In this document: positions 1-64,000 of the stretch, in pieces | How the letters are laid out: the number at the start of each line of letters is the position of its first letter | Numbering within the stretch: the stretch's first letter is position 1 | From: Candidatus Tumulicola sp. | Lineage (GTDB): Bacteria > Vulcanimicrobiota > Vulcanimicrobiia > Eremiobacterales > Eremiobacteraceae | Reading direction: 5' to 3' | Assembly: GCA_035601835.1 (NCBI GenBank) | Contig: DATNNM010000010.1 | Coordinates: 1-64,000, forward strand | DNA: 64,000 nucleotides | Made by a program: the position numbers and the translations under genes | Notes under the pieces: model-generated | Seen by the model: only the letters and a program-made list of their open reading frames with translations | What the model was told of the DNA's origin: nothing | Databases searched by the model: none

Positions 1-138
1 CAATTTCTTGGTACCCGTGCCCGCCTCGGCCAGCACTTTGGTGATCGCCGCCGTCAGCGTCGTCTTGCCGTGGTCCACGTGACCGATCGTGCCGATGTTC
101 ACGTGCGGCTTATTGCGCTGATATTTTTCCTTTGCCAT
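1..138 (-). CDS. tuf: Elongation factor Tu, N-terminal part (cut by window edge)
   Basis: EF-Tu delivers aminoacyl-tRNA to the ribosome as a GTP complex. Only the first 46 residues are inside the window. They begin [20 protein letters not shown] and continue with the P-loop GHVDHGKT at about residues 19-26, which is diagnostic of EF-Tu/EF-1A. The ATG is at 138-136 and the gene runs off the left edge on the minus strand. Two tRNA genes lie just upstream on the same strand, the arrangement of the bacterial tRNA-tufB operon. Identification is secure; whether there is a second tuf copy elsewhere cannot be seen. Confidence 0.97.
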
Positions 139-170
139 TCGTCCTAGTCTCCGCTATCGGGGTTGTGTTT

Positions 171-196
171 CCGGGGCTAAAGCCCCCGGCACTACA
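171..196 (-). repeat. REP-like hairpin, between tuf and tRNA-Arg
   Basis: Stem CCGGGGC / GCCCCCGG around loop TAAA, followed by CACTACA. The right arm has one extra C compared with the exact copies elsewhere. On the minus strand the element starts TGTAG, the 5' foot typical of REP elements. Confidence 0.85.
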
Positions 197-264
197 ATTC
201 TTGCATGCCACAAAGCGCCATGCTTGCGCACACCCCGGTTTCCGGAATGCGAAAGATGAAAATT

Positions 265-338
265 CGCGCCCGAGAGGACTTGAACCTCCAACCTACGGCT
301 TAGGAGTCCATCGCTCTATCCAGTTGAGCTACGGGCGC
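265..338 (-). tRNA. tRNA-Arg(CCT)
   Basis: On the minus strand a 74-nt cloverleaf folds with acceptor GCGCCCG / CGGGCGC, D-stem GCTC/GAGC, anticodon loop CTCCTAA (anticodon CCT) and a T-arm with loop TTCAAGT. The anticodon stem has a wobble and one A-G mismatch at its top. CCA is not encoded. It sits 35 nt downstream of tRNA-Thr(GGT), between that gene and tuf. Confidence 0.92.
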
Positions 339-373
339 ATGCGCTTTTGTAAAGTTTGTCGTCGGAGTCGGCG

Positions 374-445
374 AGCCCTCGGCGGGGATTGAACCCGCGG
401 CCTCGTCCTTACCAAGGACGCGCTCTACCACTGAGCTACAAGGGC
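374..445 (-). tRNA. tRNA-Thr(GGT)
   Basis: A 72-nt minus-strand cloverleaf with acceptor GCCCTTG / CGAGGGC, anticodon stem CGTCC/GGACG and loop TTGGTAA, so anticodon GGT. CCA is not encoded. It corresponds in anticodon and position upstream of tuf to E. coli thrT. Confidence 0.95.
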
Positions 446-523
446 GTCTGTTCGGAGCGGGCTTGAGTATAGTACCCCATGCGGCCCTGCGAGCGCAACC
501 CTTGGGCCGCCAACTGAAGGGAG

Positions 524-547
524 CCGGACCAAAGTCTGGCATACCAC
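524..547 (-). repeat. REP-like hairpin directly in front of pncA
   Basis: Stem CCGGAC / GTCTGG with one G-T wobble around a four-base loop, followed by CATACCAC (foot variant GTGG on the minus strand). The last base lies only 3 nt before the pncA start codon, exactly where a Shine-Dalgarno sequence should be. Confidence 0.8.
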
Positions 548-550
548 CTT

Positions 551-1114
551 ATGCTGATCAAGCCAACCGACGCGCTGGTCGTCGTCGACCCGCAGAACGA
601 TTTCCTCCCCGGCGGTTCGCTCGCGGTCGCAGAAGGCGATCGCATCTTCGCCCCGCTCAATCGTCTCATGCCGCGCTTTTCGCATGTGTACGCCACGCGC
701 GACTGGCATCCGAAGAATCACAAGTACTTCCAAGCAGAGGGCGGGATCTGGCCCTACCATTGCCTGCAGGGCACGCCGGGCGCCGAGTTTTCATCACAAC
801 TGAATGCGAGCGAGATCGACGCCGTCGTTTCAAAAGGCGTGGATCCCGAAACCGACGGCTACAGCGGCTTTGCCGGCACGGACCTCGAGCGGCGCTTGCG
901 GGCGGACGGCGTCGGGCGCCTTTTCATCGGCGGCCTGGCGACTGACTTTTGCGTCAAGGCGACGGCGATCGAAGCCAAACAGCGCGGCTTCGATGTCGTC
1001 GTGCTGACCGATGCTATCGCTGCGGTGAAACTCAAGCCGGAGGCCGAGGACGACGCGCTTCGCGCGATGCGCGAGACCGGCTGCGAACTCGCCACCAGCG
1101 CCGAGGTCCGCTAA
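551..1114 (+). CDS. pncA: Nicotinamidase (PncA family)
   Basis: Hydrolyses nicotinamide to nicotinate and ammonia in NAD salvage; cytoplasmic isochorismatase-fold enzyme of 187 residues, a normal family length. The Asp-Lys-Cys catalytic triad is visible as D13 (in VVDPQNDF), K95 (VVSKG) and C134 (ATDFCVKA), and the metal-binding Asp and His residues as D51, H53, H57 (TRDWHPKNH) plus H70 (WPYHC). The start ATG is the only reasonable one, but no Shine-Dalgarno sequence precedes it because a hairpin repeat ends 3 nt upstream. The next gene starts 3 nt after the stop, so the two are probably co-transcribed. Confidence 0.93.
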   Translation: MLIKPTDALVVVDPQNDFLPGGSLAVAEGDRIFAPLNRLMPRFSHVYATRDWHPKNHKYFQAEGGIWPYHCLQGTPGAEFSSQLNASEIDAVVSKGVDPETDGYSGFAGTDLERRLRADGVGRLFIGGLATDFCVKATAIEAKQRGFDVVVLTDAIAAVKLKPEAEDDALRAMRETGCELATSAEVR

Positions 1115-1117
1115 GCA

Positions 1118-1888
1118 GTGGCGCAAGCTGACGAAATCGCGACGTTCCATCCTCCGCGAGCCGGACGACCGACGGTCGTGCTGCTCGCCACGCTGGTCGC
1201 GGGCGCTTGGGTGTGGACCGATGCCGTTCGCGCGTTGCGCGAACGCGGTTTCGGTTGTCTCGTCCTCAAGCACCCCTATGCGGCCGAGCACGCCAGCGTC
1301 GCTCCGCTCGTCTCGCAAACGTTTGAGCTCATGGACCACTTCGAGATCGAGCGCGCGACGCTGATCGGCGCTTCGCTCGGCTCGCTCGTCGCGATCGAAT
1401 GCGCCATCGCGCATCCCGAGCGCGTCGCGACGCTCGTCATCAGCGGCGCACCCACGCGTGAGCGGCCCGAGCTCGGCATCGTCAACACCGGCAAGGTGAC
1501 GCTGCCAAATGCGTTTCACATCGCGGGCAAGCTCGTGGCCGATCGCGACTGCGTCAGCCATGCGGTCATCGAGGAGACGTTTCGCTATTTCAGCGACCGG
1601 CGGCGTTTGACGAACCTGGTCCGGCTGCTGCGAGAGAGCAGCGAGTACGACACCGCCGTACGCCTGCCGATGGTCCAATGCGACGTGCTGATGGTGTGGG
1701 GCGAAGACGACGAGATCAGCAACTGTGAAGGCTTCGCGCGCTTGGCGCCGCTCGTGCGGCGCGGGTCATTCGTGCGGCTGGCCGGCTGCGGTCATTCGCC
1801 GATGGTGGAAAGGCCTGACGAGTTCAACGCCGCGTTGTTCACGCATCTCGCGGCTGTGTCGGACGTCAACGTCTCGAGATCGACGTAG
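1118..1888 (+). CDS. Alpha/beta hydrolase
   Basis: A 256-residue single-domain alpha/beta-fold hydrolase. The nucleophile elbow is GASLGS with Ser86; an acid is present in MVWGEDDE (D197 or D198) and the catalytic His in GCGHSP (H226), so the triad is complete. There is no signal peptide. Start is GTG, 3 nt after the pncA stop. The substrate cannot be told from sequence. Its last 97 bp overlap, tail to tail, with the end of the ferritin-like gene on the other strand; the catalytic His codon lies just before that overlap, so the overlap is unlikely to be a mis-called gene end on this side. Confidence 0.85.
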   Translation: MAQADEIATFHPPRAGRPTVVLLATLVAGAWVWTDAVRALRERGFGCLVLKHPYAAEHASVAPLVSQTFELMDHFEIERATLIGASLGSLVAIECAIAHPERVATLVISGAPTRERPELGIVNTGKVTLPNAFHIAGKLVADRDCVSHAVIEETFRYFSDRRRLTNLVRLLRESSEYDTAVRLPMVQCDVLMVWGEDDEISNCEGFARLAPLVRRGSFVRLAGCGHSPMVERPDEFNAALFTHLAAVSDVNVSRST

Positions 1889-2754
1889 TCGAGTTCTTCC
1901 GGCTGAAGTCCGCACGCTGAGAAGAAACGCCGGCCGACCACGGCATCCTCGTCGGCGCGGCGCTGAAACTCTCGCGCGAGTCGCGGGTCGTCGTGGATGA
2001 GAAGCCATTCGTGCTGGATGAGCAGCGGCCAAAAACGCCGCGTCGGGTCCAAGAGCGCGTGCCGAACGCTTTCACCGTTTGCGGAACTGAGCGCGCCCTG
2101 AGCGCGGAACAACTCCACCAGTTCCTGCGCGACGAGGCGCATGACTTTGGCGTGGCGGCCATCGTCTTTTCCCATCCGCTCGGCGATTTCGCCAAGGACG
2201 GATGGCATTTCGTAACCGGCTTCCTCATTATAGCTGCGGATCGCGACCATCGCCTCGTATGCGCCCATGAACATCGCGACCAGCGCCGGATGTAATTCCG
2301 GCATCTCCGCGAGAAACGCGGAGAATAGCGGACTCTCGCCGGGCGCGGAAATATCGACGTTCGCATACTCCGAATCCGCGCGCGCCGCCAACTCGGTCAT
2401 CACGGCGGTGTGCGATGCCTCGTCGTTGAGAACGCCGGCGATCGCGCGCTGGGCTGCTCCGGCCAGCCCGCTTGCTTGCGCGAAGGCGAGCAAGATATTC
2501 GCAGCGGCTACGGCGACCCGCTCACCCGCGAGCTGCACTCGAATGGCGCGTTTTCCGAACTCGACGAACGCCTGCAAGCGCCTGCCCTTGGCTCGCTGCG
2601 GGATGGGCAACAGCGGCAGGGACGACCACGAGAGATCGCTGAGATGCCAGTGATGCTCGAAGATCGCATCCGCCAGGCGATCCAAGTGGAAGGTGCGCGC
2701 GGCGCCCAGTTCATGAGCTCCGATCGTTTCGAGGATGCGTTCGCCTAGCGCCAT
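1792..2754 (-). CDS. Ferritin-like diiron protein, possibly AurF-like
   Basis: A 320-residue helical protein. NDEASHT at about residue 111-117 has the DExxH form used by ferritin-like and AurF-type diiron oxygenases, and a second metal segment (DDGRHAKV) lies about 90 residues on, with a carboxylate-rich helix (YNEEAGYE) before it. I infer a non-haem diiron carboxylate site; the reaction is unknown. It is the last gene of a minus-strand group, 12 bp after the ABC transporter ATPase, so it may work with that exporter. The C-terminal 30 residues are encoded antisense to the end of the hydrolase gene and look unstructured, so the ancestral stop may have been earlier. Confidence 0.6.
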   Translation of the reverse strand: MALGERILETIGAHELGAARTFHLDRLADAIFEHHWHLSDLSWSSLPLLPIPQRAKGRRLQAFVEFGKRAIRVQLAGERVAVAAANILLAFAQASGLAGAAQRAIAGVLNDEASHTAVMTELAARADSEYANVDISAPGESPLFSAFLAEMPELHPALVAMFMGAYEAMVAIRSYNEEAGYEMPSVLGEIAERMGKDDGRHAKVMRLVAQELVELFRAQGALSSANGESVRHALLDPTRRFWPLLIQHEWLLIHDDPRLAREFQRRADEDAVVGRRFFSACGLQPEELDYVDLETLTSDTAARCVNNAALNSSGLSTIGE

Positions 2755-2766
2755 ATTTGTCGTGCC

Positions 2767-3522
2767 CTATTCTGAAGTCCGTGCTATTGGTGAAGCTGCA
2801 GCCGGCTCCGCGTGCGCCGGCGCTTTGACCAGGCCGTCGTCGAGACTCACGACGCGATCGACGACGTCTTCGATGCGAGGATCGTGGGTCGCGATGAGAA
2901 CCGTCGCGCCATTTCGCTTGGCAAGCGTGCGCAGCAACTCGATCACCTTATGCCCGCTTGCGGCGTCGAGCGACGAGGTCGGCTCGTCCGCGATCAGCAC
3001 CGCGGGTGAGCCTACAAGCGCGCGTGCGATGGCGACCCGCTGCTTCTCGCCGCCGGAAAGGTCACGAGGCCGGCACGCGACCCTGTCTCCGAGGCCGACC
3101 TCCTCCAAGAGCTCTCGCGCGCGCGCGCGCGCGGCCTTTCCGCGGATGCCCTTGATGCTGAGCCCGAGCTCGACGTTTTCCAATGCGGTGAGCGCGCTGA
3201 AAAGGTTGAAGCCTTGAAAGATGAAGCCGATATTGCGCAGCCGGAAGTAAGCGAGCTTCGAACGCCGCAGTTGCGTCAGCTCGGTCCCAAAAAACGTTAC
3301 GACGCCGGCGGTCGGGGTGAGAATGCCGCCGAGCACGGAAAGCAGCGTCGTCTTACCGGAGCCCGATGGACCGCTGAGCAAGAGCATCTCGCCGCGATGA
3401 ACGTCGAGCGAGACGTCTTTGAGCGCGTGCACGCGCTCGGCGCCGGAATCGTAGACCATCTCCACGCCTCGCGCGGTGATGGCTTCGGTGATCGACGCGA
3501 GCGGACGAAGGCGCGGTCGCAT
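2767..3522 (-). CDS. ABC transporter ATP-binding protein (MacB/LolD/DevA type)
   Basis: A 251-residue ATPase of an FtsX-type (MacB/LolCDE/DevABC) exporter. Walker A is GPSGSGKTT, the signature motif DLSGGEKQR, Walker B VLIADEPT, and the switch His lies in ATHDPR. The permease gene ends 1 bp upstream, so the two form one unit. An 18-nt run of CG dinucleotides at 3116-3133 encodes an Ala-Arg tract between the Q-loop and signature, a slip-prone spot but in frame. No periplasmic adaptor gene is next to it, so the complex may be incomplete here or use one encoded elsewhere. Confidence 0.9.
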   Translation of the reverse strand: MRPRLRPLASITEAITARGVEMVYDSGAERVHALKDVSLDVHRGEMLLLSGPSGSGKTTLLSVLGGILTPTAGVVTFFGTELTQLRRSKLAYFRLRNIGFIFQGFNLFSALTALENVELGLSIKGIRGKAARARARELLEEVGLGDRVACRPRDLSGGEKQRVAIARALVGSPAVLIADEPTSSLDAASGHKVIELLRTLAKRNGATVLIATHDPRIEDVVDRVVSLDDGLVKAPAHAEPAAASPIARTSE

Positions 3523-3523
3523 G

Positions 3524-4690
3524 CTACGCCTTGAACACGATCGCCGGGTCCACGCTGGTCACGCGGTGGATAGCGAAGAGGCCCGCGATGGTGCACATCG
3601 CGAGCGTGACAGCAAAGACCTCGAGCGCCGTGACCGGCGTGATGAGGATCAGAGTGTTGCGGTGGGTCGAGGTCCACCAAGCCAGCCACAGGCACAGCAC
3701 GGTCCCTGCGATAAAGCCTGTGGCGGCGATGATCACCGCCTGCATTGCGATGAGCCGATAGAAAAGCCAGTCAGATGCTCCCATCGCCTTCAAGGTCCCG
3801 TATTCTTTGATGTGCTCCGACACCGACGTGTACAGGATCTGCCCGACGACGACCATGCCGACGAAGATGCCGACGAGGGCGCCGAGGCTGAGGATGAAGC
3901 CGACGCCGGTGCGCCCTAACCAGTACGAGCGCGTGTGCTGCGCCATCTCTGCGGCCGTATACCCCTGACTGTTGGGGATCGTCCCTTCGAGCAACTGCTT
4001 CATGAGCGCGGGGTCCATGTATCGCCGCATCTTCACGAGCACGTAGCTGATGAGGTCGCGGTCCTTCAGACTCACTCGTGGCGGCGGTGGTTCGCCCTTC
4101 AGCGTCGGCGGGCTCAAGTACACCTTGGCGCTTTCGAGCGAGGTGAACACGAACGTCGCCGAGATGATGGGTTGCGTTCCGTGGGTGAGGGCGACGATGC
4201 GCACGTCTCGGTTGTCGATCGTGCCATGGCCGCCGACACCCGTGATGCCGAGCGCTTTCAGATTCGCGGCATCGACGATGGCGGTGTCCGGGGCCTTCAA
4301 CTTGAGCGCGTCCGCGCGCGAGATGTTCTTCGAAGCGAAGAGCGCGCCGTCCGGATCGACGCCGACCACCCGGATCGGCTCGATCGCGTTCTCGCCGTTG
4401 CGCCATATCGCCGCGCGAATGATGAGCGCTTCTGCGGAGGCCACGCTGTGCAGCTTGCGTACGGCTCGCAGCGCGCCGTACGGCATCGGAAACGCTATCT
4501 CGACGTTGAGCATCTCTTTTGAGGACAGCCAAACGTCGGCGCTCGAGTCATCGATAATGATACCGCTGGACTTGACAAAACCATTGTAGATGCCTGTTTG
4601 AATAGTGACCAAACAGACCGCGAAGGTAATACCGGCCAGCGCGACGAGGAAGCGCGCTCGGTCTTCGAGGAGGTTCTTGCGAGCGAGCAC
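3524..4690 (-). CDS. ABC transporter permease, FtsX/DevC type
   Basis: A 388-residue membrane protein with one N-terminal transmembrane helix (about residues 13-37), a large extracytoplasmic domain of roughly 230 residues, then three C-terminal helices, ending in the TSVDPAIVFKA type tail seen in FtsX-domain permeases. This is the MacB/DevC topology, used to extrude lipids, peptides or lipoproteins rather than to import. The GTG start at 4690 is weakly supported by a Shine-Dalgarno site. It is divergent from the VOC gene at 4748, leaving 57 bp for both promoters. Confidence 0.85.
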   Translation of the reverse strand: MLARKNLLEDRARFLVALAGITFAVCLVTIQTGIYNGFVKSSGIIIDDSSADVWLSSKEMLNVEIAFPMPYGALRAVRKLHSVASAEALIIRAAIWRNGENAIEPIRVVGVDPDGALFASKNISRADALKLKAPDTAIVDAANLKALGITGVGGHGTIDNRDVRIVALTHGTQPIISATFVFTSLESAKVYLSPPTLKGEPPPPRVSLKDRDLISYVLVKMRRYMDPALMKQLLEGTIPNSQGYTAAEMAQHTRSYWLGRTGVGFILSLGALVGIFVGMVVVGQILYTSVSEHIKEYGTLKAMGASDWLFYRLIAMQAVIIAATGFIAGTVLCLWLAWWTSTHRNTLILITPVTALEVFAVTLAMCTIAGLFAIHRVTSVDPAIVFKA

Positions 4691-4747
4691 TGCCGAGTCC
4701 GGTTTCGACCCAGCCGCAGGAGCCGCCTCCGCTCACAGGAGTTTCTC

Positions 4748-5182
4748 ATGGCCACCAGATTCTTGGGATTCGACCACGTGGACACGCGCGTGCCGTCGCT
4801 CGCCGCGGTCGAATCGTTCTACGACAAGCTCATGCCGGCGCTCGGCTTAGCCCGAAAACGTTATGCCAACGAGATCGCCGACGGCGAGTGGGACTACCTC
4901 GAAGCCGGCGCAGCGCACAACGTCGTCGAGTATTACGAGGAGGCTTCCAAGGGCCGGGCTGCCTTCTTCATCGGCTTCATCGAAGACGCGTCGATGACAG
5001 CCACCAAGACCCGTATCGCGTTTCGCGTCGGGTCACCCGATCATATAGGCAATTGGTCCGAGCTGCTGAGCACGATCGGCGCCCGCAACATCGAGCCCTC
5101 GGCGTCCGCCGCTTATCCGGCGATTTTTTTCGAAGACCCGGCGGGCACCAAGCTCGAAGTTGTGGCCCGGCTTCCGGAGTAA
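4748..5182 (+). CDS. VOC (glyoxalase/bleomycin-resistance) family protein
   Basis: A 144-residue protein with the paired beta-alpha-beta-beta-beta units of the vicinal oxygen chelate fold. His9 (FDHVDTRV) and the C-terminal Glu in GTKLEVVAR are placed as metal ligands in the family. The open frame extends upstream, but ATG 4748 is chosen because AGGAG lies 6 nt before it and because the fold starts at residue 5. Substrate unknown. It is followed on the other strand by tRNA-Gly, whose encoded CCA begins 3 nt after the stop. Confidence 0.82.
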   Translation: MATRFLGFDHVDTRVPSLAAVESFYDKLMPALGLARKRYANEIADGEWDYLEAGAAHNVVEYYEEASKGRAAFFIGFIEDASMTATKTRIAFRVGSPDHIGNWSELLSTIGARNIEPSASAAYPAIFFEDPAGTKLEVVARLPE

Positions 5183-5185
5183 GGC

Positions 5186-5261
5186 TGGAGCGGGAGACGG
5201 GTCTCGAACCCGCAACATCCAGCTTGGAAGGCTAGCGCTCTACCAATTGAGCTACTCCCGC
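5186..5261 (-). tRNA. tRNA-Gly(TCC)
   Basis: A 73-nt minus-strand cloverleaf plus encoded CCA. Acceptor GCGGGAG / CTCCCGC, anticodon loop CTTCCAA (TCC), T-loop TTCGAGA, discriminator T. Equivalent of E. coli glyT in the tufB operon order. Confidence 0.95.
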
Positions 5262-5360
5262 CCGCTCATATGCGGCTTTAGTCGCGCGCGCTCGCATTCC
5301 CTAGTTTCGCAGGGCTGCGCGAATGTGTTCGCGTACGACCCTTGACGAAAGGAGTTCCGC

Positions 5361-6002
5361 ATGAAGGCGGTGCTTGCGTGCTTTTCAGTCGCAGCTTTGA
5401 TCGGCGTTCCGGTTCTCGGCGCGGCGAAGGTGGAAGCTCCGCCCGTTCATCGGTGGCTGCTATCGCAACGCGTGAACGCGTGCTTCCCGTGGTATCTGTG
5501 GGCGCTGCAGCTCTCGACGAGCTCGCCCCCGAACGGCCTCACCGGAGCAAGAGAAGCCACGAGCTACCGCGTGGACGATCCCAACGTCGACCGACTGCTC
5601 GTTGGTGCCACGCAAGAAGAACGCCGCAAGCCCAGAAGCGACATGCTCAGCAGCGTGAGCGTCGTCTACGACGCCAAGTCGCACATCGTGCTCTTCCATC
5701 AGTTGGGTTACGAGGAAAGCGATATCGTTTTGATGGCGGAGGCGAGCGCACCGCCGCTGCGAGTCACGCAAGCCTCACTTGGATCGTATCACTCGAAGCT
5801 CGGCGTCCGGCTCGGCGTGCGCATGGCCGACGTCGCGAAGATCTTCGGCAAGCCCGCCAAACTCGTGCACGCGTGTGGGATGACGGCGTTGGGCTACGCG
5901 ATTTCCAATCCGCCGCCGGCGCCCACAGGTTGCTTCTTCGATTATCAGTTCGTCTTCAAGAACGACAAGCTGGTCGCGATCTCGTACAGCGAATCGTGCT
6001 AG
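5361..6002 (+). CDS. Exported protein of unknown function
   Basis: A 213-residue protein that I do not recognise. Residues 1-21 form a clear signal peptide (MKAVLACF, hydrophobic core, then VLGAA). The rest is mixed alpha/beta with four or five Cys residues, including one near the N-terminus (NACFPW) and the extreme C-terminal SESC, which could form disulfides outside the cytoplasm. AGGAG lies 7 nt before the ATG, so the start is firm. It lies alone on the plus strand between tRNA-Gly and tRNA-Tyr. Confidence 0.65.
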   Translation: MKAVLACFSVAALIGVPVLGAAKVEAPPVHRWLLSQRVNACFPWYLWALQLSTSSPPNGLTGAREATSYRVDDPNVDRLLVGATQEERRKPRSDMLSSVSVVYDAKSHIVLFHQLGYEESDIVLMAEASAPPLRVTQASLGSYHSKLGVRLGVRMADVAKIFGKPAKLVHACGMTALGYAISNPPPAPTGCFFDYQFVFKNDKLVAISYSESC

Positions 6003-6026
6003 CGCTCATGGAACCTACGAAGAGTC

Positions 6027-6113
6027 TGGTGGGCAGGGTAGGATTCGAACCTACGTAGCGCTGAGCGCGGCAGATTTACAGTCTGCTACCATTAACCACT
6101 CGGTCACCTGCCC
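6027..6113 (-). tRNA. tRNA-Tyr(GTA)
   Basis: An 84-nt class II cloverleaf plus encoded CCA on the minus strand. Acceptor GGGCAGG / CCTGCCC, anticodon stem GCAGA/TCTGC with loop CTGTAAA (GTA), and a long variable arm. Equivalent of E. coli tyrU in the tufB operon order. Confidence 0.95.
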
Positions 6114-6220
6114 GTAATCGCGGGAATTTGACAATCGTGCCGTCACGGCCTTGAAACGAGCACATTGAAGCGGCCCGGCGATGTTGGCGCCGGGCCGCGC
6201 AGCTTGGCGTCGTCGAAGCG

Positions 6221-7603
6221 CTAGTTGAAGACCTGGACAGACAGACTCACGTTGCCGAAGAAGCTGCCGCACTGGTCGTTGTTCCTCGCATAGCCCTCGT
6301 TAGGACCGCGGAAGACGAACCCGAAGTTCGGCCGGCTTCCGAGCACCCATGCGCGCACCGCATCGCTCACGTCGATCTGGTAGTTTGTGCTGTTGGCGAT
6401 CTTCACCGAAGGGTTGTTGACGTTGACGTTGGTCCCCGTCGGAAAGTCGCGGTAAGACTCGCCCTGGATGAGGTCCGTCGAGCCGCTCCAGTCGTTGATG
6501 CCGTACATCATCTCCGAGAGACACGTCGCCGGCGCAGCCGCGTTCGCGTTGGTCTTCTGGTTCATGAAGCTCAGCGTGGCTTTCCAGATGCTCTTGCCGG
6601 CAAGCGGACCCATGTCGAACTTGATGGCGGTGCGATAGGCGTGATCGATCTTCTCATAGCAGGCAACCGGTTGCGTGCCCGCATCCCAGAAATTTTCGAA
6701 TCCGACCAGTATCTGCTGCCCCGATGGCGCGAAGCTCGGTCCAAGGCCGCGCGTGTAGAGACAGAAAGTCGAATCGAACCATTCGTGGCTGAAATGGAAG
6801 TTGTAGCGATAGCCGTTCATCGGCAGCTTGATGGTCGAGAAATTAACGATGCCGATGGTGGGCGTGCAGGTCGAATTGCTGTCAGCGGATTCGCTGCTGC
6901 CCTTGTACGCACGAACCACGTAGCACAGGTTCTTCGCATTGGCGGCCTTGATGCTGAGCGCTTTGCCGGTCATGCCGGACTGATGGTCGACCAGCGTGTG
7001 CGTGCCGCCGGAGACCTGATAGATCCGGAAGCCGTCGACCGTGTTCACGTCCGGATAATCCCAGACAAGGACGAGGTCGCCCTCGCTCAGCGCGGCGCCA
7101 CAGATGAGGCCGCCGAACAACGGCGCCACGTGATCGCCGCAAACGCCCGGATTGGTAGTCGTCTTAAGGTTGGTCGGCGCGGCCGGAGCCGGCGGGGGCG
7201 GGGCACCGCAGGTCACCGAGAAATTGACTTTGTTGCTGTAAACGTCAGGCTGGCCGCCTTTGATCCCGTGCACCCATATTTGGTCGAACGTCGAGGCGGT
7301 CGCGCTGGCGCTGATGGGTACGGAGTCGTTGATCGAAAAAGTGCCGCCGGCGGGGATGATCTGACTACCCTGGTCGGCTATTTGCTGCGCACCGCTGATG
7401 TAGCGGTTGAATCCCAGCGAGAACGTCGTGCCGGACGTTCCCGTCACGGTGCCGTGGAAGGACACCGTCGTCGGGCACGGCCCCGTGTAGGTCGTCGGCG
7501 ATGTCGCGGTGAGCGAAGCACTTGTGATGCCGGCCGCGGCGGGCGAACGGAGGCCGACGACGAGCGCGGCCAAGACAGCGAAAATGAGCGCGATTCTCAA
7601 CAC
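6221..7603 (-). CDS. Secreted multidomain protein (Ig/FnIII-like and DNRLRE-like parts)
   Basis: About 460 residues. A signal peptide (residues 1-23, ending SPAAAG) is followed by a beta-rich domain, a Pro-Ala linker near residue 135, an FnIII-like domain with DGFRIYQV and VVRAYKGSS, and a C-terminal region of about 180 residues containing AIKFDMGPL and IDVSDAVRAW, the phrasing of DNRLRE/CBM-like surface domains. I infer a cell-surface or secreted binding protein. The GTG at 7603 is chosen because GAAAGGGTG lies 7 nt upstream; a TTG at 7624 is also open. A 12-nt block in its leader (7632-7643) recurs upstream of the lipoprotein gene at 9232. Confidence 0.65.
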   Translation of the reverse strand: MLRIALIFAVLAALVVGLRSPAAAGITSASLTATSPTTYTGPCPTTVSFHGTVTGTSGTTFSLGFNRYISGAQQIADQGSQIIPAGGTFSINDSVPISASATASTFDQIWVHGIKGGQPDVYSNKVNFSVTCGAPPPPAPAAPTNLKTTTNPGVCGDHVAPLFGGLICGAALSEGDLVLVWDYPDVNTVDGFRIYQVSGGTHTLVDHQSGMTGKALSIKAANAKNLCYVVRAYKGSSESADSNSTCTPTIGIVNFSTIKLPMNGYRYNFHFSHEWFDSTFCLYTRGLGPSFAPSGQQILVGFENFWDAGTQPVACYEKIDHAYRTAIKFDMGPLAGKSIWKATLSFMNQKTNANAAAPATCLSEMMYGINDWSGSTDLIQGESYRDFPTGTNVNVNNPSVKIANSTNYQIDVSDAVRAWVLGSRPNFGFVFRGPNEGYARNNDQCGSFFGNVSLSVQVFN

Positions 7604-7762
7604 GAGTTGACACCCTTTCTTCAAGAAAAGCTAGACCCAGTAATAACGCTCTCAGTCACGATTCGGTTCCGCCTAGTTGCCGCCGGCCGGTGTGTGCCCC
7701 TCCCCCGATCCGCCGTCCCGCCGGCGCGGCAACGAATCTCGGCGGATATCCGTTACGCCGGT

Positions 7763-8554
7763 ATGAGACATTTCGCAGCTCTACTCGCCGTCTTGCTGAT
7801 GGCGGCGCCGGCGTTTGGGAGTCCAATGCCCATGCCGACATCGGACTGTGGATCCACACTCGATGTCACCGGGCAGGGCACCTTTACTCGGCAGCCTGAT
7901 ATGGCCCAGATCAACGTTTCGTTGGTCGCTAACGCGGATTCGGCCGATAAGGCGATGTCCGCGAACAACGCCAAGTACGAAACGCTCAAGTCCCGCGTGC
8001 GCGCACTGGGGCTCAGCGACAGCGATGTGAAGACCACCTCGCTGAACATCAATTATTTTCCGCGCCCGTACCCACAGCCGCTCCCCATGTCCGGCTCGGC
8101 AGTAGGCTCCCCGCCACCCGCGCCCGCGGCGATCGCGCAACCGGCGCCCGCATACCCATACTGGCAACCGCAGCTAAGCGGTTATGTCGCGACGCGCACC
8201 GTCGTGATCACCACACTGAAGCCTGACACCGCGGCGAGTATCATGGATGCGGTCAGCGCGTCAGGCGTCAACGCGGTGAACGTCCAATTCGGCTTGCAAA
8301 ACCAGCGCGCCCTGTACCTAGAAGCGGTGTCGCTTGCGATGAAAGACGCCAAGCAAGAGGCGCGGGCGCTGACCTCCTCGGGAGATCTTCACCTGGGTCG
8401 CGTCAAGAGCGTGCGCATCGAGCCGACCTACGGCTACCCCCAACCGATGATGGGCAGAGCAGTACGTCCGGGCGTGCCGCCGGTCCCGACGGAGATCACG
8501 CCGCAGGAGATCACCGTGCGCGCCAGCGTCACGGTCACGTACTACATCAAGTAG
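7763..8554 (+). CDS. SIMPL (DUF541) domain periplasmic protein
   Basis: A 263-residue exported protein with a signal peptide (residues 1-20, AAPAFG). The mature part begins LDVTGQGTFTRQPDMAQINV, the SIMPL/DUF541 opening, followed by the usual helix (SADKAMSANN), the DVKTTSLNI segment and the C-terminal ITVRASVTVTYYI strand. A Pro-rich insertion lies near residues 95-130. SIMPL proteins are periplasmic or surface factors linked to oxidative-stress resistance; the exact role here is unknown. The frame is open far upstream, but ATG 7763 is the only start that gives a signal peptide. It ends 3 bp from the convergent lipoprotein gene. Confidence 0.82.
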   Translation: MRHFAALLAVLLMAAPAFGSPMPMPTSDCGSTLDVTGQGTFTRQPDMAQINVSLVANADSADKAMSANNAKYETLKSRVRALGLSDSDVKTTSLNINYFPRPYPQPLPMSGSAVGSPPPAPAAIAQPAPAYPYWQPQLSGYVATRTVVITTLKPDTAASIMDAVSASGVNAVNVQFGLQNQRALYLEAVSLAMKDAKQEARALTSSGDLHLGRVKSVRIEPTYGYPQPMMGRAVRPGVPPVPTEITPQEITVRASVTVTYYIK

Positions 8555-8557
8555 CGT

Positions 8558-9232
8558 CTACTCGGCGAACGTGCTGCTCAAGGTGCCTGACCCGTCACTC
8601 GTGGTCGCGCCGTTCTCAAAGAAGCAATCTCCGCCAAATGAGAGTCCGACCGCATTGACTTTCGCAACAGCTTGCGCGAAATCAGCCGGGGCAGTCGTGC
8701 CGGATTGGCCGTTGAAGTCCGACCACTGACTCGGGTCACCGAGGCTCGCGGTTATCGTGGCCGATCCGTTGGCAAGCGTGTACGAGATAGGGTTGGACCA
8801 CCAGAAATTCACAAATTCGAAGCCCGGCGTCGTGAAGAAGAAACGCACCGCCGGAGGGTTGCCGCAGCCTCCACCATTCTGGGTCACGAAGGTTGCGCCC
8901 GCCGACACACCGCTCACGCTTATGGTGTCGCTCAACGTGTGACCGCTAAGGTCGCCGGTCAGCGCTTTGTCTTTGGTGGTCAACAGTGCGGTGAAAACAC
9001 CGCTAGCGAAGTTGAATGAGGCTGTGCCGCCCGAGACGGATGCCGGTTCCGGCGCTAGGGCTCGACCTGATGGATTGTAGACGAACTCGGTCCAACCGCC
9101 GGTAGACTTGCTTGAATCCATCGATATGGCTCCCCGGGTAGCGGAGGCCGGAGCCGACGGAGATACGCCTGCGCCACCGCTGCACCCAGCAACGATGATC
9201 GCGGCAGCAACGCAAAAAACTAGTCTGCGCAT
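8558..9232 (-). CDS. Lipoprotein of unknown function
   Basis: A 224-residue protein with a lipoprotein signal peptide: MRRLVFC, a hydrophobic core and the lipobox IVAGC at about residue 17, followed by a Gly/Ser/Ala-rich tether. The mature part is beta-rich with several short strands and one late Cys pair (GGDCFFENG, GGGCGN); I do not recognise a family. ATG 9232 is preferred to an in-frame TTG 9 nt upstream. A hairpin AGACCC/GGGTCT lies in its leader. Confidence 0.6.
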   Translation of the reverse strand: MRRLVFCVAAAIIVAGCSGGAGVSPSAPASATRGAISMDSSKSTGGWTEFVYNPSGRALAPEPASVSGGTASFNFASGVFTALLTTKDKALTGDLSGHTLSDTISVSGVSAGATFVTQNGGGCGNPPAVRFFFTTPGFEFVNFWWSNPISYTLANGSATITASLGDPSQWSDFNGQSGTTAPADFAQAVAKVNAVGLSFGGDCFFENGATTSDGSGTLSSTFAE

Positions 9233-9249
9233 TTCATGCAAACACTTTC

Positions 9250-9270
9250 AAGACCCAGTAATCGGGTCTA
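9250..9270 (-). promoter_or_regulatory. Leader hairpin sharing a 12-nt block with the 6.2-7.6 kb gene
   Basis: On the minus strand the inverted repeat AGACCC/GGGTCT encloses ATTACT. The block ATTACTGGGTCT is also present at 7632-7643, likewise in the leader of a minus-strand gene for an exported protein. Function unknown; it may be a shared operator or transcript element. Confidence 0.3.
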
Positions 9271-9306
9271 CTTTCATTCTACCCCACCGTCTTACGGACT
9301 ACACTC

Positions 9307-11205
9307 TTAGATGTGGTAGCGCTGCTCCACCACCAGCAGCGAGCCGCTGAAGTTGGGCGACGGTCCTCCCGGCTGCGAGGGCAAGCCCGTGAAGGTCGTC
9401 TGGCGCACTTGCACGAGGAGCGCGCTGCGCGGCGATTCCGCGAACTGCGCGCCGACGAAGGCGACGTTTTGATGATAGTCGACGTTGGTCAGCGCTCCAA
9501 ACGCCCACGAGCCCCGCATCGCATATCTCCCGTAACCCACCGCCCCCAGCGCGCGCTTTCCAAAAGGACGGGAGTAGGTGAGGACCACCTGCGGCGCTTG
9601 ATAGGACACCGCGTCTTCGGGGTGGGCCGGCAGAAAATTTCGATGCATGGTGTCGTTGACGTAGTCCAGCGTCACGTCGCCGAATGACGGATGCCAAGCG
9701 GTCCACAGCGCGTACTGATGCTGCACGCCAGCCGTCGCCGAATCGTCGAATTGCGGCAAGAAAAAGCCCTCCACGAAGCCGACCTGGCTGAGGTGGCCGA
9801 GACTTGCACGCACGATCTGATCGAAATGCGAGTACCCCGCGTGGATCTCGATAGGCCCTTTGTCGAGCGAGTAGCGAAGGCGGAACCCTTGGCGGTTCGC
9901 TCCTATCGCGGTGTTGTCGTCGACCTGATAGGTCGACTTGAGCCACTGGCCGGGCCACGACCATGCCACGCTCCAGACATTTTCCGGAACGCCGTACGGC
10001 AGGATGACCGTGGCAAAGCGCGGTCCGAAACGATAGAGGTCGGCCGCAACCGCGGCTCGACCAAATGGATGCGTCAACCCGAGATGATAGAAGCCGCCCG
10101 GAGATTGGGTCCCAGGCCTCAGCACGTTCTGCGCGTCGTACCAAGCGATCCCAAGCTCAACGATCGCGTCGAGCGATCGGGCGGCGTGAAACGCGCCGCG
10201 TAGGCCCGCGAGCGTCTGTTGTTGTCCGCCGAGATCGCTCGTGGGTAAGGGTCCTTGGGGCCCGGGATGCGTCATCGCGTTCGCGCCGAACATCGTCGAG
10301 CTCAGCAGCGCGCCGCCGGTCGAGACATGCGCGACTTCCGCGGACCAGCGCGTGCCCTCGCCATGATCGAAGACGAGCGAGCCGATGGTGACGCGCGCTG
10401 AGGTGCCGGGCAAAGCGGGCAGCGCCGCGTTGCTAAGCTCCAAGGAGGCGATGCCGCGGCGCGCGACCAGATCGAGACCGTTGAGCGGCAAGCCCGGCAG
10501 CGCCGCGGGCCACGCATCCAATGCGGGCGGGCCGTTGCCGAGCGTTTCGGCGGTCTGCAGTCCGATCGACGGCGTCGCGTTGGTCAGCGCCGGCTGGACG
10601 AACACGAACTTGTCCGTTTGCGCGAGATCGAACCAACCGCCGCGCAGGACCAGCGAATCGTCCGGCGCGCCGATGGAGCCGGACAGCAATGACAGCCGCG
10701 CGGCGTGCCCGTCATCCTGACCCGCGTGCGTCGGAAACGCGACCTGATACGGCAGCGCCTGCGCTCCAAGATGCGGATTGAGAGACGGTAAGAGACTCTC
10801 CGTCCAATACATCGCGGCTTGCATGCTGCCGCCGGCGTAGCCGAGTCCGAGCGTCGCCGACGCCTTGATGCCCCGACCCGAATAGAGCGCTCGCAGGTTG
10901 AATTGCGCGACGCCGGCCACGCCCGGCGTGAGCGGCGCGCTCGAGAACGTGTCGTACGGTGTCATCGGCGCGAGCGGCGCGCCCGCGATGAAGCCGGGTG
11001 CCTCCGGCGGCACAAGACCCGGGCCCGCTTGCGCGACGTCGCCGAACGACACGAAGCCGTCGCCGGAATAGCGCATGCCGTGGATTGGAGTTGGCGATGG
11101 GCTCGGGCTAGGCAATGGGGTCGGACTCGCCGGTGCCGGATCGGCGCTCGCGGGCTGGGCCAGGACCGCCGCAAACAAAACCGCGGCGAGCGCCAAGAAT
11201 CTCAC
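9307..11205 (-). CDS. Secreted protein, probable outer-membrane beta-barrel
   Basis: About 632 residues. A signal peptide (residues 1-21, ending PASA) is followed by a Pro-Ser-Thr linker (residues 27-40) and a long region of alternating short amphipathic strands and Gly-rich turns, ending VVEQRYHI. That pattern suggests an outer-membrane barrel, but I cannot assign a family. GTG 11205 is chosen because it starts the signal peptide; the open frame continues 45 codons upstream without a signal-like sequence. A terminator-like hairpin lies about 190 nt upstream in the same direction. Confidence 0.6.
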   Translation of the reverse strand: MRFLALAAVLFAAVLAQPASADPAPASPTPLPSPSPSPTPIHGMRYSGDGFVSFGDVAQAGPGLVPPEAPGFIAGAPLAPMTPYDTFSSAPLTPGVAGVAQFNLRALYSGRGIKASATLGLGYAGGSMQAAMYWTESLLPSLNPHLGAQALPYQVAFPTHAGQDDGHAARLSLLSGSIGAPDDSLVLRGGWFDLAQTDKFVFVQPALTNATPSIGLQTAETLGNGPPALDAWPAALPGLPLNGLDLVARRGIASLELSNAALPALPGTSARVTIGSLVFDHGEGTRWSAEVAHVSTGGALLSSTMFGANAMTHPGPQGPLPTSDLGGQQQTLAGLRGAFHAARSLDAIVELGIAWYDAQNVLRPGTQSPGGFYHLGLTHPFGRAAVAADLYRFGPRFATVILPYGVPENVWSVAWSWPGQWLKSTYQVDDNTAIGANRQGFRLRYSLDKGPIEIHAGYSHFDQIVRASLGHLSQVGFVEGFFLPQFDDSATAGVQHQYALWTAWHPSFGDVTLDYVNDTMHRNFLPAHPEDAVSYQAPQVVLTYSRPFGKRALGAVGYGRYAMRGSWAFGALTNVDYHQNVAFVGAQFAESPRSALLVQVRQTTFTGLPSQPGGPSPNFSGSLLVVEQRYHI

Positions 11206-11397
11206 GCAGGCCTCTGCTCTTTTGGTCAGGTCGCGACCTGCCGAATGCCTAGAACAGGAAGAACTTGTCGGACCAGGCCGAGACGCGCTCGTAGCGCTCG
11301 CACACTGCATCGTAGGCGCGGAGCAGCGCAGCTGCTGCACGCCGGATCAAAAAGTTGGTCATAACACGAATCTCCGATTTAGAGTACATAAATAAAA

Positions 11398-11424
11398 ACG
11401 CCGTTGCGATCCTCGTAACGGCGT
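11398..11424 (-). terminator. Terminator-like hairpin read on minus
   Basis: Perfect 8-bp stem ACGCCGTT/AACGGCGT with an 11-nt loop, followed on the minus strand by TTTTTATTT. No gene on the minus strand ends here, so it is either a terminator of antisense transcription from the rcnR region or a leader attenuator of the barrel gene starting at 11205. The remaining bases of this 337-bp gene-free stretch (11206-11542) hold only the operator described next. Confidence 0.55.
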
Positions 11425-11485
11425 GGCTTCACGGAATCTCTTGCCATTATACTCCGCTCGCTCGCTCTGTCAACCCCGACTGTTC

Positions 11486-11516
11486 TTGGAGGTATCTATA
11501 CCCGGGTAGGATATAC
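11486..11516 (+). promoter_or_regulatory. Putative RcnR operator overlapping a promoter
   Basis: An imperfect inverted repeat, GTATCTATACCC / GGGTAGGATATAC, spans 11492-11516 and is centred on a C3G3 tract, the G/C-tract-in-AT-flanks design bound by CsoR/RcnR proteins. TTGGAG at 11486-11491 and GATATA at 11510-11515 (18-nt spacing) could be -35 and -10 boxes, so repressor binding would cover the promoter. It ends 26 nt before the rcnR-like ATG. Confidence 0.55.
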
Positions 11517-11542
11517 AGTAGAGGCGCCTCGAACGTCAACGC

Positions 11543-11812
11543 ATGAGCCACACCGTACGCAAGAAAAACAAACTGTTGCACCGAGCGCGGCGGATCCGCG
11601 GCCAGGTCGAGGCGATCGAGCGGGCTTTGGGGGAAGAGGCCGAGTGCGGCGCCGTTCTCCAACGCATCGCGGCGGCGCGCGGTGCGCTCGACAGTCTCAT
11701 GTCCGAGGTGCTCGAAGATCACGTCCGCCTGCATATCCTCAACCCGAGCATGCACGGCCGGCGCGAGGCGGCCGATGAACTCGTAGACGTCTTGCGGTCC
11801 TACCTCAAGTAG
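11543..11812 (+). CDS. rcnR: Metal-sensing repressor, RcnR type (CsoR/FrmR/RcnR family)
   Basis: An 89-residue all-helical repressor of the DUF156 family. The RcnR nickel/cobalt ligand set is intact: His3, Cys35 (in AECGAV), His60 (in LEDH) and His64 (VRLH). CsoR copper sensors have Cys at the third site and lack His3, and FrmR lacks this full set, so nickel/cobalt sensing is the best reading. RIRGQVEAIERAL is the family signature helix. It is followed 5 bp later by a NicO-type transporter, the expected target of such a sensor, and preceded by a matching operator-like palindrome. Confidence 0.88.
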   Translation: MSHTVRKKNKLLHRARRIRGQVEAIERALGEEAECGAVLQRIAAARGALDSLMSEVLEDHVRLHILNPSMHGRREAADELVDVLRSYLK

Positions 11813-11817
11813 CCGGC

Positions 11818-12510
11818 GTGCATCAGCAACTGCTGCTGGTGCTCGCGGTCCTGGCCGTCGGCATCTTTCACACGCTGGTTCCCGACCACTGGCTGCCGAT
11901 CACCGTGCTCGCCCGCCAGGCGAAGTGGAAACGTCTGCAGACAGCTGGGGCCGCAGCGCTGGCCGGCGTCGGCCACACGGTTTCGACCCTCGCGATCGGC
12001 GCGCTCATCTGGGCCGCAGGCGCGGTATTCGCCTTGCGCTTCGGGCATATGGTCTCGATCGCATCGAGCGTAGCGCTCGTGATCTTTGGGGCTTGGTTTG
12101 CGTTTACTGCGTTGCGCGAGCTGCGGCACGGCGGGGAAGCCGGACTAAAGTCCGGCATACCACATCCTCTCCTCCATCACGACGTCGTCGACACCGAGGC
12201 GGCGGCGAAGCTGACCGGGCACTTGAGCGCGAGCAGCCGAGCGCGTCTGACGCTGCTGCTCATCTTGGGCTCATCGCCGATGATCGAGGGACTGCCGGCC
12301 TTCCTTGCAGCAGGCCGGTTCGGACCTGGACTCCTGGCGATCATGTCGATCGTGTTCGGGCTGTCGACCATCGCGACGTACGTCTTCATGTGCGACCAAT
12401 CGACTCGCCTGCTGCAGCGCTTCTCGTTCGGACCGCTCGAGCGCTACGGCGAGGTGATCAGCGGCTGCGTCATCCTCGCCGTCGGCATCGCGTCCTTCTT
12501 CTGGCTCTGA
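11818..12510 (+). CDS. NicO/RcnA-like nickel-cobalt efflux membrane protein
   Basis: A 230-residue protein with about six transmembrane helices. The first helix contains H18-TLVP-D23-H24, the HX4DH signature of NiCoT/NicO transporters, and the second GVGHT. The central cytoplasmic loop has several His residues (HPLLHH), as the RcnA loop does. GTG start, 5 bp after rcnR. Unusually, residues 108-116 are encoded by a hairpin repeat inserted in frame in that loop. I infer efflux of nickel and/or cobalt under RcnR control; direction of transport is from context, not from the signature. Confidence 0.78.
   Translation: MHQQLLLVLAVLAVGIFHTLVPDHWLPITVLARQAKWKRLQTAGAAALAGVGHTVSTLAIGALIWAAGAVFALRFGHMVSIASSVALVIFGAWFAFTALRELRHGGEAGLKSGIPHPLLHHDVVDTEAAAKLTGHLSASSRARLTLLLILGSSPMIEGLPAFLAAGRFGPGLLAIMSIVFGLSTIATYVFMCDQSTRLLQRFSFGPLERYGEVISGCVILAVGIASFFWL
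12140..12163 (-). repeat. REP-like hairpin inside the NicO gene
   Basis: Perfect stem CCGGAC/GTCCGG around TAAA, followed by CATACCAC (GTGG foot on minus). The host gene stays in frame through it and reads AGLKSGIPH. The position is the cytoplasmic loop between helices 3 and 4. Confidence 0.85.
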
Positions 12511-12530
12511 CCAACAAGAGAAGCACTCGA

Positions 12531-13700
12531 TCAGAGGAAGTCGGGGGAGCTCACTTTCAGTTCGGTGCTGACATTCAACGCGCCGGCCCGGACGCCACGG
12601 ATTCGGACCGTCGCGATCCCGTCTCTGACGGGTACCGACGCGGTCGTGCCACCCGTAGCCAGATCTGCGGCGCCGCTGACGGAGAAGACCACCACGGCGG
12701 TGTCCTGCGGACCCAGACCCTCGATGTGAAGGGTAACGCTGGCGACGCTGCCCTGCTTCAAGGGCGGCAGCGGATCAAATCGCTGCACGACGACCCTCGT
12801 CGAAAACGCGTTGAGCGCTCTGCCGTCGGACACCACGCTCACCATTTTCGCCCCGGGTGCAGCGCCGTCGTGGATCTTCCCCACCATGCTGCGATCCGAT
12901 GCGGCTAGCGTGTCGACATTGTTGTCAGATCCGTCGAGAAGGATTTTCGCGTTCGCGGGATTCGTGCCGCGGGTCTGCAACTGCATCAATCCGCCGCGCG
13001 CGTACGACGAATTCGCTTCCAGCACTGCTGGGCCGTTGTTGGGCGCGCGCGCCACTATCTGGGTATCCGTCAGGTGCATCGGCCTGTCGGTGATCGCGCA
13101 GCGGACGCCCGGGTCGGGCCGGCCATTTCTGTCGAAATGCCGGAAGACGAACAGTTCCACCAACCCTGGCGCGAGCTTTGCGATATGGAAGTGGCCGAGT
13201 CTATCGGTCACGCTCTTGAAGAAACTCTGGCGGCCTGAGCCATCCACCGTTCCGACAAAAAAGTCCGTGGGTCCGGGTTTCTCGTCGGGGCCAAGAACGG
13301 TGCCGGAGATCTGGGACGTTGTGCCGGCGATCGACGGGAGCGCGTTGCCGGTTTCAGCGCCCGTGCCATCGCCTGGACTCGCGGGCACCGGTTGATATTT
13401 GTCCTCACCGCCGAGCGGGGGCAGCGGCAGCGGAGTGCGTGTCGGCTTGGGCGTCGGCGTGGGCGTCGGTGTCGGCGTCGGCTCCGGCGTCGGCGTCGGG
13501 GTATCGGTGGGCACCGGCGTCGGCGTGGGCTTGGGCGTCTTTCGCGGTGGCGGCGGCAAGCCCGGGTCCGTGGGCTCGGGCGTGGCGAACGCTTGGGTGA
13601 GTGAGTGAGCGGCGGAGTTTTGCGGGTACAATCCCGGCCCGCCGAGCAGCGCGACTACGAGCGCCGCGCAAACAAATACCATGAATTGCAGACGCATCAA
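12531..13700 (-). CDS. Secreted protein with Pro-Thr linker and C-terminal Ig-like domain
   Basis: 389 residues. Signal peptide (residues 1-31), then a Pro/Thr-rich segment at about residues 43-95, a region resembling a carboxypeptidase-regulatory-like beta sandwich (FVGTVDG, HFHIAKLAPG), and a C-terminal domain with TLHIEGLGPQDTAVVVFSVSG and DGIATVRIRGVRAG. The last 180 residues align by eye with those of the protein at 17851-19404, so the two are paralogues with different N-termini. Probably surface-exposed; function unknown. Confidence 0.65.
   Translation of the reverse strand: MMRLQFMVFVCAALVVALLGGPGLYPQNSAAHSLTQAFATPEPTDPGLPPPPRKTPKPTPTPVPTDTPTPTPEPTPTPTPTPTPKPTRTPLPLPPLGGEDKYQPVPASPGDGTGAETGNALPSIAGTTSQISGTVLGPDEKPGPTDFFVGTVDGSGRQSFFKSVTDRLGHFHIAKLAPGLVELFVFRHFDRNGRPDPGVRCAITDRPMHLTDTQIVARAPNNGPAVLEANSSYARGGLMQLQTRGTNPANAKILLDGSDNNVDTLAASDRSMVGKIHDGAAPGAKMVSVVSDGRALNAFSTRVVVQRFDPLPPLKQGSVASVTLHIEGLGPQDTAVVVFSVSGAADLATGGTTASVPVRDGIATVRIRGVRAGALNVSTELKVSSPDFL
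13431..13532 (-). repeat. Degenerate GTCGGC/GTGGGC tandem repeat (Pro-Thr linker)
   Basis: Imperfect 6-nt tandem repeats encoding about 30 residues of alternating Pro and Thr on minus. Similar coding repeats occur at about 18858-18925 and 34495-34610 in other genes; they are linkers that can change length by slippage. Confidence 0.7.
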
Positions 13701-13721
13701 TGCACTCCCGGGCGACGCGCG

Positions 13722-14183
13722 TTATTTGATCGGCCAGTAGATCTCGGTCTTGAAGAGTTTGGGGTCCTTCACTTGACCGGGGTCGTTGGCGTAGACCTCC
13801 CACGGCCCGCCTGCGACCTCCTTGCCGTTGTCGACGACCCACTGCGCCGCCGCGCTGTGCGCGTCTTGAAGCCCCTCGTATGGCCCCGTATGAACGGTGC
13901 AGGCGGCGCTGACGCCGCCCAGTTGGCCTGCAATAACGCGATCGGTGCCTTGCGCGGGCGCCGCCACCGTCATGCCGGCTTCGATGTCGCAGTCTTGATC
14001 GCGCCACGAGGTATAGCGGCAAAAAGGCATGCCCGCGGCTTGGGCGCCAATCGCTTTGATGCGCGCGCCGACCTCCGGAAACAGCTTGGCCATGACCAAG
14101 CCGAGTTCGGCCTGCTTGCACGTGTGGCGGATGAACAATGCCGGCTGCGCCGGCACGTCGCGGACTTCGAAGTCGTATGCCAT
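13722..14183 (-). CDS. GyrI-like small-molecule-binding domain protein
   Basis: A 153-residue stand-alone domain of the AraC effector-binding/GyrI-like superfamily: it begins YDFEVRDVPAQPALFIRH, a repeated beta-alpha-beta-beta unit, and ends FKTEIYWPI, with the CTVHTGPYEGL segment that is typical of the fold. AGGAG lies 7 nt before the ATG, and the kamA stop lies 10 bp upstream, so it is likely the third gene of an lrp-kamA-gyrI-like unit. It may bind a product or effector of lysine metabolism; this is inference from position. Confidence 0.78.
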   Translation of the reverse strand: MAYDFEVRDVPAQPALFIRHTCKQAELGLVMAKLFPEVGARIKAIGAQAAGMPFCRYTSWRDQDCDIEAGMTVAAPAQGTDRVIAGQLGGVSAACTVHTGPYEGLQDAHSAAAQWVVDNGKEVAGGPWEVYANDPGQVKDPKLFKTEIYWPIK

Positions 14184-14192
14184 GAAGTTCTC

Positions 14193-15572
14193 CTAAGCGG
14201 CTGCGGCGATGGCGGCGCGGACCATCTCGTTTTGTTCCTTGGGATCTTGCCAGCGCTTTTGCGCAGCTGCGCCCAGTCGATCGATGGGGTCGAAATACAG
14301 GAACCATTGGTCGGGCTTGACGCTCGGCGCGCTGTACACGGCGATCCCGTTCTCGCGGTCGTAGTGGTCGAAACTATGCACGTCGCGCTTGCCGCCGCCG
14401 CCCGGCGCGTCGCACACGAAGGTCGGCGTGTTGTAGCCCGCCGTCCAGCCGCGCACGTGCTTCTCGATGTCGATGGCGGTCTGCACGGTGGTGCGCAGGT
14501 CCTCGACGCCCTTGACCATGTCGTGCATGTACACATAGTACGGGTGCACGTTGAGATAGCCCAAGCGTTTGACGAGCAGGCGCATAGTGTGTTCGTCGTC
14601 GTTCACGCCGCGGATCAGCACCGATTGGTTGCGCACGTGGATGGCGCGCTCGAAGAGCACCTGCATCGCCTTCTCGGTGATCCACGTGATCTCGTTGGGG
14701 TGATTGAAATGGGTGTGCAAGACGACGTCCTTGCCGACTTTGCGGCCCTGTTCGACGATGGATTCCAGCGCATCCGTCCAGGCGGCGTCGGTGAGGATCT
14801 TCATGGGCATGACCGCCGGGCCTTTGGTCGCGACGCGGATGCGCCTTACGTTCGGAATCGCCAGCAGCGCCTCGCCGATGAGCTTCAGGCTTTTGGCCGG
14901 CAATTGATACGCGTCGCCCCCGGAGAGGACGATATCCTGAAGCTCTGGGCGCGAGGCGATGTATTCGTAGGCGCGCTTCCATCGTTTCGGATCGGTGGCG
15001 AGCTGGGCTTTTTCCACCATATCCGTGTCGCCGCCGATCGCGTACGAGCGCGTGCAGAAGCGGCAGTACACCGGGCACATGTTGGTCGGTAAGAACAGCG
15101 CCTTGTCGACGTAGCGATGCACGAGTCCCGGTACGGGTGCGTCCTCTTGTTCGTGCAGCGAGTCAAGCGAAAGGCGCGGATGATCCGGCAGCAGGCGCGA
15201 GGCGAGCGGCAGGAACTGCGTGCGGATCGGATCCTTGTATGGATCGCTCCAATCGATCGACGCGATCATGTACGGGGAGATGCGCACCGCCATGGGCGCG
15301 CGATGGAACCCGGCGCGCACGTCTTCGTAGAAATCGGCGGGCACGAGGCCGTGAATCGTGGCCATCAGCTCTTCGGTCGTCTTGACGGACTGCTTGCCCT
15401 GCCAGAGGTGATCCATGAACGTGGCTTCGTCCACGTCGGCGTAGGCCGGGATGGCTTTCCAGAATTCGCCCTGGCGGATGTTCGTGTGCTCGAATGCCTC
15501 CGGCCCGGCCGGCGGCTTGAGCGCTATGACCGGCTCCGTGCCGATCGGAACGGTGGTGGTCGTTTCCGACAT
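14193..15572 (-). CDS. kamA: Lysine 2,3-aminomutase (radical SAM, PLP)
   Basis: Converts L-lysine to beta-lysine. The 459-residue protein carries the radical SAM cluster motif C166-x3-C170-x2-C173 (CPVYCRFC) and the PLP-lysine motif PGGGGK with K395. D351 (VYMHDMVKG) and D388 (CDAPGG) have the same spacing to each other and to K395 as Asp293 and Asp330 of the clostridial enzyme, which bind the lysine side-chain amine; glutamate 2,3-aminomutases have other residues there. It follows an Lrp-type regulator by 26 bp. No beta-lysine acetyltransferase gene (ablB) is beside it, so the product may feed degradation or modification of EF-P rather than osmolyte synthesis. Confidence 0.88.
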   Translation of the reverse strand: MSETTTTVPIGTEPVIALKPPAGPEAFEHTNIRQGEFWKAIPAYADVDEATFMDHLWQGKQSVKTTEELMATIHGLVPADFYEDVRAGFHRAPMAVRISPYMIASIDWSDPYKDPIRTQFLPLASRLLPDHPRLSLDSLHEQEDAPVPGLVHRYVDKALFLPTNMCPVYCRFCTRSYAIGGDTDMVEKAQLATDPKRWKRAYEYIASRPELQDIVLSGGDAYQLPAKSLKLIGEALLAIPNVRRIRVATKGPAVMPMKILTDAAWTDALESIVEQGRKVGKDVVLHTHFNHPNEITWITEKAMQVLFERAIHVRNQSVLIRGVNDDEHTMRLLVKRLGYLNVHPYYVYMHDMVKGVEDLRTTVQTAIDIEKHVRGWTAGYNTPTFVCDAPGGGGKRDVHSFDHYDRENGIAVYSAPSVKPDQWFLYFDPIDRLGAAAQKRWQDPKEQNEMVRAAIAAAA

Positions 15573-15598
15573 GTTGGTCCTCTGGTGTTTTCTGGTGG

Positions 15599-16144
15599 CT
15601 AGCCGACGCTGCGCAGGCGACGCGAAGCCGCCGGCTCGATGTCCGGCAGCGCGACGCCCTGTCGCTCATACGGCGTTGACAGCACGATGGTGGTCTTGGT
15701 CCTCACGATGCCTGGAACGAGCTTCATGCGGGAGAGGAAATCATCCAAGTGCGCCGTGCTCTTCGTCATGACTTTCAACAGGAATGACTCTTCGCCGGCG
15801 ACGCTATGCACTTCGCACACTTCCGGGATCTTGGAGACGTTCTTCGTGAAGTCGTCGTAACCGGTGTCGGCCGAGATGAAGCATGCGACGAAGGCGGTCA
15901 GATTCAGACCGAGTTTGCGGCCGTCCAATTGGGCGGCGTAACGGCGCACGTAGCCGCGCGCTTCCAGCCGCTTCACGCGATCGTGCACCGAGGGGGGTTT
16001 CAAGCCCACCAGCTCGCCCAATTCGGCAAACGTCGCCCGTGCGTTGCGCTGGAGAGCGTCAAGCAGGCGGATGTCGAGGTGGTCCAAATCCTTGCAGTCG
16101 TTCATTCGGGCCATTCCATCACCGGGCATAGATTCGTTAGGCAA
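15599..16144 (-). CDS. Lrp/AsnC family transcriptional regulator
   Basis: 181 residues: an N-terminal winged helix-turn-helix (LDHLDIRLLDALQRNAR, recognition helix near SVHDRVKRLEARGYV) and a C-terminal RAM/ACT-like ligand domain (VCEVHSVAGEESFLLKVM). It heads the unit that continues with lysine 2,3-aminomutase, so lysine or a related amino acid is the likely ligand. Two downstream Met codons (residues 11 and 14) are also plausible starts, since the first 14 residues are not conserved in the family. Confidence 0.88.
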   Translation of the reverse strand: MPNESMPGDGMARMNDCKDLDHLDIRLLDALQRNARATFAELGELVGLKPPSVHDRVKRLEARGYVRRYAAQLDGRKLGLNLTAFVACFISADTGYDDFTKNVSKIPEVCEVHSVAGEESFLLKVMTKSTAHLDDFLSRMKLVPGIVRTKTTIVLSTPYERQGVALPDIEPAASRRLRSVG

Positions 16145-16210
16145 TAATACTATACCATGCCGGATTCATCGGAACAACCCCTTGAGACGCGCCCGCCTGA
16201 GGGACGCCAA

Positions 16211-16282
16211 AGCCGACGGAGGGACTTGAACCCCCGACCCGCGGTTTACAAAACCGCCGCTCTACCCCTGAGCTACGTCGGC
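16211..16282 (-). tRNA. tRNA-Thr(TGT)
   Basis: A 72-nt minus-strand cloverleaf with acceptor GCCGACG / CGTCGGC, anticodon stem GCGGT/ACCGC and loop TTTGTAA (TGT), T-loop TTCAAGT. CCA not encoded. Equivalent of E. coli thrU, the first gene of the thrU-tyrU-glyT-thrT-tufB operon. Confidence 0.95.
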
Positions 16283-16374
16283 CTCCAGGGCGTGCTTCTT
16301 TGTCGTGCGCCGGATTCCCATTTGCGCGAAGGATTCGAGAGGTCGCGCCGGTCGGTCTCGGCGTAAGTCTTCCC

Positions 16375-16839
16375 ATGAGGATCTTTTTGCTAGCGGTCTT
16401 TTTGTGCGTGGTTTTCTTGGACTCTGCGCGTCTCGCGTACGCCGCGGCGCCGACGGACGCGCGCGGGCATCTCTTGAGCGCGTACGCGGGCTCCTATCGC
16501 GGCTTGGCGCGCGGTCAGATCGAGACGATGGACATCGCGGTCAGTGCATCCCGGCTTTATGCCGCAACGCACGGCCAGTGGGAAAGTTGCTGGATCGCGA
16601 AGCCACTCGGACGCGGGATGGCGTTTGTCACCGGCTGGCCTGCGAGCTATGCCGATCAGAACGCGTTTGCGGTCGATACTTTCTGGGAGGTTGCATTGAC
16701 CTCCACCGGCCTGCGCATCTACGACCAGGAACTTGGCGGCCCGCTGCAGGTGTACGCCCTCAAGCGCGTGGCGAACAAACCGAGGCAAGACATGCTGTGG
16801 GCCGGCAAGCCCAAGAAGCGCTGCTCGCCTAAGGTCTAA
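16375..16839 (+). CDS. Small exported protein of unknown function
   Basis: 154 residues with a signal peptide (residues 1-23, ending LAYA). The mature part is a beta-rich domain with no family I recognise, one Cys in the middle (ESCWIAK) and one near the end (KKRCSPKV). It lies alone on plus, convergent with the lipoprotein gene at 16849 (9 bp between stops). Confidence 0.55.
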   Translation: MRIFLLAVFLCVVFLDSARLAYAAAPTDARGHLLSAYAGSYRGLARGQIETMDIAVSASRLYAATHGQWESCWIAKPLGRGMAFVTGWPASYADQNAFAVDTFWEVALTSTGLRIYDQELGGPLQVYALKRVANKPRQDMLWAGKPKKRCSPKV

Positions 16840-16848
16840 CTCGCCTGT

Positions 16849-17771
16849 CTACCGTATGGCCATGCCCCAAGGACTGCTGATCCCAGTGGTGACCGAGCCC
16901 ATCGGCGCGATGTTGCCGTTCGCGGACGACCCGAAAATCAGAACCGCGTTTGCACCTTCGTTGGTCACGAAGATCGTGCTTGCGCGATTGACCTGCACCA
17001 CGGTAGGGTTAGCGAGCGTTGTCGCAACGCCCTTAATGGCGCGCGCCGGTACGACATTCCCGTCCTGCGTCGGTCCAAAGACCGATACCGCCTGAACGTT
17101 GTAGTCCGCAACGAGCAGCTCGCCAGCGGCGTCCACCGCGAGGCCGTAAGGATTGGTCAGCCCGGTGTTTAAGCCGGATATTTTGTGCAGTGGCGTCGGC
17201 GTGCCCGTCGCGGTCGCAGAAAAGGCGGCCACGATGCCCGTGTTTTCATCAGACAGCCAGAGGTTGCCGAGTGCATCGAATGTCGGATATTCGGCCCGCG
17301 TCATCCCTGCGCCGGCAACGCTAAACGTGCGCACGGGCGTGGCCGCAGCGTCCGCGCCAGGCGCAAAAACATACAGCGTGGTCGTGAGCGAGCCGACATA
17401 GGTGTTACCATCGGGCCCGACGCTTACGCCGAGAGGGTTGACCACCGTGGTGATGGTGTGGATCGGCGTCGAGCTGCCGTTCGCGCCGGGGGCGAACTCG
17501 AAGACCATGCCGTTGGTATATTGGGCCGCGAAGATATCTCCGGCGTTGTCCATCGCCAGCCCGTGAGCGCACGTAAGCCCTGCGGCGGTGATCGTGCGGG
17601 TCGGAGCGGTGTCGCCCGTGATCGCGGCCGGATACACGGTGATCGTATGGCTGAGACCGCAATTGCCGACGATCAGGGACTGCGGCCCTAGCGGTATGAT
17701 CGGTGGGGTACTGGTGTTATTGCAGCCGGCTATGAAGGCGACGCTTAGAATGAAAAAGGGAGTTTACGCAT
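16849..17771 (-). pseudogene. NHL-like beta-propeller lipoprotein with a frameshift in its signal peptide
   Basis: The 262-residue body (GTG-open from 17637) has repeated propeller blades: GLAMDNAGDIFAAQY, PLGVSVGPDGNTYVGS, PYGLAVDAAGELLVAD, each paired with an APGAN/GxxxPxxxI phrase. Upstream the reading goes through FIAGC, a lipobox, but has no start codon in that frame. An ATG at 17771 with a perfect GGAGG 5 nt before it gives MRKLPF in another frame. Adding one T to the T5 run (17753-17757 on plus as A5) joins MRKLPFF to ILSVAFIAGC. So the gene is a lipoprotein broken by one base, through real mutation, phase variation or assembly error. Confidence 0.7.
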
Positions 17772-17850
17772 TAGGTCCTCCATGACACGTAGAAATTAGC
17801 GGCCCTCTGAAGGTTTCGCCAGCCGCCGCGCCCACCCCTGCACGTGGAGC

Positions 17851-19404
17851 TTACAGGAACTGAGCGCTCAGCATCTTCAGGTGAAAGCGCAGCAGCGCCC
17901 TGCCAGTCTGCGTGCCCCGCACCTGCAGGCGTACGATGCCGTTCTCGACCGGCTCCGTCGCGCTTGAACTGCCATCAAGCATGAGCGCCGCGCCGCTGAT
18001 CTCAAAATCCATCTTCGCCTGTTGATCCGGCGCCAGACCGTTCACGTGAATCGTGATCGTCTGCACGATGCCGGGCCGCGACGATCCAACCGGTTCAGGG
18101 GCCAACTGCACCACCCACAACGGCACGGCGTTGCTTCGCTTGGCGGCGGATTCCATGACCAGGTGGTGGGCCATTAGGGGTGTGCCGCGCGCGATCCAAA
18201 GAACGGCGCTGTTGTCGGATACGCCGAGGATGCGGACGGGCTTGCCGTCGAGCGTGAAACGCGTGTCCAACGGCGTGTTATTGGCGATATGCACGTTGAC
18301 GATGTCGCCCGCCTGCGCCGCTGAATTTGTCTCCGTGATCCGAAGCCCGTGTGCAGGCGGATGCGCGACGATGTCGGTACCGGGAATGTGGCCGGGGTTG
18401 CCGATTTCGCAGCGCGAGCCGATCTCGGGGCGGCCGGCGGCGTCGATGCGCGTGACGAGCGATAAAGCCTTTAGCGCGCTGTGGTGGAGCTCGGCGATGA
18501 GAGCGACCTTTCCGGCGGCATCAGGCGTCGCGCGGAAGTAGCGCTTTTGCCCCTGCTCGTCTTCGCTGAGGAGCAACACGCCTTGCGCGCCGCCCTCCGG
18601 TGGGTTGGGGTCGATGTAGAACACGATCTGCGCGCGCGGTCCGGCGAACGGCGCCAGCACCGCGCCCTGCGTGTTGCTGGTTCCACCGTTCTGCCGCGGC
18701 CTGTCGAGTTTGAAGCCCGGAAGATCTTCGAGCTTGGGAAGCGGCACGGTCGGCGGCGGCAGCGACGGCGGTGGTCCGCTCCCGGTACTGGCTTCAACCG
18801 TTGGTTCAAGCTTGGTCCAGCCCGCTACGTCGCGCCAGTCAGGGAGACGCGCGCGGACGGTGCCGGTCGGCGTCGGGGTCGGCGCCGGCGTCACCGTTGG
18901 CGTGGGTGCGGGCGTCGGCGTGGCGTAAAAGCGCGTCTTGTCTTTCTTGATGTCGTCGGGCGTGACGCCGCTCAGCTTCTCCTTTGGGCACAGCTCGAAG
19001 AGCACCCACGCTGCTTCGACCGTTCTTTTCGCGCCGCCCAGCGTCTTTAACGCCTTTTGGAGTTTCGCACCGATCTCGGCCGTGCCGGCGGCGCTGTCCG
19101 CCTTGCTCAGCTCGTTTTGCGCGTCCGAAGCCCCCTTCTCGGTGTTATCCTCCGCTAGTTTGTACTCGCGCAACAAGCTCTTGAATCTTTCATAATCGCA
19201 CTTCTTTGCCGCTTCCGAGAGAAGGTCGGAGTATTGGTCCGCAATGCCGGCATGTATCGCAGCAGCGCTAGCAGCGTCCTTCGCCTTGGCCGCGTGCGCG
19301 GCCGCGTCGCCCTCGTCGGAGGAAGCACCTGATATCGCTGCGACGACCAGAAAGGACGCTAGCGCGATGCACGTGGTGAGTCGTTTGACAAAGCTCGGCC
19401 GCAA
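17851..19404 (-). CDS. Secreted protein with helical N-domain, Pro-Thr linker and Ig-like C-domain
   Basis: 517 residues. Signal peptide (residues 1-28), an Ala/Lys/Glu-rich helical domain to about residue 155 (probably coiled coil, one Cys pair), a Pro-Thr linker at about 163-185, a Pro-rich stretch, then beta-sandwich domains. The C-terminal half is paralogous to the protein at 12531-13700: compare ITIHVNGLAPDQQAKMDFEI with its TLHIEGLGPQ, and the shared VRGTQTGRALLRFHLK / VRGVRAGALNVSTELK endings. Surface role likely; function unknown. Confidence 0.62.
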   Translation of the reverse strand: MRPSFVKRLTTCIALASFLVVAAISGASSDEGDAAAHAAKAKDAASAAAIHAGIADQYSDLLSEAAKKCDYERFKSLLREYKLAEDNTEKGASDAQNELSKADSAAGTAEIGAKLQKALKTLGGAKRTVEAAWVLFELCPKEKLSGVTPDDIKKDKTRFYATPTPAPTPTVTPAPTPTPTGTVRARLPDWRDVAGWTKLEPTVEASTGSGPPPSLPPPTVPLPKLEDLPGFKLDRPRQNGGTSNTQGAVLAPFAGPRAQIVFYIDPNPPEGGAQGVLLLSEDEQGQKRYFRATPDAAGKVALIAELHHSALKALSLVTRIDAAGRPEIGSRCEIGNPGHIPGTDIVAHPPAHGLRITETNSAAQAGDIVNVHIANNTPLDTRFTLDGKPVRILGVSDNSAVLWIARGTPLMAHHLVMESAAKRSNAVPLWVVQLAPEPVGSSRPGIVQTITIHVNGLAPDQQAKMDFEISGAALMLDGSSSATEPVENGIVRLQVRGTQTGRALLRFHLKMLSAQFL

Positions 19405-19514
19405 GGCGGTGCCCCCGAAAAGCGGACTTACACGGCTCCTCGAAACGGTGAGGCCGTGGATGCGGACGTTCTAGGCGCCGGTCCGCCCATACCTGCGGCC
19501 AAGGCTCACCGTGC

Positions 19515-20066
19515 GTGACGACCGAACCGGCAGGCATGTCGCTATCAGTCGAGCAGATCGTGCCGATCGGATCGCTTCTGATCGCTTTCGCCACCGTGGT
19601 CTTCACCACGATCATGCTGGCGCGGCAATCGCGGCAGATGGAGCACGAGCGCAACGCGCTGGCGATGCTGGAAGCCATCGACCGCCTCTCTTCTGTCCAC
19701 GTCGTGACCGTCTTCGAACATCTCAAAGGTGTCGAGGCACGCTACCCGACCGACAAGGACATCGCCGAGAAGTTTGTCGGCTCAGAGGATGAGCGTGCGT
19801 TCTTCGTCGTGGGCCAATACGTCGAGACGATCGCCTGCTTGGCGCGCCGGCGCGTTCTCGACGCTTCGCTGCTCGTGGACGCCATCGGCTACATGCTGCG
19901 TTTCCGCTGGGCGACCATCGAGAAGTTCGTGGCGCATTGGCGGCGCTACAACAACAACGAATTTCTGTTTGAGAACTTCGAGTGGCTAGCGCGGTACAGC
20001 AATTGGTGGAAAGACACTCCCAGGCCGCGCGACCCGAATTACGACCCCAATCAGTTCAGCAAATGA
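19515..20066 (+). CDS. Small membrane-anchored protein, DUF4760-like (paralogue 1 of 3)
   Basis: 183 residues: one N-terminal transmembrane helix (about residues 14-34, QIVPIGSLLIAFATVVFTTI), then a cytoplasmic helical domain with the pattern ARQSRQMEHERNAL, ARYPTDKDIAEKF, VGQYVETIACLARRRVL, NFEWLARYSNWW. The same plan and phrases occur in the proteins at 56840-57400 and 57372-57947. GTG 19515 or ATG 19536 could start it. The stop codon lies at the foot of the sigH terminator. Function unknown. Confidence 0.6.
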   Translation: MTTEPAGMSLSVEQIVPIGSLLIAFATVVFTTIMLARQSRQMEHERNALAMLEAIDRLSSVHVVTVFEHLKGVEARYPTDKDIAEKFVGSEDERAFFVVGQYVETIACLARRRVLDASLLVDAIGYMLRFRWATIEKFVAHWRRYNNNEFLFENFEWLARYSNWWKDTPRPRDPNYDPNQFSK

Positions 20067-20096
20067 AAAACTGAGGCGCCCTTGCGGGCGCCTCAG
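20066..20096 (-). terminator. Intrinsic terminator of sigH
   Basis: Perfect 11-bp stem CTGAGGCGCCC/GGGCGCCTCAG at 20071-20096 followed on the minus strand by TTTTT. It lies 6 bp after the sigH stop. Confidence 0.85.
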
Positions 20097-20102
20097 TCGA
20101 TT

Positions 20103-20789
20103 CTAGTACAGCTCGACTTCGCTGAGATTCTTTTCGATCTTGCGCTTGACGCGCTGCAGCGCGTTGTCGATCGACTTCACGTGGCGATTCAGATCGCGCG
20201 CCATCTCTTGGTACGATTTGCCCTCGAGATAAGACAGCAGCACCTGCGACTCGAGGTCGCTAAGGTTCTCCTGAATCCGCTCCTTGATGTCTTCCGACAC
20301 TTCCTGGTTGATGACCAGTTCTTCCGGATCCGACATCTTGGCGCTGGCCATGACGTCGAGCAGCGTGCGCTCGCTGTCCTCATCGTAGATCGGCTTGTTC
20401 AAGCTGATGTACTGGTTCAACGGGATGTGCTTCTGGCGCGTCGCGGTCTTGATGGCCGTGATGATTTGACGCGTGATGCACAGCTCGGCAAACGCTCGGA
20501 ACGACGATAGCTTGTCTGCCCGGAAGTCGCGCACGGCCTTGTAGAGGCCGATCATGCCTTCCTGGATGATGTCTTCGCGATCAGCGCCGATGAGAAAGTA
20601 GCTCTTGGCCTTGATGCGGACGAAGTTCTTATATTTGTTGAGCAGGAACTCCATGGCGAGATTGTCGCCACACTTCGCTGCATTGACGAGTTCTTCGTCC
20701 GCTCGCTCGCTATAATCCAGTGTATCTTCCGCTTGGCGGAGTGCTCCCAAAGTTTTTTCCTTGACCCCCGATTTTTGAGTATTACGCAC
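20103..20789 (-). CDS. sigH: RNA polymerase sigma factor, SigH (Spo0H) type
   Basis: A 228-residue sigma-70 family factor with region 2 (KSYFLIGADREDIIQEGMIG) and region 4 (LEGKSYQEMARDLNRHVKSI) nearly identical to Bacillus sigma-H, plus the ITRQIITAIKTATRQKHIPL segment that is a hallmark of that group. In Firmicutes it drives stationary-phase and sporulation-entry genes; no sporulation gene is visible here. GTG 20789 gives a leader of only about 11 nt from the promoter; a TTG 48 nt further in, with AAGGA before it, is an alternative start. It is the last gene of the hemW-to-sigH block and has its own terminator. Confidence 0.93.
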   Translation of the reverse strand: MRNTQKSGVKEKTLGALRQAEDTLDYSERADEELVNAAKCGDNLAMEFLLNKYKNFVRIKAKSYFLIGADREDIIQEGMIGLYKAVRDFRADKLSSFRAFAELCITRQIITAIKTATRQKHIPLNQYISLNKPIYDEDSERTLLDVMASAKMSDPEELVINQEVSEDIKERIQENLSDLESQVLLSYLEGKSYQEMARDLNRHVKSIDNALQRVKRKIEKNLSEVELY

Positions 20790-20806
20790 CCTTAATGTCC
20801 CTACCG

Positions 20807-20835
20807 ATTATAGGGTCCGTCCCTCATTTCGTCAA
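20807..20835 (-). promoter_or_regulatory. Consensus sigma-70-type promoter of sigH
   Basis: On minus, TTGACG (20835-20830), exactly 17 nt, then TATAAT (20812-20807). The expected start point is near 20800, so the message to the GTG at 20789 would have almost no leader. Confidence 0.82.
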
Positions 20836-20860
20836 GGATTACCGGGACAATAGGGGTGTG

Positions 20861-21622
20861 CTATGTCGTAGCGGCCGTTTTGGAACGCTGACGCACTACC
20901 TCGTATAATACCACAGCCCCAGCGGATGCTGCGTTGAGCGACGCCACGCGTCCCAAAACCGGGATCCGGACCAAGCGGTCGCAGCGCTCGGCCACCAGCC
21001 GCGAGAGCCCCTTGCCCTCGGAACCGACCACCAGGGTGCACTTCCCTAGATAGTCGGCTAGGGTATAGGGAACGGCAGTCGGCAGAGTGGCCAAGCCGAC
21101 GACCCAGTGGCCGTCTTCTTTGAGGTCTTCCAACGCTCGGACCAGGTTCGGCACGCGCGCGATCGGCAGGTGCGAAGCCGCTCCGGCAGCCGCCCTTCTC
21201 GCGGCCGCCGTGACGCCCGCGCCGCGCCGCTCGGGGATCACGACTGCTTGCGCCCCGGCGCATTCGGCATTGCGCACGAGCGCGCCGAGATTGTGGGGAT
21301 CTTCGATGTGGTCGAGCGCCAGCACGAGCGCGCTCTCGTTTTTGCGCAGCGCGTCGCGAGTCGCGCGCCAGTCGGCGTAACGGAACGCCGGCAGCAGCGC
21401 CGCCACGTGCTGATGCCTGGCGTTTTGGAAGCGCGCGAACCAGCGCTCGTCTTCGATCGCGATCTCGATCTTATTCCGCTTTGCGGCGGCGACGATCTCG
21501 GCCAGCGCCTTGTCATGTTGCCGATGCGACGCGATGATGATCTTGCGCACTCGCTCGCCCGCCGCGAGCGCCTCCGCTACCGCATGCACGCCGACGATGA
21601 CTTCGTCATCGCCCGGCATCAA
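20861..21622 (-). CDS. rlmB: 23S rRNA 2'-O-methyltransferase RlmB (SPOUT/TrmH family)
   Basis: 253 residues. An N-terminal L30e-like substrate-binding domain (VIVGVHAVAEALAAG) precedes the SPOUT knot with all three motifs: DHIEDPHNLGALVRNAE, LVVGSEGKGLSRLV and IPVLGRVASLNAASAGAVVL, whose N and R/S residues bind AdoMet. It methylates G2251 in the peptidyl-transferase P-loop in E. coli. The start overlaps the cysS end by 17 bp. Position between cysS and sigH is the same as in Bacillus. Confidence 0.93.
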   Translation of the reverse strand: MMPGDDEVIVGVHAVAEALAAGERVRKIIIASHRQHDKALAEIVAAAKRNKIEIAIEDERWFARFQNARHQHVAALLPAFRYADWRATRDALRKNESALVLALDHIEDPHNLGALVRNAECAGAQAVVIPERRGAGVTAAARRAAAGAASHLPIARVPNLVRALEDLKEDGHWVVGLATLPTAVPYTLADYLGKCTLVVGSEGKGLSRLVAERCDRLVRIPVLGRVASLNAASAGAVVLYEVVRQRSKTAATT

Positions 21623-23051
21623 ACGACCATTCGGAGCCTGCCGGCGTGTCCTTCACCGAGATGCCCGCCCGGCTCAACGCATTGCGCAGCGCATCGGATT
21701 GCGCGAAGTTCTTGGAGGCGCGCGCGACGTTGCGCAGCGCGATGACGCGCTCGATCAGCGCGGTGTCGCTGGAAACGGCGTCACCCGCGATCTTGCGCAG
21801 CATCGCCCTGGCCTCGTCGCTGAGATGCGCGACGGCGGATTTGCGCTCGAGATCTGCTTCCGCAGCGCTGCGCGGCAAGCCGAGGATATCGAGGCAGCGC
21901 TGGACGACGCCGAGGATGCTTGCATCGCCTTTGCGGCGCGCATCGCGCACTTGGGTCTGCAGCCACGCGACCGCGCCGCCGGTGTTGAGGTCGTCGTCGA
22001 GAAATGCGTCGAAGTCTTCCGGGGCTAAAGCCCCGGCACTACGAACGTGGCTGGGAGTGGGTAACTTTCGCAGATCGTCCAGCTCCTGATACAGCCCATG
22101 CAAGCCTTTGGCCGCGGCGTCGATCGCCTCTTCGGTGAAGTTGGTGGGCTTGCGGTATCCGGTCTGCAGGAACAGGTAGCGGACCGCGGCCGTCGAGTGC
22201 CGTTCGAGCAGCTCGGTGAGCGGGATGAAGTTGTTCAGCGACTTGCTCATCTTCTGCCCGTCGACCATCAACAGGCCCGCATGCATCCAGATGTTCGCCA
22301 TCGGGTGTTTGCCGGTGAAGCATTCGGTCTGCGCGACTTCGTTCTCGTGGTGCGGGAATATCAGATCGGCCGCGCCCCCGTGAATGTCGATTTGATCGCC
22401 AAGGTAACGGCGCGCCATCGCTGAGCACTCGACGTGCCACCCCGGGCGGCCCTCGCCCCACGGACTCGGCCAGGTGGGCTCGCCCGGCTTGGCCTTCTTC
22501 CACAAGGCGAAGTCGAGCGGACTGCGTTTGTCCTCGCGCACTTCCATGCGCACCCCGGCGCGCAGGTCTTCGATCTTCTGCCCGCTCAGCTCGCCGTAGT
22601 GCGGATCGGATTCCACGGAGAAATAGACGCCGTCGCCCGACTCGTACGCCGCGCCGCGCGCGATCAATCCGGCGATGACCTCCACGATCGCGGGGATCTC
22701 CCGCGTCGCTCTGGGCTCGACGTCAGGCGGCTTCAGGCCGAGCCGCTTCGCGCAAGCCTCGTATTCGCCGAAGAAGCGGTTCACCACCGCGTCCCAACTG
22801 GTGCCGTCCTTGCGCGCGCGATCGATGATCTTGTCGTCGATATCGGTGACGTTCTGCACGTACGTGACGGCGAGACCCTTGGCGCTCAGGTGCCGGCGCA
22901 GCACGTCGAAAGTCAGAAAGGTGCGCGCGTGGCCCAGGTGCGGATTGGATGAAGGCGTCATCCCGCACACGTAGATGCCGACCAAGCCCTGGACCAGCGG
23001 CTTGAGCTCGTCGAGCTTGCGGGTCAGACTGTTATAGAGTCGGAGTGCCAT
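21606..23051 (-). CDS. cysS: Cysteinyl-tRNA synthetase
   Basis: 481 residues. Class I signatures HLGH (38-41) and KMSKS (267-271) are intact, as are the zinc ligands C29, C209, H234 and E238 that discriminate cysteine. The C-terminal DALR-like and anticodon-binding parts follow. Residues 336-345 are encoded by a hairpin repeat inserted in frame between the catalytic core and the DDDLNT helix; the family has no such segment, so an essential enzyme tolerates a mobile insertion there. Overlaps cysE upstream by 20 bp and rlmB downstream by 17 bp. Confidence 0.96.
22019..22044 (-). repeat. REP-like hairpin inside cysS
   Basis: Perfect stem CCGGGGC/GCCCCGG around TAAA, then CACTACGA. On the coding strand it reads in frame as [10 protein letters not shown]. 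Confidence 0.88.
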
Positions 23052-23700
23052 TGCGCTGTTCGAGTTGGCGAACCTGCGCTTCGAGCGCCTCGATGCGGCC
23101 GCTCATCGCGGCCAGCGTTTCGACCAGCGGGTCGGGCATGTCCACTTGCGGGATGAGGGGTTCGGGATGCGCGCCGTCTTTCACGCAGCGCCCGGGCACG
23201 CCGACGACGGTGCAATCGGGCGGCACGGACTTGACGACCACTGCGCCGGCCGCGATCTTCGAGCGCGCGCCGATGACGATCGCTCCGATGACCTTCGCGC
23301 CTGCGCCGACCACGACGTCGTCTTCCAGCGTCGGGTGCCGTTTTTCACGCCGCAGGCTCGTGCCGCCGAGCGTGACGCCCTGATACAGCGTGCAGTTGCG
23401 GCCGACTTCCGCGGTTTCACCAATGACGACGCCCATGCCGTGATCGATGAAGAGGCCGCTGCCGAGCTCCGCGCCCGGGTGGATCTCGACGCCGGTGAGG
23501 AAGCGCACCCAGTGCGAGAACAAGCGCGGGATGACGGGCACGCCCCAGCGCTGCAGCGGGTGGATGAAACGGTGCGCGACGACGGCGTGGAAACCCGGAT
23601 AGCAGAGCAGCACTTCGAGCCAGTTGCGCGCCGCCGGATCGCGCTCGAAGCACGCGTGCCAATCTTGACGGATCTGGTGGAAGATGGATTCTCTGGACAT
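23032..23700 (-). CDS. cysE: Serine O-acetyltransferase
   Basis: 222 residues. Acetylates serine with acetyl-CoA in the first step of cysteine synthesis. Short helical N-domain, then left-handed beta-helix hexapeptide repeats ([39 protein letters not shown]), including the catalytic Asp-His region FIDHGMG. The tail has a predicted coiled coil ([20 protein letters not shown]) instead of the usual short peptide. ATG 23700 is chosen over the longer open frame because it begins [14 protein letters not shown]. It lies 17 bp after gltX and overlaps cysS. Confidence 0.94.
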
Positions 23701-23717
23701 TGCGGCGTGCTGTGTTG

Positions 23718-25217
23718 TTATGACAGCGGCCCCTTGCTCGCCTCTTGCGTCTGCGCGAGCGCGTTGCGGATGCGCGCGGCGAGGCGGCGTGGCCCGAGCA
23801 GGGGCAATAATAGGGCAAGTTCGATGCCGTGCTCCCGACCCGTCGCGGCGATGCGGATGGGCCGATACAGCGCGCGCCCCTTGAGATCGTGCTTCGCGCC
23901 GAGCAGCGCCAGCGCGTCTTTGCTCGTGCTGGCGGCCAGCGCGGTGCGATCCGCGCATTTCTCTGCGGTTTCTGCAAGTTCGGCCACGAGCGAGCGCGCT
24001 GCTGCGCCGGTCAGCGCATCCTGTGCGCTGTCTTCGATGACGATTTGGTCGGTGAGCAGTTCGGCTGCAAGCCGCGGAACCTCACCGAGCACTTCCACGT
24101 GGTCGCTGAGCGCGTCGACGAGCAGCCCGCGCCACGCTTCGTCTTTGAAATCGGACGCAGCGGCGACCTTCTCGTCCTGCGCGGCCCACTGCGCAAAAAG
24201 CTCGCTGCGCTTCTCCTTTGGTAACGCGCGCAGGTAGTGCGCGTTGAACCAGCGCAGCTTCGCGTGATCGAAGACCGCGGGGCTTTTGGCCACGCGATCG
24301 AGCGAGAACGCTGCGGTCAATTCCTCGAGCGTGAAAAATTCGCGATCGTTGCCCGGCGCCCAGCCCAGCAATGCGAGATAGTTGAGCAGCGCCGGCGCAA
24401 GATAGCCGCTCTCTCGATATTCCGCCACCGAAGTCGCCCCGTGACGTTTCGAGAGCTTCGTATGATCCGGCGCCAGGATCATGGAGACGTGTGCGAACAG
24501 CGGCAGCGGCAGCTCGAGCGCTTCGTACAAGGCGACTTGGCGCGGTGTGTTGGGAAGATGCTCGTCGCCCCGGATGACGTGACTGATGGCCATATCGCTG
24601 TCGTCGACGACCGCGGCGAAATTGTACGTCGGCCCGCCTTCTGACTTCATGATGACAAAATCGCCGATCGAACCCGCTGGGAAATGCACTGACCCGCGCA
24701 CGAGATCTTCGACGAACACGTCGCGCTCGGGCATCGTGAACCGGATGGCTCCCTTGCGTCCTTCCGCCTCGCGCGCGCTGCGCTGCGAAGGCGTGAGATC
24801 GCGGCACTTGCCGGAGTATCTGGGCGCCTTGCCGGCTTGTTCGGCCGCCTTGCGTTCCGCCTCGAGTTCCTCGGGCGTGCAGTAGCACGGATACGCGGCG
24901 CCGATCTCCAGCAGGCGCGCGGCGGCAAGACCGTAGCGATCCCCGCGCTCCGTCTGACGATAAGGCCCGAACGATCCGCCCACGTCCGTGCCTTCATCCC
25001 AGTCGAGCCCCAGCCAGTGCAGGTCGTCCTGGATGATCTTCTCCGATTCGCCGGAGGAGCGCGCATAATCCGTGTCCTCCGAACGCAGGATCATGCTGCC
25101 GCCGTGCTTGCGCGCGAAGAGATAATTGAAGAGAGCGGTGTGGGCGCCGCCGACATGCAGCGTGCCCGTCGGCGCAGGCGCAAAGCGCACGCGCACGGAG
25201 GCCGTCCTCTGCTTCAT
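23718..25217 (-). CDS. gltX: Glutamyl-tRNA synthetase
   Basis: 499 residues. Class I motif HVGG in [11 protein letters not shown] at residues 14-24, and the KLSKR form of the KMSKS loop (HTKLSKRHG), both standard for GluRS. One copy in the window; whether it also charges tRNA-Gln cannot be told. ATG 25217 overlaps the ispF stop (ATGA), and the start gives [10 protein letters not shown] at the normal place, so the longer open frame upstream is discarded. Same place in the cluster as in Bacillus. Confidence 0.96.
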
Positions 25218-25693
25218 CTCTTCGTCGTCTCGATGGCGGCGATGACGCAGGCCGCGATGCCGGCGCCTTCGCCGGTGAATCCGAGGCCTTCGGTGTGCTT
25301 CGCCTTCGCGCTGCACCGTGACACGTCGATCTCGAGCGCTGCGGCGAGCGCCGTGCGCATGCCGTCTAAGTGGGGCGCCAGCGAGGGGGCCTCAGCCAGG
25401 ATCGTGCAATCGATATTGGCGACGCCGTAGCCCGCGCCGCGCAGCAACCCGACGGCTTTGCGCAAGAGCTGCATGCTGTCTGCCCCGGCGTAGCGCGAAT
25501 CGCCCGCGGGAAAATGCGTGCCGCAATCGCCGAGCGCGGCGGCGCCGAGGATCGCGTCGATGGTGGCGTGCGCGACCACGTCCGCGTCCGAGAAGCCTTC
25601 GAGGCCGCGTTCGAATGGAATGCGGCAGCCGCCCAGAATCAGCGGGCGCCCGGCAACCAAACGGTGCGCGTCAAACCCGAAACCGACTCTCAA
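25214..25693 (-). CDS. ispF: 2-C-methyl-D-erythritol 2,4-cyclodiphosphate synthase
   Basis: 159 residues, the normal length. Forms the cyclic diphosphate in the MEP isoprenoid pathway. Zinc ligands are in GFDAHR (D8, H10) and SDADVVAHA; the DxGTHFP loop and the KAKHTEGLGFTGEGAGI end are conserved. It overlaps ispD by 4 bp and gltX by 4 bp. Confidence 0.96.
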   Translation of the reverse strand: MRVGFGFDAHRLVAGRPLILGGCRIPFERGLEGFSDADVVAHATIDAILGAAALGDCGTHFPAGDSRYAGADSMQLLRKAVGLLRGAGYGVANIDCTILAEAPSLAPHLDGMRTALAAALEIDVSRCSAKAKHTEGLGFTGEGAGIAACVIAAIETTKR

Positions 25694-26385
25694 CGACGCG
25701 TTGCCAGCAGACGTTCGGCGATGCGCGCCGCGACCTCCAAGTCATCGGGCGTGGTGATCTTGAGGTTCTCGTACGAGCTTTCGATCAGGGCGATGGGCGT
25801 GCTCTGGTAGCGCTCGACCAGCGCGGCGTCGTCGGTCGCTTCGAAACCGTCCGCCTGCGCGAGCCGGTGCGCCTCGAGCAGCGTCGCGTACGAGAAGACC
25901 TGCGGCGTTTGCGCCGCCCACAGGCGCTCGCGCGGCACGGTGCCTTCCACCGTGTCTTTGTCGGTGGCGAGCTTGATCGTGTCCTTTACCGGCACGGCGG
26001 CGATCGCCGCGCCCACGCGCGCGGCCGCGCTGATGACTCGACCGGTGAGCGCGGAGTCGATGAACGGTCGCGCGCCGTCTTGCACCAGCACGTAGTCGCA
26101 GGTCGCCGGCACGGCGCGCAGCGCTACGTGGACTGAATCCTGGCGTCTCGGGCCGCCGCGCACGATCGAGCGGACTTTGCCGGCCCCGAAGCGCTCGGCG
26201 AGTTCATCGAATTCGGTCCGCTCGTCGTTCTCACAAGCGATGACGATGCCTGACACTTCAGGCGTGTCCGCCAGACTCTCGAGCGCCCATGCGACGACGG
26301 GCTTGCCGGCAAGGTCAAGCAGCTGTTTGCGCCGGCCGAATCGATCGCCGCGACCCGCGGCCGCGAGAATCGCAAAAACGTTCAA
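25690..26385 (-). CDS. ispD: 2-C-methyl-D-erythritol 4-phosphate cytidylyltransferase
   Basis: 231 residues. CTP-binding loop AAAGRGDRFGRRKQ, RPFI for the QDGARPF segment, VPVKDTIK, and the C-terminal TDDA and NLKITTPDDL motifs are all present. Catalyses the third step of the MEP pathway; its partner ispF follows with a 4-bp overlap. Lies 9 bp after the PIN-TRAM gene. Confidence 0.95.
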   Translation of the reverse strand: MNVFAILAAAGRGDRFGRRKQLLDLAGKPVVAWALESLADTPEVSGIVIACENDERTEFDELAERFGAGKVRSIVRGGPRRQDSVHVALRAVPATCDYVLVQDGARPFIDSALTGRVISAAARVGAAIAAVPVKDTIKLATDKDTVEGTVPRERLWAAQTPQVFSYATLLEAHRLAQADGFEATDDAALVERYQSTPIALIESSYENLKITTPDDLEVAARIAERLLATRR

Positions 26386-26394
26386 GAGCGCCCC

Positions 26395-27447
26395 TTACGT
26401 CTTCTTCAGGCGCGCGAAGATCATGCGCCCGGCCGCGGTCTGCAGCACCGACGTGACATGCACGCCGACGGTTTCGCCGATGAGGCGCCGGCCGTTTTCG
26501 ACCACGATCATCGTACCGTCGTCGAGATAGCCCACGCCCTGGCTTTGTTCCTTGCCGTCCTTGACGATATTTACCGACATCTCCTCACCAGGCAGCACCA
26601 CCGGCTTCACCGCGTTCGCCAATTCGTTGACGTTGAGAATCTGGACCCCCTGCAATTTCGCCACGCGATTGAGATTATAGTCATTGGTCAGGATCGGCGC
26701 GCCCATCTGCTGCGCGAGGCTGACGAGCTTGCTGTCGACGTCGCGTTCGGGAGAATCTTTCTCGAGGATCTCAAGGCGCCCGGAGATGTCACGCAGCCGA
26801 TTGAGGATCTCGAGGCCGCGCCGGCCGCGCGCTCTGCGCATGGCGTCCGCCGAATCCGCGATCGTCTGCAGTTCCTTCAAAACGAACTTGGGCACGAGCA
26901 GCCTGCCTTCTACGAATCCGGCCTCGACGATCTCCAGGATGCGCCCGTCGACGATGACTGACGTGTCCAGCAGTTTCGGCGGTGCTTCTCCGCCTCCGCC
27001 CTTGGCTAAAGTGACGAGGCGCTGGCGAAGGCCGACGCGCAGTCCCGTGTATCCGAAGAACAGCGTGATCAGCGAGTAGATGACGATGGAGACGATCGGG
27101 CCATAGCGGGGCAGTTGGCGCACCGGTAAGAAAATGTCGCGGATCAAGAAGGCGACCACGAGCCCGGTGATGAGGCCGACCGCGCCCGAGAGCGCTTCGT
27201 TGGCCGAGAGGCCCGCGATCTTCTCTTCGAACTGCGATTGCGTGCGGTCGAAGAGCCTGTAGAGCATCGGCGAGATGAGCACGCCGACTGCGAAGCCCAG
27301 CAACGGCAGGCCGATGTCGCGCACGCGCGCCATGACGCCCGTTTCCTCGGCGAGGAGCGGCGCGTGCAAAGAAGCTTCAACACCCGCGGCGACGCCGAGG
27401 AGGCCGAAGAGCAGCGCAAAGATGATGCGTAAGACCGTTTTGCTCAA
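26395..27447 (-). CDS. yacL: PIN-TRAM domain membrane protein (YacL type)
   Basis: About 350 residues: four N-terminal transmembrane helices, then a PIN nuclease-like domain (KLLDTSVIVDGRILEIV, with Asp residues of the acidic site; LTNDYNLNRVA) and a C-terminal TRAM RNA-binding domain (EMSVNIVKDGKEQSQGVGYL). I chose TTG 27447, which overlaps the hemW stop as TTGA and gives the family-like start SKTVLRIIFALLFG, over an ATG 45 bp upstream inside hemW. Precedes ispD as in Bacillus. Confidence 0.88.
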   Translation of the reverse strand: MSKTVLRIIFALLFGLLGVAAGVEASLHAPLLAEETGVMARVRDIGLPLLGFAVGVLISPMLYRLFDRTQSQFEEKIAGLSANEALSGAVGLITGLVVAFLIRDIFLPVRQLPRYGPIVSIVIYSLITLFFGYTGLRVGLRQRLVTLAKGGGGEAPPKLLDTSVIVDGRILEIVEAGFVEGRLLVPKFVLKELQTIADSADAMRRARGRRGLEILNRLRDISGRLEILEKDSPERDVDSKLVSLAQQMGAPILTNDYNLNRVAKLQGVQILNVNELANAVKPVVLPGEEMSVNIVKDGKEQSQGVGYLDDGTMIVVENGRRLIGETVGVHVTSVLQTAAGRMIFARLKKT

Positions 27448-28622
27448 AGTCCGGCAGGGGCCGGGAAGAAAGGATGTAAGAATTCCGTGCACACGCTGTT
27501 GGCCAGCAACCGACCGCGTGGCGTAAGCCTAGCCCCCGAACCGTCCACTTCGAGCAAGCCTGCTTCACAGCATTTTTTTCGCGCCGCGGCAAATATCAGT
27601 GGCGGATCCACTCCGAAGCGGTCCCGGAAGTCCTGGTCCACGATGCCTTCGGCGGTGCGCAAGGCCAACATGGCCGCCTCGCCGACGCGTTCTGGCCAAG
27701 CCAGGGTTTCCGTGTCCTCTGTCGCGCTTTGACCTGCCTCGATCGCCGCGCAGTACGCCTCGTAGGAGCGGGCGTTGCGCGTGCGCGCGCCGTCGCGGTA
27801 TCCGCAAGCGGACATACCGAGCGCAAGGCAGTCTCTTTGCCGCCAGTAACCGATATTGTGCGCGCACTCGAAACCCGGCTTGGCGAAATTCGAGAGCTCG
27901 TAGTGCTCTAGCCCGGCGGCGGTCAACAGGTCGTGTGCGTTTTCGAGTTGTTCGGCCATCGCATCGTCGTCGGGAAAGGCTTTGGAATCTTTTTGAAACC
28001 AGGTCGCATAGGGCGTGCCTTGCTCGATGGTCAGTGCATAGACCGATACGTGGCCGGGTTCGCAGCTCAGCGCTCTTCGCAGGGTGCGACGAAAATTGTC
28101 GGCGCTTTGACCAGGCACACCGGCGATGAGATCGAGGCCGATGTTGTCATGTCCGGCTCGTCGCGCTTCTTTTATATAGCGTTCGGCCTCGGCGGCGCTA
28201 TGGGTCCGCCCGAGCCGGTGCAACTCCTGGTCTTCAAAGGATTGCACGCCCACCGACAGCCGCGTGATTCCGGCCTCGCGGTAGGCTGACAGATCGACGC
28301 TATTTCTCGATGGATTCGCTTCTAGGGTGCATTCGATGCTGCCCGGCGCGAGACCAAAGCGTTGGAACAGCGCTGCCAGGAGCGTGTTGATCTGCTCCGC
28401 CGACAGCGCGGACGGCGTACCGCCGCCCAAGTAGATCGTCTGAACCCCGCCGGGCGGAATGTCCGCTCGCTCGAGTTCGGCATGCAGCGCGTTCAGATAT
28501 CGCAGCACCCGTTCGGCTTTGAACTCGACGACTGCGAAGTCGCAGTATGGACAAATGCGATCGCAAAACGGCAGGTGCACGTAGCACCCTGCGCCTTTGT
28601 CGCTGGTATCCCAATGTGGCAT
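27444..28622 (-). CDS. hemW: HemW, radical SAM heme chaperone
   Basis: 392 residues. The radical SAM motif is C20-x3-C24-x2-C27 followed by Phe (CDRICPYCDF) and the HNxxYW motif that marks HemW rather than HemN is present (HNIGYW, about residue 258). Genuine coproporphyrinogen dehydrogenases lack that motif, so a heme-transfer role is likelier. First gene of the block that runs through to sigH. Confidence 0.9.
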   Translation of the reverse strand: MPHWDTSDKGAGCYVHLPFCDRICPYCDFAVVEFKAERVLRYLNALHAELERADIPPGGVQTIYLGGGTPSALSAEQINTLLAALFQRFGLAPGSIECTLEANPSRNSVDLSAYREAGITRLSVGVQSFEDQELHRLGRTHSAAEAERYIKEARRAGHDNIGLDLIAGVPGQSADNFRRTLRRALSCEPGHVSVYALTIEQGTPYATWFQKDSKAFPDDDAMAEQLENAHDLLTAAGLEHYELSNFAKPGFECAHNIGYWRQRDCLALGMSACGYRDGARTRNARSYEAYCAAIEAGQSATEDTETLAWPERVGEAAMLALRTAEGIVDQDFRDRFGVDPPLIFAAARKKCCEAGLLEVDGSGARLTPRGRLLANSVCTEFLHPFFPAPAGL

Positions 28623-28641
28623 GTACGGTAATGGTTCGATG

Positions 28642-28666
28642 CACGGACCTAAAGGTCCGTGGCTAC
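28642..28666 (-). repeat. REP-like hairpin between degV and hemW
   Basis: Perfect 8-bp stem CACGGACC/GGTCCGTG around TAAA, followed by GCTACG. The stem differs from the common CCGGGGC type at several positions on both arms, all compensated. Confidence 0.85.
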
Positions 28667-28685
28667 GTTCGTTTTCGTTTTTACA

Positions 28686-29528
28686 TTACGGGGTGAAGAA
28701 AACGCCCACGGCGCCGGGGCCGGCGTGCGTTCCCACCGTGGGGCCTGCGTTGCAGATGATGAGGAACACCGGATCGACCCGCTCGCGCACGCGCTGTGCG
28801 ACCGACTCCGCCAACTCAGGCGCAACGGTGTGCATGATCGCGCAGCGCGCGCTCCCTTTCTTGGGCGCAGCGGCCACCGTGAGATCCACCACTTTGTCGA
28901 CCGCGCGCGCAAACGTGCGCACCTTCGAGTGCTCGGCGACTAGCCCGTTTGCCAGCGTGATGATGGGGACGATTTTGAGCACGTTGCCGAGCAGGCCTTG
29001 CATCTGACCGATGCGCCCGCCGCGCGCCAGAAACGTCAGCGTCGGGATGGCTGCATATAAATGAAGGTTCTCGATGTCGCTGTGCACCGCCGCCAAGATC
29101 TGTTCGAGCGACTCGCCGCGCGACGCCCGGTCTCGCGCGTTGAGCACGAGCAGCCCGAGGCCTGACGCGACCCAGCGCGTGTCCACGACCGTGATGCGCG
29201 CGGGATCGACCTGCGTGGCGGCGATGACTGCCGAGTTGTACGTGCCCGAGAGCGCAGATGAGAGATGAAGCGAGAGCACGTGCTCGGCGCCGGCAGCGAG
29301 CAGGCGTTCGTAGGTTTGCGCGAAGAGCCCCGGCGGCGGTTGAGCGGTGATGGGATGATTCGGGTTCTTGCTTAGCTTCGAATAGAATTGGTCGGGTGTC
29401 AGGTCGACGCCGTCTTGGAACTGCTCGGATCCGAAGGTGACGGAAAGCGGAACGACGGCGATATCGTCACCGGCGAGCGCGCCGAGGTCGGCGGTCGAGT
29501 CGGTGACGATGGCGATCTTCGAGCTCAC
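28686..29528 (-). CDS. DegV family fatty-acid-binding protein (FakB type)
   Basis: 280 residues. KIAIVTDSTADLG opening, and SALSGTYNSA and the GGRIG motif around residues 160-180 (FLARGGRIGQ) form the fatty-acid pocket of DegV/FakB proteins. FakB presents exogenous fatty acid to FakA for phosphorylation. GTG 29528 overlaps the plsX stop (GTGA), and fakA lies just beyond, so carrier, kinase and acyl-phosphate enzyme are in one unit. Confidence 0.9.
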   Translation of the reverse strand: MSSKIAIVTDSTADLGALAGDDIAVVPLSVTFGSEQFQDGVDLTPDQFYSKLSKNPNHPITAQPPPGLFAQTYERLLAAGAEHVLSLHLSSALSGTYNSAVIAATQVDPARITVVDTRWVASGLGLLVLNARDRASRGESLEQILAAVHSDIENLHLYAAIPTLTFLARGGRIGQMQGLLGNVLKIVPIITLANGLVAEHSKVRTFARAVDKVVDLTVAAAPKKGSARCAIMHTVAPELAESVAQRVRERVDPVFLIICNAGPTVGTHAGPGAVGVFFTP

Positions 29529-30547
29529 GAAGAGGCTTGCGCGGATGCCGGGGGTTCGAGCATGCGCGCGATAGACCCGACAAGATCCTGCCGCACGGCG
29601 CGCAGGGCCATGCGCACCGCGCTGTGCACGGTGTGGGCATCGGCGCGTCCGTGCCCGACGATGCAAATGCCGCGCACGCCGAGCACCGGCGCGCCGCCGT
29701 GCTCGCGGTGGTCCATGCGCTTGCGCACCGCGCGGAACTGCGGGCGCAGCAACGCGGCACCGATCTTGGCGCGCGTCGATTTCTGGATCGCCTCCCGCAG
29801 CAAGGTGAAAATGTACTCGCTGGTCCCTTCCGCGGTCTTCAGCGCGACGTTGCCCACGAAGCCGTCGCACACGACGACATCGGCCTCGCCGAGCAAGAGA
29901 TCGCGGCCCTCGACGTTGCCGATGAAGTTGATCGGCGCGGCGGCCAACAGCGGAAACGCCTCGAACGTCAGGGCGTTGCCCTTGGTCTCTTCTTCTCCCA
30001 CGGACAACAAGCCGACCTTGGGATCCGCAACGCCCAATACCGCGCGCGAGTACGCCGTGCCCATCAGCGCGAATTGCACGAGCCATTCGGGCTTGCAGTC
30101 CACGTTGGCGCCTGCGTCGACGAGCAGCATCGGACCGCGGATGGCGGGCCAAGCGGTCGCGAAGCCGGGCCGCGCGATGCCAGGCAGCGTGCGCAAACGT
30201 ATCTGCGCCGTGGCCAAAAACGCGCCGCTGTTGCCCGCGGAGTACGCTGCGTGCGCGAGGCCCTCGCGTACGAGGTCGACCGTCTTCCCCATCGACGTTT
30301 CTGCGCCGCGGCGCACCGCCGCGGTCGGCGCTTCGTCCATGGCGACCACGCCCGGCGCGTGGACGGTCGAAACGTTGAGCGGATTGCCCTCGCGCTGCAG
30401 CAGCGGCTTCACGCGCGCTTCGTCGCCGACGAGCAAGATGCGGCAGCCGAACGATTTGGCAGCCGCGCAGGCGCCGGCGACTATTTCTTCCGGAGCGCGA
30501 TCGCCGCCGAGCGCGTCGATGGCGATGATGACGTCTTTATCGTTCAA
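29525..30547 (-). CDS. plsX: Phosphate acyltransferase PlsX
   Basis: 340 residues, normal length. IAIDALGGDRAPEEIV opening, SAGNSGAFLA, LLVDAGANVDC and SVGEEETKGN are all conserved PlsX segments. It interconverts acyl-ACP and acyl-phosphate for phospholipid synthesis. It overlaps fakA by 11 bp upstream and degV by 4 bp downstream. Confidence 0.95.
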   Translation of the reverse strand: MNDKDVIIAIDALGGDRAPEEIVAGACAAAKSFGCRILLVGDEARVKPLLQREGNPLNVSTVHAPGVVAMDEAPTAAVRRGAETSMGKTVDLVREGLAHAAYSAGNSGAFLATAQIRLRTLPGIARPGFATAWPAIRGPMLLVDAGANVDCKPEWLVQFALMGTAYSRAVLGVADPKVGLLSVGEEETKGNALTFEAFPLLAAAPINFIGNVEGRDLLLGEADVVVCDGFVGNVALKTAEGTSEYIFTLLREAIQKSTRAKIGAALLRPQFRAVRKRMDHREHGGAPVLGVRGICIVGHGRADAHTVHSAVRMALRAVRQDLVGSIARMLEPPASAQASS

Positions 30548-32153
30548 CGGCGATCACATAATCCGATGAGGTTTGGCCGCCATAGTAGGCCTCGACAGTC
30601 GCATCCGGGTACGATTCGCGCAGCGCTGCGACGACGCCCTCCGCATCTTTGTGTTTGCGTGCGATGCCGTAGTACAGCGAGATCAATGACGCATCCGACG
30701 CACCGGCATCGCGCACCAGCGCGACTGCTATGCCTGCGGCGTTGCGCCCCTCAACAAGCCGCTCCGAGGTGCCGTCGCGCGCTTCGATGGCGCCGACCAG
30801 CTGACCCCGCTTGACCGCCACGCCGCCGATCGCAGCTTCGCGGCCGGCGGAGAAAATCGAACCGCTTGCCACGACCGATGACTCGGCGAGCAGCGCCTCT
30901 GACGTAACCGTGGCGTCATCGGGGTGATTGACGAGACCGAACATCGCGGCGATGCCGTCGGCGACCGTTTTTGTCGGCACGACGACAACGCGGCGTTCGG
31001 TGAGCGCGTCGATCTCTTTTGCGGCAAGGATGATGTTCTTGTCGTTAGGCAGCAGATAGACGACCGGCGCGAGCACCTTGTTGACCGCCACGAGCAGGTC
31101 TTTGACGGAAGGATTCATCGTGGCGCCGCCCACCACGACCACGTCTGCGCCAAGCTCCTTGAAGATCTTAGCGAAGCCCTCGCCCGGCGCCACCGCCACG
31201 ATGCCGCGCGGCTTTGACTCGCGGTCCACTACGAGCACATTGTGCTGCTCTTCCATGTTGTCAACTTTGTAGCGCTGCACGTCCCCGAACTCGCGAGCCA
31301 TATCCGCGACCTTATCGGGGTAATCGGTGTGGATATGCACGCGGATGGTGCCGTCGCCGCCGGCGACGATGAGAGAATCGCCGTGGGGCACGAGCATCGT
31401 GCGCATGGCGTCGGCGTCGGTCGTGGCTTTGGCGAGCACGAATTCGGTGCAGAAGCGATGCGTCTCGACCTTCTGCTTCGTGGTGAACGTCGTGCGGCGC
31501 ACGGGGCGGCGCGGAAACGCGGTCGTGTAGGGAGCGCGACCCGGCAGCATGCGGATCACGCCTTCCATGAAATACACGAAGCCTTGGCCGCCGGCGTCCA
31601 CCACGTTTGCTTCTTTGAGCACGGCAAGTTGATCGGGCGTTCTTTCCAGCGCCTCGTTGGCGGCACCGACCACGGCATGCAGGAGTGAGAAAAAATCGGG
31701 ATCGCCGACCGCGTTCTTGAAGGCGGCGTTCGCGGCTGCGCCGGCAACGGAGAGGATCGTGCCTTCCACCGGCTTGAGCAGCGCTTTGCGCGCGGCTTGC
31801 ACGGCTTCATTCATCGCGGTCGCGAGTTCGCGCGTGTTGATCGCGTCGCGGTGGCGCACTTCGTAGGCGAAGCCGCGGAACATCTGGGAGATGATGACGC
31901 CGGAATTGCCGCGCGCGCCCATGAGCGAGCCCTGCGCGGCGGCCGCGGCGACTTCAGAGAGGGGCTTCGTGCGCACCTTTCGCGCTTCGACCATCGCCGC
32001 GCGCACCGTGAAGAACATGTTGGTGCCCGTGTCGCCGTCGGGCACAGGGAAGACATTGAGATCGTTGATCACGGACCGGTACTTGCGCAGAAAATACGTG
32101 CCGGCAACCACAAAATCGGCGAACGTCTTTCCGTCGCAGCGGGTTATCTCCAC
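30537..32153 (-). CDS. fakA: Fatty acid kinase catalytic subunit FakA (DAK phosphatase family)
   Basis: 538 residues. The DhaL-like kinase domain is at the N-terminus: NVFPVPDGDTGTNM (metal-binding Asps), GARGNSGVIISQ, KPVEGTIL; VVDAGGQGF leads into the middle FakB-binding part, and a DegV-like C-terminal domain ends at ADATVEAYYGGQ. It phosphorylates FakB-bound fatty acid. First of fakA-plsX-degV; divergent from rpmB, which is its usual neighbour in Firmicutes. Its promoter must share the 73-bp gap with that of rpmB. Confidence 0.92.
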   Translation of the reverse strand: MEITRCDGKTFADFVVAGTYFLRKYRSVINDLNVFPVPDGDTGTNMFFTVRAAMVEARKVRTKPLSEVAAAAAQGSLMGARGNSGVIISQMFRGFAYEVRHRDAINTRELATAMNEAVQAARKALLKPVEGTILSVAGAAANAAFKNAVGDPDFFSLLHAVVGAANEALERTPDQLAVLKEANVVDAGGQGFVYFMEGVIRMLPGRAPYTTAFPRRPVRRTTFTTKQKVETHRFCTEFVLAKATTDADAMRTMLVPHGDSLIVAGGDGTIRVHIHTDYPDKVADMAREFGDVQRYKVDNMEEQHNVLVVDRESKPRGIVAVAPGEGFAKIFKELGADVVVVGGATMNPSVKDLLVAVNKVLAPVVYLLPNDKNIILAAKEIDALTERRVVVVPTKTVADGIAAMFGLVNHPDDATVTSEALLAESSVVASGSIFSAGREAAIGGVAVKRGQLVGAIEARDGTSERLVEGRNAAGIAVALVRDAGASDASLISLYYGIARKHKDAEGVVAALRESYPDATVEAYYGGQTSSDYVIAVER

Positions 32154-32160
32154 CAGTTTG

Positions 32161-32189
32161 TTGACCCCATAACGGCGTTATGGTACGAT
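32161..32189 (+). promoter_or_regulatory. Sigma-70-type promoter of rpmB
   Basis: TTGACC (32161-32166), 17-nt spacer, TACGAT (32184-32189), with an extended -10 TGG just before it. The ATG of rpmB follows after about 30 nt of leader containing GGAGAGG. Confidence 0.75.
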
Positions 32190-32226
32190 AGCGCGGTCAT
32201 TCTTGTTACTCGGAGAGGAACCCCTC

Positions 32227-32418
32227 ATGGCCAAGCGATGCGATATTTGCGGCAAAGGGCCGGCGGCGGGCAACAACGTGAGCCACTCGATGCGCAAAAC
32301 GCGCCGTCGCTGGCTGCCGAACCTGCAATCCGTGCGCGTGAAGCAAGCGGGATCGGTGAAGACCATGAAGGTCTGCACGACCTGCTTGAAATCGAACAGA
32401 GTCACCCGCGCCGCGTAA
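32227..32418 (+). CDS. rpmB: 50S ribosomal protein L28 (C+ zinc form)
   Basis: 63 residues. [10 protein letters not shown], the [12 protein letters not shown] core and [10 protein letters not shown] identify bL28. Both Cys pairs (C5/C8 and C50/C53) are present, so this is the zinc-ribbon form rather than the zinc-free C- form. GGAG lies about 8 nt before the ATG. A shorter start than the open frame upstream. Lies between fakA (divergent) and thiL (convergent). Confidence 0.95.
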
Positions 32419-32427
32419 TTTTTGGAT

Positions 32428-33450
32428 CTAGAGTTTTTTAAAGTGATCGTAGCCGCCGCGCGGTAGCGGCTCGCGACGATCGCCGTCCAGCAGCCACACG
32501 TTTCCGGCGCCGCTCTCGAATCGTCCAACCGCGCAAAGCGGCCGGCCGAACTTCGCTTCGAACGAGCGCGCGACGTGCGGATATGCGCGCGTTTCCACCG
32601 CGACCAGCAATTCGTAGTCATCGCCGCCGTCGAGCGTGAGCGAACGCGCGTCAACGCCTGCGGCGCGTGCCGCCTCCGCGACCGCAGGATGCACCGACAG
32701 CGACGCGGCATCGACATGCGCATCGAGCGCCGATGCGCGCGCCATTCTCGCGACGTCGGTCGACAAGCCGTCGGAGATGTCCATCATCGCGTGCACCGCG
32801 CGGCGCGATCCCAAGAAACGTCCCTCGCGCAAGCGCGGCTCCGGCGTGAAGTAAGCGCGCATCAAGAGCGCGCGGCTCTCCGCCCGCAGCGTGTCGGTTT
32901 TTCGCGCATCCGATACGCGCAGCGCCGCTGCAGCCAGCCCTAACGGCCCCGTGACAACGATGACGTCGCCGGCGCGTGCGCCCGCCCGGGTGCGCAGATT
33001 GCTGCGCCGCACTTCTCCGACGATCGTCGGGGCGATCGTCAGCACCGGCGCGCGCACGATATCGCCGCCCGCGATGGCGCATCCGGTTCGTCTGCCCAGC
33101 CCCGCCATGCCCGTGTAGAATTCGCGCGCCCATGCCTCATCGACATCGGCCGTGATGCCGAGAGCGATCACCGCGACGCAGGGCCGGCCGCCCATCGCGG
33201 CGATGTCCGAAAGATTCTCGGCTAACGCTTTGTGACCGAGCGCCTGCGGTGAAGTCTCGTGTAGTCGGAAGTGCACGCCGTCCACCAACATGTCGGTCGT
33301 GACGAGCGAAAGATGGCTTGCCTTTGTCTTCCACACCGCGGCGTCGTCGCCGATCCCCACGCGCAGCGATCGCGGAGACTCGCCCAACGCGCCGGCGATC
33401 GCCGCCACGAGGTCGTCTTCGGTTAGAGCCTCGCGCTTTAGCGCGCGCAT
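32428..33450 (-). CDS. thiL: Thiamine-monophosphate kinase
   Basis: 340 residues. Makes thiamine diphosphate from thiamine monophosphate. GIGDDAAV and TTDMLVDGVHF near the N-terminus, ENLSDIAAMGG, the GGDI motif, MMDISDGLSTD and the GGDDYEL motif are family signatures. ATG 33450 starts within the last 13 bp of rpe. Other thiamine genes are not in the window. Confidence 0.92.
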   Translation of the reverse strand: MRALKREALTEDDLVAAIAGALGESPRSLRVGIGDDAAVWKTKASHLSLVTTDMLVDGVHFRLHETSPQALGHKALAENLSDIAAMGGRPCVAVIALGITADVDEAWAREFYTGMAGLGRRTGCAIAGGDIVRAPVLTIAPTIVGEVRRSNLRTRAGARAGDVIVVTGPLGLAAAALRVSDARKTDTLRAESRALLMRAYFTPEPRLREGRFLGSRRAVHAMMDISDGLSTDVARMARASALDAHVDAASLSVHPAVAEAARAAGVDARSLTLDGGDDYELLVAVETRAYPHVARSFEAKFGRPLCAVGRFESGAGNVWLLDGDRREPLPRGGYDHFKKL

Positions 33451-34127
33451 GCCTCGCGCACCCGGCCGATCGTCTGGTCGGGCGCCGGCGTGCCGAAAAT
33501 GCCCGCCCCCATGACGACCGTATCGGCGCCGGCTTTGGCGACGGCCGCCACGTTGTTGAGCGTGATGCCGCCGTCGACTTCCAATTCGACTGAGAGGCCG
33601 CGCTTGTCGATCATGCTGCGCGCCGCAGCGATCTTCGCCGTCGAAGATTCGATGTAGCTCTGGCCGCCGAAGCCCGGGTTGACGCTCATGATGAGCAGCA
33701 GGTCGACGTAGGGCAAAATCTCTTCGAGGACGTTGAGCGGCGTCGCCGGATTGATCGACAGCCCGGCACGTGCGCCGGACTCTTTGATGTGATGCATCAA
33801 GCGGTTTGCGTGCACCGTGGCTTCCCAGTGGACCGTGATGATGTCTGCGCCGGCGGCCCGGAAATCGTCGACGTAGCGTTCGGGTTCGACGATCATCAGA
33901 TGGGCGTCGAAGGTCAGGCGGGTGAGTTTGCGCAGATCTTTGATGATCTTCGGGCCCCATGTGATGTTGGGGACGAAGCGGCCATCCATCACGTCGAGAT
34001 GGAGATAGTCGGCTCCGCCGCGTTCAACCAGCGCGATCTGCTCGCGAATGTTCGCGAAGTCTGCGGACAGCAGCGACGGTGCGACTTTTAGGCGCCGATC
34101 AGGCTGCCCGTCGCGAGCGGTGGTCAT
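33438..34127 (-). CDS. rpe: Ribulose-phosphate 3-epimerase
   Basis: 229 residues. TIM-barrel epimerase of the pentose phosphate pathway. APSLLSADF, HLDVMDGRFVPN (catalytic Asp and metal His/Asp), FDAHLMI, MSVNPGFGGQ and EVDGGI are all present. The first 12 residues are an extra N-terminal stretch. Overlaps thiL by 13 bp; upstream are three hairpin repeats, then the PASTA gene. Confidence 0.95.
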   Translation of the reverse strand: MTTARDGQPDRRLKVAPSLLSADFANIREQIALVERGGADYLHLDVMDGRFVPNITWGPKIIKDLRKLTRLTFDAHLMIVEPERYVDDFRAAGADIITVHWEATVHANRLMHHIKESGARAGLSINPATPLNVLEEILPYVDLLLIMSVNPGFGGQSYIESSTAKIAAARSMIDKRGLSVELEVDGGITLNNVAAVAKAGADTVVMGAGIFGTPAPDQTIGRVREACAR

Positions 34128-34168
34128 GAGGGAGGGTTCTCGGCGCGATTGCGCGTTTCCTCAAGACG

Positions 34169-34249
34169 CCCGAGCTAGCGCTCGGGACGGTACACCCGAA
34201 CTTCGTTCGGGTCGCTACATTCATCCGGGGCTAAAGCCCCGGCACTACA
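34169..34249 (-). repeat. Array of three REP-like hairpins between rpe and the PASTA gene
   Basis: Three head-to-tail units of 25-26 bp with different stems: 34169-34194 CCCGAGC/GCTCGGG then ACGGTACA; 34195-34219 CCCGAAC/GTTCGGG with a TTC loop, then TCGCTACA; 34225-34249 CCGGGGC/GCCCCGG with TAAA, then CACTACA. Same orientation in all three. Confidence 0.85.
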
Positions 34250-34262
34250 TTTGCGCTGTGGA

Positions 34263-35390
34263 TCAAATCGGGGTGGAGTTCACCAGTTCGCCGTTCACGT
34301 AGGTCTCGACCGTGCCTGCGCCGGTGACGGTGACGTCGAACGACAACGTGAACCCGCCCGTCGTCATCTGATCGTACAGGTCGCGCGAGCCCGATGCGTC
34401 TTGCAACACCACTTTCACGCGCTTCGATTTGGCCGAACCCGGCAGCTGAACGGCGATGCGCAGGGTTCGCGCCTCGTTCGGTGAGGGCAGCGCGCTGGTC
34501 GGCGAGGGGCTTGGGGTGGGCGTCGGCGTCGGCGTTTGTTCTGGAATCGCGGTCGGCTCCGGCGACGGCGTTTCCGTGGGCCTCGGCGTCGGCGTGGCCG
34601 GCGGGCCCTTGCTCACCTGCAACGCGATGCGCTCTCCGGGGATGAGCGGCTGTCCGGGCAGCGGCTGCTGCGCCACGATGGTATCCTTGGGCCTCGCGCC
34701 TGGCGTGATCGGCAAGTAGGTCGGTGGATCGATGGTGAGATGGTACTCGTGCGCAATGGATTTCACGAAGGTCAACGACAGACCCACGAAGTTCGGCACG
34801 TACGATCCCTCTCGCCCCGTCGCGATCGTCACGTCCACCTTCGTGCCGATGGGAACCACCGTGAACGGGTCGGGCCGCTGCGACGTCACCGTGCCGGCGA
34901 TCACGCTCGTGCTGTGCTCTTGCGTAGCCGTGCCGAGCTGCAGGCGCGCGTTCGCCAACTCGACGCGCGCGTCGCGCAGGGATAAGTTGCTGAGGTTCGG
35001 CGTGGCGATCGTCGTCGGTCCGTCGGAAACGATCACGTCGATCGCGCGGCCCTCGCGCACGCGCACGCCCGCGGCGGGGAACTGGCCGAGGACCGCACCC
35101 TTGAGGGCTTTGTCATCGTTATGGTGCGCCACGACGCGCAAGCTGACGTGGGCCCGCTCGGCGACCGACCCCGCCTCGTCGAATTGCAAGCCGACGAACT
35201 TGGGCACTTCGACCGGGTTGCCGGAGGGTTCGAGCCAATGAAATGCCGCCCAGACGACCCACACGACGACCACGATGAGCAGCACGACCGCCGCGGGAAG
35301 AGCGTAGAGGCCCAGCCGGCTCTCGCGGCGCGGCGGCAGCGCGAAGGCCTCGACGCGCTTCTGGCGTCGCGGTTTGTCAGAATCGCTCAC
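34263..35390 (-). CDS. Membrane protein with three PASTA domains, no kinase domain
   Basis: 375 residues: Arg/Lys-rich cytoplasmic N-terminus of 25 residues, one transmembrane helix (about 28-50), three PASTA repeats (VEVPKFVGLQFDEA, IATPNLSNLSLRDA, SYVPNFVGLSLTFV), a Pro-Thr linker near 265-300, and a C-terminal beta domain of about 75 residues. PASTA domains bind peptidoglycan stem peptides or act as spacers. In Firmicutes the PASTA kinase PrkC sits next to rpe; here the kinase part is absent. Overlaps the yebC stop by 4 bp. Confidence 0.82.
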   Translation of the reverse strand: MSDSDKPRRQKRVEAFALPPRRESRLGLYALPAAVVLLIVVVVWVVWAAFHWLEPSGNPVEVPKFVGLQFDEAGSVAERAHVSLRVVAHHNDDKALKGAVLGQFPAAGVRVREGRAIDVIVSDGPTTIATPNLSNLSLRDARVELANARLQLGTATQEHSTSVIAGTVTSQRPDPFTVVPIGTKVDVTIATGREGSYVPNFVGLSLTFVKSIAHEYHLTIDPPTYLPITPGARPKDTIVAQQPLPGQPLIPGERIALQVSKGPPATPTPRPTETPSPEPTAIPEQTPTPTPTPSPSPTSALPSPNEARTLRIAVQLPGSAKSKRVKVVLQDASGSRDLYDQMTTGGFTLSFDVTVTGAGTVETYVNGELVNSTPI

Positions 35391-36148
35391 GCCAGCGCTT
35401 CGAGCACGGCATCGGGGATATCGGCGTTGGAGTACACGTGCGTCACGTCGTCATGCTCCTCCAGCGCGTCCAGGAATTTCAATACGGCCGGGGCGTCTTC
35501 GCGCGTGACGTCCGCTTGCGTCTTCGCGACCAGTTCGAGCCCGGCTGATTCGACCGCGAGATGCCGCGGCCCGAGCAAGGTCCGCTCGATCATCGCGCGC
35601 ACGTCGCTTAGCGCGGGCGGTTCGGTCACGATCTCCGCGCTCTGATCCTCGAGCTTGACGTCGAGCACCCCGTCCGCCACCGCGCATTCGAGCAACTGAT
35701 CCTCGGTGATGCCTGCGCGGGGGATGCGGATTACGCCGCGCTGCTCGAAGAGCCATCCGACCGAGCCTGTTTCGCCGAGGTTGCCGCCGTTGCGCGAAAA
35801 CGCGTAGCGCATCTCGGAGGCGGTGCGGTTGCGGTTGTCGGTGACCGCCTCGACGATCACCGCTACGCCACGCGGGCCATAGCCCTCGTAGCGGACCTCT
35901 TCGAAACTCTCGCTTTTGCCCTCGCCGCTCGCCCGCGCGATGGCTCGCTTGATGTTGTCCATCGGCATGTTGTTGTCGCGCGCTTTAGCGACCGCCATCT
36001 TCAAGCGGAAGTTGGCCTCAGGATCGGGCGAACCGGCGCGCGCCGCCACGATGATCTCCTTGCTGAGCTTCGTGAAGAGCTGGCCGCGCTGCGCGTCCAC
36101 CTTGCCCTTCTTCAGCCGGATGTTGTGCCACTTGGAATGTCCGGACAT
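35387..36148 (-). CDS. yebC: YebC/PmpR-type protein
   Basis: 253 residues. MSGHSKWHNIRLKKGKVDAQRG and the YEGYGPRGVAVIVEAVTDNRNRT core are diagnostic, followed by the acidic C-terminal domain. Members have been described as transcription regulators and, more recently, as factors helping ribosomes through difficult peptides; the gene here gives no further hint. ATG overlaps nothing upstream; the next gene downstream starts within its stop. Confidence 0.93.
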   Translation of the reverse strand: MSGHSKWHNIRLKKGKVDAQRGQLFTKLSKEIIVAARAGSPDPEANFRLKMAVAKARDNNMPMDNIKRAIARASGEGKSESFEEVRYEGYGPRGVAVIVEAVTDNRNRTASEMRYAFSRNGGNLGETGSVGWLFEQRGVIRIPRAGITEDQLLECAVADGVLDVKLEDQSAEIVTEPPALSDVRAMIERTLLGPRHLAVESAGLELVAKTQADVTREDAPAVLKFLDALEEHDDVTHVYSNADIPDAVLEALA

Positions 36149-36164
36149 GACGCCTAGAAGATCC

Positions 36165-36884
36165 TCATGCTTTCGCGCCGTCGGGCTTGGGCGCCGGGTT
36201 CAGCGGCAAACCGAAGCGCAGGCGCAAGATGTCGCGGATGGTGCGCATGATCACGCCGACGGTCGCGCCCTTGGACTGTCCGGTGGTGCGCGGGTAGTGG
36301 TGCACGCCGATCTCGACCATCGACACGTTGCGCCGGCGTAATTTTATGAGCAGTTCGGAGCTGATGAACGCGCCGTTGGATTCCAGCTCGATGCCGTCCA
36401 GCGCCTCTCGCCGGAACATCTTCCAAGCGCAGTCGATGTCCCGGACGCGCAAACCGAACACGAGCCGAATGATAAGCCGATACGTCCTGGCGATGAACAG
36501 GCGATGCGGCGGATCGCTGCGCTTGATGCGGTAGCCGGCCACCACCGGCGCACTTGAAAGCAGCGCAAGCGTTTGGGGCAATTCTTGCAGATCGAATTGT
36601 CCGTCCGCGTCGGAGAAAAAGATCACCTCTTTGCGCGCGCCGGCAAAACCGCTGCGCAGCGCCGCGCCATAACCCTTGTTGACGCCGTGCTGGATGAGGC
36701 GCACGCGCCGATCTTCAGCGGCCAGGCGCTCGACGATCTGAGCCGTCGCATCCTTGCTGCCGTCGTCGACTACGATGACCTCAAAGTCGCTCTCGAGCGG
36801 AGCCACCGCCGCGATCGCCTTGCGCACGGTCTGCTCGATAATGCCTTCCTCGTTGAACGCCGGGAAGAACACCGAAAGCGACAC
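36165..36884 (-). CDS. Family 2 glycosyltransferase, dolichyl-phosphate-mannose-synthase-like
   Basis: 239 residues, GT-A fold. VFFPAFNEEG, EVIVVDDGSKD (nucleotide site), FFSDADGQFD (DxD-type metal site) and the RTYRLIIRLVFGLRVRDIDCAWKMFRR helix are typical of DPM1-like and DpgS-like enzymes that charge a polyprenyl phosphate with a sugar. No transmembrane anchor. It starts 1 bp after the end of a double GT-C glycosyltransferase gene that would use such a lipid-linked sugar. Confidence 0.85.
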   Translation of the reverse strand: MSLSVFFPAFNEEGIIEQTVRKAIAAVAPLESDFEVIVVDDGSKDATAQIVERLAAEDRRVRLIQHGVNKGYGAALRSGFAGARKEVIFFSDADGQFDLQELPQTLALLSSAPVVAGYRIKRSDPPHRLFIARTYRLIIRLVFGLRVRDIDCAWKMFRREALDGIELESNGAFISSELLIKLRRRNVSMVEIGVHHYPRTTGQSKGATVGVIMRTIRDILRLRFGLPLNPAPKPDGAKA

Positions 36885-36885
36885 G

Positions 36886-39800
36886 TCAGATCCAGCCCCA
36901 CCAGCCGGGCGCGCCGCCGGACAGCCACATGCGCGACTGCCATTGCGCTTGGGTGATATGCCCGCCCGACAGCAGCGGATAGAAGTACATGAACATCCAC
37001 AGGCACGCCACGAGGTAGCCGCCGACCGCGAGCTGCGCCGTCAAGCGCCAGGTGCGGTCCTCTTGTGAGACTGCATCCGCCCAGATCCAGAAACGCTGCA
37101 AGACGTAGGTCGTGCACAGACAGATGATCGCCAAGTTGTTAAAGACATTGTATTGGAAATCGATGCGCGGCGAACCCATCCACGGCAGCCAGTGCACGAA
37201 GTATGCGAAGACCACGAGGAGCATGCCTTTGTGCCTTGCCCGCCACGCCAGCAGCCCCGCGAGAGGAACCGTGATCACGCCGGCAATCCAGACCGCTGGG
37301 TTGGGCAGCGCCAAGATCTCGGCCACGATCTGCACCGGGTCTTTCGGACCGGTGAACGTCTTATAGTAATAGGAGACTGGGCGCAAGTCGAACGGCCAGG
37401 TCCACCACTTCGAGCTGTACGGGTGCGTGGCGGTGGCGACCGTGTCGTGGTGGTACACGTACATCGAGTGTTGCAAGATCAGCAGGTCTTGGAAGGTCTT
37501 GCCCAAGCTGAAGTACGGGATGTAGGTCAGGACATACACGCCAAAGGCGAGCGCGAGCGTCGCGCCCAGGAACAGCGGCAAGCGCCAGCCGATCGGATTG
37601 CCCCAAACGAAGCGGCGCGGCGCACTGCTCGCATCGCTCTTGCCCGCCGATTTCGCGGGGTTCGCCGCGAAGAATTGCTGCGCGATGACGAATCCGCCGA
37701 TGCACCAGATGGCGAAGAGATCGAACGCGCCGTACCACTTGCTCGCGCCGGCGCAACCCAGCGCGAGTCCGGTGAGCACCAGCCACACGCCCCAGCGCTG
37801 CTGATCCGCGATCGGTTCCGTCTTGGTCGAGCCGGAGATGGAGCCCTCGACCCACCACGTGACCTTGTCGCCGCCTTCGACCGCCTCAGCCCCGTCGGGA
37901 TTCCACGTCACCCGTTGCTCGCCGTCGTTGAGGGTGGCGCCTTTGAGCGAACGCTTCTCGCCGCTTGGGAACGTCACGTTGGTGCCGTCCGCCCATGTGC
38001 CGTCGGGATAGACGACGTTCTTGCCGGTCTCGCGCTGGGTGCGCTCGCGCAGCGCCCTCCATACGCATACTCCACCCATGGCGAGCATGAACGCGATGAA
38101 GATGCCCAGGGGAACAGCCTGACCGGATGCCGTTTGATAGAAATTCGTCTCCAGCGCCACGAACGAAACGATGGCGAGCAGCACGAGCGCGGCGATGAAG
38201 TTGTTGGACGCCGGATACGTGATCTTGTCGACACGCCTTACGATCTGGACCGACGTCCAAAAGCGATAGCCGCAATACAACGCCGCGAGCGAGAACAACG
38301 CGACGTAGATCTCGGGCACCGCGATGCGCGAATGCACGTAGAAAAAACCGCTCGTGAGCAGCAGGAACACCGCGACGAGCGCCGCGGCGGTCGAGCTGAA
38401 GAGCCGCTTGGCAAAGGCGTACAGCAATGGGACTAGCAGCGTGCCCGCGAGCACCACGGCAACGCGCGAACTCACCGGATCGCCGACGCGATTCTTCACG
38501 AAGAAGGCCCCAAAGGCCATGCTGTGATTTACGAGCCACGCACCGAACGCCGGAAGGAAGATCTGGAAGAACCACGCGGTAGCGGCCATCGCGAGTTTCG
38601 GCAGCGGTGGATGCGTCCACTCGAACACGTCTTTGTGTTGGAGATACTCTTGCGCGGAGCGCGCGTAGTATATCTCATCGAAAATGCGCTCGTTCGGGTT
38701 TGACAGACCGTAGAACAACCACAGACACGTGCCTGCGGTGAGGCCCAGCACGATCAAGCGATCTGCGCGCGCGAGCGCCACCAACCCCTCGACCAGTTGC
38801 GGCGCGGTCCGCCCGGCGAGTCGCACCCCGCGTGCAAACCATGCGTTGAGCCCGGCGCCGAACTCTTCGACGAGGAACGTGGCCGCGAGCACGAACAACA
38901 CCAGCACGTTCAGCAGCGAAAGCGGATGGACGAGCAGCGGATTGAGATCCTGGCTCGGGGTCTTCAGGTACTGGAGCGCGTAGGTCAGGTTGACGAGGAA
39001 CGTCACCGACAGCACGGCCGTGGAAATGCGCGTGATCGGCCCCAGGTTCCACACCAGCGGCGCGAGCGCGATCGCCGAGAACAAGTAGCGCTCGTGCATG
39101 CGCGTGAGAACCATGAAGTAGCCGAGCATCGCCAAGAAGCAAGCGAATAGGAGCACCCGCTCGCTCTGCTGTGGAGCGGGGCCATTTGAATCCTGCGTGC
39201 CGCGCCACTGCCGGAACATGATGGCGAGCATGAGTCCGTTGAAGATGATCAATCCCCACAGCCACTGCGGGCCGCCTTTGGCGCCGAAGAGCGTCGGGAG
39301 CCACGACAGCCAAGGAACGGTGCCAAGCATGGTCGGCTGGTTGTCAGGCTGCCAGAAATCGTGCGCGATCGAATAGAGATTGAACGCGTTGACCGAGTTG
39401 AACGGATAGACATCGCGTCCATGACCGTATTGGCCGTATAGCCACGCTAAGGTGTCGAGCGGATGCGCGTTGGGCGCGAAGGGCGCCGAACCGAGATACG
39501 CAACGCCGAGTCCGATAATCGGGATGAGCGCCAGGCGCCAGTGCAACCCTTGGCGCCGGATCTGCCATAACAGCAGCAGCGGCGCCACCGCGATCGGGTG
39601 GGGCTTGATCAGCACGGCGAACGCCAGCGCCAACCAGGCGAACTCAAAACGGTCGGTGAGCGCGAGGTAGATCGCCCATGCCAAGAAGACGGCGGCGACC
39701 GAGTCCGCCTGCCCCCACACCGCGGATACGAACCAAATCGCGGGGTTGAATGCGATGATGCCGGCCGCGAAGAGCGATGCCGAGGTGTTCCACATGCGGC

Positions 39801-40251
39801 GCGCGATGAGGAACACCAAGTAGCACAGCCCGAGATCCGCGATGACGGCGGGCAACTTGACCAGGTACAATAGCAAGTCGAAATGGGGTCCGGCCAAGCC
39901 TGCCAACGCGTGGTGCAGGCCGGCGACGCCCCATAAGATGAGCATGTAGCCAGGCGGATAATCGACGAATCCGGCGTGGCTATAGAAACCGTGCAGGCCA
40001 TAGATGCCGATGGCGTTGGTCCAGGCCTCGAAGGTTCCGATGTCGGTCGTGTGTCCGACGGCCGGCAGAAACAGCAGCCGCAGCACGAAGGCGCCGGCCA
40101 AAAGACCGGCGATACCGAGGATCTCATTCTTGGCCAACGGCGATCCAGCGGCGCTCCCCTTGCCCTCAGAGGGTGCGGCCAAGGTTGAACCCGGCCGGGC
40201 TGTTAGCGATTGAGCCGCCGGCGTTGCGGGGGCGGGATTACGTTTTGACAC
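36886..40251 (-). CDS. Fused double GT-C glycosyltransferase (Gpi18-like plus PMT/ArnT-like)
   Basis: 1121 residues and about 22-25 transmembrane helices. Residues 40-480 form one GT-C unit, with acidic first-loop motif TTDIGTFEAW and DYPPGYMLILWG, as in COG5542 mannosyltransferases. Residues 500-1121 form a second unit with NERIFDEIYYARSAQEYLQH and THPPLPKLAMA, the DE and HPPL motifs of protein mannosyltransferases. Within the second, residues 745-805 are a hydrophilic repeat-like insert (YPDGTWADGTNVTFPSGEK). Both should take sugars from polyprenyl phosphate outside the membrane. Next to a DPM1-like enzyme and a polyprenyl diphosphate synthase. Confidence 0.82.
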   Translation of the reverse strand: MSKRNPAPATPAAQSLTARPGSTLAAPSEGKGSAAGSPLAKNEILGIAGLLAGAFVLRLLFLPAVGHTTDIGTFEAWTNAIGIYGLHGFYSHAGFVDYPPGYMLILWGVAGLHHALAGLAGPHFDLLLYLVKLPAVIADLGLCYLVFLIARRMWNTSASLFAAGIIAFNPAIWFVSAVWGQADSVAAVFLAWAIYLALTDRFEFAWLALAFAVLIKPHPIAVAPLLLLWQIRRQGLHWRLALIPIIGLGVAYLGSAPFAPNAHPLDTLAWLYGQYGHGRDVYPFNSVNAFNLYSIAHDFWQPDNQPTMLGTVPWLSWLPTLFGAKGGPQWLWGLIIFNGLMLAIMFRQWRGTQDSNGPAPQQSERVLLFACFLAMLGYFMVLTRMHERYLFSAIALAPLVWNLGPITRISTAVLSVTFLVNLTYALQYLKTPSQDLNPLLVHPLSLLNVLVLFVLAATFLVEEFGAGLNAWFARGVRLAGRTAPQLVEGLVALARADRLIVLGLTAGTCLWLFYGLSNPNERIFDEIYYARSAQEYLQHKDVFEWTHPPLPKLAMAATAWFFQIFLPAFGAWLVNHSMAFGAFFVKNRVGDPVSSRVAVVLAGTLLVPLLYAFAKRLFSSTAAALVAVFLLLTSGFFYVHSRIAVPEIYVALFSLAALYCGYRFWTSVQIVRRVDKITYPASNNFIAALVLLAIVSFVALETNFYQTASGQAVPLGIFIAFMLAMGGVCVWRALRERTQRETGKNVVYPDGTWADGTNVTFPSGEKRSLKGATLNDGEQRVTWNPDGAEAVEGGDKVTWWVEGSISGSTKTEPIADQQRWGVWLVLTGLALGCAGASKWYGAFDLFAIWCIGGFVIAQQFFAANPAKSAGKSDASSAPRRFVWGNPIGWRLPLFLGATLALAFGVYVLTYIPYFSLGKTFQDLLILQHSMYVYHHDTVATATHPYSSKWWTWPFDLRPVSYYYKTFTGPKDPVQIVAEILALPNPAVWIAGVITVPLAGLLAWRARHKGMLLVVFAYFVHWLPWMGSPRIDFQYNVFNNLAIICLCTTYVLQRFWIWADAVSQEDRTWRLTAQLAVGGYLVACLWMFMYFYPLLSGGHITQAQWQSRMWLSGGAPGWWGWI

Positions 40252-40293
40252 TGGATGCCATCGTTCTCCCCTGCGGACGGGGCGGCCCTGCTG

Positions 40294-41289
40294 CTACGCG
40301 CTGCGCTCCCGCCACTGCTGCACGAAATCGGCGAGCGGCGGCAGATCTCTTGCGCGATCTGCTGCGTCGTCGAAGTGCTGCGCGGCTGCGCGCGCGGCCG
40401 CGACCCGAGCTCCACAGCGTTCTAGCGCGATGCGAAGTTCCGAAACTTCTTGCGCTTGCGCTTCTGGGACTTGCGCCTCGGAACGCGTGAATGCACGTCG
40501 GATGATCTCGCCCGCCCCACTCGGATCATTTTCGAGCGCCCACACGATCGGATAGGTCATCTTTTGGCGCGCGATGTCGCTGCCGGCAGGCTTGCCGGTA
40601 TGCTCCGTCGCTCCCCAGATGCCCAGCACGTCATCTTGGATCTGAAATCCAAGGCCAAACGAACGACCGATGCTCGAAGCCTGTTGCACGGCGGCCTCGC
40701 TCGCGCCGGCGCAGCGCGCTCCGAGGCGCCCGGCGCACGCGAAAAGCGCGGCCGTCTTGCCGCCGATCATCTCGAGGTACGCGGCGACGTGCAGCGCCGC
40801 GGCGCCTTCGGCATCCAGGTCGAGTGCCTGACCTTCGCACATCTGCACGTTCGCAGTTGCCAGATCCAGGCCCATATCGCGCGCCGCCTGTGCGCTCACG
40901 CCGGCTTCTTCTTCCACGCTTTCGAGCGCGAGGTGCGCAAGCGCACCGACCGCATCCCCCGCATTGATGCCGTGTGCGAGCCCGTAACGCGACCAAATCG
41001 TCTCGCGGCCGTGGCGCAGCGTGTCGCTGTCTTCGATGTCATCGTGGATCAGCGAGTAGTTGTGCAGCAATTCGATGGCGGTGCATGCGCCGTACGTCGC
41101 CGGCGCCGGTGCGCCGTGCGCCGCGGCTGCGGCGAGCACCATGCGCGGACGCAGGCGCTTGCCGCGCCGCGGCTTTTCGCGGCCTGCGTCGAGGTAACCG
41201 AAATGGTACGCGATCTGCGCAAAGACAGGGTTGTCGCGGGCGTGGCGCCGGAGAAAGGCTTCGAAGTATGCTTCGAAGGCGTCGAGCAT
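40294..41289 (-). CDS. Polyprenyl diphosphate synthase
   Basis: 331 residues. First Asp-rich motif HDDIED (DDxxD) and GKRLRPRM for diphosphate binding. The second is QIQDDVLGIWG, i.e. DDxxG; this form is known in some actinobacterial and chloroflexal enzymes and usually keeps activity. Residues just before the first motif (LLHNYSLIHDD) are small to medium, so chain length cannot be set by eye. Lies 3' of ispH on the same strand and upstream of the GT-C gene, so its product likely supplies the lipid carrier for it. Confidence 0.88.
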   Translation of the reverse strand: MLDAFEAYFEAFLRRHARDNPVFAQIAYHFGYLDAGREKPRRGKRLRPRMVLAAAAAHGAPAPATYGACTAIELLHNYSLIHDDIEDSDTLRHGRETIWSRYGLAHGINAGDAVGALAHLALESVEEEAGVSAQAARDMGLDLATANVQMCEGQALDLDAEGAAALHVAAYLEMIGGKTAALFACAGRLGARCAGASEAAVQQASSIGRSFGLGFQIQDDVLGIWGATEHTGKPAGSDIARQKMTYPIVWALENDPSGAGEIIRRAFTRSEAQVPEAQAQEVSELRIALERCGARVAAARAAAQHFDDAADRARDLPPLADFVQQWRERSA

Positions 41290-41292
41290 TTT

Positions 41293-41317
41293 CCGGGGCT
41301 AAAGCCCCGGCACTACA
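41293..41317 (-). repeat. REP-like hairpin overlapping the ispH stop
   Basis: Perfect stem CCGGGGC/GCCCCGG around TAAA, then CACTACA. The ispH stop codon TAG (41301-41299) is made from the loop, and the last six residues of IspH come from it. Confidence 0.88.
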
Positions 41318-42177
41318 GGCCCCGCCGTTGAATAGGCCGGTTCCGGGAACCAGTCGCGCAGGGTCTGCTCGATCTCATCGGCGAGGAAGCCGGGCGTCGA
41401 CGCGCCGGTCGCGATACCCACGCGCTCCGAGCCGTCGAACCACTCGCGCTTGAGATCGGCGACGCTCTCGACGAGATGCGCTTTGGCGCCTTCGACTTCG
41501 GAGATCTCGGCGAGATGGCGCGTGTTGGCCGATTTCGTACCGCCGACCACGACCATCACATCGACGTCGCGGGCGAGCTGCCGCGCGGAGAGCTGACGGC
41601 CCTGGGTGTCGGGGCAAATCGTGTTGTAGATGCGCGTCTCGTAATTAATCGCGGCGATCTTCGCCACCAACTCTTTGAACTTGTCTTCGTTGAGCGTGCT
41701 CTGCGACACGATCGCGATGCGCCGCATCCGCCGTATCGGCGTTTCGTCTTGCGGCCATTCGTTGAGGATCAACGCGCCAGGCACGTGACCCGCGATGCCG
41801 CGCACTTCGGGATGATTGGGATCACCGAGGATGATGACGCTACGGCCTTCGTCTTGCAGCTTCTTGGCGAGTTTCTGGGTGCGCGTCACCATCGGGCAGG
41901 TCGCGTCCACGACGCGCAGGCCCTTGGCTTCGGCCTTTTCCAGAGTCTGCGGCGGCAGGCCGTGCGCGCGCACGAAGAGCGTGCCGGCATCGATGTCGTC
42001 AAGGGATTCGGTGTTCTTGAGACCGCGATCTTCCAGCTCTTTGACGATGAGCGGATTGTGGACGATATTGCCCATGGTGTACACGTCTTCGCGCTCCGCC
42101 GTTTCGGCCAACGCGCGTTTGTACGTCAGCTCGACGCCGAAACAGAACCCCTGAGTGCGCGCCTTGAGTATCTCCAC
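41299..42177 (-). CDS. ispH: 4-hydroxy-3-methylbut-2-enyl diphosphate reductase
   Basis: 292 residues. Last step of the MEP pathway; iron-sulfur enzyme. Cluster cysteines C12 (GFCFGV), C94 (DATCPMV) and C188 (NTICPDT), and the substrate-site residues H40, H72, H122 and E124 are all present. GTG 42177 is preferred over the longer frame because AAGGAG lies 4 nt before it and the protein starts MEILKARTQGFCFGV. A hairpin repeat supplies the final PVVPGL and the stop codon. Confidence 0.95.
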   Translation of the reverse strand: MEILKARTQGFCFGVELTYKRALAETAEREDVYTMGNIVHNPLIVKELEDRGLKNTESLDDIDAGTLFVRAHGLPPQTLEKAEAKGLRVVDATCPMVTRTQKLAKKLQDEGRSVIILGDPNHPEVRGIAGHVPGALILNEWPQDETPIRRMRRIAIVSQSTLNEDKFKELVAKIAAINYETRIYNTICPDTQGRQLSARQLARDVDVMVVVGGTKSANTRHLAEISEVEGAKAHLVESVADLKREWFDGSERVGIATGASTPGFLADEIEQTLRDWFPEPAYSTAGPVVPGL

Positions 42178-42185
42178 GAAGCTCC

Positions 42186-42779
42186 TTACTCGGCCGCCAG
42201 CGCATCGATCGCTTGGGTGACCTGGCCGGTCCACTGCTCGATTTCCGCTTTCGTGGCTTTTCTTTGGCTTCCCTGGAGAAGCATGGGCTTGCCTATGCGC
42301 ACGCGCACATGGCTGCCGCGAAACCGTCGCATCCCGAATTGGGTTCTGACGAGCGCGACGGGAATTAGCGGCACCTTTGCGGTGGCCGCGAGCAGCACGG
42401 CGCCGCCTTTGGCTTGGACATCGCCTGTGAGGTTTCGCGTGCCTTCGGGGAAAATGCCGACCACGCCGCCGGCGTTGAGTATCTTCAGCGCGCGGCGCAC
42501 GGACGCTAAATCCGCTTTTTCTCGATCGACCGGAAACGCATGAACGTGATCGATGATCCAGCCGAGCACCGGGATCTTGAACAGCTCTTGCTTGGCCATG
42601 TAGTGGATCGTGCGCGGAAACCACGTGCCGAGCAGCGGCGGGTCGAGATACGAGCGATGGTTGGCGGCGACGACAAGACCGCCTTCGGGGGGCACGTTTT
42701 CGGTGCCCTCGACCTTGGCGTCGAAGAGCAGGCGCGTGGTCGGCCTTAAGGTCGTTTTGATGACGTTGTAGAGGCTCAC
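42186..42779 (-). CDS. plsC: 1-acylglycerol-3-phosphate acyltransferase
   Basis: 197 residues. Motif I NHRSYLD and motif III FPEGTR are intact, with IPVAL (motif IV) near the end. Acylates lysophosphatidic acid. It overlaps cmk by 4 bp and ends 8 bp before ispH, so cmk-plsC-ispH form a unit. The acyl-phosphate system (fakA-plsX) lies 10 kb away in the window. Confidence 0.92.
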   Translation of the reverse strand: MSLYNVIKTTLRPTTRLLFDAKVEGTENVPPEGGLVVAANHRSYLDPPLLGTWFPRTIHYMAKQELFKIPVLGWIIDHVHAFPVDREKADLASVRRALKILNAGGVVGIFPEGTRNLTGDVQAKGGAVLLAATAKVPLIPVALVRTQFGMRRFRGSHVRVRIGKPMLLQGSQRKATKAEIEQWTGQVTQAIDALAAE

Positions 42780-43465
42780 AACTTTGCTGCCGCCGCTCTG
42801 ACGCCGCGCTCGAGCAGCTCGACGACCTGATCGACCGAGAGCTTCGACGTATCGACTTCGACGGCGTCCGGCGCTTTGACGAGCGGCGACGTCTTGCGCG
42901 CGCGATCGCGTTGATCGCGGCGCTCGATCTCGGCGCGCAGCGCCACACGATCCATCTGGATCCCCTGCTCGCGAAGCTCGCTCAGACGCCGATCCACGCG
43001 CGCGTCAAGCGTGGCGGTCAGGAAGAACTTCACCGTCGCGTGCGGCAAGATGACGGTGCCGATGTCGCGGCCGGCCATGACGACGTCGCGCTCGTCCGCG
43101 AAGCCCCGCTGCGTGGGGACGAGGCGTTCGCGCACCCCTCGCATCGCGGCGATCGACGAAACCGCGCGCGACACCGGCGGCGCGAACAGCTCCTGCGCGA
43201 CTTCCTTGCCCGCGACTCGAATGGTATATGCTCCACCTGACGGACCGCCCTCGCTGATTTGAGGCGGTTCGCGTTCGAGCAGCGCGACTACGGCCGCCTC
43301 GTCGTCGGTGCTGACGCCCCGCTCGAGCGCGAGCAGCGCGACAGCGCGATACAGCGCGCCGGTGTCGAGAAAGGTGCAGCCCAAGCGCTGCGCGAGCCGA
43401 GCCGCGACGGTGCTTTTGCCGGATGCGACCGGACCGTCGATAGCGACTTGCAAAGGTCTTTTCAA
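42776..43465 (-). CDS. cmk: Cytidylate kinase
   Basis: 229 residues. IDGPVASGKSTVA is the P-loop, FLDTGALYRAVAL and MAGRDIGTVILPHA are CMP-site and LID-side motifs, and the RDQRDRARKTSPL segment is typical. Start is TTG 43465 (LKRPLQVAIDG); no ATG or GTG is available upstream that makes sense, since the frame enters a region antisense to hutH. Confidence 0.93.
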   Translation of the reverse strand: MKRPLQVAIDGPVASGKSTVAARLAQRLGCTFLDTGALYRAVALLALERGVSTDDEAAVVALLEREPPQISEGGPSGGAYTIRVAGKEVAQELFAPPVSRAVSSIAAMRGVRERLVPTQRGFADERDVVMAGRDIGTVILPHATVKFFLTATLDARVDRRLSELREQGIQMDRVALRAEIERRDQRDRARKTSPLVKAPDAVEVDTSKLSVDQVVELLERGVRAAAAKL

Positions 43466-43503
43466 GCGTGGCCGAGTTTCGCTCGGAAGACGGTGCCCGA
43501 CCT

Positions 43504-43528
43504 CCGGGGCTAAAGCCCCGGCACTACA
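43504..43528 (-). repeat. REP-like hairpin between cmk and hutH
   Basis: Perfect stem CCGGGGC/GCCCCGG around TAAA, then CACTACA. Lies in the divergent 120-bp gap. Confidence 0.88.
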
Positions 43529-43585
43529 TTTGAGCGGAGCCGGAAAGGCGGACGGCGGCGCCGCTCCCTCGAACGCCCGTCTGCG

Positions 43586-45118
43586 ATGCCAAACGCGCCG
43601 ATTGTGCACATCGACGGGACCAATCTGACCATTCCGCTCGTCAATGCGATCGCGGCGGGTGGCGTCAATGTCCGGCTCGCCGATTCCGTGCGCCCCCTCG
43701 TGGATGCCGGCCGGCACATCGTGGAGCAAGCGGTCGCAGCCGGGGAACGCATTTATGGCGTCACGACGGGGTTCGGCAGGCTGAAAAGCGTCAAGATCGA
43801 GCCGCGCGATGCACTGGCGCTGCAGCGCAACCTCGTGCTGAGTCACTCGACCGGTGTCGGCCCGCCGCTGCCCGAAGGCGCGACGCGTGCGAGCGTCTTG
43901 CTGCGCGCGCATTCGCTCGCACGCGGCTACTCCGGCGTGCGCGTCGATGTCATCGACTTGCTTTTGGAACTTATCAATCGCGACGTGCTCCCCGTGATCC
44001 CCTCTCAAGGCTCGGTGGGTGCCTCTGGGGATCTCGCGCCGCTGGCGCACATGTCCCTCGTGCTCATCGGCGATGGCGAGGCATTCGTGCACGGCAAGCG
44101 CATGGATGGCGCCGCCGCCTTGAAGGCGGCCGGGCTTTCTCCGCTCACCCTTTCTTATAAGGAAGGTTTGGCTCTGGTCAACGGCACGCAGGTGATGACC
44201 GGCATCGGCGCGCTGGCCGCGTTCCGGGCCGAGAATGCCTGCAAAGCCGCCGACATCGCTTCGGCGATGAGTCTCGAAGCGTTCATGGGCACGGATGCCG
44301 CATTCGACGAGCGGCTCAACGCGCTGCGGCCGCATCCTGGTCAGACGCGCGTCGCCGCGAACCTGCGCCGCTTGCTGCGCGGCTCGGGCGTGATGGAATC
44401 GCATCGCGATTGCGACCGCGTGCAGGATCCATACTCGTTCCGCTGCATACCGGTCGTGCACGGCGCGGTGCGCGACGCGCTGCATTTCGTCCAGAACACG
44501 CTCGAGATCGAGATGAATTCGGTGACCGACAACCCGATCGTGTTTCCGGAAGACGGGTCGTTCGTCTCCGGCGGCAACTTTCACGGCGAGCCGGTCGGCT
44601 TGGCGATGGACTACCTCGGCATCGCCATCGCGGAACTAGGCTCGATCGCCGAGCGGCGCATCTACAAGCTGCTCGAAGGCCTCGAGGGGTTACCCCCGTT
44701 TCTGAGCGAACGGCACGGGCTGCATAGCGGCTACATGCTGGCCCAATACACGGCTGCCGCCCTCGTGTCCGAAAACAAGACGCTGGCGTTTCCCGCATCG
44801 GTCGATTCCATTCCGACGTCGGCCGGCCAAGAAGATCACGTCAGCATGGGCACGATTTCCGCGCGCCAGTGCGCGCAAGCTATCGAGAACGTGGAGAACG
44901 TGATCGCGATCGAACTGCTGGAAGCGGCGCAAGCGCTCGATTTTCGCCGGCCGCTCGAATTCGCGCACGGCACTGCTATTGGTCACCGCCTCGTGCGCGA
45001 GCACGTACCGCACCTGGACGTCGACCGCAACGTGAGCTTGGAGATCGCGGAGATCCGCCGGTTGGTTTCGAGCGGCGAGTTGGTGCGCGCGGTGGAATCG
45101 GAAATCGGAGGCTTGTGA
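43586..45118 (+). CDS. hutH: Histidine ammonia-lyase
   Basis: 510 residues, normal length. Removes ammonia from histidine to give urocanate. The MIO-forming triad A146-S147-G148 is in [12 protein letters not shown], and GVTTGFGRL and the QDHVSMG-like segment ([11 protein letters not shown]) are conserved. It heads the plus-strand hut group; hutU starts 4 nt after its stop. RBS is not strong. Confidence 0.96.
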
Positions 45119-45122
45119 TTCC

Positions 45123-46778
45123 TTGACCGTCTCATTGCCGCGCGTGGTGCGTGCGCCACGCGGCCCGCAACGTACCTGTCTTGGCTGGGGCCAAGAAGGC
45201 GCGATGCGCATGCTCATGAACAATCTCGATCCCGAGGTCGCGGAGCGGCCGCAGGATCTGGTGGTGTACGGCGGGAGCGGACGCGCCGCGCGTTCGTGGG
45301 AGGCCTTCGACGCGATCGTGCGGACGCTGCGCCGGCTCAAGAACGACGAGACGCTGCTCGTCCAGTCGGGCAAGCCGGTCGCCGTCTTTCCGTCGCACGA
45401 AGCGGCGCCGCGCGTGTTGATCTCCAACGCCATGCTGGTGCCAGCGTGGGCGACGTGGGAGACCTTCCGCGACCTCGAAGCGCGCGGTCTGACGATGTTC
45501 GGTCAGATGACGGCCGGCTCGTGGATCTACATCGGCACGCAAGGCATCTTGCAAGGCACCTACGAGACGTTTGCCGCGCTTGCGGACAAGCATTTCGGCG
45601 GCTCGCTTTCGGGGCGCATCGTGCTGACGGCCGGCCTGGGAGGCATGGGCGGCGCGCAGCCGCTGGCGGTCACGATGTGCGGTGGTGTTTCGATCGTGGT
45701 GGAGGTCGACCCCGAGCATATCGAGCGCCGCATCAAAGCCCGCTTTTGCGACGTCTCCGCGATGACGTTGGACGAGGCGCTGACTTTAGCTCAGGGCGCC
45801 GCGCGGGATGGCCGGTCGCTTTCCATAGGTCTGCTCGGCAACGCCGCTGAGGTGTTCCCCGAAATGCGGCGCCGCGGCGCGGCGATCGACGTCGTCACCG
45901 ACCAGACCGCTGCGCACGACCTGCTCGCGGGATACGTGCCGGCGGGTTTCGATTTGGAAGGCGCCGCGGAACTGCGGCAAGCGGATCCGGCGCAGTACGA
46001 GCGCCGCGCTCTTGAGTCTATCGCCGTGCAGGTGAGCGCGATGTTGGAGTTCCAGCGCGCCGGCGCCGTGGTGTTCGACTACGGCAACAACATCCGCGCG
46101 CAAGCGCGGCGCGCCGGAGTGAAGGATGCGTTTGCGTTTCCTGGTTTCACGCCGGCGTTCATCCGTCCGTTGTTCTGCGAGGGCAAGGGGCCGTTTCGCT
46201 GGGCTGCGTTGTCGGGCGACGCGAAGGATATCGCGAGTCTCGATGACGCCCTACTCGAGACGTTTCCGCACAACGTCCGGCTGCGCCAATGGATCGAGAT
46301 GGCGCGCGAGCGCGTGACTTTCCAAGGGCTTCCGGCCCGGACCTGCTGGCTGGGTTACGGCGAGCGGCGCGAGTTCGGTCTGCGCATCAATGACATGGTC
46401 AAACGCGGCAAACTTGCGGCGCCGATCGTCATCGGCCGCGATCATCTCGACACCGGTTCGGTGGCGTCACCCTATCGCGAGACTGAAGCGATGCTTGACG
46501 GCTCCGATGCTATTGCGGATTGGCCGATCTTGAACGCGTTGATCAACGCCGTCGGCGGCGCGCATTGGGTCAGCGTGCATCACGGCGGCGGCGTGGGCAT
46601 CGGCTACTCGATCCACGCCGGCATGGTGGTCGTGGCCGACGGCTCGGCTGATTCAGAGGCGCGCCTGTCGCGCGTGCTGACGAGTGATCCCGGCATCGGC
46701 ATCGTGCGCCACGCCGACGCCGGCTATCCCCAGGCCATCGCGGCCGCCGACCGGCACCACCTGGATTGGAGATTTTGA
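45123..46778 (+). CDS. hutU: Urocanate hydratase
   Basis: 551 residues. Converts urocanate to imidazolonepropionate with tightly bound NAD. NAD loop [10 protein letters not shown] at 171-180 and the active-site Cys408 in [17 protein letters not shown] start 4 nt after hutH; the first conserved segment ([20 protein letters not shown]) begins at residue 18. The stop codon TGA overlaps the pirin ATG (TGATG). Confidence 0.96.
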
Positions 46779-47494
46779 TGGAAACACAACGCGCCGTGTT
46801 CACCGTTCAGCGCTCGGACGATCGCTATTGCGCCGATCATGGCTGGCTCAAGACGTGTCACTCCTTCAGCTTCGCCGACTACCAGGACCCGAGCAATCAG
46901 AATTGGGGCGCGCTGCGCGTGCTCAACGACGACACGATCGCGCCGGGTGAAGGCTTTCCGGCGCATCCGCATCGCGACATGGAAATCCTGACGTACGTCC
47001 TTGACGGCGAACTGGAACATCAGGACGATATGGGCAATCGCGGGGTCGTCGGCCCCGGTTCCGTGCAGTACATGAGCGCCGGTACCGGCGTGAAGCATTC
47101 CGAATTCAACCACTCCAAGGAACGCCCGCTGCATCTCGTGCAGATGTGGGTGTTGCCGGGCCAGCGGAGCGTGAAGCCGTCGTATGGTCAGCGCGAGTTC
47201 ACGCTCGACGATCGGCGCAACCGCTGGCTGCTGGTTGCGAGCGGCCGGCCCGGCGAGGGCGCGCCCGTGAAGCTGATGCAGGACGCCAGTTTCAGTGTTG
47301 CGCGGCTCGAGGCTGCATCTCTTTCGCACGAATTCGCGCCCAGCCGTTTTGGATTTCTCTTCGTCACCGACGGCACGCTGTCGGCGAATGATGAACAGCT
47401 CAAAGCGGGCGACGCGGTGCGCATCGCTGGGGTTCCGTCGCTGAAGATCGCAGGTAGCGGCGAACTCCTTTTGTGGGATCTGCCGCCGCTATAA
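46778..47494 (+). CDS. Pirin family protein (YhaK-like bicupin)
   Basis: 238 residues. Metal motif FPAHPHRDMEILTYVLDG with the two His, then GTGVKHSEFN giving the third His and Glu, in the N-terminal cupin. The second cupin is degenerate, as usual. Start ATG overlaps the hutU stop; an ATG 12 nt upstream is in the same frame but less likely. Pirins have been reported as quercetinases or redox-sensing regulators; none is an established step of histidine use, so its place in the hut group is unexplained. Stop overlaps the convergent HMG-CoA lyase end by 6 bp. Confidence 0.85.
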   Translation: METQRAVFTVQRSDDRYCADHGWLKTCHSFSFADYQDPSNQNWGALRVLNDDTIAPGEGFPAHPHRDMEILTYVLDGELEHQDDMGNRGVVGPGSVQYMSAGTGVKHSEFNHSKERPLHLVQMWVLPGQRSVKPSYGQREFTLDDRRNRWLLVASGRPGEGAPVKLMQDASFSVARLEAASLSHEFAPSRFGFLFVTDGTLSANDEQLKAGDAVRIAGVPSLKIAGSGELLLWDLPPL

Positions 47495-48412
47495 GCGTTT
47501 CGATCGCAGATGCGCTTGGAAATACTTGCTCGTGGGGGCATGATCGAGCGCGTCTGCCAGCAATGACGTAGCCGCGACCACCTTTTCGAGCGAAGCGCCC
47601 GTTTCGATGCCCATCCCCTGAAGCATATACAGCAGGTCCTCGGTGGCCAGGTTGCCGCTTGCGCCGGGGGCGTACGGGCATCCGCCGAGGCCGCCGGCGG
47701 ACGAGTCGAATATCGCTATGCCCATCTCAATCGCAGCGACGACGTTCGCCAGCGCGGTTCCCCTCGTATCGTGGAAGTGCATCGCCAGCCGTCCACGATC
47801 GATGCGCGCGAGGAGCTCATCCGTCAATTCATAGACTTGCTTGGGCGTTGCGACACCGATGGTGTCGCCGATGCTCAACTCGTCGATGCCCAGCGCCACG
47901 AGCCGGCTCGCGACGTCAAGAACTTTGGCCGGCGCGATCGCACCCTCGTAGGGACAACCGAAGCACGTCGAGATGTAGCCGCGCACGCGGATCTTATGGG
48001 CCAGGGCCTTTTCAACGACCGGCTTGAAGCGCTCGATCGATTCGGCGATGGTCGCGTTGATGTTATGTTTGTTGAACGTTTCGGATGCGGCGGTGAAGAC
48101 CGCGATCTCTTGCGCGTTCGTCGCAAGCGCGCGCTCTAGGCCTTTTTCATTCGGCACGAGCACGGAATAGCGCACGCCGACCTTGCGTTGGATACGCCGC
48201 ATGACTTCGTCGGCGTCGGCGAGTTGCGGAATGGCGCTTGAGCTGACGAACGAGGTCGCTTCGATGACCGGCAGGCCTGCGTCTGAGAGCGCGTCGATGA
48301 AGCGCACCTTGACGTCGGTCGGGATCTGCGCCTTTTCGTTCTGCAGGCCGTCGCGCGGACCGACCTCGACGATTGTGACGCGCTTCGGCAACTTTGCGAG
48401 CAACTGCGCCAT
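47489..48412 (-). CDS. Hydroxymethylglutaryl-CoA lyase
   Basis: 307 residues. Cleaves HMG-CoA to acetyl-CoA and acetoacetate, the last step of leucine breakdown. TIVEVGPRDGLQNE opening, catalytic loop GGLGGCPYAPGASGN with its Cys, and HFHDTRGTA metal His pair are diagnostic; RYSVLVPN and ISTCFGCPYEG follow the family. ATG 48412 gives the family-like start; the frame is open through the upstream hairpin repeat, where another ATG would add MPDFSPANPNSLD. No Shine-Dalgarno sequence precedes either. Confidence 0.93.
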   Translation of the reverse strand: MAQLLAKLPKRVTIVEVGPRDGLQNEKAQIPTDVKVRFIDALSDAGLPVIEATSFVSSSAIPQLADADEVMRRIQRKVGVRYSVLVPNEKGLERALATNAQEIAVFTAASETFNKHNINATIAESIERFKPVVEKALAHKIRVRGYISTCFGCPYEGAIAPAKVLDVASRLVALGIDELSIGDTIGVATPKQVYELTDELLARIDRGRLAMHFHDTRGTALANVVAAIEMGIAIFDSSAGGLGGCPYAPGASGNLATEDLLYMLQGMGIETGASLEKVVAATSLLADALDHAPTSKYFQAHLRSKRL

Positions 48413-48432
48413 ATCGAGCGAGTTCGGATTAG

Positions 48433-48497
48433 CCGGACTAAAGTCCGGCATACCACATATCACGATACCACACCGGGGCTAAAGCCCCGGCACTACA
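48433..48497 (-). repeat. Two REP-like hairpins of different type, between mccA and HMG-CoA lyase
   Basis: 48433-48456: stem CCGGAC/GTCCGG around TAAA, then CATACCAC (GTGG foot). 48473-48497: stem CCGGGGC/GCCCCGG around TAAA, then CACTACA (GTAG foot). Same orientation. Confidence 0.87.
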
Positions 48498-48507
48498 ATC
48501 AACCTTG

Positions 48508-50484
48508 TCAAGACGGGGTCACTTCGGCGAGCGTGGTGCCCGCGTCTACGCGATCTCCGGATTTGACGTTCACCGCCGCCACTATTCCGTCATACGGCGC
48601 CGCTACCGCGTGCTCCATCTTCATCGCTTCCATGACGACCAGGACTTGATGCGCCTTGACGCGATCGCCCGGCTTCACGGTGACCTTCACGACGGTGCCG
48701 GTCATCGGCGCGACGGCGCCGGTGCCGCTGCGGGAAACGGATCCGTGCGTCTCCGCGTCCATCACGTCCGGCGGTGCAAACGTCAACTCGCCGCAATAGA
48801 CGTCGGATACGAAAATGCCGTTGGCGGTCGGCGCCGCCGCGAAACTTCTTTCCGAACCGTCGAGGGTCAAGCTGAACACGTACGGCGCGCGCTTGCGCAC
48901 CAAGGCTTCTTGGTCCCCCGCTTTGCTGCGCCAGGCGGCTGCCTCCCAATCGTAGCTCAGCGCGACTTCGCTTGTGCGCGGCCGCTGGAAACGCACGACT
49001 CTATTTTCAAACGTTTGTCGCCACGCGCCGCCCAAAAGCATCAACGCGCCGGCGCCCGCCAGCATCGCCCTCGCGAAGCTCTCGTCGTCGTATAACCGCT
49101 CCGGCCGGAAATGTTCTTCGAGAAAGCGCGTCGTCGTCGCGCCTTGTGCGAACGCGGGCGTTGCAACCAGCCAGCGCAAAAATGAGATGTTGTTCGACAC
49201 GCCCAGGATCGTGTAGTCGGCGAGCGCCGCGCGTAGTCGGGCGATGCACGCGGCGCGCGTTTGATCGAAGACGATCAATTTCGCCAGCAAGGGGTCGTAG
49301 TGAACGGACACCTCGCTGTCCGCTTCGATCCAGGTGTCGAGCCGCACGCCATCATCGTGCGGCTCAAAGACGTGGATGATGCGACCGCTCGACGGCAAGA
49401 ACCCGTTGGACGGATCTTCGGCATAGACGCGCACTTCGATGGCGTGGCCGCGCGACGCGACTTCTTTCTGCTGGAGTTCCAGCGGCTTGCCGGCAGCGAT
49501 GTCGATCTGCTCCCGCACCAGGTCGACACCGGTCACCGCTTCGGTGATCGGGTGCTCGACTTGCAGGCGCGCGTTGATCTCCAAGAAATAGAACTCGCCG
49601 TTCGCATCGAGCATGAACTCGACGGTTCCGGCGTTCGTGTAGCCGACGGACTTTGCGATCGCGATCGCGGCTTCGCCGAGGCGTGCGCGCAGGTCGGGCG
49701 TCACCGCGGTTGACGGCGTTTCTTCCAGAACTTTCTGGTGGCGGCGTTGGATCGAGCATTCGCGCTCGTTGAGATGGATGCAGTGACCGTGCGCGTCGGC
49801 GAGGATCTGCACCTCGACGTGCCTTGGATCGGCGATGTACTTCTCGAGGAACACTGTGTCGTCGCCGAACGCCGCTTTTGCTTCGCGCTTGGCGCTCTCG
49901 AGCGCATCGTCAAAAGCCGTCAGCTCGGTGACGAGGCGCATGCCTTTGCCCCCGCCACCAGCCGCCGCCTTGAGCATGAGCGGTGTGCCGATGCGCTTTG
50001 CCTCGCGTGCGAGCGCGGCGGGAGATTGGTCGGCGCCGAGATAGCCCGGAACGGTCGGCACGCCGGCCGTTTGCGCGGCCTTCTTCGCCGAGATCTTGTT
50101 GCCGGCGGCGCGCATGGCGGCGGCGCTTGGCCCGATGAAGACGATGCCGCTGTTTTCGCACGCCTGGGCGAAGTCGGGGTTTTCAGATAAGAACCCGTAG
50201 CCGGGGTGGATGGCGTCCGCCCGGCTCTCGCGAGCAACCGCGAGAATGCGCTCGATGTTGAGATACGAGTCGCGCGCCGGCGCCGGCCCGATGAGCAGCG
50301 TCGTGTCGAGTTCGCGCACAAGTCGCGGGGAGAGGTCCCCTTGGGCATACACGCCGATGCTGTAGATCTTCATCGCGCGGCACGTGCGCGCGATGCGCAG
50401 CGCGATCTCGCCGCGATTAGCGATGAGCAGTCGCTTGATCGGCCGGAGCGCCGCGGTCGCTTTGGTTTTAGCCTTTACCGCCAA
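48508..50484 (-). CDS. Methylcrotonyl-CoA carboxylase alpha subunit (biotin carboxylase plus BCCP)
   Basis: 658 residues. Biotin carboxylase: RLLIANRGEIALRIART, ATP-grasp GGGGKGMR, and NARLQVEH. The biotin attachment motif EAMKMEH is at the C-terminus with biotinyl Lys about residue 622. The partner beta subunit and methylglutaconyl-CoA hydratase are in the same operon, so the substrate is most likely 3-methylcrotonyl-CoA; acetyl-, propionyl- and geranyl-CoA carboxylase subunits look similar. Overlaps the hydratase by 10 bp. Confidence 0.87.
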   Translation of the reverse strand: MAVKAKTKATAALRPIKRLLIANRGEIALRIARTCRAMKIYSIGVYAQGDLSPRLVRELDTTLLIGPAPARDSYLNIERILAVARESRADAIHPGYGFLSENPDFAQACENSGIVFIGPSAAAMRAAGNKISAKKAAQTAGVPTVPGYLGADQSPAALAREAKRIGTPLMLKAAAGGGGKGMRLVTELTAFDDALESAKREAKAAFGDDTVFLEKYIADPRHVEVQILADAHGHCIHLNERECSIQRRHQKVLEETPSTAVTPDLRARLGEAAIAIAKSVGYTNAGTVEFMLDANGEFYFLEINARLQVEHPITEAVTGVDLVREQIDIAAGKPLELQQKEVASRGHAIEVRVYAEDPSNGFLPSSGRIIHVFEPHDDGVRLDTWIEADSEVSVHYDPLLAKLIVFDQTRAACIARLRAALADYTILGVSNNISFLRWLVATPAFAQGATTTRFLEEHFRPERLYDDESFARAMLAGAGALMLLGGAWRQTFENRVVRFQRPRTSEVALSYDWEAAAWRSKAGDQEALVRKRAPYVFSLTLDGSERSFAAAPTANGIFVSDVYCGELTFAPPDVMDAETHGSVSRSGTGAVAPMTGTVVKVTVKPGDRVKAHQVLVVMEAMKMEHAVAAPYDGIVAAVNVKSGDRVDAGTTLAEVTPS

Positions 50485-51248
50485 TTCGGCTTGCGCTTTT
50501 CGATGAACGCGCGCAGGCCTTCCTGACCTTCGGCGCTGGCTCGGCGCTCAGCGATGCGGCGTGCCGTCCATGGCTGCGCGTCCGAGAGCGGCATCGAGCC
50601 GACGGTTTTCGCGATTTCCTTCGCCGTCCGCGCCGCCTGCGGGCCGGCGCTTAGCGACTCTTCGACCTTCCGCTGCACCGCTGCATCCAATCCGGCGGCC
50701 GGCACGACTTCGTGCACCAAGCCGATCCGTAGGGCGCGCGTCGCATCGAAGCGTTCACCGGTGGTGAACAGCGCTCGTGCGTGCGTCTCACCGATCTTGC
50801 GCACGACGAAGGGCGAGATGACCGCCGGCACGATGCCGAGTTTGACTTCCGTGAATCCGAAAATGGCGTCATCGCTTGCGATGACGCTGTCGCATGCCAC
50901 GAGCAGACCTGCTCCGCCGCCCAGCGCCGCGCCTTGAACCTTTGCGAGCACCGGAACCGGACACTCGTTGATGGCGCGGAACATGTGCGAGAGGCGGAGC
51001 GCGTCGTCGAAATTCTCTTGCTGCGACCATGCGAGGCTCGCTTGCATGTACTTGATGTCGGCGCCGCCGCAGAACACGCTTCCCGCTCCGTCGAGCACCA
51101 CGAGGCGCAGCGCGTCGTCGCCCGCGAGGTCTGTGAAGATCTTCGTCAGGGCGGCGATCGCCGGCTGATCGAGCGCATTGCGCACCTCCGGGCGGTTCAG
51201 CGTCACCCGGGCGATCGGGCCCTCTCTGGTCAGCACGACGGTTTCCAT
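50475..51248 (-). CDS. Enoyl-CoA hydratase family, probable methylglutaconyl-CoA hydratase
   Basis: 257 residues. Crotonase fold: RVTLNRPEVRNALD, oxyanion loop residues in FCGGADIKYM and GAALGGGAGLLVACD, and the active-site Glu in FGFTEVKLGIVPA. Position between methylcrotonyl-CoA carboxylase subunits and upstream of HMG-CoA lyase indicates the hydration of 3-methylglutaconyl-CoA. ATG 51248 is preferred because GGAGAGG is 5 nt before it. Family alone does not prove substrate. Confidence 0.85.
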   Translation of the reverse strand: METVVLTREGPIARVTLNRPEVRNALDQPAIAALTKIFTDLAGDDALRLVVLDGAGSVFCGGADIKYMQASLAWSQQENFDDALRLSHMFRAINECPVPVLAKVQGAALGGGAGLLVACDSVIASDDAIFGFTEVKLGIVPAVISPFVVRKIGETHARALFTTGERFDATRALRIGLVHEVVPAAGLDAAVQRKVEESLSAGPQAARTAKEIAKTVGSMPLSDAQPWTARRIAERRASAEGQEGLRAFIEKRKPNWR

Positions 51249-51258
51249 GATCACCTCT

Positions 51259-51317
51259 CCGAGCTCGCTTCGCTCGCTCGGAACACTACATCCCGGGGCT
51301 AAAGCCCCGGCACTACA
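51259..51317 (-). repeat. Two REP-like hairpins of different type, between mccB and the hydratase gene
   Basis: 51259-51290: outer stem CCGAGC/GCTCGG with a TCGCTTCGCTC centre, then AACACTACA; its reverse complement, with one change, recurs at 62421-62452. 51293-51317: stem CCGGGGC/GCCCCGG around TAAA, then CACTACA. Confidence 0.87.
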
Positions 51318-51329
51318 TCCGAGGAGTAT

Positions 51330-52937
<1,608 letters not shown>

Positions 52938-53005
52938 CTGGTGCGCCCTTGAGATTACCTTTCGCCAGGGACGGCGCCTGCTCGGGGCCAACGCTATCAG
53001 CGCAA

Positions 53006-53884
53006 ATGGCCAGCGTCTTCGAATGCGTGCCCAACGTTTCCGAAGGCCGGCGTCGCGACGTGATCGAGGCGATCGGCGCCGCCGCTTCTGACGGGCCCGG
53101 CGTCGTGCTCGTCGACACGCAAAGCGATGCATCGCACAATCGCTCCGTGTACACACTCGTCGGCACGGCTGACGGCGTCCTTGACTCCGCTTTGCGGCTT
53201 GCCGGCGCCGCCATCGAGCGCATCGACCTTCGCACCCAACGCGGCGAGCATCCCCGCATGGGTGCGGTGGACGTGATCCCGTTCGTGCCCTTGAGCGGGG
53301 CGAGCATGGATGAAGCCATCGAACTCGCGCGCCGCTGCGCGAACGAGATCTGGCAGCGTCACCGTGTGCCTTCCTATTTCTACGAGCGCGCCGCGACAAA
53401 ACCGGAGCGGCGCGATCTGGCGGCGATCCGCAAGGGGCAATTCGAAGGCTTGCTGACCGCGGTGAAGGACCCGGCGCGCCACCCCGACGTCGGCGAAGCG
53501 GAGCTCCATGCCAGCGCCGGTGCCGTCGCCATAGGCGCGCGCGATTTTTTGATCGCCTACAACGTCAATCTCGCGACGTCGGATCTGAAACTCGCCGAAC
53601 GCATCGCCGTCGCCGTGCGCCAGCGCAGCGGCGGACTGCTGGGCATCAAAGCCCTTGGCTTCACCTTGACCAAAGACGTCGTGCAGGTCTCGATGAACCT
53701 CGTCGACATCAACGCGGCCCCGCTGCACCGTGTGACCGAACTCGTGCGCCGCGAGGCAGCGGCCGCCGGCGTCAGCGTGTGCGGTTGCGAACTTGTGGGC
53801 CTTGCGCCGCTCTCGGCGATCGCCGCGGCTGCCGCGTACTACCTCCATCTCGAGCGCATCGATTCAGCGCAGGTCACGTGGTAG
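53006..53884 (+). CDS. ftcD: Glutamate formiminotransferase (FTCD N-domain type)
   Basis: 292 residues, the transferase domain alone. Moves the formimino group of formiminoglutamate to tetrahydrofolate. [15 protein letters not shown] and [18 protein letters not shown], with the catalytic His, are diagnostic. No cyclodeaminase domain is fused. ATG 53006 is preferred to one 57 nt upstream because the fold starts at [10 protein letters not shown]. The hutI start overlaps its stop. Confidence 0.93.
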
Positions 53885-55149
53885 CGTCTCTTTCCGGAGC
53901 GTCGACCTACGCGCTTTTCAATGCCACGCTCGTGACGCTCGCGCCGCTTGCCGCGCGGCTGCCCAAGGGCGGGCCGGTTTCAGAAGATGACCTCGGTCTC
54001 GTCAAAGGTGGCGTGCTAGTCGTTGAGGACGGCGTCATCAAAGCCGCGGGCTCGCGCGAGGCGTGCGCGCAAGCGATCAGCGAGCTGCTCGTGCGCCAGC
54101 GCGCCAGCCTGCCGGAGATCGACATGCGCGGCGATGTGGTCATGCCGGGATTTGTCGACGCGCACACGCACGCGCTCTTCGCCGGCAATCGCATCGCCGA
54201 TTTCGACGCGTTGATCGCCGGCGAAAAGCCGCTACTCGGCATCCGCTACACGGTCGAGCAGACCAGGGCCTGCGGCATCGAAGCGCTCGTCGCGATCGGG
54301 CGGCGGCACTTGGGGCTCATGCGCGCGCACGGCACCACGACTGCGGAGATCAAGAGCGGCTACGCGCTCACCGCCGAAGGCGAAGGCGCGATGCTCCAGG
54401 CGATGCGCATGCTCGACCAGGACAACGCGATGCCCCGCGTGGTGGCAACGTTTTGCGGCGCGCACGCGCTGCCCCCGGAATTCGAGGATTTCGATGCGTT
54501 CACCGATGCGCTCGTCACCGACTTCCTGCCGGTGGTGTCGGATCTCGGCATCGCCCGCTTCGCCGACGCTTTTTGCGAAACCGGATTCTTCAGCGTGGAG
54601 CAGAGCCGGCGCTTCCTTCAGGCCTGCGCGGCCAAAGGCATGGGCCTGCGCATTCACGCGGACGAGCTCGCCGCGAGCGGCGGCGCTAAGCTCGCCGCGC
54701 AACTCCACTGCACCTCCGCCGATCACCTCAACTACATCGGCGAGGACGACATCGCTGCGCTGCGCGAGAGCAGCACGACCGCGGTGCTCTGTCCGACCAC
54801 CGCTGAGTTTCTCGGTCTTGCGCGGCGTGCGCCGGCTCGAGCGCTGATCGAAGCAGGCGTTCCCGTCGCGTTGGCCACGGACTTCAACCCTGGCACGTCG
54901 CCTTGTTACTCGCTGCAAGCGGTGGCGCACAGCGCTCGGCGCTCCCTGCACATGAGCAGCCCGGAAGTCATCGCGGGACTCACGCTGTATCCGGCGCTCT
55001 CACTCGGGCTGGGGCAAAAAGTTGGAGCGCTAGCGCCCGGCCGGCTAGCGGACCTCGTGGTCTTGGACACCCCCGACTATCGAGAGTTAAGCTACTTTTT
55101 TGGCGGCAATCTTGTTAGAACGACCCTGTGCGGGGTAAAAAATGATTAG
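53878..55149 (+). CDS. hutI: Imidazolonepropionase
   Basis: 423 residues. Opens the imidazolone ring to N-formiminoglutamate. Amidohydrolase metal site DAHTHALFAGNR, then TTAEIKSGYALT, HADELAASGGAKL and ALATDFNPGTSP are all typical of HutI. GTG 53878 overlaps ftcD; the longer open frame upstream is antisense noise. With hutH, hutU and ftcD this completes histidine to glutamate plus formimino-THF. Its stop overlaps the start of the RsbW-like gene. Confidence 0.94.
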   Translation: MVASLSGASTYALFNATLVTLAPLAARLPKGGPVSEDDLGLVKGGVLVVEDGVIKAAGSREACAQAISELLVRQRASLPEIDMRGDVVMPGFVDAHTHALFAGNRIADFDALIAGEKPLLGIRYTVEQTRACGIEALVAIGRRHLGLMRAHGTTTAEIKSGYALTAEGEGAMLQAMRMLDQDNAMPRVVATFCGAHALPPEFEDFDAFTDALVTDFLPVVSDLGIARFADAFCETGFFSVEQSRRFLQACAAKGMGLRIHADELAASGGAKLAAQLHCTSADHLNYIGEDDIAALRESSTTAVLCPTTAEFLGLARRAPARALIEAGVPVALATDFNPGTSPCYSLQAVAHSARRSLHMSSPEVIAGLTLYPALSLGLGQKVGALAPGRLADLVVLDTPDYRELSYFFGGNLVRTTLCGVKND

Positions 55150-55616
55150 TGAACGCGCTTGGAATGGGAAAAACGACGAGGGGTGGGGCGGCGCAGCCGT
55201 TTCGAGCGACGTTTCCAAGCGCTTACCGCTCGGTCGCCGAAGCCCGGCATGCCGCGACTGAATTCGCCATTCAATGCGGTTTCTCGCTCGCCGATGTCTG
55301 CGACATCGCCCTCGCGGTCGGTGAAGCGTGCAATAACGCCGCCGAGCACGGCCACGTCGAGCAAGGTCACTTTTCGGTTGGTTGCTCGTTCGACGGACAA
55401 GATCTGCGCGTGCAGATCGCGGATGGCGGCTGCGGCTTTGATCTCGCGGGCAAGGGCCTGGGGCAGCTCGGCGAGCCTGCCCAGCGCGGGCTCGGCATCT
55501 TCATCATGCGGGCGCTCATGGACGATGTCAGCTACGACATGACGGATCGCGGCACGAGCGTCGAAATCGTGAAGCGTTTGTCGAAGAATGGAGCTAGCGC
55601 GGGACCACGCTCCTGA
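55149..55616 (+). CDS. RsbW-like ATP-binding anti-sigma factor domain protein
   Basis: 155 residues of the HATPase_c_2 family. N box AVGEACNNAAEHG, G1 box DGGCGFD and G2-like GLGIFIMRAL are intact, so an active serine kinase or anti-sigma factor is plausible. No anti-anti-sigma or sigma gene is next to it. Starts at GTG overlapping the hutI stop; an ATG 12 nt on is also possible. Its last 23 bp overlap the convergent phosphofructokinase gene. Confidence 0.83.
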   Translation: MNALGMGKTTRGGAAQPFRATFPSAYRSVAEARHAATEFAIQCGFSLADVCDIALAVGEACNNAAEHGHVEQGHFSVGCSFDGQDLRVQIADGGCGFDLAGKGLGQLGEPAQRGLGIFIMRALMDDVSYDMTDRGTSVEIVKRLSKNGASAGPRS

Positions 55617-56838
55617 AGCGCGCGGTGAACGCCGCGGGAGTGAGTCCTGCCGCGGTCGCGAGTTTTTCCACGCGCGGCGTCTCGAAGTCGGAGTTTTCAA
55701 GCCTGATCATGTATTTGCGCCCAACTTCGTACGCCTCGGTCTTGGTGTCGACCAGTCGAACCCGCACCCTGCCTGTCTGAGGATCGAGCATGTCCTCAAG
55801 CGTCACAGGTTCGACTTTGCCACCGCGCAGCGCGACCATCGCCCCGGATCCGCCGCCGAGCAAGTAGCGCACCGCGCCGTAGCCGAGCGTGCGCGTGTAC
55901 TCGAGATCGAACGGCAGCGGTTTGGCGCAGCGCAGCTCATAGCCGATGTCCTTCATCACCACGGTCATGTCAGCAAGCGACAAATCCTGAACGCGCTTGC
56001 GGATGACCGTACGCAGTTGATCGCCGAGGTCGACGTCAGTGAGGCGGATGTGACCGTATTGGTCGCGGGGCATGTCTGCAAGGGCCGCAAGCGTGCTCTC
56101 GTCCAGTCGCTCGACGACCCCCTCTGCCACGACGGCAACCCCGTGGTCATGACCCATCGCTCGTCGCTTGATCATGGCACCGATGATGATGTCGGCCACG
56201 GCCTCCAAGGAAAGCGCGCCTGCGGCGAATTCTTCGGGGATCACGGCGAGCGTCGCCCCGGCCGCCTTGCAGATGCCGAGCGACAGCGCGCCGGACTTGC
56301 GTCCCATGCAGATGACGATGTACCAGCGCGTGGTGGTCTTGGCGTCTTCCATCAGGCTCTCGACGATGTTCGAGCCGACGGCGCGCGCGGTTTCGAACCC
56401 GAACGCCGGCATGTTGTCGGGTAGCGGCAAGTCGTTGTCGATCGTCTTCGGCACCGTCGCGACCTGGAGCTTGCCGCCGGCCGCTTCCGCGATCTTGGCC
56501 GCGCCGAAGGTCGTGTCGTCGCCGCCGATGCACACGAGATGCGTGACGTCAAGCTCGCGCAGCGTCTTCACGCAGTTGCCGAGCGATTGCGCGTCTTTTG
56601 CCGGGTTGGTGCGCGACGTGCGCAAGATCGAGCCGCCCGTCCAATGGATGCGGCTCACGTCCTCGATCTGCAGCTCGGTGGTGTGCGTCGCGTCGCCGAG
56701 CACCAGCCAGCGATAGCCATCGTAGATGCCCACGACGCGACAACCTTCGTTCACGGCCTCGATGGCGGCAGACGCGATGACGCCGTTGATTCCCGGTGCA
56801 GGTCCGCCGCCGACGAGGATGCCGAGCGTTCGCGCCAT
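55594..56838 (-). CDS. 6-phosphofructokinase, pyrophosphate-dependent type
   Basis: 414 residues. The nucleotide-side motif is GGDDT (105-109), not GGDGS, and PKTIDND (130-136) replaces PGTIDND; both changes are marks of PPi-dependent enzymes, where the Asp blocks the ATP alpha-phosphate site. Opening GGGPAPGIN also matches that clade. MGRKSG and the C-terminal glycine loop are present. PPi use makes the step reversible. Convergent with the RsbW-like gene; ends antisense to its last 8 codons. Confidence 0.87.
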   Translation of the reverse strand: MARTLGILVGGGPAPGINGVIASAAIEAVNEGCRVVGIYDGYRWLVLGDATHTTELQIEDVSRIHWTGGSILRTSRTNPAKDAQSLGNCVKTLRELDVTHLVCIGGDDTTFGAAKIAEAAGGKLQVATVPKTIDNDLPLPDNMPAFGFETARAVGSNIVESLMEDAKTTTRWYIVICMGRKSGALSLGICKAAGATLAVIPEEFAAGALSLEAVADIIIGAMIKRRAMGHDHGVAVVAEGVVERLDESTLAALADMPRDQYGHIRLTDVDLGDQLRTVIRKRVQDLSLADMTVVMKDIGYELRCAKPLPFDLEYTRTLGYGAVRYLLGGGSGAMVALRGGKVEPVTLEDMLDPQTGRVRVRLVDTKTEAYEVGRKYMIRLENSDFETPRVEKLATAAGLTPAAFTARFRSVVPR

Positions 56839-56839
56839 G

Positions 56840-57400
56840 TCAGCTCTTGTCGAGATCGGCCATACGCGGAAGGCCGCGGCGCCAGTTCCCGTTGGGGTAG
56901 CGCCGGTTCCATAGCGTGGCTCGGACGGCTAGGTACTCGAAGTTCTCAAACGTCGCCTGGTTGCCATCGCTATTGCGCCGCGCCGCGACGATCGGCTCCA
57001 GCACTTGCCACGAGCGCAACACTTGCGCACTGGCGATATCGAGCCACGAAGCTTCGTCGAAGAGACCGTGTTTGGCGTATGCGCCGATTTGCTCCCAATA
57101 ATCCGCGACCAGGAGCTCGGGGTGATCCGTCCGGCTCAACGCGCCGGCGCCGTATACCGCAAGGAATTCCGGATCCTTCAGCTTCTTCGGCAGCTCGTTG
57201 AACGTGTACTGGAAGTAGCGCTGCATCTCGGGCGACTCCCATAGCTGCATCAAGGCGAGCAGCGCGTTCATCTGATTGCTCGCCCGCAGATGGCGCAGCT
57301 GCACGATGGCGGCGATGGCGGTCGCGGCGATGACGGCGAACGTCAGGCCGGCGACGATGGTGCTCAACACCTCAAGAGACACGGGCTTGCGCTCCGGCAT
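56840..57400 (-). CDS. Small membrane-anchored protein, DUF4760-like (paralogue 2 of 3)
   Basis: 186 residues. One N-terminal helix spanning the membrane (about residues 8-32, LSTIVAGLTFAVIAATAIAAI), then QLRHLRASNQMNALLALMQLW and helices including VADYWEQIGAYAKHGLFDE and FENFEYLAVRATLWNRRYPNG. The end of this gene overlaps nothing, but its start lies inside the last 29 bp of the next paralogue on the same strand, so they are translated together. Function unknown. Confidence 0.65.
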   Translation of the reverse strand: MPERKPVSLEVLSTIVAGLTFAVIAATAIAAIVQLRHLRASNQMNALLALMQLWESPEMQRYFQYTFNELPKKLKDPEFLAVYGAGALSRTDHPELLVADYWEQIGAYAKHGLFDEASWLDIASAQVLRSWQVLEPIVAARRNSDGNQATFENFEYLAVRATLWNRRYPNGNWRRGLPRMADLDKS

Positions 57401-57947
57401 CGGCGGGGAACTTGTCCACGACCGGGAGATGCGGCGTGTTCGCCGGGTAGGTGCCGTCCGGATATTTGGCTTCCCATAGCATCGCCCGCGACGCGAGATA
57501 CTCGAACATGTCGTAGACCTGCGAACCGCGCTTTCGCCGGATGATCGCGATGACCGGCTCCAGCTTGCGCCACGACGAGATGATCGGGTAGCTGTTGAGA
57601 TCCAAGTACGCCTCCTCGCTGATATGGCCCAGCTTGATCAACGAGCCGACCGATTCCCAGAAATCAAGATAGGCGACCTCGGGATGCGCGAGCTTGTCGA
57701 TCGGCGCGTGCGAGAGCTCCGCACGGTATGCAGGATCGAGCAGCTTGCGCTCAAGCTCTCCTTGGTGCACGAAATTCGCAATTTTACGGAATTCGGGCGC
57801 GGCCCATTTGTCCATGAGGCCGATCGTCGCCGTGATTTGATTTGACGCGCGCATGTGGCGCAGCTGCACGAGGGCGGCGATCGCTGTCGCAGTGACGACG
57901 ACGAACGTGCCGAGGGTTGAGAGCGCAGAGATTGCTTCCCAACTCAT
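57372..57947 (-). CDS. Small membrane-anchored protein, DUF4760-like (paralogue 3 of 3)
   Basis: 191 residues with the same plan as its neighbour: transmembrane helix (about residues 10-30), QLRHMRASNQITATIGLMDKW, AYLDFWESVGSLIKLGHISEE and FEYLASRAMLWEAKYPDG. The shared HMRASNQ/HLRASNQ and ALWxxxYPxG phrases make the tandem duplication plain, and the plus-strand gene at 19515 is a more distant copy. Function unknown. Upstream are two hairpin repeats, then clpC. Confidence 0.65.
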   Translation of the reverse strand: MSWEAISALSTLGTFVVVTATAIAALVQLRHMRASNQITATIGLMDKWAAPEFRKIANFVHQGELERKLLDPAYRAELSHAPIDKLAHPEVAYLDFWESVGSLIKLGHISEEAYLDLNSYPIISSWRKLEPVIAIIRRKRGSQVYDMFEYLASRAMLWEAKYPDGTYPANTPHLPVVDKFPADAGAQARVS

Positions 57948-57963
57948 CGATTCGTCGCCCCGA

Positions 57964-58024
57964 ACGGAGCTAAAGCTCCGTCGCTACGCGAGGGGTCAGC
58001 CGGATCTGAAGATCCGGCTCCACC
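57964..58024 (-). repeat. Two REP-like hairpins of different type, after clpC
   Basis: 57964-57987: stem ACGGAGC/GCTCCGT around TAAA, then CGCTACG. 57999-58024: stem GCCGGATC/GATCCGGC around TGAA, then TCCACCTCA (foot GGTGGA on minus). Every stem base differs as a pair from the common type at several places. Confidence 0.85.
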
Positions 58025-58028
58025 TCAG

Positions 58029-60533
<2,505 letters not shown>

Positions 60534-60954
60534 CTAGTTTGTCTCTCCTTGTTAGGGGCGGTTTAACCCCCAACCACCTGTTCGACGCCCACCCCCTACT
60601 ACATTCTAAACGAAAGGGGAGGGCGAATCGCTCGCCTCCCCTGAGATTTTCCCGAGCTTCGCTCGGGACGCTACATAAAAAGTATTTTCGATTGCAAGCC
60701 CCAAGCGATCTCGGTCCTTGCTGTACTGGTGCCCGGTCATCCCGGGAGACGTATCGGCTTTCGCTGGATCGGGCAATGGCCCAATCGCTACGCCCGGGTT
60801 ACGCAACTCGGATGCGGGTCGGTGCCTGCGACCCGCTCGCCGATCAGTACGCGTCGGAGCGGCCCCTTGAGGCTTAATCGGATGATACGCTCGATGCATT
60901 TGCATGTCAAGTCAGGCGACGGACTTTCATGTCGCATGCGCGAAATGTTTGCGC
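60534..60954. other. Gene-free region between clpC and folK-folE2
   Basis: 421 bp upstream of two divergent genes. It holds a long hairpin at 60615-60642 (AGGGGAGGGCGA / TCGCCTCCCCT with one bulged G), one REP-like hairpin at 60651-60675, and from about 60740 to 60880 a GC-rich tract with several nested palindromes (for instance GGGTCGG..CCTGCGACCC). The tract looks structured but I cannot match it to a riboswitch. Confidence 0.5.
60651..60675 (-). repeat. REP-like hairpin upstream of clpC
   Basis: Stem CCCGAGC/GCTCGGG with a TTC loop, followed by ACGCTACA. It is the CTTCG-loop subtype. Confidence 0.83.
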
Positions 60955-62457
60955 ATGACGGAATCGCGCCATTTCGTAGCGCTCGCACTCGGTTCCAACT
61001 TGGGCGACCGGCAAGGCAACCTTGCCGCTGCGCTGCAACAACTGCGTTCGGCTGTGGATATCTCGCGCATCTCGTCGCTCTATGAAACCGCGCCGGTGGG
61101 CTTCGCGCAGCAGCCCGATTTTCTTAACTTGACATGCGTCGGCAGCACTTTGCTCGAGCCGCGGGCACTGCGCGATGCGATGCTGCGCGCCGAGCGTTTT
61201 GTGGGCCGCGCAGCGTCGTTCCCGATGGGCCCGCGCGCGATCGACATCGATTTGCTGCTGTACGACGATCTGGTGCTGCGCGAACCGGATCTGACTATTC
61301 CGCACCCGCGCATGACCGAGCGCGCCTTCGTGCTGGTGCCGCTCGCCGAGATCGCGCCGGATGTTGTGCACCCGGTCGCTCGCCGCAGCGTTCGCGAGTT
61401 GGCGGCCGCGGTGGACAGCGGGGGCGTGCGGCGTTGCGAGGGCGGGTTGGTCGCGCGCATCCGGCACGACATGCAGGCGCAGCGGCCGGAAGTACCGCTG
61501 GCGCTGAACCGAGCCGGCGTTTCGGGCGTGAAAAGCGTGCTCAATGTGGCCTTTGCAGGCAGCCGGCAGACGAGCACGGTGGCGACTATCGACGTGTACG
61601 CCGACCTCGACGCGCAGCACAGCGGGGTGCACATGTCGCGTTTCTCTCAGGATTTAGAGGACGCACTTGCCGATATCGCGCGGGAACCGGCGAAGGGCAT
61701 CGATTCATTCGCCGTAACGCTGGCCGAGCGGGTGGTGTCGAGCCAGCATGCGCGCGTGGCCCATGTCGAGATGCGAGCGGAGATCGCGCTGCCGCGCTAC
61801 ACGCCGGCCAGCGCGATTCCCACGCATCAATTCTACGACGTTCGCGGCGTGGCGGTCGTCGGCGCGGACTTTCGACGCAGCTTGCTGGGCGTCGAGGCGT
61901 TTGGCATCACGGCCTGCCCGTGCGCGCAATCCATGGTGGCGGAGCAGTCGCGCGAGCGCTTGCTCGCGGAGGGATTCTCGGAAGAACAGATCCGACGGGT
62001 TTTGGACGTCGTGCCCATCGCCACGCACAACCAGCGCAGCCGAGGAACGCTTCTCATCGGCGGCGATGCGAGTTTAGACATCCCGGCGATGGTGGAGATC
62101 GTGGAGCAATCCATGTCGTCGGAGACCTACGATTTGTTGAAGCGGCCGGATGAGCTCTTCGTGGTCAACAAGGCGCATCGGCAGCCGCGTTTCGTCGAGG
62201 ATTGCGTGCGTGAGATGCTGCGCTATTCGCACGACGCGCTCGCCGCAGCGCCGGACGATGCGTTCGTGCTCGCGCGTCAGGTGAATTTCGAGAGCATCCA
62301 CAAGCACGACGCCGTGGCGGAATCGTGCGCCATGCTCGGCGAATTGCGCCGCGAACTGCGCGGCGAGACGGGGGTGTCGCACACCACCCTCGAACAATGG
62401 TTGCATATCAGCAAGGGCGATGTAGTGTACCGAGCGAGCGAAGCGAGCTCGGACTAG
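60955..62457 (+). CDS. FolK-FolE2 fusion: HPPK plus type IB GTP cyclohydrolase
   Basis: 500 residues. Residues 5-155 are HPPK: ALGSNLGDRQGNL, FAQQPDFLNL, and PMGPRAIDIDLLLYDD, with the two metal Asp residues D97 and D99. Residues 175-490 are FolE2 (DUF198): the HMSRFS segment, ATHNQRSRGTL, and CPCAQSM with Cys 321 and 323. The two activities are the first and third-to-last steps to dihydropteroate, so the fusion links both ends of pterin supply. The last 12 residues come from a hairpin repeat. ATG 60955 is chosen; two upstream ATGs are possible. Confidence 0.88.
   Translation: MTESRHFVALALGSNLGDRQGNLAAALQQLRSAVDISRISSLYETAPVGFAQQPDFLNLTCVGSTLLEPRALRDAMLRAERFVGRAASFPMGPRAIDIDLLLYDDLVLREPDLTIPHPRMTERAFVLVPLAEIAPDVVHPVARRSVRELAAAVDSGGVRRCEGGLVARIRHDMQAQRPEVPLALNRAGVSGVKSVLNVAFAGSRQTSTVATIDVYADLDAQHSGVHMSRFSQDLEDALADIAREPAKGIDSFAVTLAERVVSSQHARVAHVEMRAEIALPRYTPASAIPTHQFYDVRGVAVVGADFRRSLLGVEAFGITACPCAQSMVAEQSRERLLAEGFSEEQIRRVLDVVPIATHNQRSRGTLLIGGDASLDIPAMVEIVEQSMSSETYDLLKRPDELFVVNKAHRQPRFVEDCVREMLRYSHDALAAAPDDAFVLARQVNFESIHKHDAVAESCAMLGELRRELRGETGVSHTTLEQWLHISKGDVVYRASEASSD
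62421..62452 (+). repeat. REP-like hairpin, reversed, forming the folK-folE2 end
   Basis: Reverse complement of the element at 51259-51290 except for one base: TGTAGTGTA then CCGAGC..GCTCGG. It is the only element of 21 in this orientation. It codes for residues 489-499 and lies just before the stop. Confidence 0.85.
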
Positions 62458-62467
62458 GACCAAACTT

Positions 62468-63712
62468 ATGTGGGATTGGGAACGCGCCTCCGTCCCCTTC
62501 CAGCCGATCTATCGCCGGCGGCTGTGGCGCCGCCGTCTGCTCGTGTTCTGCTCAGCCCTTGCGATCGTCGTTCCGTACCTGCTCATCCATCATCAACGCG
62601 AAACCACGCCGGTCGGTGCGCGCGTTTTTGACGACGTCACGACGGCGATCTCCATGCGCTACTTCGACTGGTCGTATCACGGGCTCGATTGGAACGCCCT
62701 GACGCGCCAATATCGTCCGCTTGTCGCCGCCGCCCCCACGGTCGAGCGCCGCTACGCGCTCATGCGGCAAATGCTGCGCCGCTTGGGCGATAGCCATACG
62801 CTCGTCTACTCGCCGTCGCAGTTGAAGCCACCCGATCCGCTGCCGCGCCACGGCATCTTCGGCATGACGGCAGGCCGGGCCGGCGATCCCAGCTCGATCG
62901 TGGACTGGAAGTCGCTTTCGCGCGACGTCGGATATCTTCGACTCGGCTCGTTCCCCAATGCGATCGAACCCGTGCTCGGCTGGGCCATGGCCGATGTGGG
63001 CCGCAAGTCCAAGCTGATCCTGGATCTGCGCGGCAACCCGGGCGGCTTGGTCGATTCGGTGGACAGCGCCGCCGGCGTTTTCTTGCCGGCCGGCACGTTG
63101 ATCTCGACCGGTCTGCGCCGCTACCACTTCTTCGGCCCGCAGCGCTTTGTCGCATCCGATAGCGTCGGGGCGCGCTACAATGGTCGTCTTGTCGTCTTGG
63201 TGGATAGGGGCAGCCGCAGCGGTGCTGAGTCCCTGGCGCGCGCGCTGCAGTATTATCATCGGGCGACGATCGTCGGAACGCGCACGGCGGGCAAGGTGCT
63301 GGGCGTCGATCTCGAGATCAATCTCGCGGACGGCGGCATGCTGCGCGTGGCCACGCTGGACATGCGCGCGCCGGACGGCCGGCGTTTGGAAGGCCGCGGC
63401 GTCACGCCGGATGTGTTTGTTGCGGCGTCGCGTCGCCGCGACGCGCAGCTCGATAGAGCGTTTCAACTGCTCCAAATGTCACGGCCTCTTTGGAGCGCGT
63501 CACGGGACTCGGCGGGGTCTTTTTCAAGTCGAGAGACCCTAAGCGGCTCTACGCATGGTACGAAAAGCACCTCGGGATCAGGCAGCCGTCCGGCTCGGGT
63601 GCGGAATTTCACTGGCGCGACGCCGAGGATGGATCGCCGGGCACGACGGCTTGGGCGATCTTCGACGAGAGCAGTGATTATTTCGATCCCAGCCGCGCAG
63701 GCTTCATGTTGA
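62468..63712 (+). CDS. S41 family (C-terminal-processing-type) peptidase, exported, with a suspect C-terminal tail
   Basis: 414 residues. N-terminal anchor helix (about 22-41), tail-interacting helical domain, and the S41 core: LRGNPGG, the Ser nucleophile in VDRGSRSGAESLA and the Lys in GTRTAGKVLG. It lacks a recognisable PDZ domain between anchor and core. The catalytic domain ends near residue 340; the last 75 residues read antisense-like, Arg/Ser-rich sequence over the start of the next gene for 223 bp. The natural stop has probably been lost by an indel near 63480. Confidence 0.75.
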   Translation: MWDWERASVPFQPIYRRRLWRRRLLVFCSALAIVVPYLLIHHQRETTPVGARVFDDVTTAISMRYFDWSYHGLDWNALTRQYRPLVAAAPTVERRYALMRQMLRRLGDSHTLVYSPSQLKPPDPLPRHGIFGMTAGRAGDPSSIVDWKSLSRDVGYLRLGSFPNAIEPVLGWAMADVGRKSKLILDLRGNPGGLVDSVDSAAGVFLPAGTLISTGLRRYHFFGPQRFVASDSVGARYNGRLVVLVDRGSRSGAESLARALQYYHRATIVGTRTAGKVLGVDLEINLADGGMLRVATLDMRAPDGRRLEGRGVTPDVFVAASRRRDAQLDRAFQLLQMSRPLWSASRDSAGSFSSRETLSGSTHGTKSTSGSGSRPARVRNFTGATPRMDRRARRLGRSSTRAVIISIPAAQASC

Positions 63713-63873
63713 ACTATCGCGTTGATGATCTCGATGCCGTGCTCGACGCGTTGCGAGCGGAGGGCGTTGAGATCGATCCGAAGCGCGAAGAATACGACTT
63801 CGGGCGCTTCGCGTGGATCATGGATCCGGATGGGAATCGGATCGAGTTGTGGGAGCCGAAAAACCGGGGCTGA
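63490..63873 (+). CDS. VOC (glyoxalase-like) family protein
   Basis: 127 residues starting at TTG 63490: GLGGVFFKSRDPKRLYAWYEKHLGI, then YRVDDLDAVLDALRAEGVEI and FAWIMDPDGNRIELWEP, a classic single-domain VOC fold with C-terminal metal Glu. The stop codon TGA is formed by the loop of a hairpin repeat. Substrate unknown. Overlaps the S41 reading frame. Confidence 0.85.
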   Translation: MERVTGLGGVFFKSRDPKRLYAWYEKHLGIRQPSGSGAEFHWRDAEDGSPGTTAWAIFDESSDYFDPSRAGFMLNYRVDDLDAVLDALRAEGVEIDPKREEYDFGRFAWIMDPDGNRIELWEPKNRG

Positions 63874-63944
63874 AGCCCCGGCACTACATCTCCGAGCTCG
63901 CTTCGCTCGGAACGCTACACCCGAGCTTCGCTCGGGTCGCTACA
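63864..63944 (-). repeat. Array of three REP-like hairpins at the VOC gene end
   Basis: 63864-63888: stem CCGGGGC/GCCCCGG around TGAA, then CACTACA; 63892-63919: CCGAGC...GCTCGG with a TCGCTTC-type centre, then AACGCTACA; 63920-63944: CCCGAGC/GCTCGGG with TTC, then TCGCTACA. All in the same orientation, a second array like the one at 34.2 kb. Confidence 0.87.
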
Positions 63945-63956
63945 TAGATCGCGCGT

Positions 63957-64000
63957 TTATCCCGCGAGGATTTTCAGGTGGCGCTTCACCGCTTCGGCCA
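63957..64000 (-). CDS. C-terminal end of a gene cut by the window edge
   Basis: On minus, the frame AEAVKRHLKILAG followed by TAA at 63959-63957 is a plausible last 13 codons of a gene entering from the right. No identification is possible from this length. Confidence 0.3.
   Translation of the reverse strand, partial: AEAVKRHLKILAG

Follow-up and report, generated by a model that had tools for sequence, protein, structure and literature searches.

Programmed -1 frameshifting is exemplified by dnaX and IS-type genes, and phase variation at a poly(C)8 tract by fliP of Helicobacter pylori, the original work on which is reportedly that of Josenhans in 2000. Among NHL/SGL beta-propellers, solved structures include the Pizza designs, the PknD sensor domain (1rwi) and TRIM-NHL; to our knowledge, and by their molecule names, each of these is either a design or one domain of a different protein, and no stand-alone lipoprotein is among them. 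For loss of frame in the first codons of a gene, a precedent is the 5' poly(A) tract of Listeria inlA. In the passages of Orsi et al. 2010 that treat this tract (PMC2831843), A7 keeps inlA in frame and A6 turns it off by closing it after residue 8, strains carry both forms, A6 reverts to A7 at ~5.5e-7, and six bases is the minimum tract length for which switching was known. In fliP, a one-base change from C8 to C7 in a coding tract shuts the gene, as the relevant part of a second report describes (PMC11768039). With regard to frameshifting, the heptamer C_CC.U_UU.U figures, in the portion of PMC4066793 that concerns it, among 18 motifs chosen because they shift frame at >0.10% in E. coli when no stimulator is present.

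The locus considered here lies on the minus strand of a 64,000-nt stretch of Candidatus Tumulicola sp. DNA (the window), whose full-length coordinates are used below; the preliminary description had given no strand. A Shine-Dalgarno GGAGG (17777-17781) is separated by a 5-nt spacer from an ATG (17771-17769), which opens the codons ATG CGT AAA CTC CCT TTT TCA TTC TAA, a mini-ORF of 27 nt including its stop (17745-17771, TAA at 17747-17745) that encodes MRKLPFSF. An upstream ATG (17783-17781), 12 nt 5' of the first, belongs to the same closed frame. The frame is lost at codon 6, in a T5 run at 17753-17757, which overlaps an X_XXY_YYZ-shaped heptamer, C_CCT_TTT, in the 0 frame (17754-17760) as a possible -1 slip site. 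The preliminary description had reported a perfect ribosome-binding site, the start MRKLPF, the T5 run and a one-base break in the signal peptide, and all four can be read off the minus strand, the frame one base behind that of the ATG carrying a lipobox and a propeller. The likeness to inlA is close: a short A/T run among the opening codons is one base short, the rest of the gene is intact, and the product has eight residues, as with the A6 form in the passages cited above (PMC2831843). Unlike inlA, the window gene has T5 and is known from one assembly alone, and the reversion rate quoted is that of inlA. A scan of the surrounding 16.7-18.1 kb returned no promoters and one terminator-like site, a count not above that in shuffled sequence.

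The downstream frame (P0001, minus strand, 16849-17763) comprises 304 codons and a stop, is closed on its 5' side by a TAA and has no internal stop from 17763 to 16849. It reads FFILSVAFIAGCNNTSTPP, a hydrophobic stretch that forms the rest of the signal peptide and ends in a lipobox (IAGC, Cys codon at 17722-17724), followed by the NHL/SGL beta-propeller. Lipoboxes, here and in all counts below, were called by a rule of our own and not by a trained predictor. The propeller repeats are present: Pfam gave NHL (PF01436, E 3.4e-8, 33.6 bits against a cut-off of 20) and SGL (PF08450, E 2.6e-6, above its cut-off), and phmmer matched Pizza6-SH (E 3e-16) and the PknD sensor domain (2.5e-10), so that the similarity to the solved propellers lies in repeat sequence. 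The lipobox stands in the same frame as the propeller but not in that of the Shine-Dalgarno-ATG, so that no start codon opens a frame running through both the signal peptide and the propeller. When every ATG, GTG and TTG of the downstream frame was checked, no usable start was found before a GTG at 17635-17637, which lies 29 codons past the lipobox Cys and has no Shine-Dalgarno sequence; left with this start, an annotation pipeline would presumably predict a shortened protein that has no anchor. An ATT that overlaps the stop (17751-17749) was considered as a start and rejected, as it would be too distant from the Shine-Dalgarno sequence and would give a signal peptide lacking its n-region.

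How unusual this arrangement is was assessed within the genome itself. Homopolymer and family searches covered all 2,565,881 bases, and frame breaks were read in a 445,458-base sample made of the window and 381 kb of further stretches after trimming of overlaps. All ATG codons behind a Shine-Dalgarno sequence were screened for a frame that closes within 60 codons while a one-base-shifted frame holds a signal peptide with a lipobox and stays open for 100 codons or more. Of the 718 ATG sites screened, only that of the window gene showed this mismatch, so that the sequence as given does contain a genuine lesion. T5 itself is common, with 284 T5/A5 runs in the sample, and C8/G8 tracts number two in the whole genome (2.57 Mb).

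The window gene belongs to a family of at least 12 predicted NHL/SGL beta-propeller lipoproteins in its own genome, where the P0001 protein has 15 matches, sometimes several in one gene. Twelve family genes with a visible 5' end were counted in the stretches read, in two sets of ten and two, leaving out a thirteenth that is cut by a contig end (L144) and o651, a weak match whose 5' end is unclear. Ten of the 12 have the signal sequence in frame (nine by program, one by eye). The two broken members are the window gene and a paralogue on contig 8 at ~120.5 kb (L071:8472-8555, ~120.47-120.56 kb), in which the frame that holds a Shine-Dalgarno sequence and MRGFATIALAATAAIVSACTSSTQTT is not that of the propeller, the change falling at a C8 directly behind the lipobox. 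This C8 is one of the two C8/G8 tracts of the genome; the other (contig 4:23275-23282; L142, ~position 1501) is a G8 on the minus strand, within an open gene for a secretin (domains AMIN, STN and Secretin) whose frame it leaves unbroken. With the paralogue, the broader notion that homopolymers break the signal peptides of this family gains a second case. Another propeller lipoprotein, at the end of contig 7 (L072:19004-19999), has a Cys/His-rich insert, FCICLCSCSPVFCRVGPNCGGGFAVHRHP, behind its signal peptide, and its neighbour carries a similar Cys/His-rich insert.

Among relatives of the same family, 71 family genes were collected in two sets of 48 and 23, after o1233 had been dropped as a second frame of the gene of o1234. 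The lipobox signal was in frame by program in 62 of the 71 and, by eye, a signal sequence stood in the same open frame in eight more; the remaining gene (L101) is a truncated copy devoid of any signal. A one-base break at the signal peptide was found in none of the 71. The best five homologues in relatives are 40-43% identical and have their signal peptide in frame. When nine neighbours of the gene in the window were compared with 40 stretches from relatives, a single weak match (22% identity) was obtained, which offers no synteny argument for orthology, and a contig scan of named relatives gave two distant loci only. The genomes searched included no second one of the same genus. Elsewhere in the window, ARAGORN identified a tRNA-SeC gene (40585-40683, minus strand), and the lineage may accordingly use selenocysteine.

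We rank a recent null allele first, followed by an assembly error, phase variation and programmed frameshifting. A recent one-base null allele in a family of redundant lipoproteins, to which we give about an even chance, would work simply: ribosomes starting at the strong Shine-Dalgarno-ATG would make the 8-residue peptide and stop, and no lipoprotein from this allele would reach the envelope. The survival of the downstream frame would be explained by the youth of the lesion and by at least 11 paralogues that make the loss tolerable. This account draws on the unique mismatch between the start and the lipobox, the intact 304-codon propeller, the relatives' genes in frame (70 of 71), the redundancy of the family and the paucity of other breaks. 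We infer that the base call is correct, that the allele is fixed or common and that the protein is not made. Against it, no further lesion has accumulated as a sign of decay, and a second family member is broken at a long homopolymer, for which a switch, or base calling that is prone to error, would account equally well.

The first of these alternatives, that the cells carry an in-frame run and a normal lipoprotein and that one base was lost in the assembled sequence, we regard as unlikely, though well short of negligible. It would account for a lone one-base break in a homopolymer followed by 304 codons free of other lesions. It would also cover the paralogue, off by one at one of the longest C runs of the genome, base callers failing most at the longest homopolymer runs. 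To gauge whether the assembly is rich in errors, the 445 kb were scanned with a codon-usage Viterbi model that recovered 218 of 482 spiked one-base indels (45%). Six frame changes with no nearby start were flagged; on inspection three were ordinary overlaps (L066, L069 and L078) and three stayed doubtful. In the window, the frame of an S41 peptidase reads on for ~220 bases (63490-63712, plus strand) into the beginning of a glyoxalase-family gene whose first listed start is a TTG, and this pair at 63.4 kb may represent a further one-base break or the loss of a stop. The other two, named by eye, are an RND-like transporter gene (L074, ~5891, minus strand) that begins IFLSNFSVNRPVAV and lacks a canonical start where one is expected, and a sigma-factor-like gene (L080) that may start at CTG. 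Such doubtful places lend the error some support, but the sampled sequence is poor in frameshifts, at about the level expected from real pseudogenes and odd starts. An error-ridden assembly is thus not needed as an explanation, and the many T5/A5 runs of the sample include a single break of this kind. The preliminary description had held on-off switching and an assembly error to be equally possible; the error half of that statement keeps some probability, although the sample is not rich in frameshifts, and the switching half is weakly supported in view of the points that follow.

Phase variation would have slipped-strand mispairing flip the gene between surface display (on) and the 8-residue peptide (off), the C8 paralogue being a second, faster switch. 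In two of the 12 family members the frame is lost at a homopolymer that lies within the signal peptide or directly behind it, and one of the two C8/G8 tracts in 2.57 Mb sits in a lipoprotein of this family. The position of the T5 at codon 6 and the 8-residue product follow the inlA precedent as given in the cited passages (PMC2831843), and both inlA A7/A6 and fliP C8 to C7 (PMC2831843, PMC11768039, in the parts concerned) are examples of genes turned on and off in this way. By analogy with fliP, in which a coding C8 has documented switching according to the same part of that report (PMC11768039), the paralogue could be a real on-off switch; the parallel concerns a different gene, and it applies to the C8 paralogue and not to the T5 gene. 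Several observations argue against this explanation for the window gene, which we consider improbable. Contingency loci are taken to have a coding 5' homopolymer of at least six bases, a length that the C8 exceeds and the T5 falls short of, six being the minimum at which Orsi et al. 2010 knew of switching in the passages cited (PMC2831843). Runs of the T5 type are common in this genome, and the spot is not conserved, the 71 genes of relatives having no one-base break there. Across 117 genomes of the class, C8 near a lipobox yielded 24 rows, a figure that includes overlapping windows, compared with 38 for a reversed-pattern control; the search thus showed no enrichment and gave no sign of a device common in the class. 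Two of the C8 loci returned have a lipobox signal peptide: the paralogue described here, in the off state, and one that is open for 525 codons and hence on. A literature search found no paper uniting NHL repeat, lipoprotein and phase variation.

The statistics of the second break point the same way. The proportion of broken genes differs between the own genome (2/12) and the relatives (0/71) with P 0.019 by Fisher's test, but the first gene had prompted the look, and P rises to 0.053 when the truncated L101 is counted as broken. Without the index gene (1/11 against 0/71) P is 0.13, and at the measured rate of frame changes the chance that one or more of the remaining 11 family genes would be broken is 0.15-0.28. 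Given the first break, the second is therefore not significant (P 0.13-0.28), and the C8 paralogue is no proof of a family-specific process. The more general proposal that the set of propeller lipoproteins is varied by slippage in runs at the signal peptide, with the C8 as a fast switch and short T runs as slow ones, is in our estimation quite improbable.

Programmed -1 frameshifting at C_CCU_UUU, by which the T5 gene would still yield the complete lipoprotein from a fraction of ribosomes, is very improbable: an X_XXY_YYZ heptamer does lie in the 0 frame exactly at the break, the required shift is -1, as in the form and direction treated in the relevant portion of PMC4066793, and the gene's own GGAGG, 17 nt before the second base of the motif, is just at the limit of the range of 6-17 nt given there, but any CCC-T run broken likewise yields such a heptamer, the downstream sequence has no more structure than its shuffled versions (z +1.31 and +0.50), the arrangement is not conserved (70 of 71 relatives' genes in frame, one truncated, none with a one-base break), and, unlike the dnaX/IS-type genes, the site lacks a stimulatory structure and lies very near the start codon.

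What the locus means for the organism depends on which of these explanations holds. If it is a null allele, as we favour, or an error, it has little import beyond annotation, where a gene caller's start at GTG 17637 would hide the lipoprotein nature of the product. If both breaks were switches, they would make this large family of propeller lipoproteins a case of phase variation at the cell surface, and if the set were indeed varied by run slippage, cells of one clone would bear different surface propeller repertoires.

Follow-up and report, generated by a model that had tools for sequence, protein, structure and literature searches.

Can a short hairpin repeat give a gene its stop codon and a protein its last residues, and, if so, is the repeat kept for that purpose? 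This question is raised by the window (the whole 64,000-nucleotide stretch of Candidatus Tumulicola sp. DNA analyzed here), in which ispH (LytB family; 41299-42177, minus strand; 292 aa by the model start; Pfam PF02401, E 3e-81) ends in the loop of a palindromic repeat at 41293-41317. This repeat, on the minus strand, is an exact consensus copy of a family that we refer to as family A; its plus strand reads CCGGGGCTAAAGCCCCGGCACTACA, its minus strand reads TGTAG, TG, CCGGGGC, TTTA and GCCCCGG in succession, and its GTAG head points towards the end of ispH. Read in the ispH frame, the element encodes GTA GTG CCG GGG CTT (VVPGL), followed by the stop TAG at 41301-41299 (CTA at 41299-41301 on the plus strand), and a polyprenyl synthetase gene (40294-41289, minus strand; Pfam PF00348) starts 4 nt past the element. 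The sequence-only reading had proposed that three genes of the window end in such repeats, and that the repeat may be a portable stop plus hairpin. Its account of ispH, with the stop and the last codons both coming from the element, is borne out by this frame, and so is its account of a glyoxalase/VOC-family gene (63490-63873, plus strand; Pfam PF00903, glyoxalase fold), whose TGA at 63871-63873 sits in the CTGAAG loop of a family-A copy at 63864-63888 (plus strand). The element supplies the final RG of this protein (...WEPKNRG*) and its stop, and VOC orthologues terminate at nearly the same position.

For the third gene, a folK-folE2 fusion (60904-62457, plus strand; Pfam HPPK and GCHY-1) thought to end in a reversed copy of the same element, the claim holds in part. 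Its end, ...VVYRASEASSD, is encoded by a repeat and is unlike that of all orthologues compared, but the repeat (35 bp, 62419-62453, minus strand; the inverted-repeat partner of 51258-51292) belongs to a sister family with a TTCG-type loop, and the TAG at 62455-62457 lies just outside it. Thus, the tail is repeat-coded in all three genes, but the stop comes from the element in only two. The family-A motif has seven copies in the window versus none in 100 shuffles. Another of these copies, with a CTACG end (22019-22043, plus strand), is read through in frame inside cysS, where, by alignment, it falls within a linker that differs in length among relatives, and the other four (34225-34249, 43504-43528, 48473-48497, and 51293-51317, all plus strand) are intergenic. 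A sister family with a GTGG head (CCGGACTAAAGTCCGGCATACCACA) is also present in the window, at 524-539, 12140-12155, and 48433-48448.

The window repeat is a GTAG-type REP element. Family A occurs at 237 places in the 2.57-Mb genome when up to 3 mismatches are allowed, versus 0 for the backwards pattern, and all families together comprise 447 elements in 2.42 Mb. The stems vary, while the loop CTAAAG and the tail CTAC or CCAC are constant; read on the opposite strand, this tail is a GTAG or GTGG head. The head lies beside a short perfect palindrome and is GTAG in family A and GTGG in the sister families. The elements are mostly extragenic and located behind genes (40 of the 447 are intragenic), and gaps between convergent and tandem genes are favored over divergent ones. 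A PF01797 search found one Y1-type transposase gene in the genome, for all REP families together; this gene encodes a REP-associated tyrosine transposase, or RAYT (NCBIfam NF047646, score 109.5 bits, cut-off 80), and family-A copies in opposite orientation lie on either side of it. With its GTAG/GTGG head, palindrome, and RAYT with inverted flanking copies, this is by definition a REP/RAYT system. Recognisable copies were found in only 1 out of 40 relatives (two, with both stem sides changed together), which indicates that the insertions are recent. No clear target-site duplication was found at the elements, and when the joined flanks were read in search of the old stop, the distance to the next stop in frame varied widely (median 16 codons).

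The system resembles the REPtrons (Nunvar et al., 2010, PMC2817692; TnpAREP study 2021, PMC8266576) in its RAYT flanked by inverted REPs, its GT(A/G)G heads and its perfect palindromes, and its TTTA loop recurs in a Marinomonas REP that has been examined in vitro (PMC8266576). Unlike in REPtrons, neighboring copies nearly all share their orientation (62 out of 68 pairs less than 120 nt apart) rather than forming inverted doublets (BIMEs or REPINs). It is also like the GTAG-tagged REPs of Di Nocera et al. (2013, PMC3733652), which, in the parts of that paper compared here, have a GTAG end, a short palindrome and sites behind unidirectional and convergent genes. Literature searches on REPs of Eremiobacterota returned nothing relevant.

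To count gene ends inside elements, we called genes with a simple codon-context model of our own on stretches of the genome, rather than taking them from a reference annotation. The first of two separate sets held 201 elements in 1.25 Mb, and the second 130 elements in 0.77 Mb. In both, every gene end inside an element coincides with one of the element's own stop codons, and together the sets contained 44 such stops versus 7.4 expected from the genome-wide gene-end density. Once further stretches had been added, to reach 2.42 Mb with 447 elements and 2097 genes, the count rose to 48 stops, in 42 elements, versus 9.9 expected, which is the excess that the sequence-only reading had called for, about 5-fold above the genome average. 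This gene-end enrichment arises because the elements habitually sit behind genes: per position, there are about 4 gene ends just upstream of an element, versus 1.2 inside it on the GTAG side and 0.6 on the other side. As a source of stops, the loop accounts for only half of the cases (24), made up of 10 TTTAG stops and 14 stops on the opposite strand, mostly TAA; the other 24 come from the GTAG head, as its TAG. One element (7932-7956, minus strand, of C11:360001-380000) stops two convergent genes, one with TAA and the other, on the opposite strand, with TAG.

Near gene ends, 30 out of the 31 frames that enter an element from the head side were stopped, versus two thirds expected (p 6e-5), and from the other side 14 out of 22 were stopped within 150 nt, versus one third expected (p 0.003). 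We infer that this surplus reflects the removal of read-through insertions, and it could in part be a product of the 150 nt limit used in counting read-through.

We then compared 41 host genes with their orthologues in four genomes belonging to the same family, none of which is a strain-level relative; no clean empty site was seen. Hosts stopped in the loop from the head side are longer than their orthologues (GyrA +7, transketolase +7, ending NVVPGL, and IspH about +7), and the element-coded tail of IspH is absent from its orthologues. MGMT is longer by about 4 to 5 residues and CoaE by a few. Hosts stopped in the GTAG head keep nearly the length of their orthologues (roughly -2 to +6). The only reason why several proteins share the tail VVPGL or the end RG is that it is coded by the element. 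In addition, a 466-residue protein near the element at 11925-11949 of C7:1-20000 ends GNVVPGLGNVVPGL, as if an element-coded tail had been doubled.

Taken together, our findings point to a GTAG-type REP that probably inserts behind or at gene ends and there supplies the first in-frame stop and a short tail, which is presumably tolerated because it is short and harmless. We propose that the element is a palindrome that does not move on its own but is, most likely, spread by the single RAYT of the genome, and that copies would build up right behind genes, the GTAG end in most cases turned towards the gene. A copy that lands at a gene end, or a few codons before it, would interrupt the frame, and the first in-frame stop would then lie inside the element, either as the TAG of the GTAG head, as the TTTAG of the loop, or as a loop stop on the other strand (mostly TAA). 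The codons of the element would thereby become the new protein tail, be it VVPGL, RG or almost nothing. Such insertions presumably persist where the change is short and harmless, and longer read-through insertions would mostly be removed by purifying selection.

An improbable alternative is that the stops of the GTAG heads came first, with GTAG acting as a target or guide of the transposase, so that genes ending in ...GTAG attract insertions behind their own stop. The rpoC gene (C8:100001-120000) fits this idea in that it ends ATG TAG in an element head and its orthologues, which lack the element, also end ATG TAG; the rpoC stop may therefore be older than its element. GTAG is a guide-like motif of TnpAREP enzymes (PMC8266576), head stops alter protein length little, and they outnumber head-side loop stops by 22 to 8 in the first and second sets (p 0.016). 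However, genes stopped in the head mostly have orthologues with a TGA or TAA stop, or with their end at a different codon, and the loop stops and their tails are left unexplained.

Still less probable is the portable stop plus hairpin of the sequence-only reading, taken here as an element selected for ending translation and shaping the mRNA 3' end. Three observations are consistent with it. The elements lie nearer to the gene end than under uniform placement in the gap (24 out of 48 within 15 nt, versus 28% expected), and in tandem gaps that hold a single element the head is turned towards the gene by 62:17. The hairpin itself is strong, at -15.7 kcal/mol. In E. coli, translation is lowered by REPs that lie less than 15 nt from a stop codon (work summarized in PMC12306157). 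Yet, a dedicated stop cassette should place in-frame stops behind genes more often than chance, and only 42 out of 70 downstream family-A elements carry one, versus 46.7 (two thirds) under no preference. Moreover, about 90% of the 447 elements supply no stop, gene ends are denser upstream of the elements than inside them, and the orientation is biased also where the frame cannot matter, in elements that lie wholly behind the gene. Neither strand has a run of U in the bases flanking the hairpin, as an intrinsic (rho-independent) terminator would. A dedicated portable stop thus finds no support in the genome. A backup-stop function was also considered, and the hint of it in the frame counts of the first set was absent from the second. 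By analogy with the E. coli REPs near stop codons, a role of the element in mRNA stability or translation is possible.

Chance overlap, in which the elements are simply numerous and every gene has to end at some point, is very improbable, since the stops use the element's own codons, the tails are missing in orthologues, and 48 stops were found versus 9.9 expected, although gene ends per position are indeed denser just outside the elements than inside.

Insertion of a REP behind or at a gene end, with its stop and short tail, is an effect that is already known, and we add one more case, described more precisely. According to the parts of Di Nocera et al. (2013, PMC3733652) compared here, the termini of GTAG-tagged REPs often provide a TAG stop; relative to those parts, the loop stops, the frame counts, and the comparison of C-terminal lengths differ, as does the organism, a member of the Eremiobacterota. 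In enterobacterial RU-1 (Delihas, 2007, PMC2759123), insertion at the 3' end of a gene abolishes the normal stop, and the repeat then encodes a new C-terminal tail. RU-1 is 127 bp long, adds about 35 residues, and is described without a GTAG or RAYT link, whereas the element here has 25 bp, adds 0 to about 6 residues, and has both a GTAG head and a RAYT. What emerges is a 25-bp mobile palindrome that has repeatedly given core proteins (GyrA, transketolase, IspH, and CoaE) new C-termini, apparently without inactivating them, in an uncultured phylum, and counts of codon, frame, and length change are now given for an effect that was previously mentioned mainly in passing.

The orientation of the elements follows a different rule in one part of the genome. 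We call polar region about 0.55 Mb in five contigs: C8, C10 (the contig of the window), C15, the greater part of the second half of C9 (beyond 60 kb), and the end of C12 (beyond 180 kb), with limits that were drawn after the data had been seen. It holds 217 elements, or 39 per 100 kb, versus 12 per 100 kb elsewhere, and 208 of the 217 (96%) have the majority orientation of their contig, whatever the direction of the genes. Consistent with this, 111 out of 117 element clusters in the region are uniform in orientation, and the regional orientation is kept between convergent pairs (18:2), at minority-strand genes (7:1), and in intragenic copies (11:0). A pattern search of the genome gave the same strand runs among the listed places on C8, C9, and C10. 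Outside the polar region, the head faces the gene in tandem genes (77:24), and orientation between convergent pairs is random (22:20); on this ground, replication strand was rejected as an explanation for the general bias there. The first 60 kb of C9 (C9:1-60000) contain no REP of any kind and carry a terminase-like gene, recognized by protein inspection; this stretch may be a prophage.

GC skew of 20-kb stretches offers no explanation of element orientation. The dnaA gene is on C3, and the gene order of relatives, which we used to place the polar region, is shuffled. We tentatively suggest, while leaning slightly against it, that there is a second mode of REP insertion or retention, strand-specific and acting at the chromosome level, linked to replication strand or segregation. 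Such a mode is absent from the descriptions in those parts of the REP literature that were compared. The contrast between an orientation that follows transcription and one that is region-wide would allow ideas on RAYT/REP insertion to be tested on sequence alone. Elements that supply a stop are rarer in the polar region than outside it (11 out of 217 versus 31 out of 230, p 0.003).
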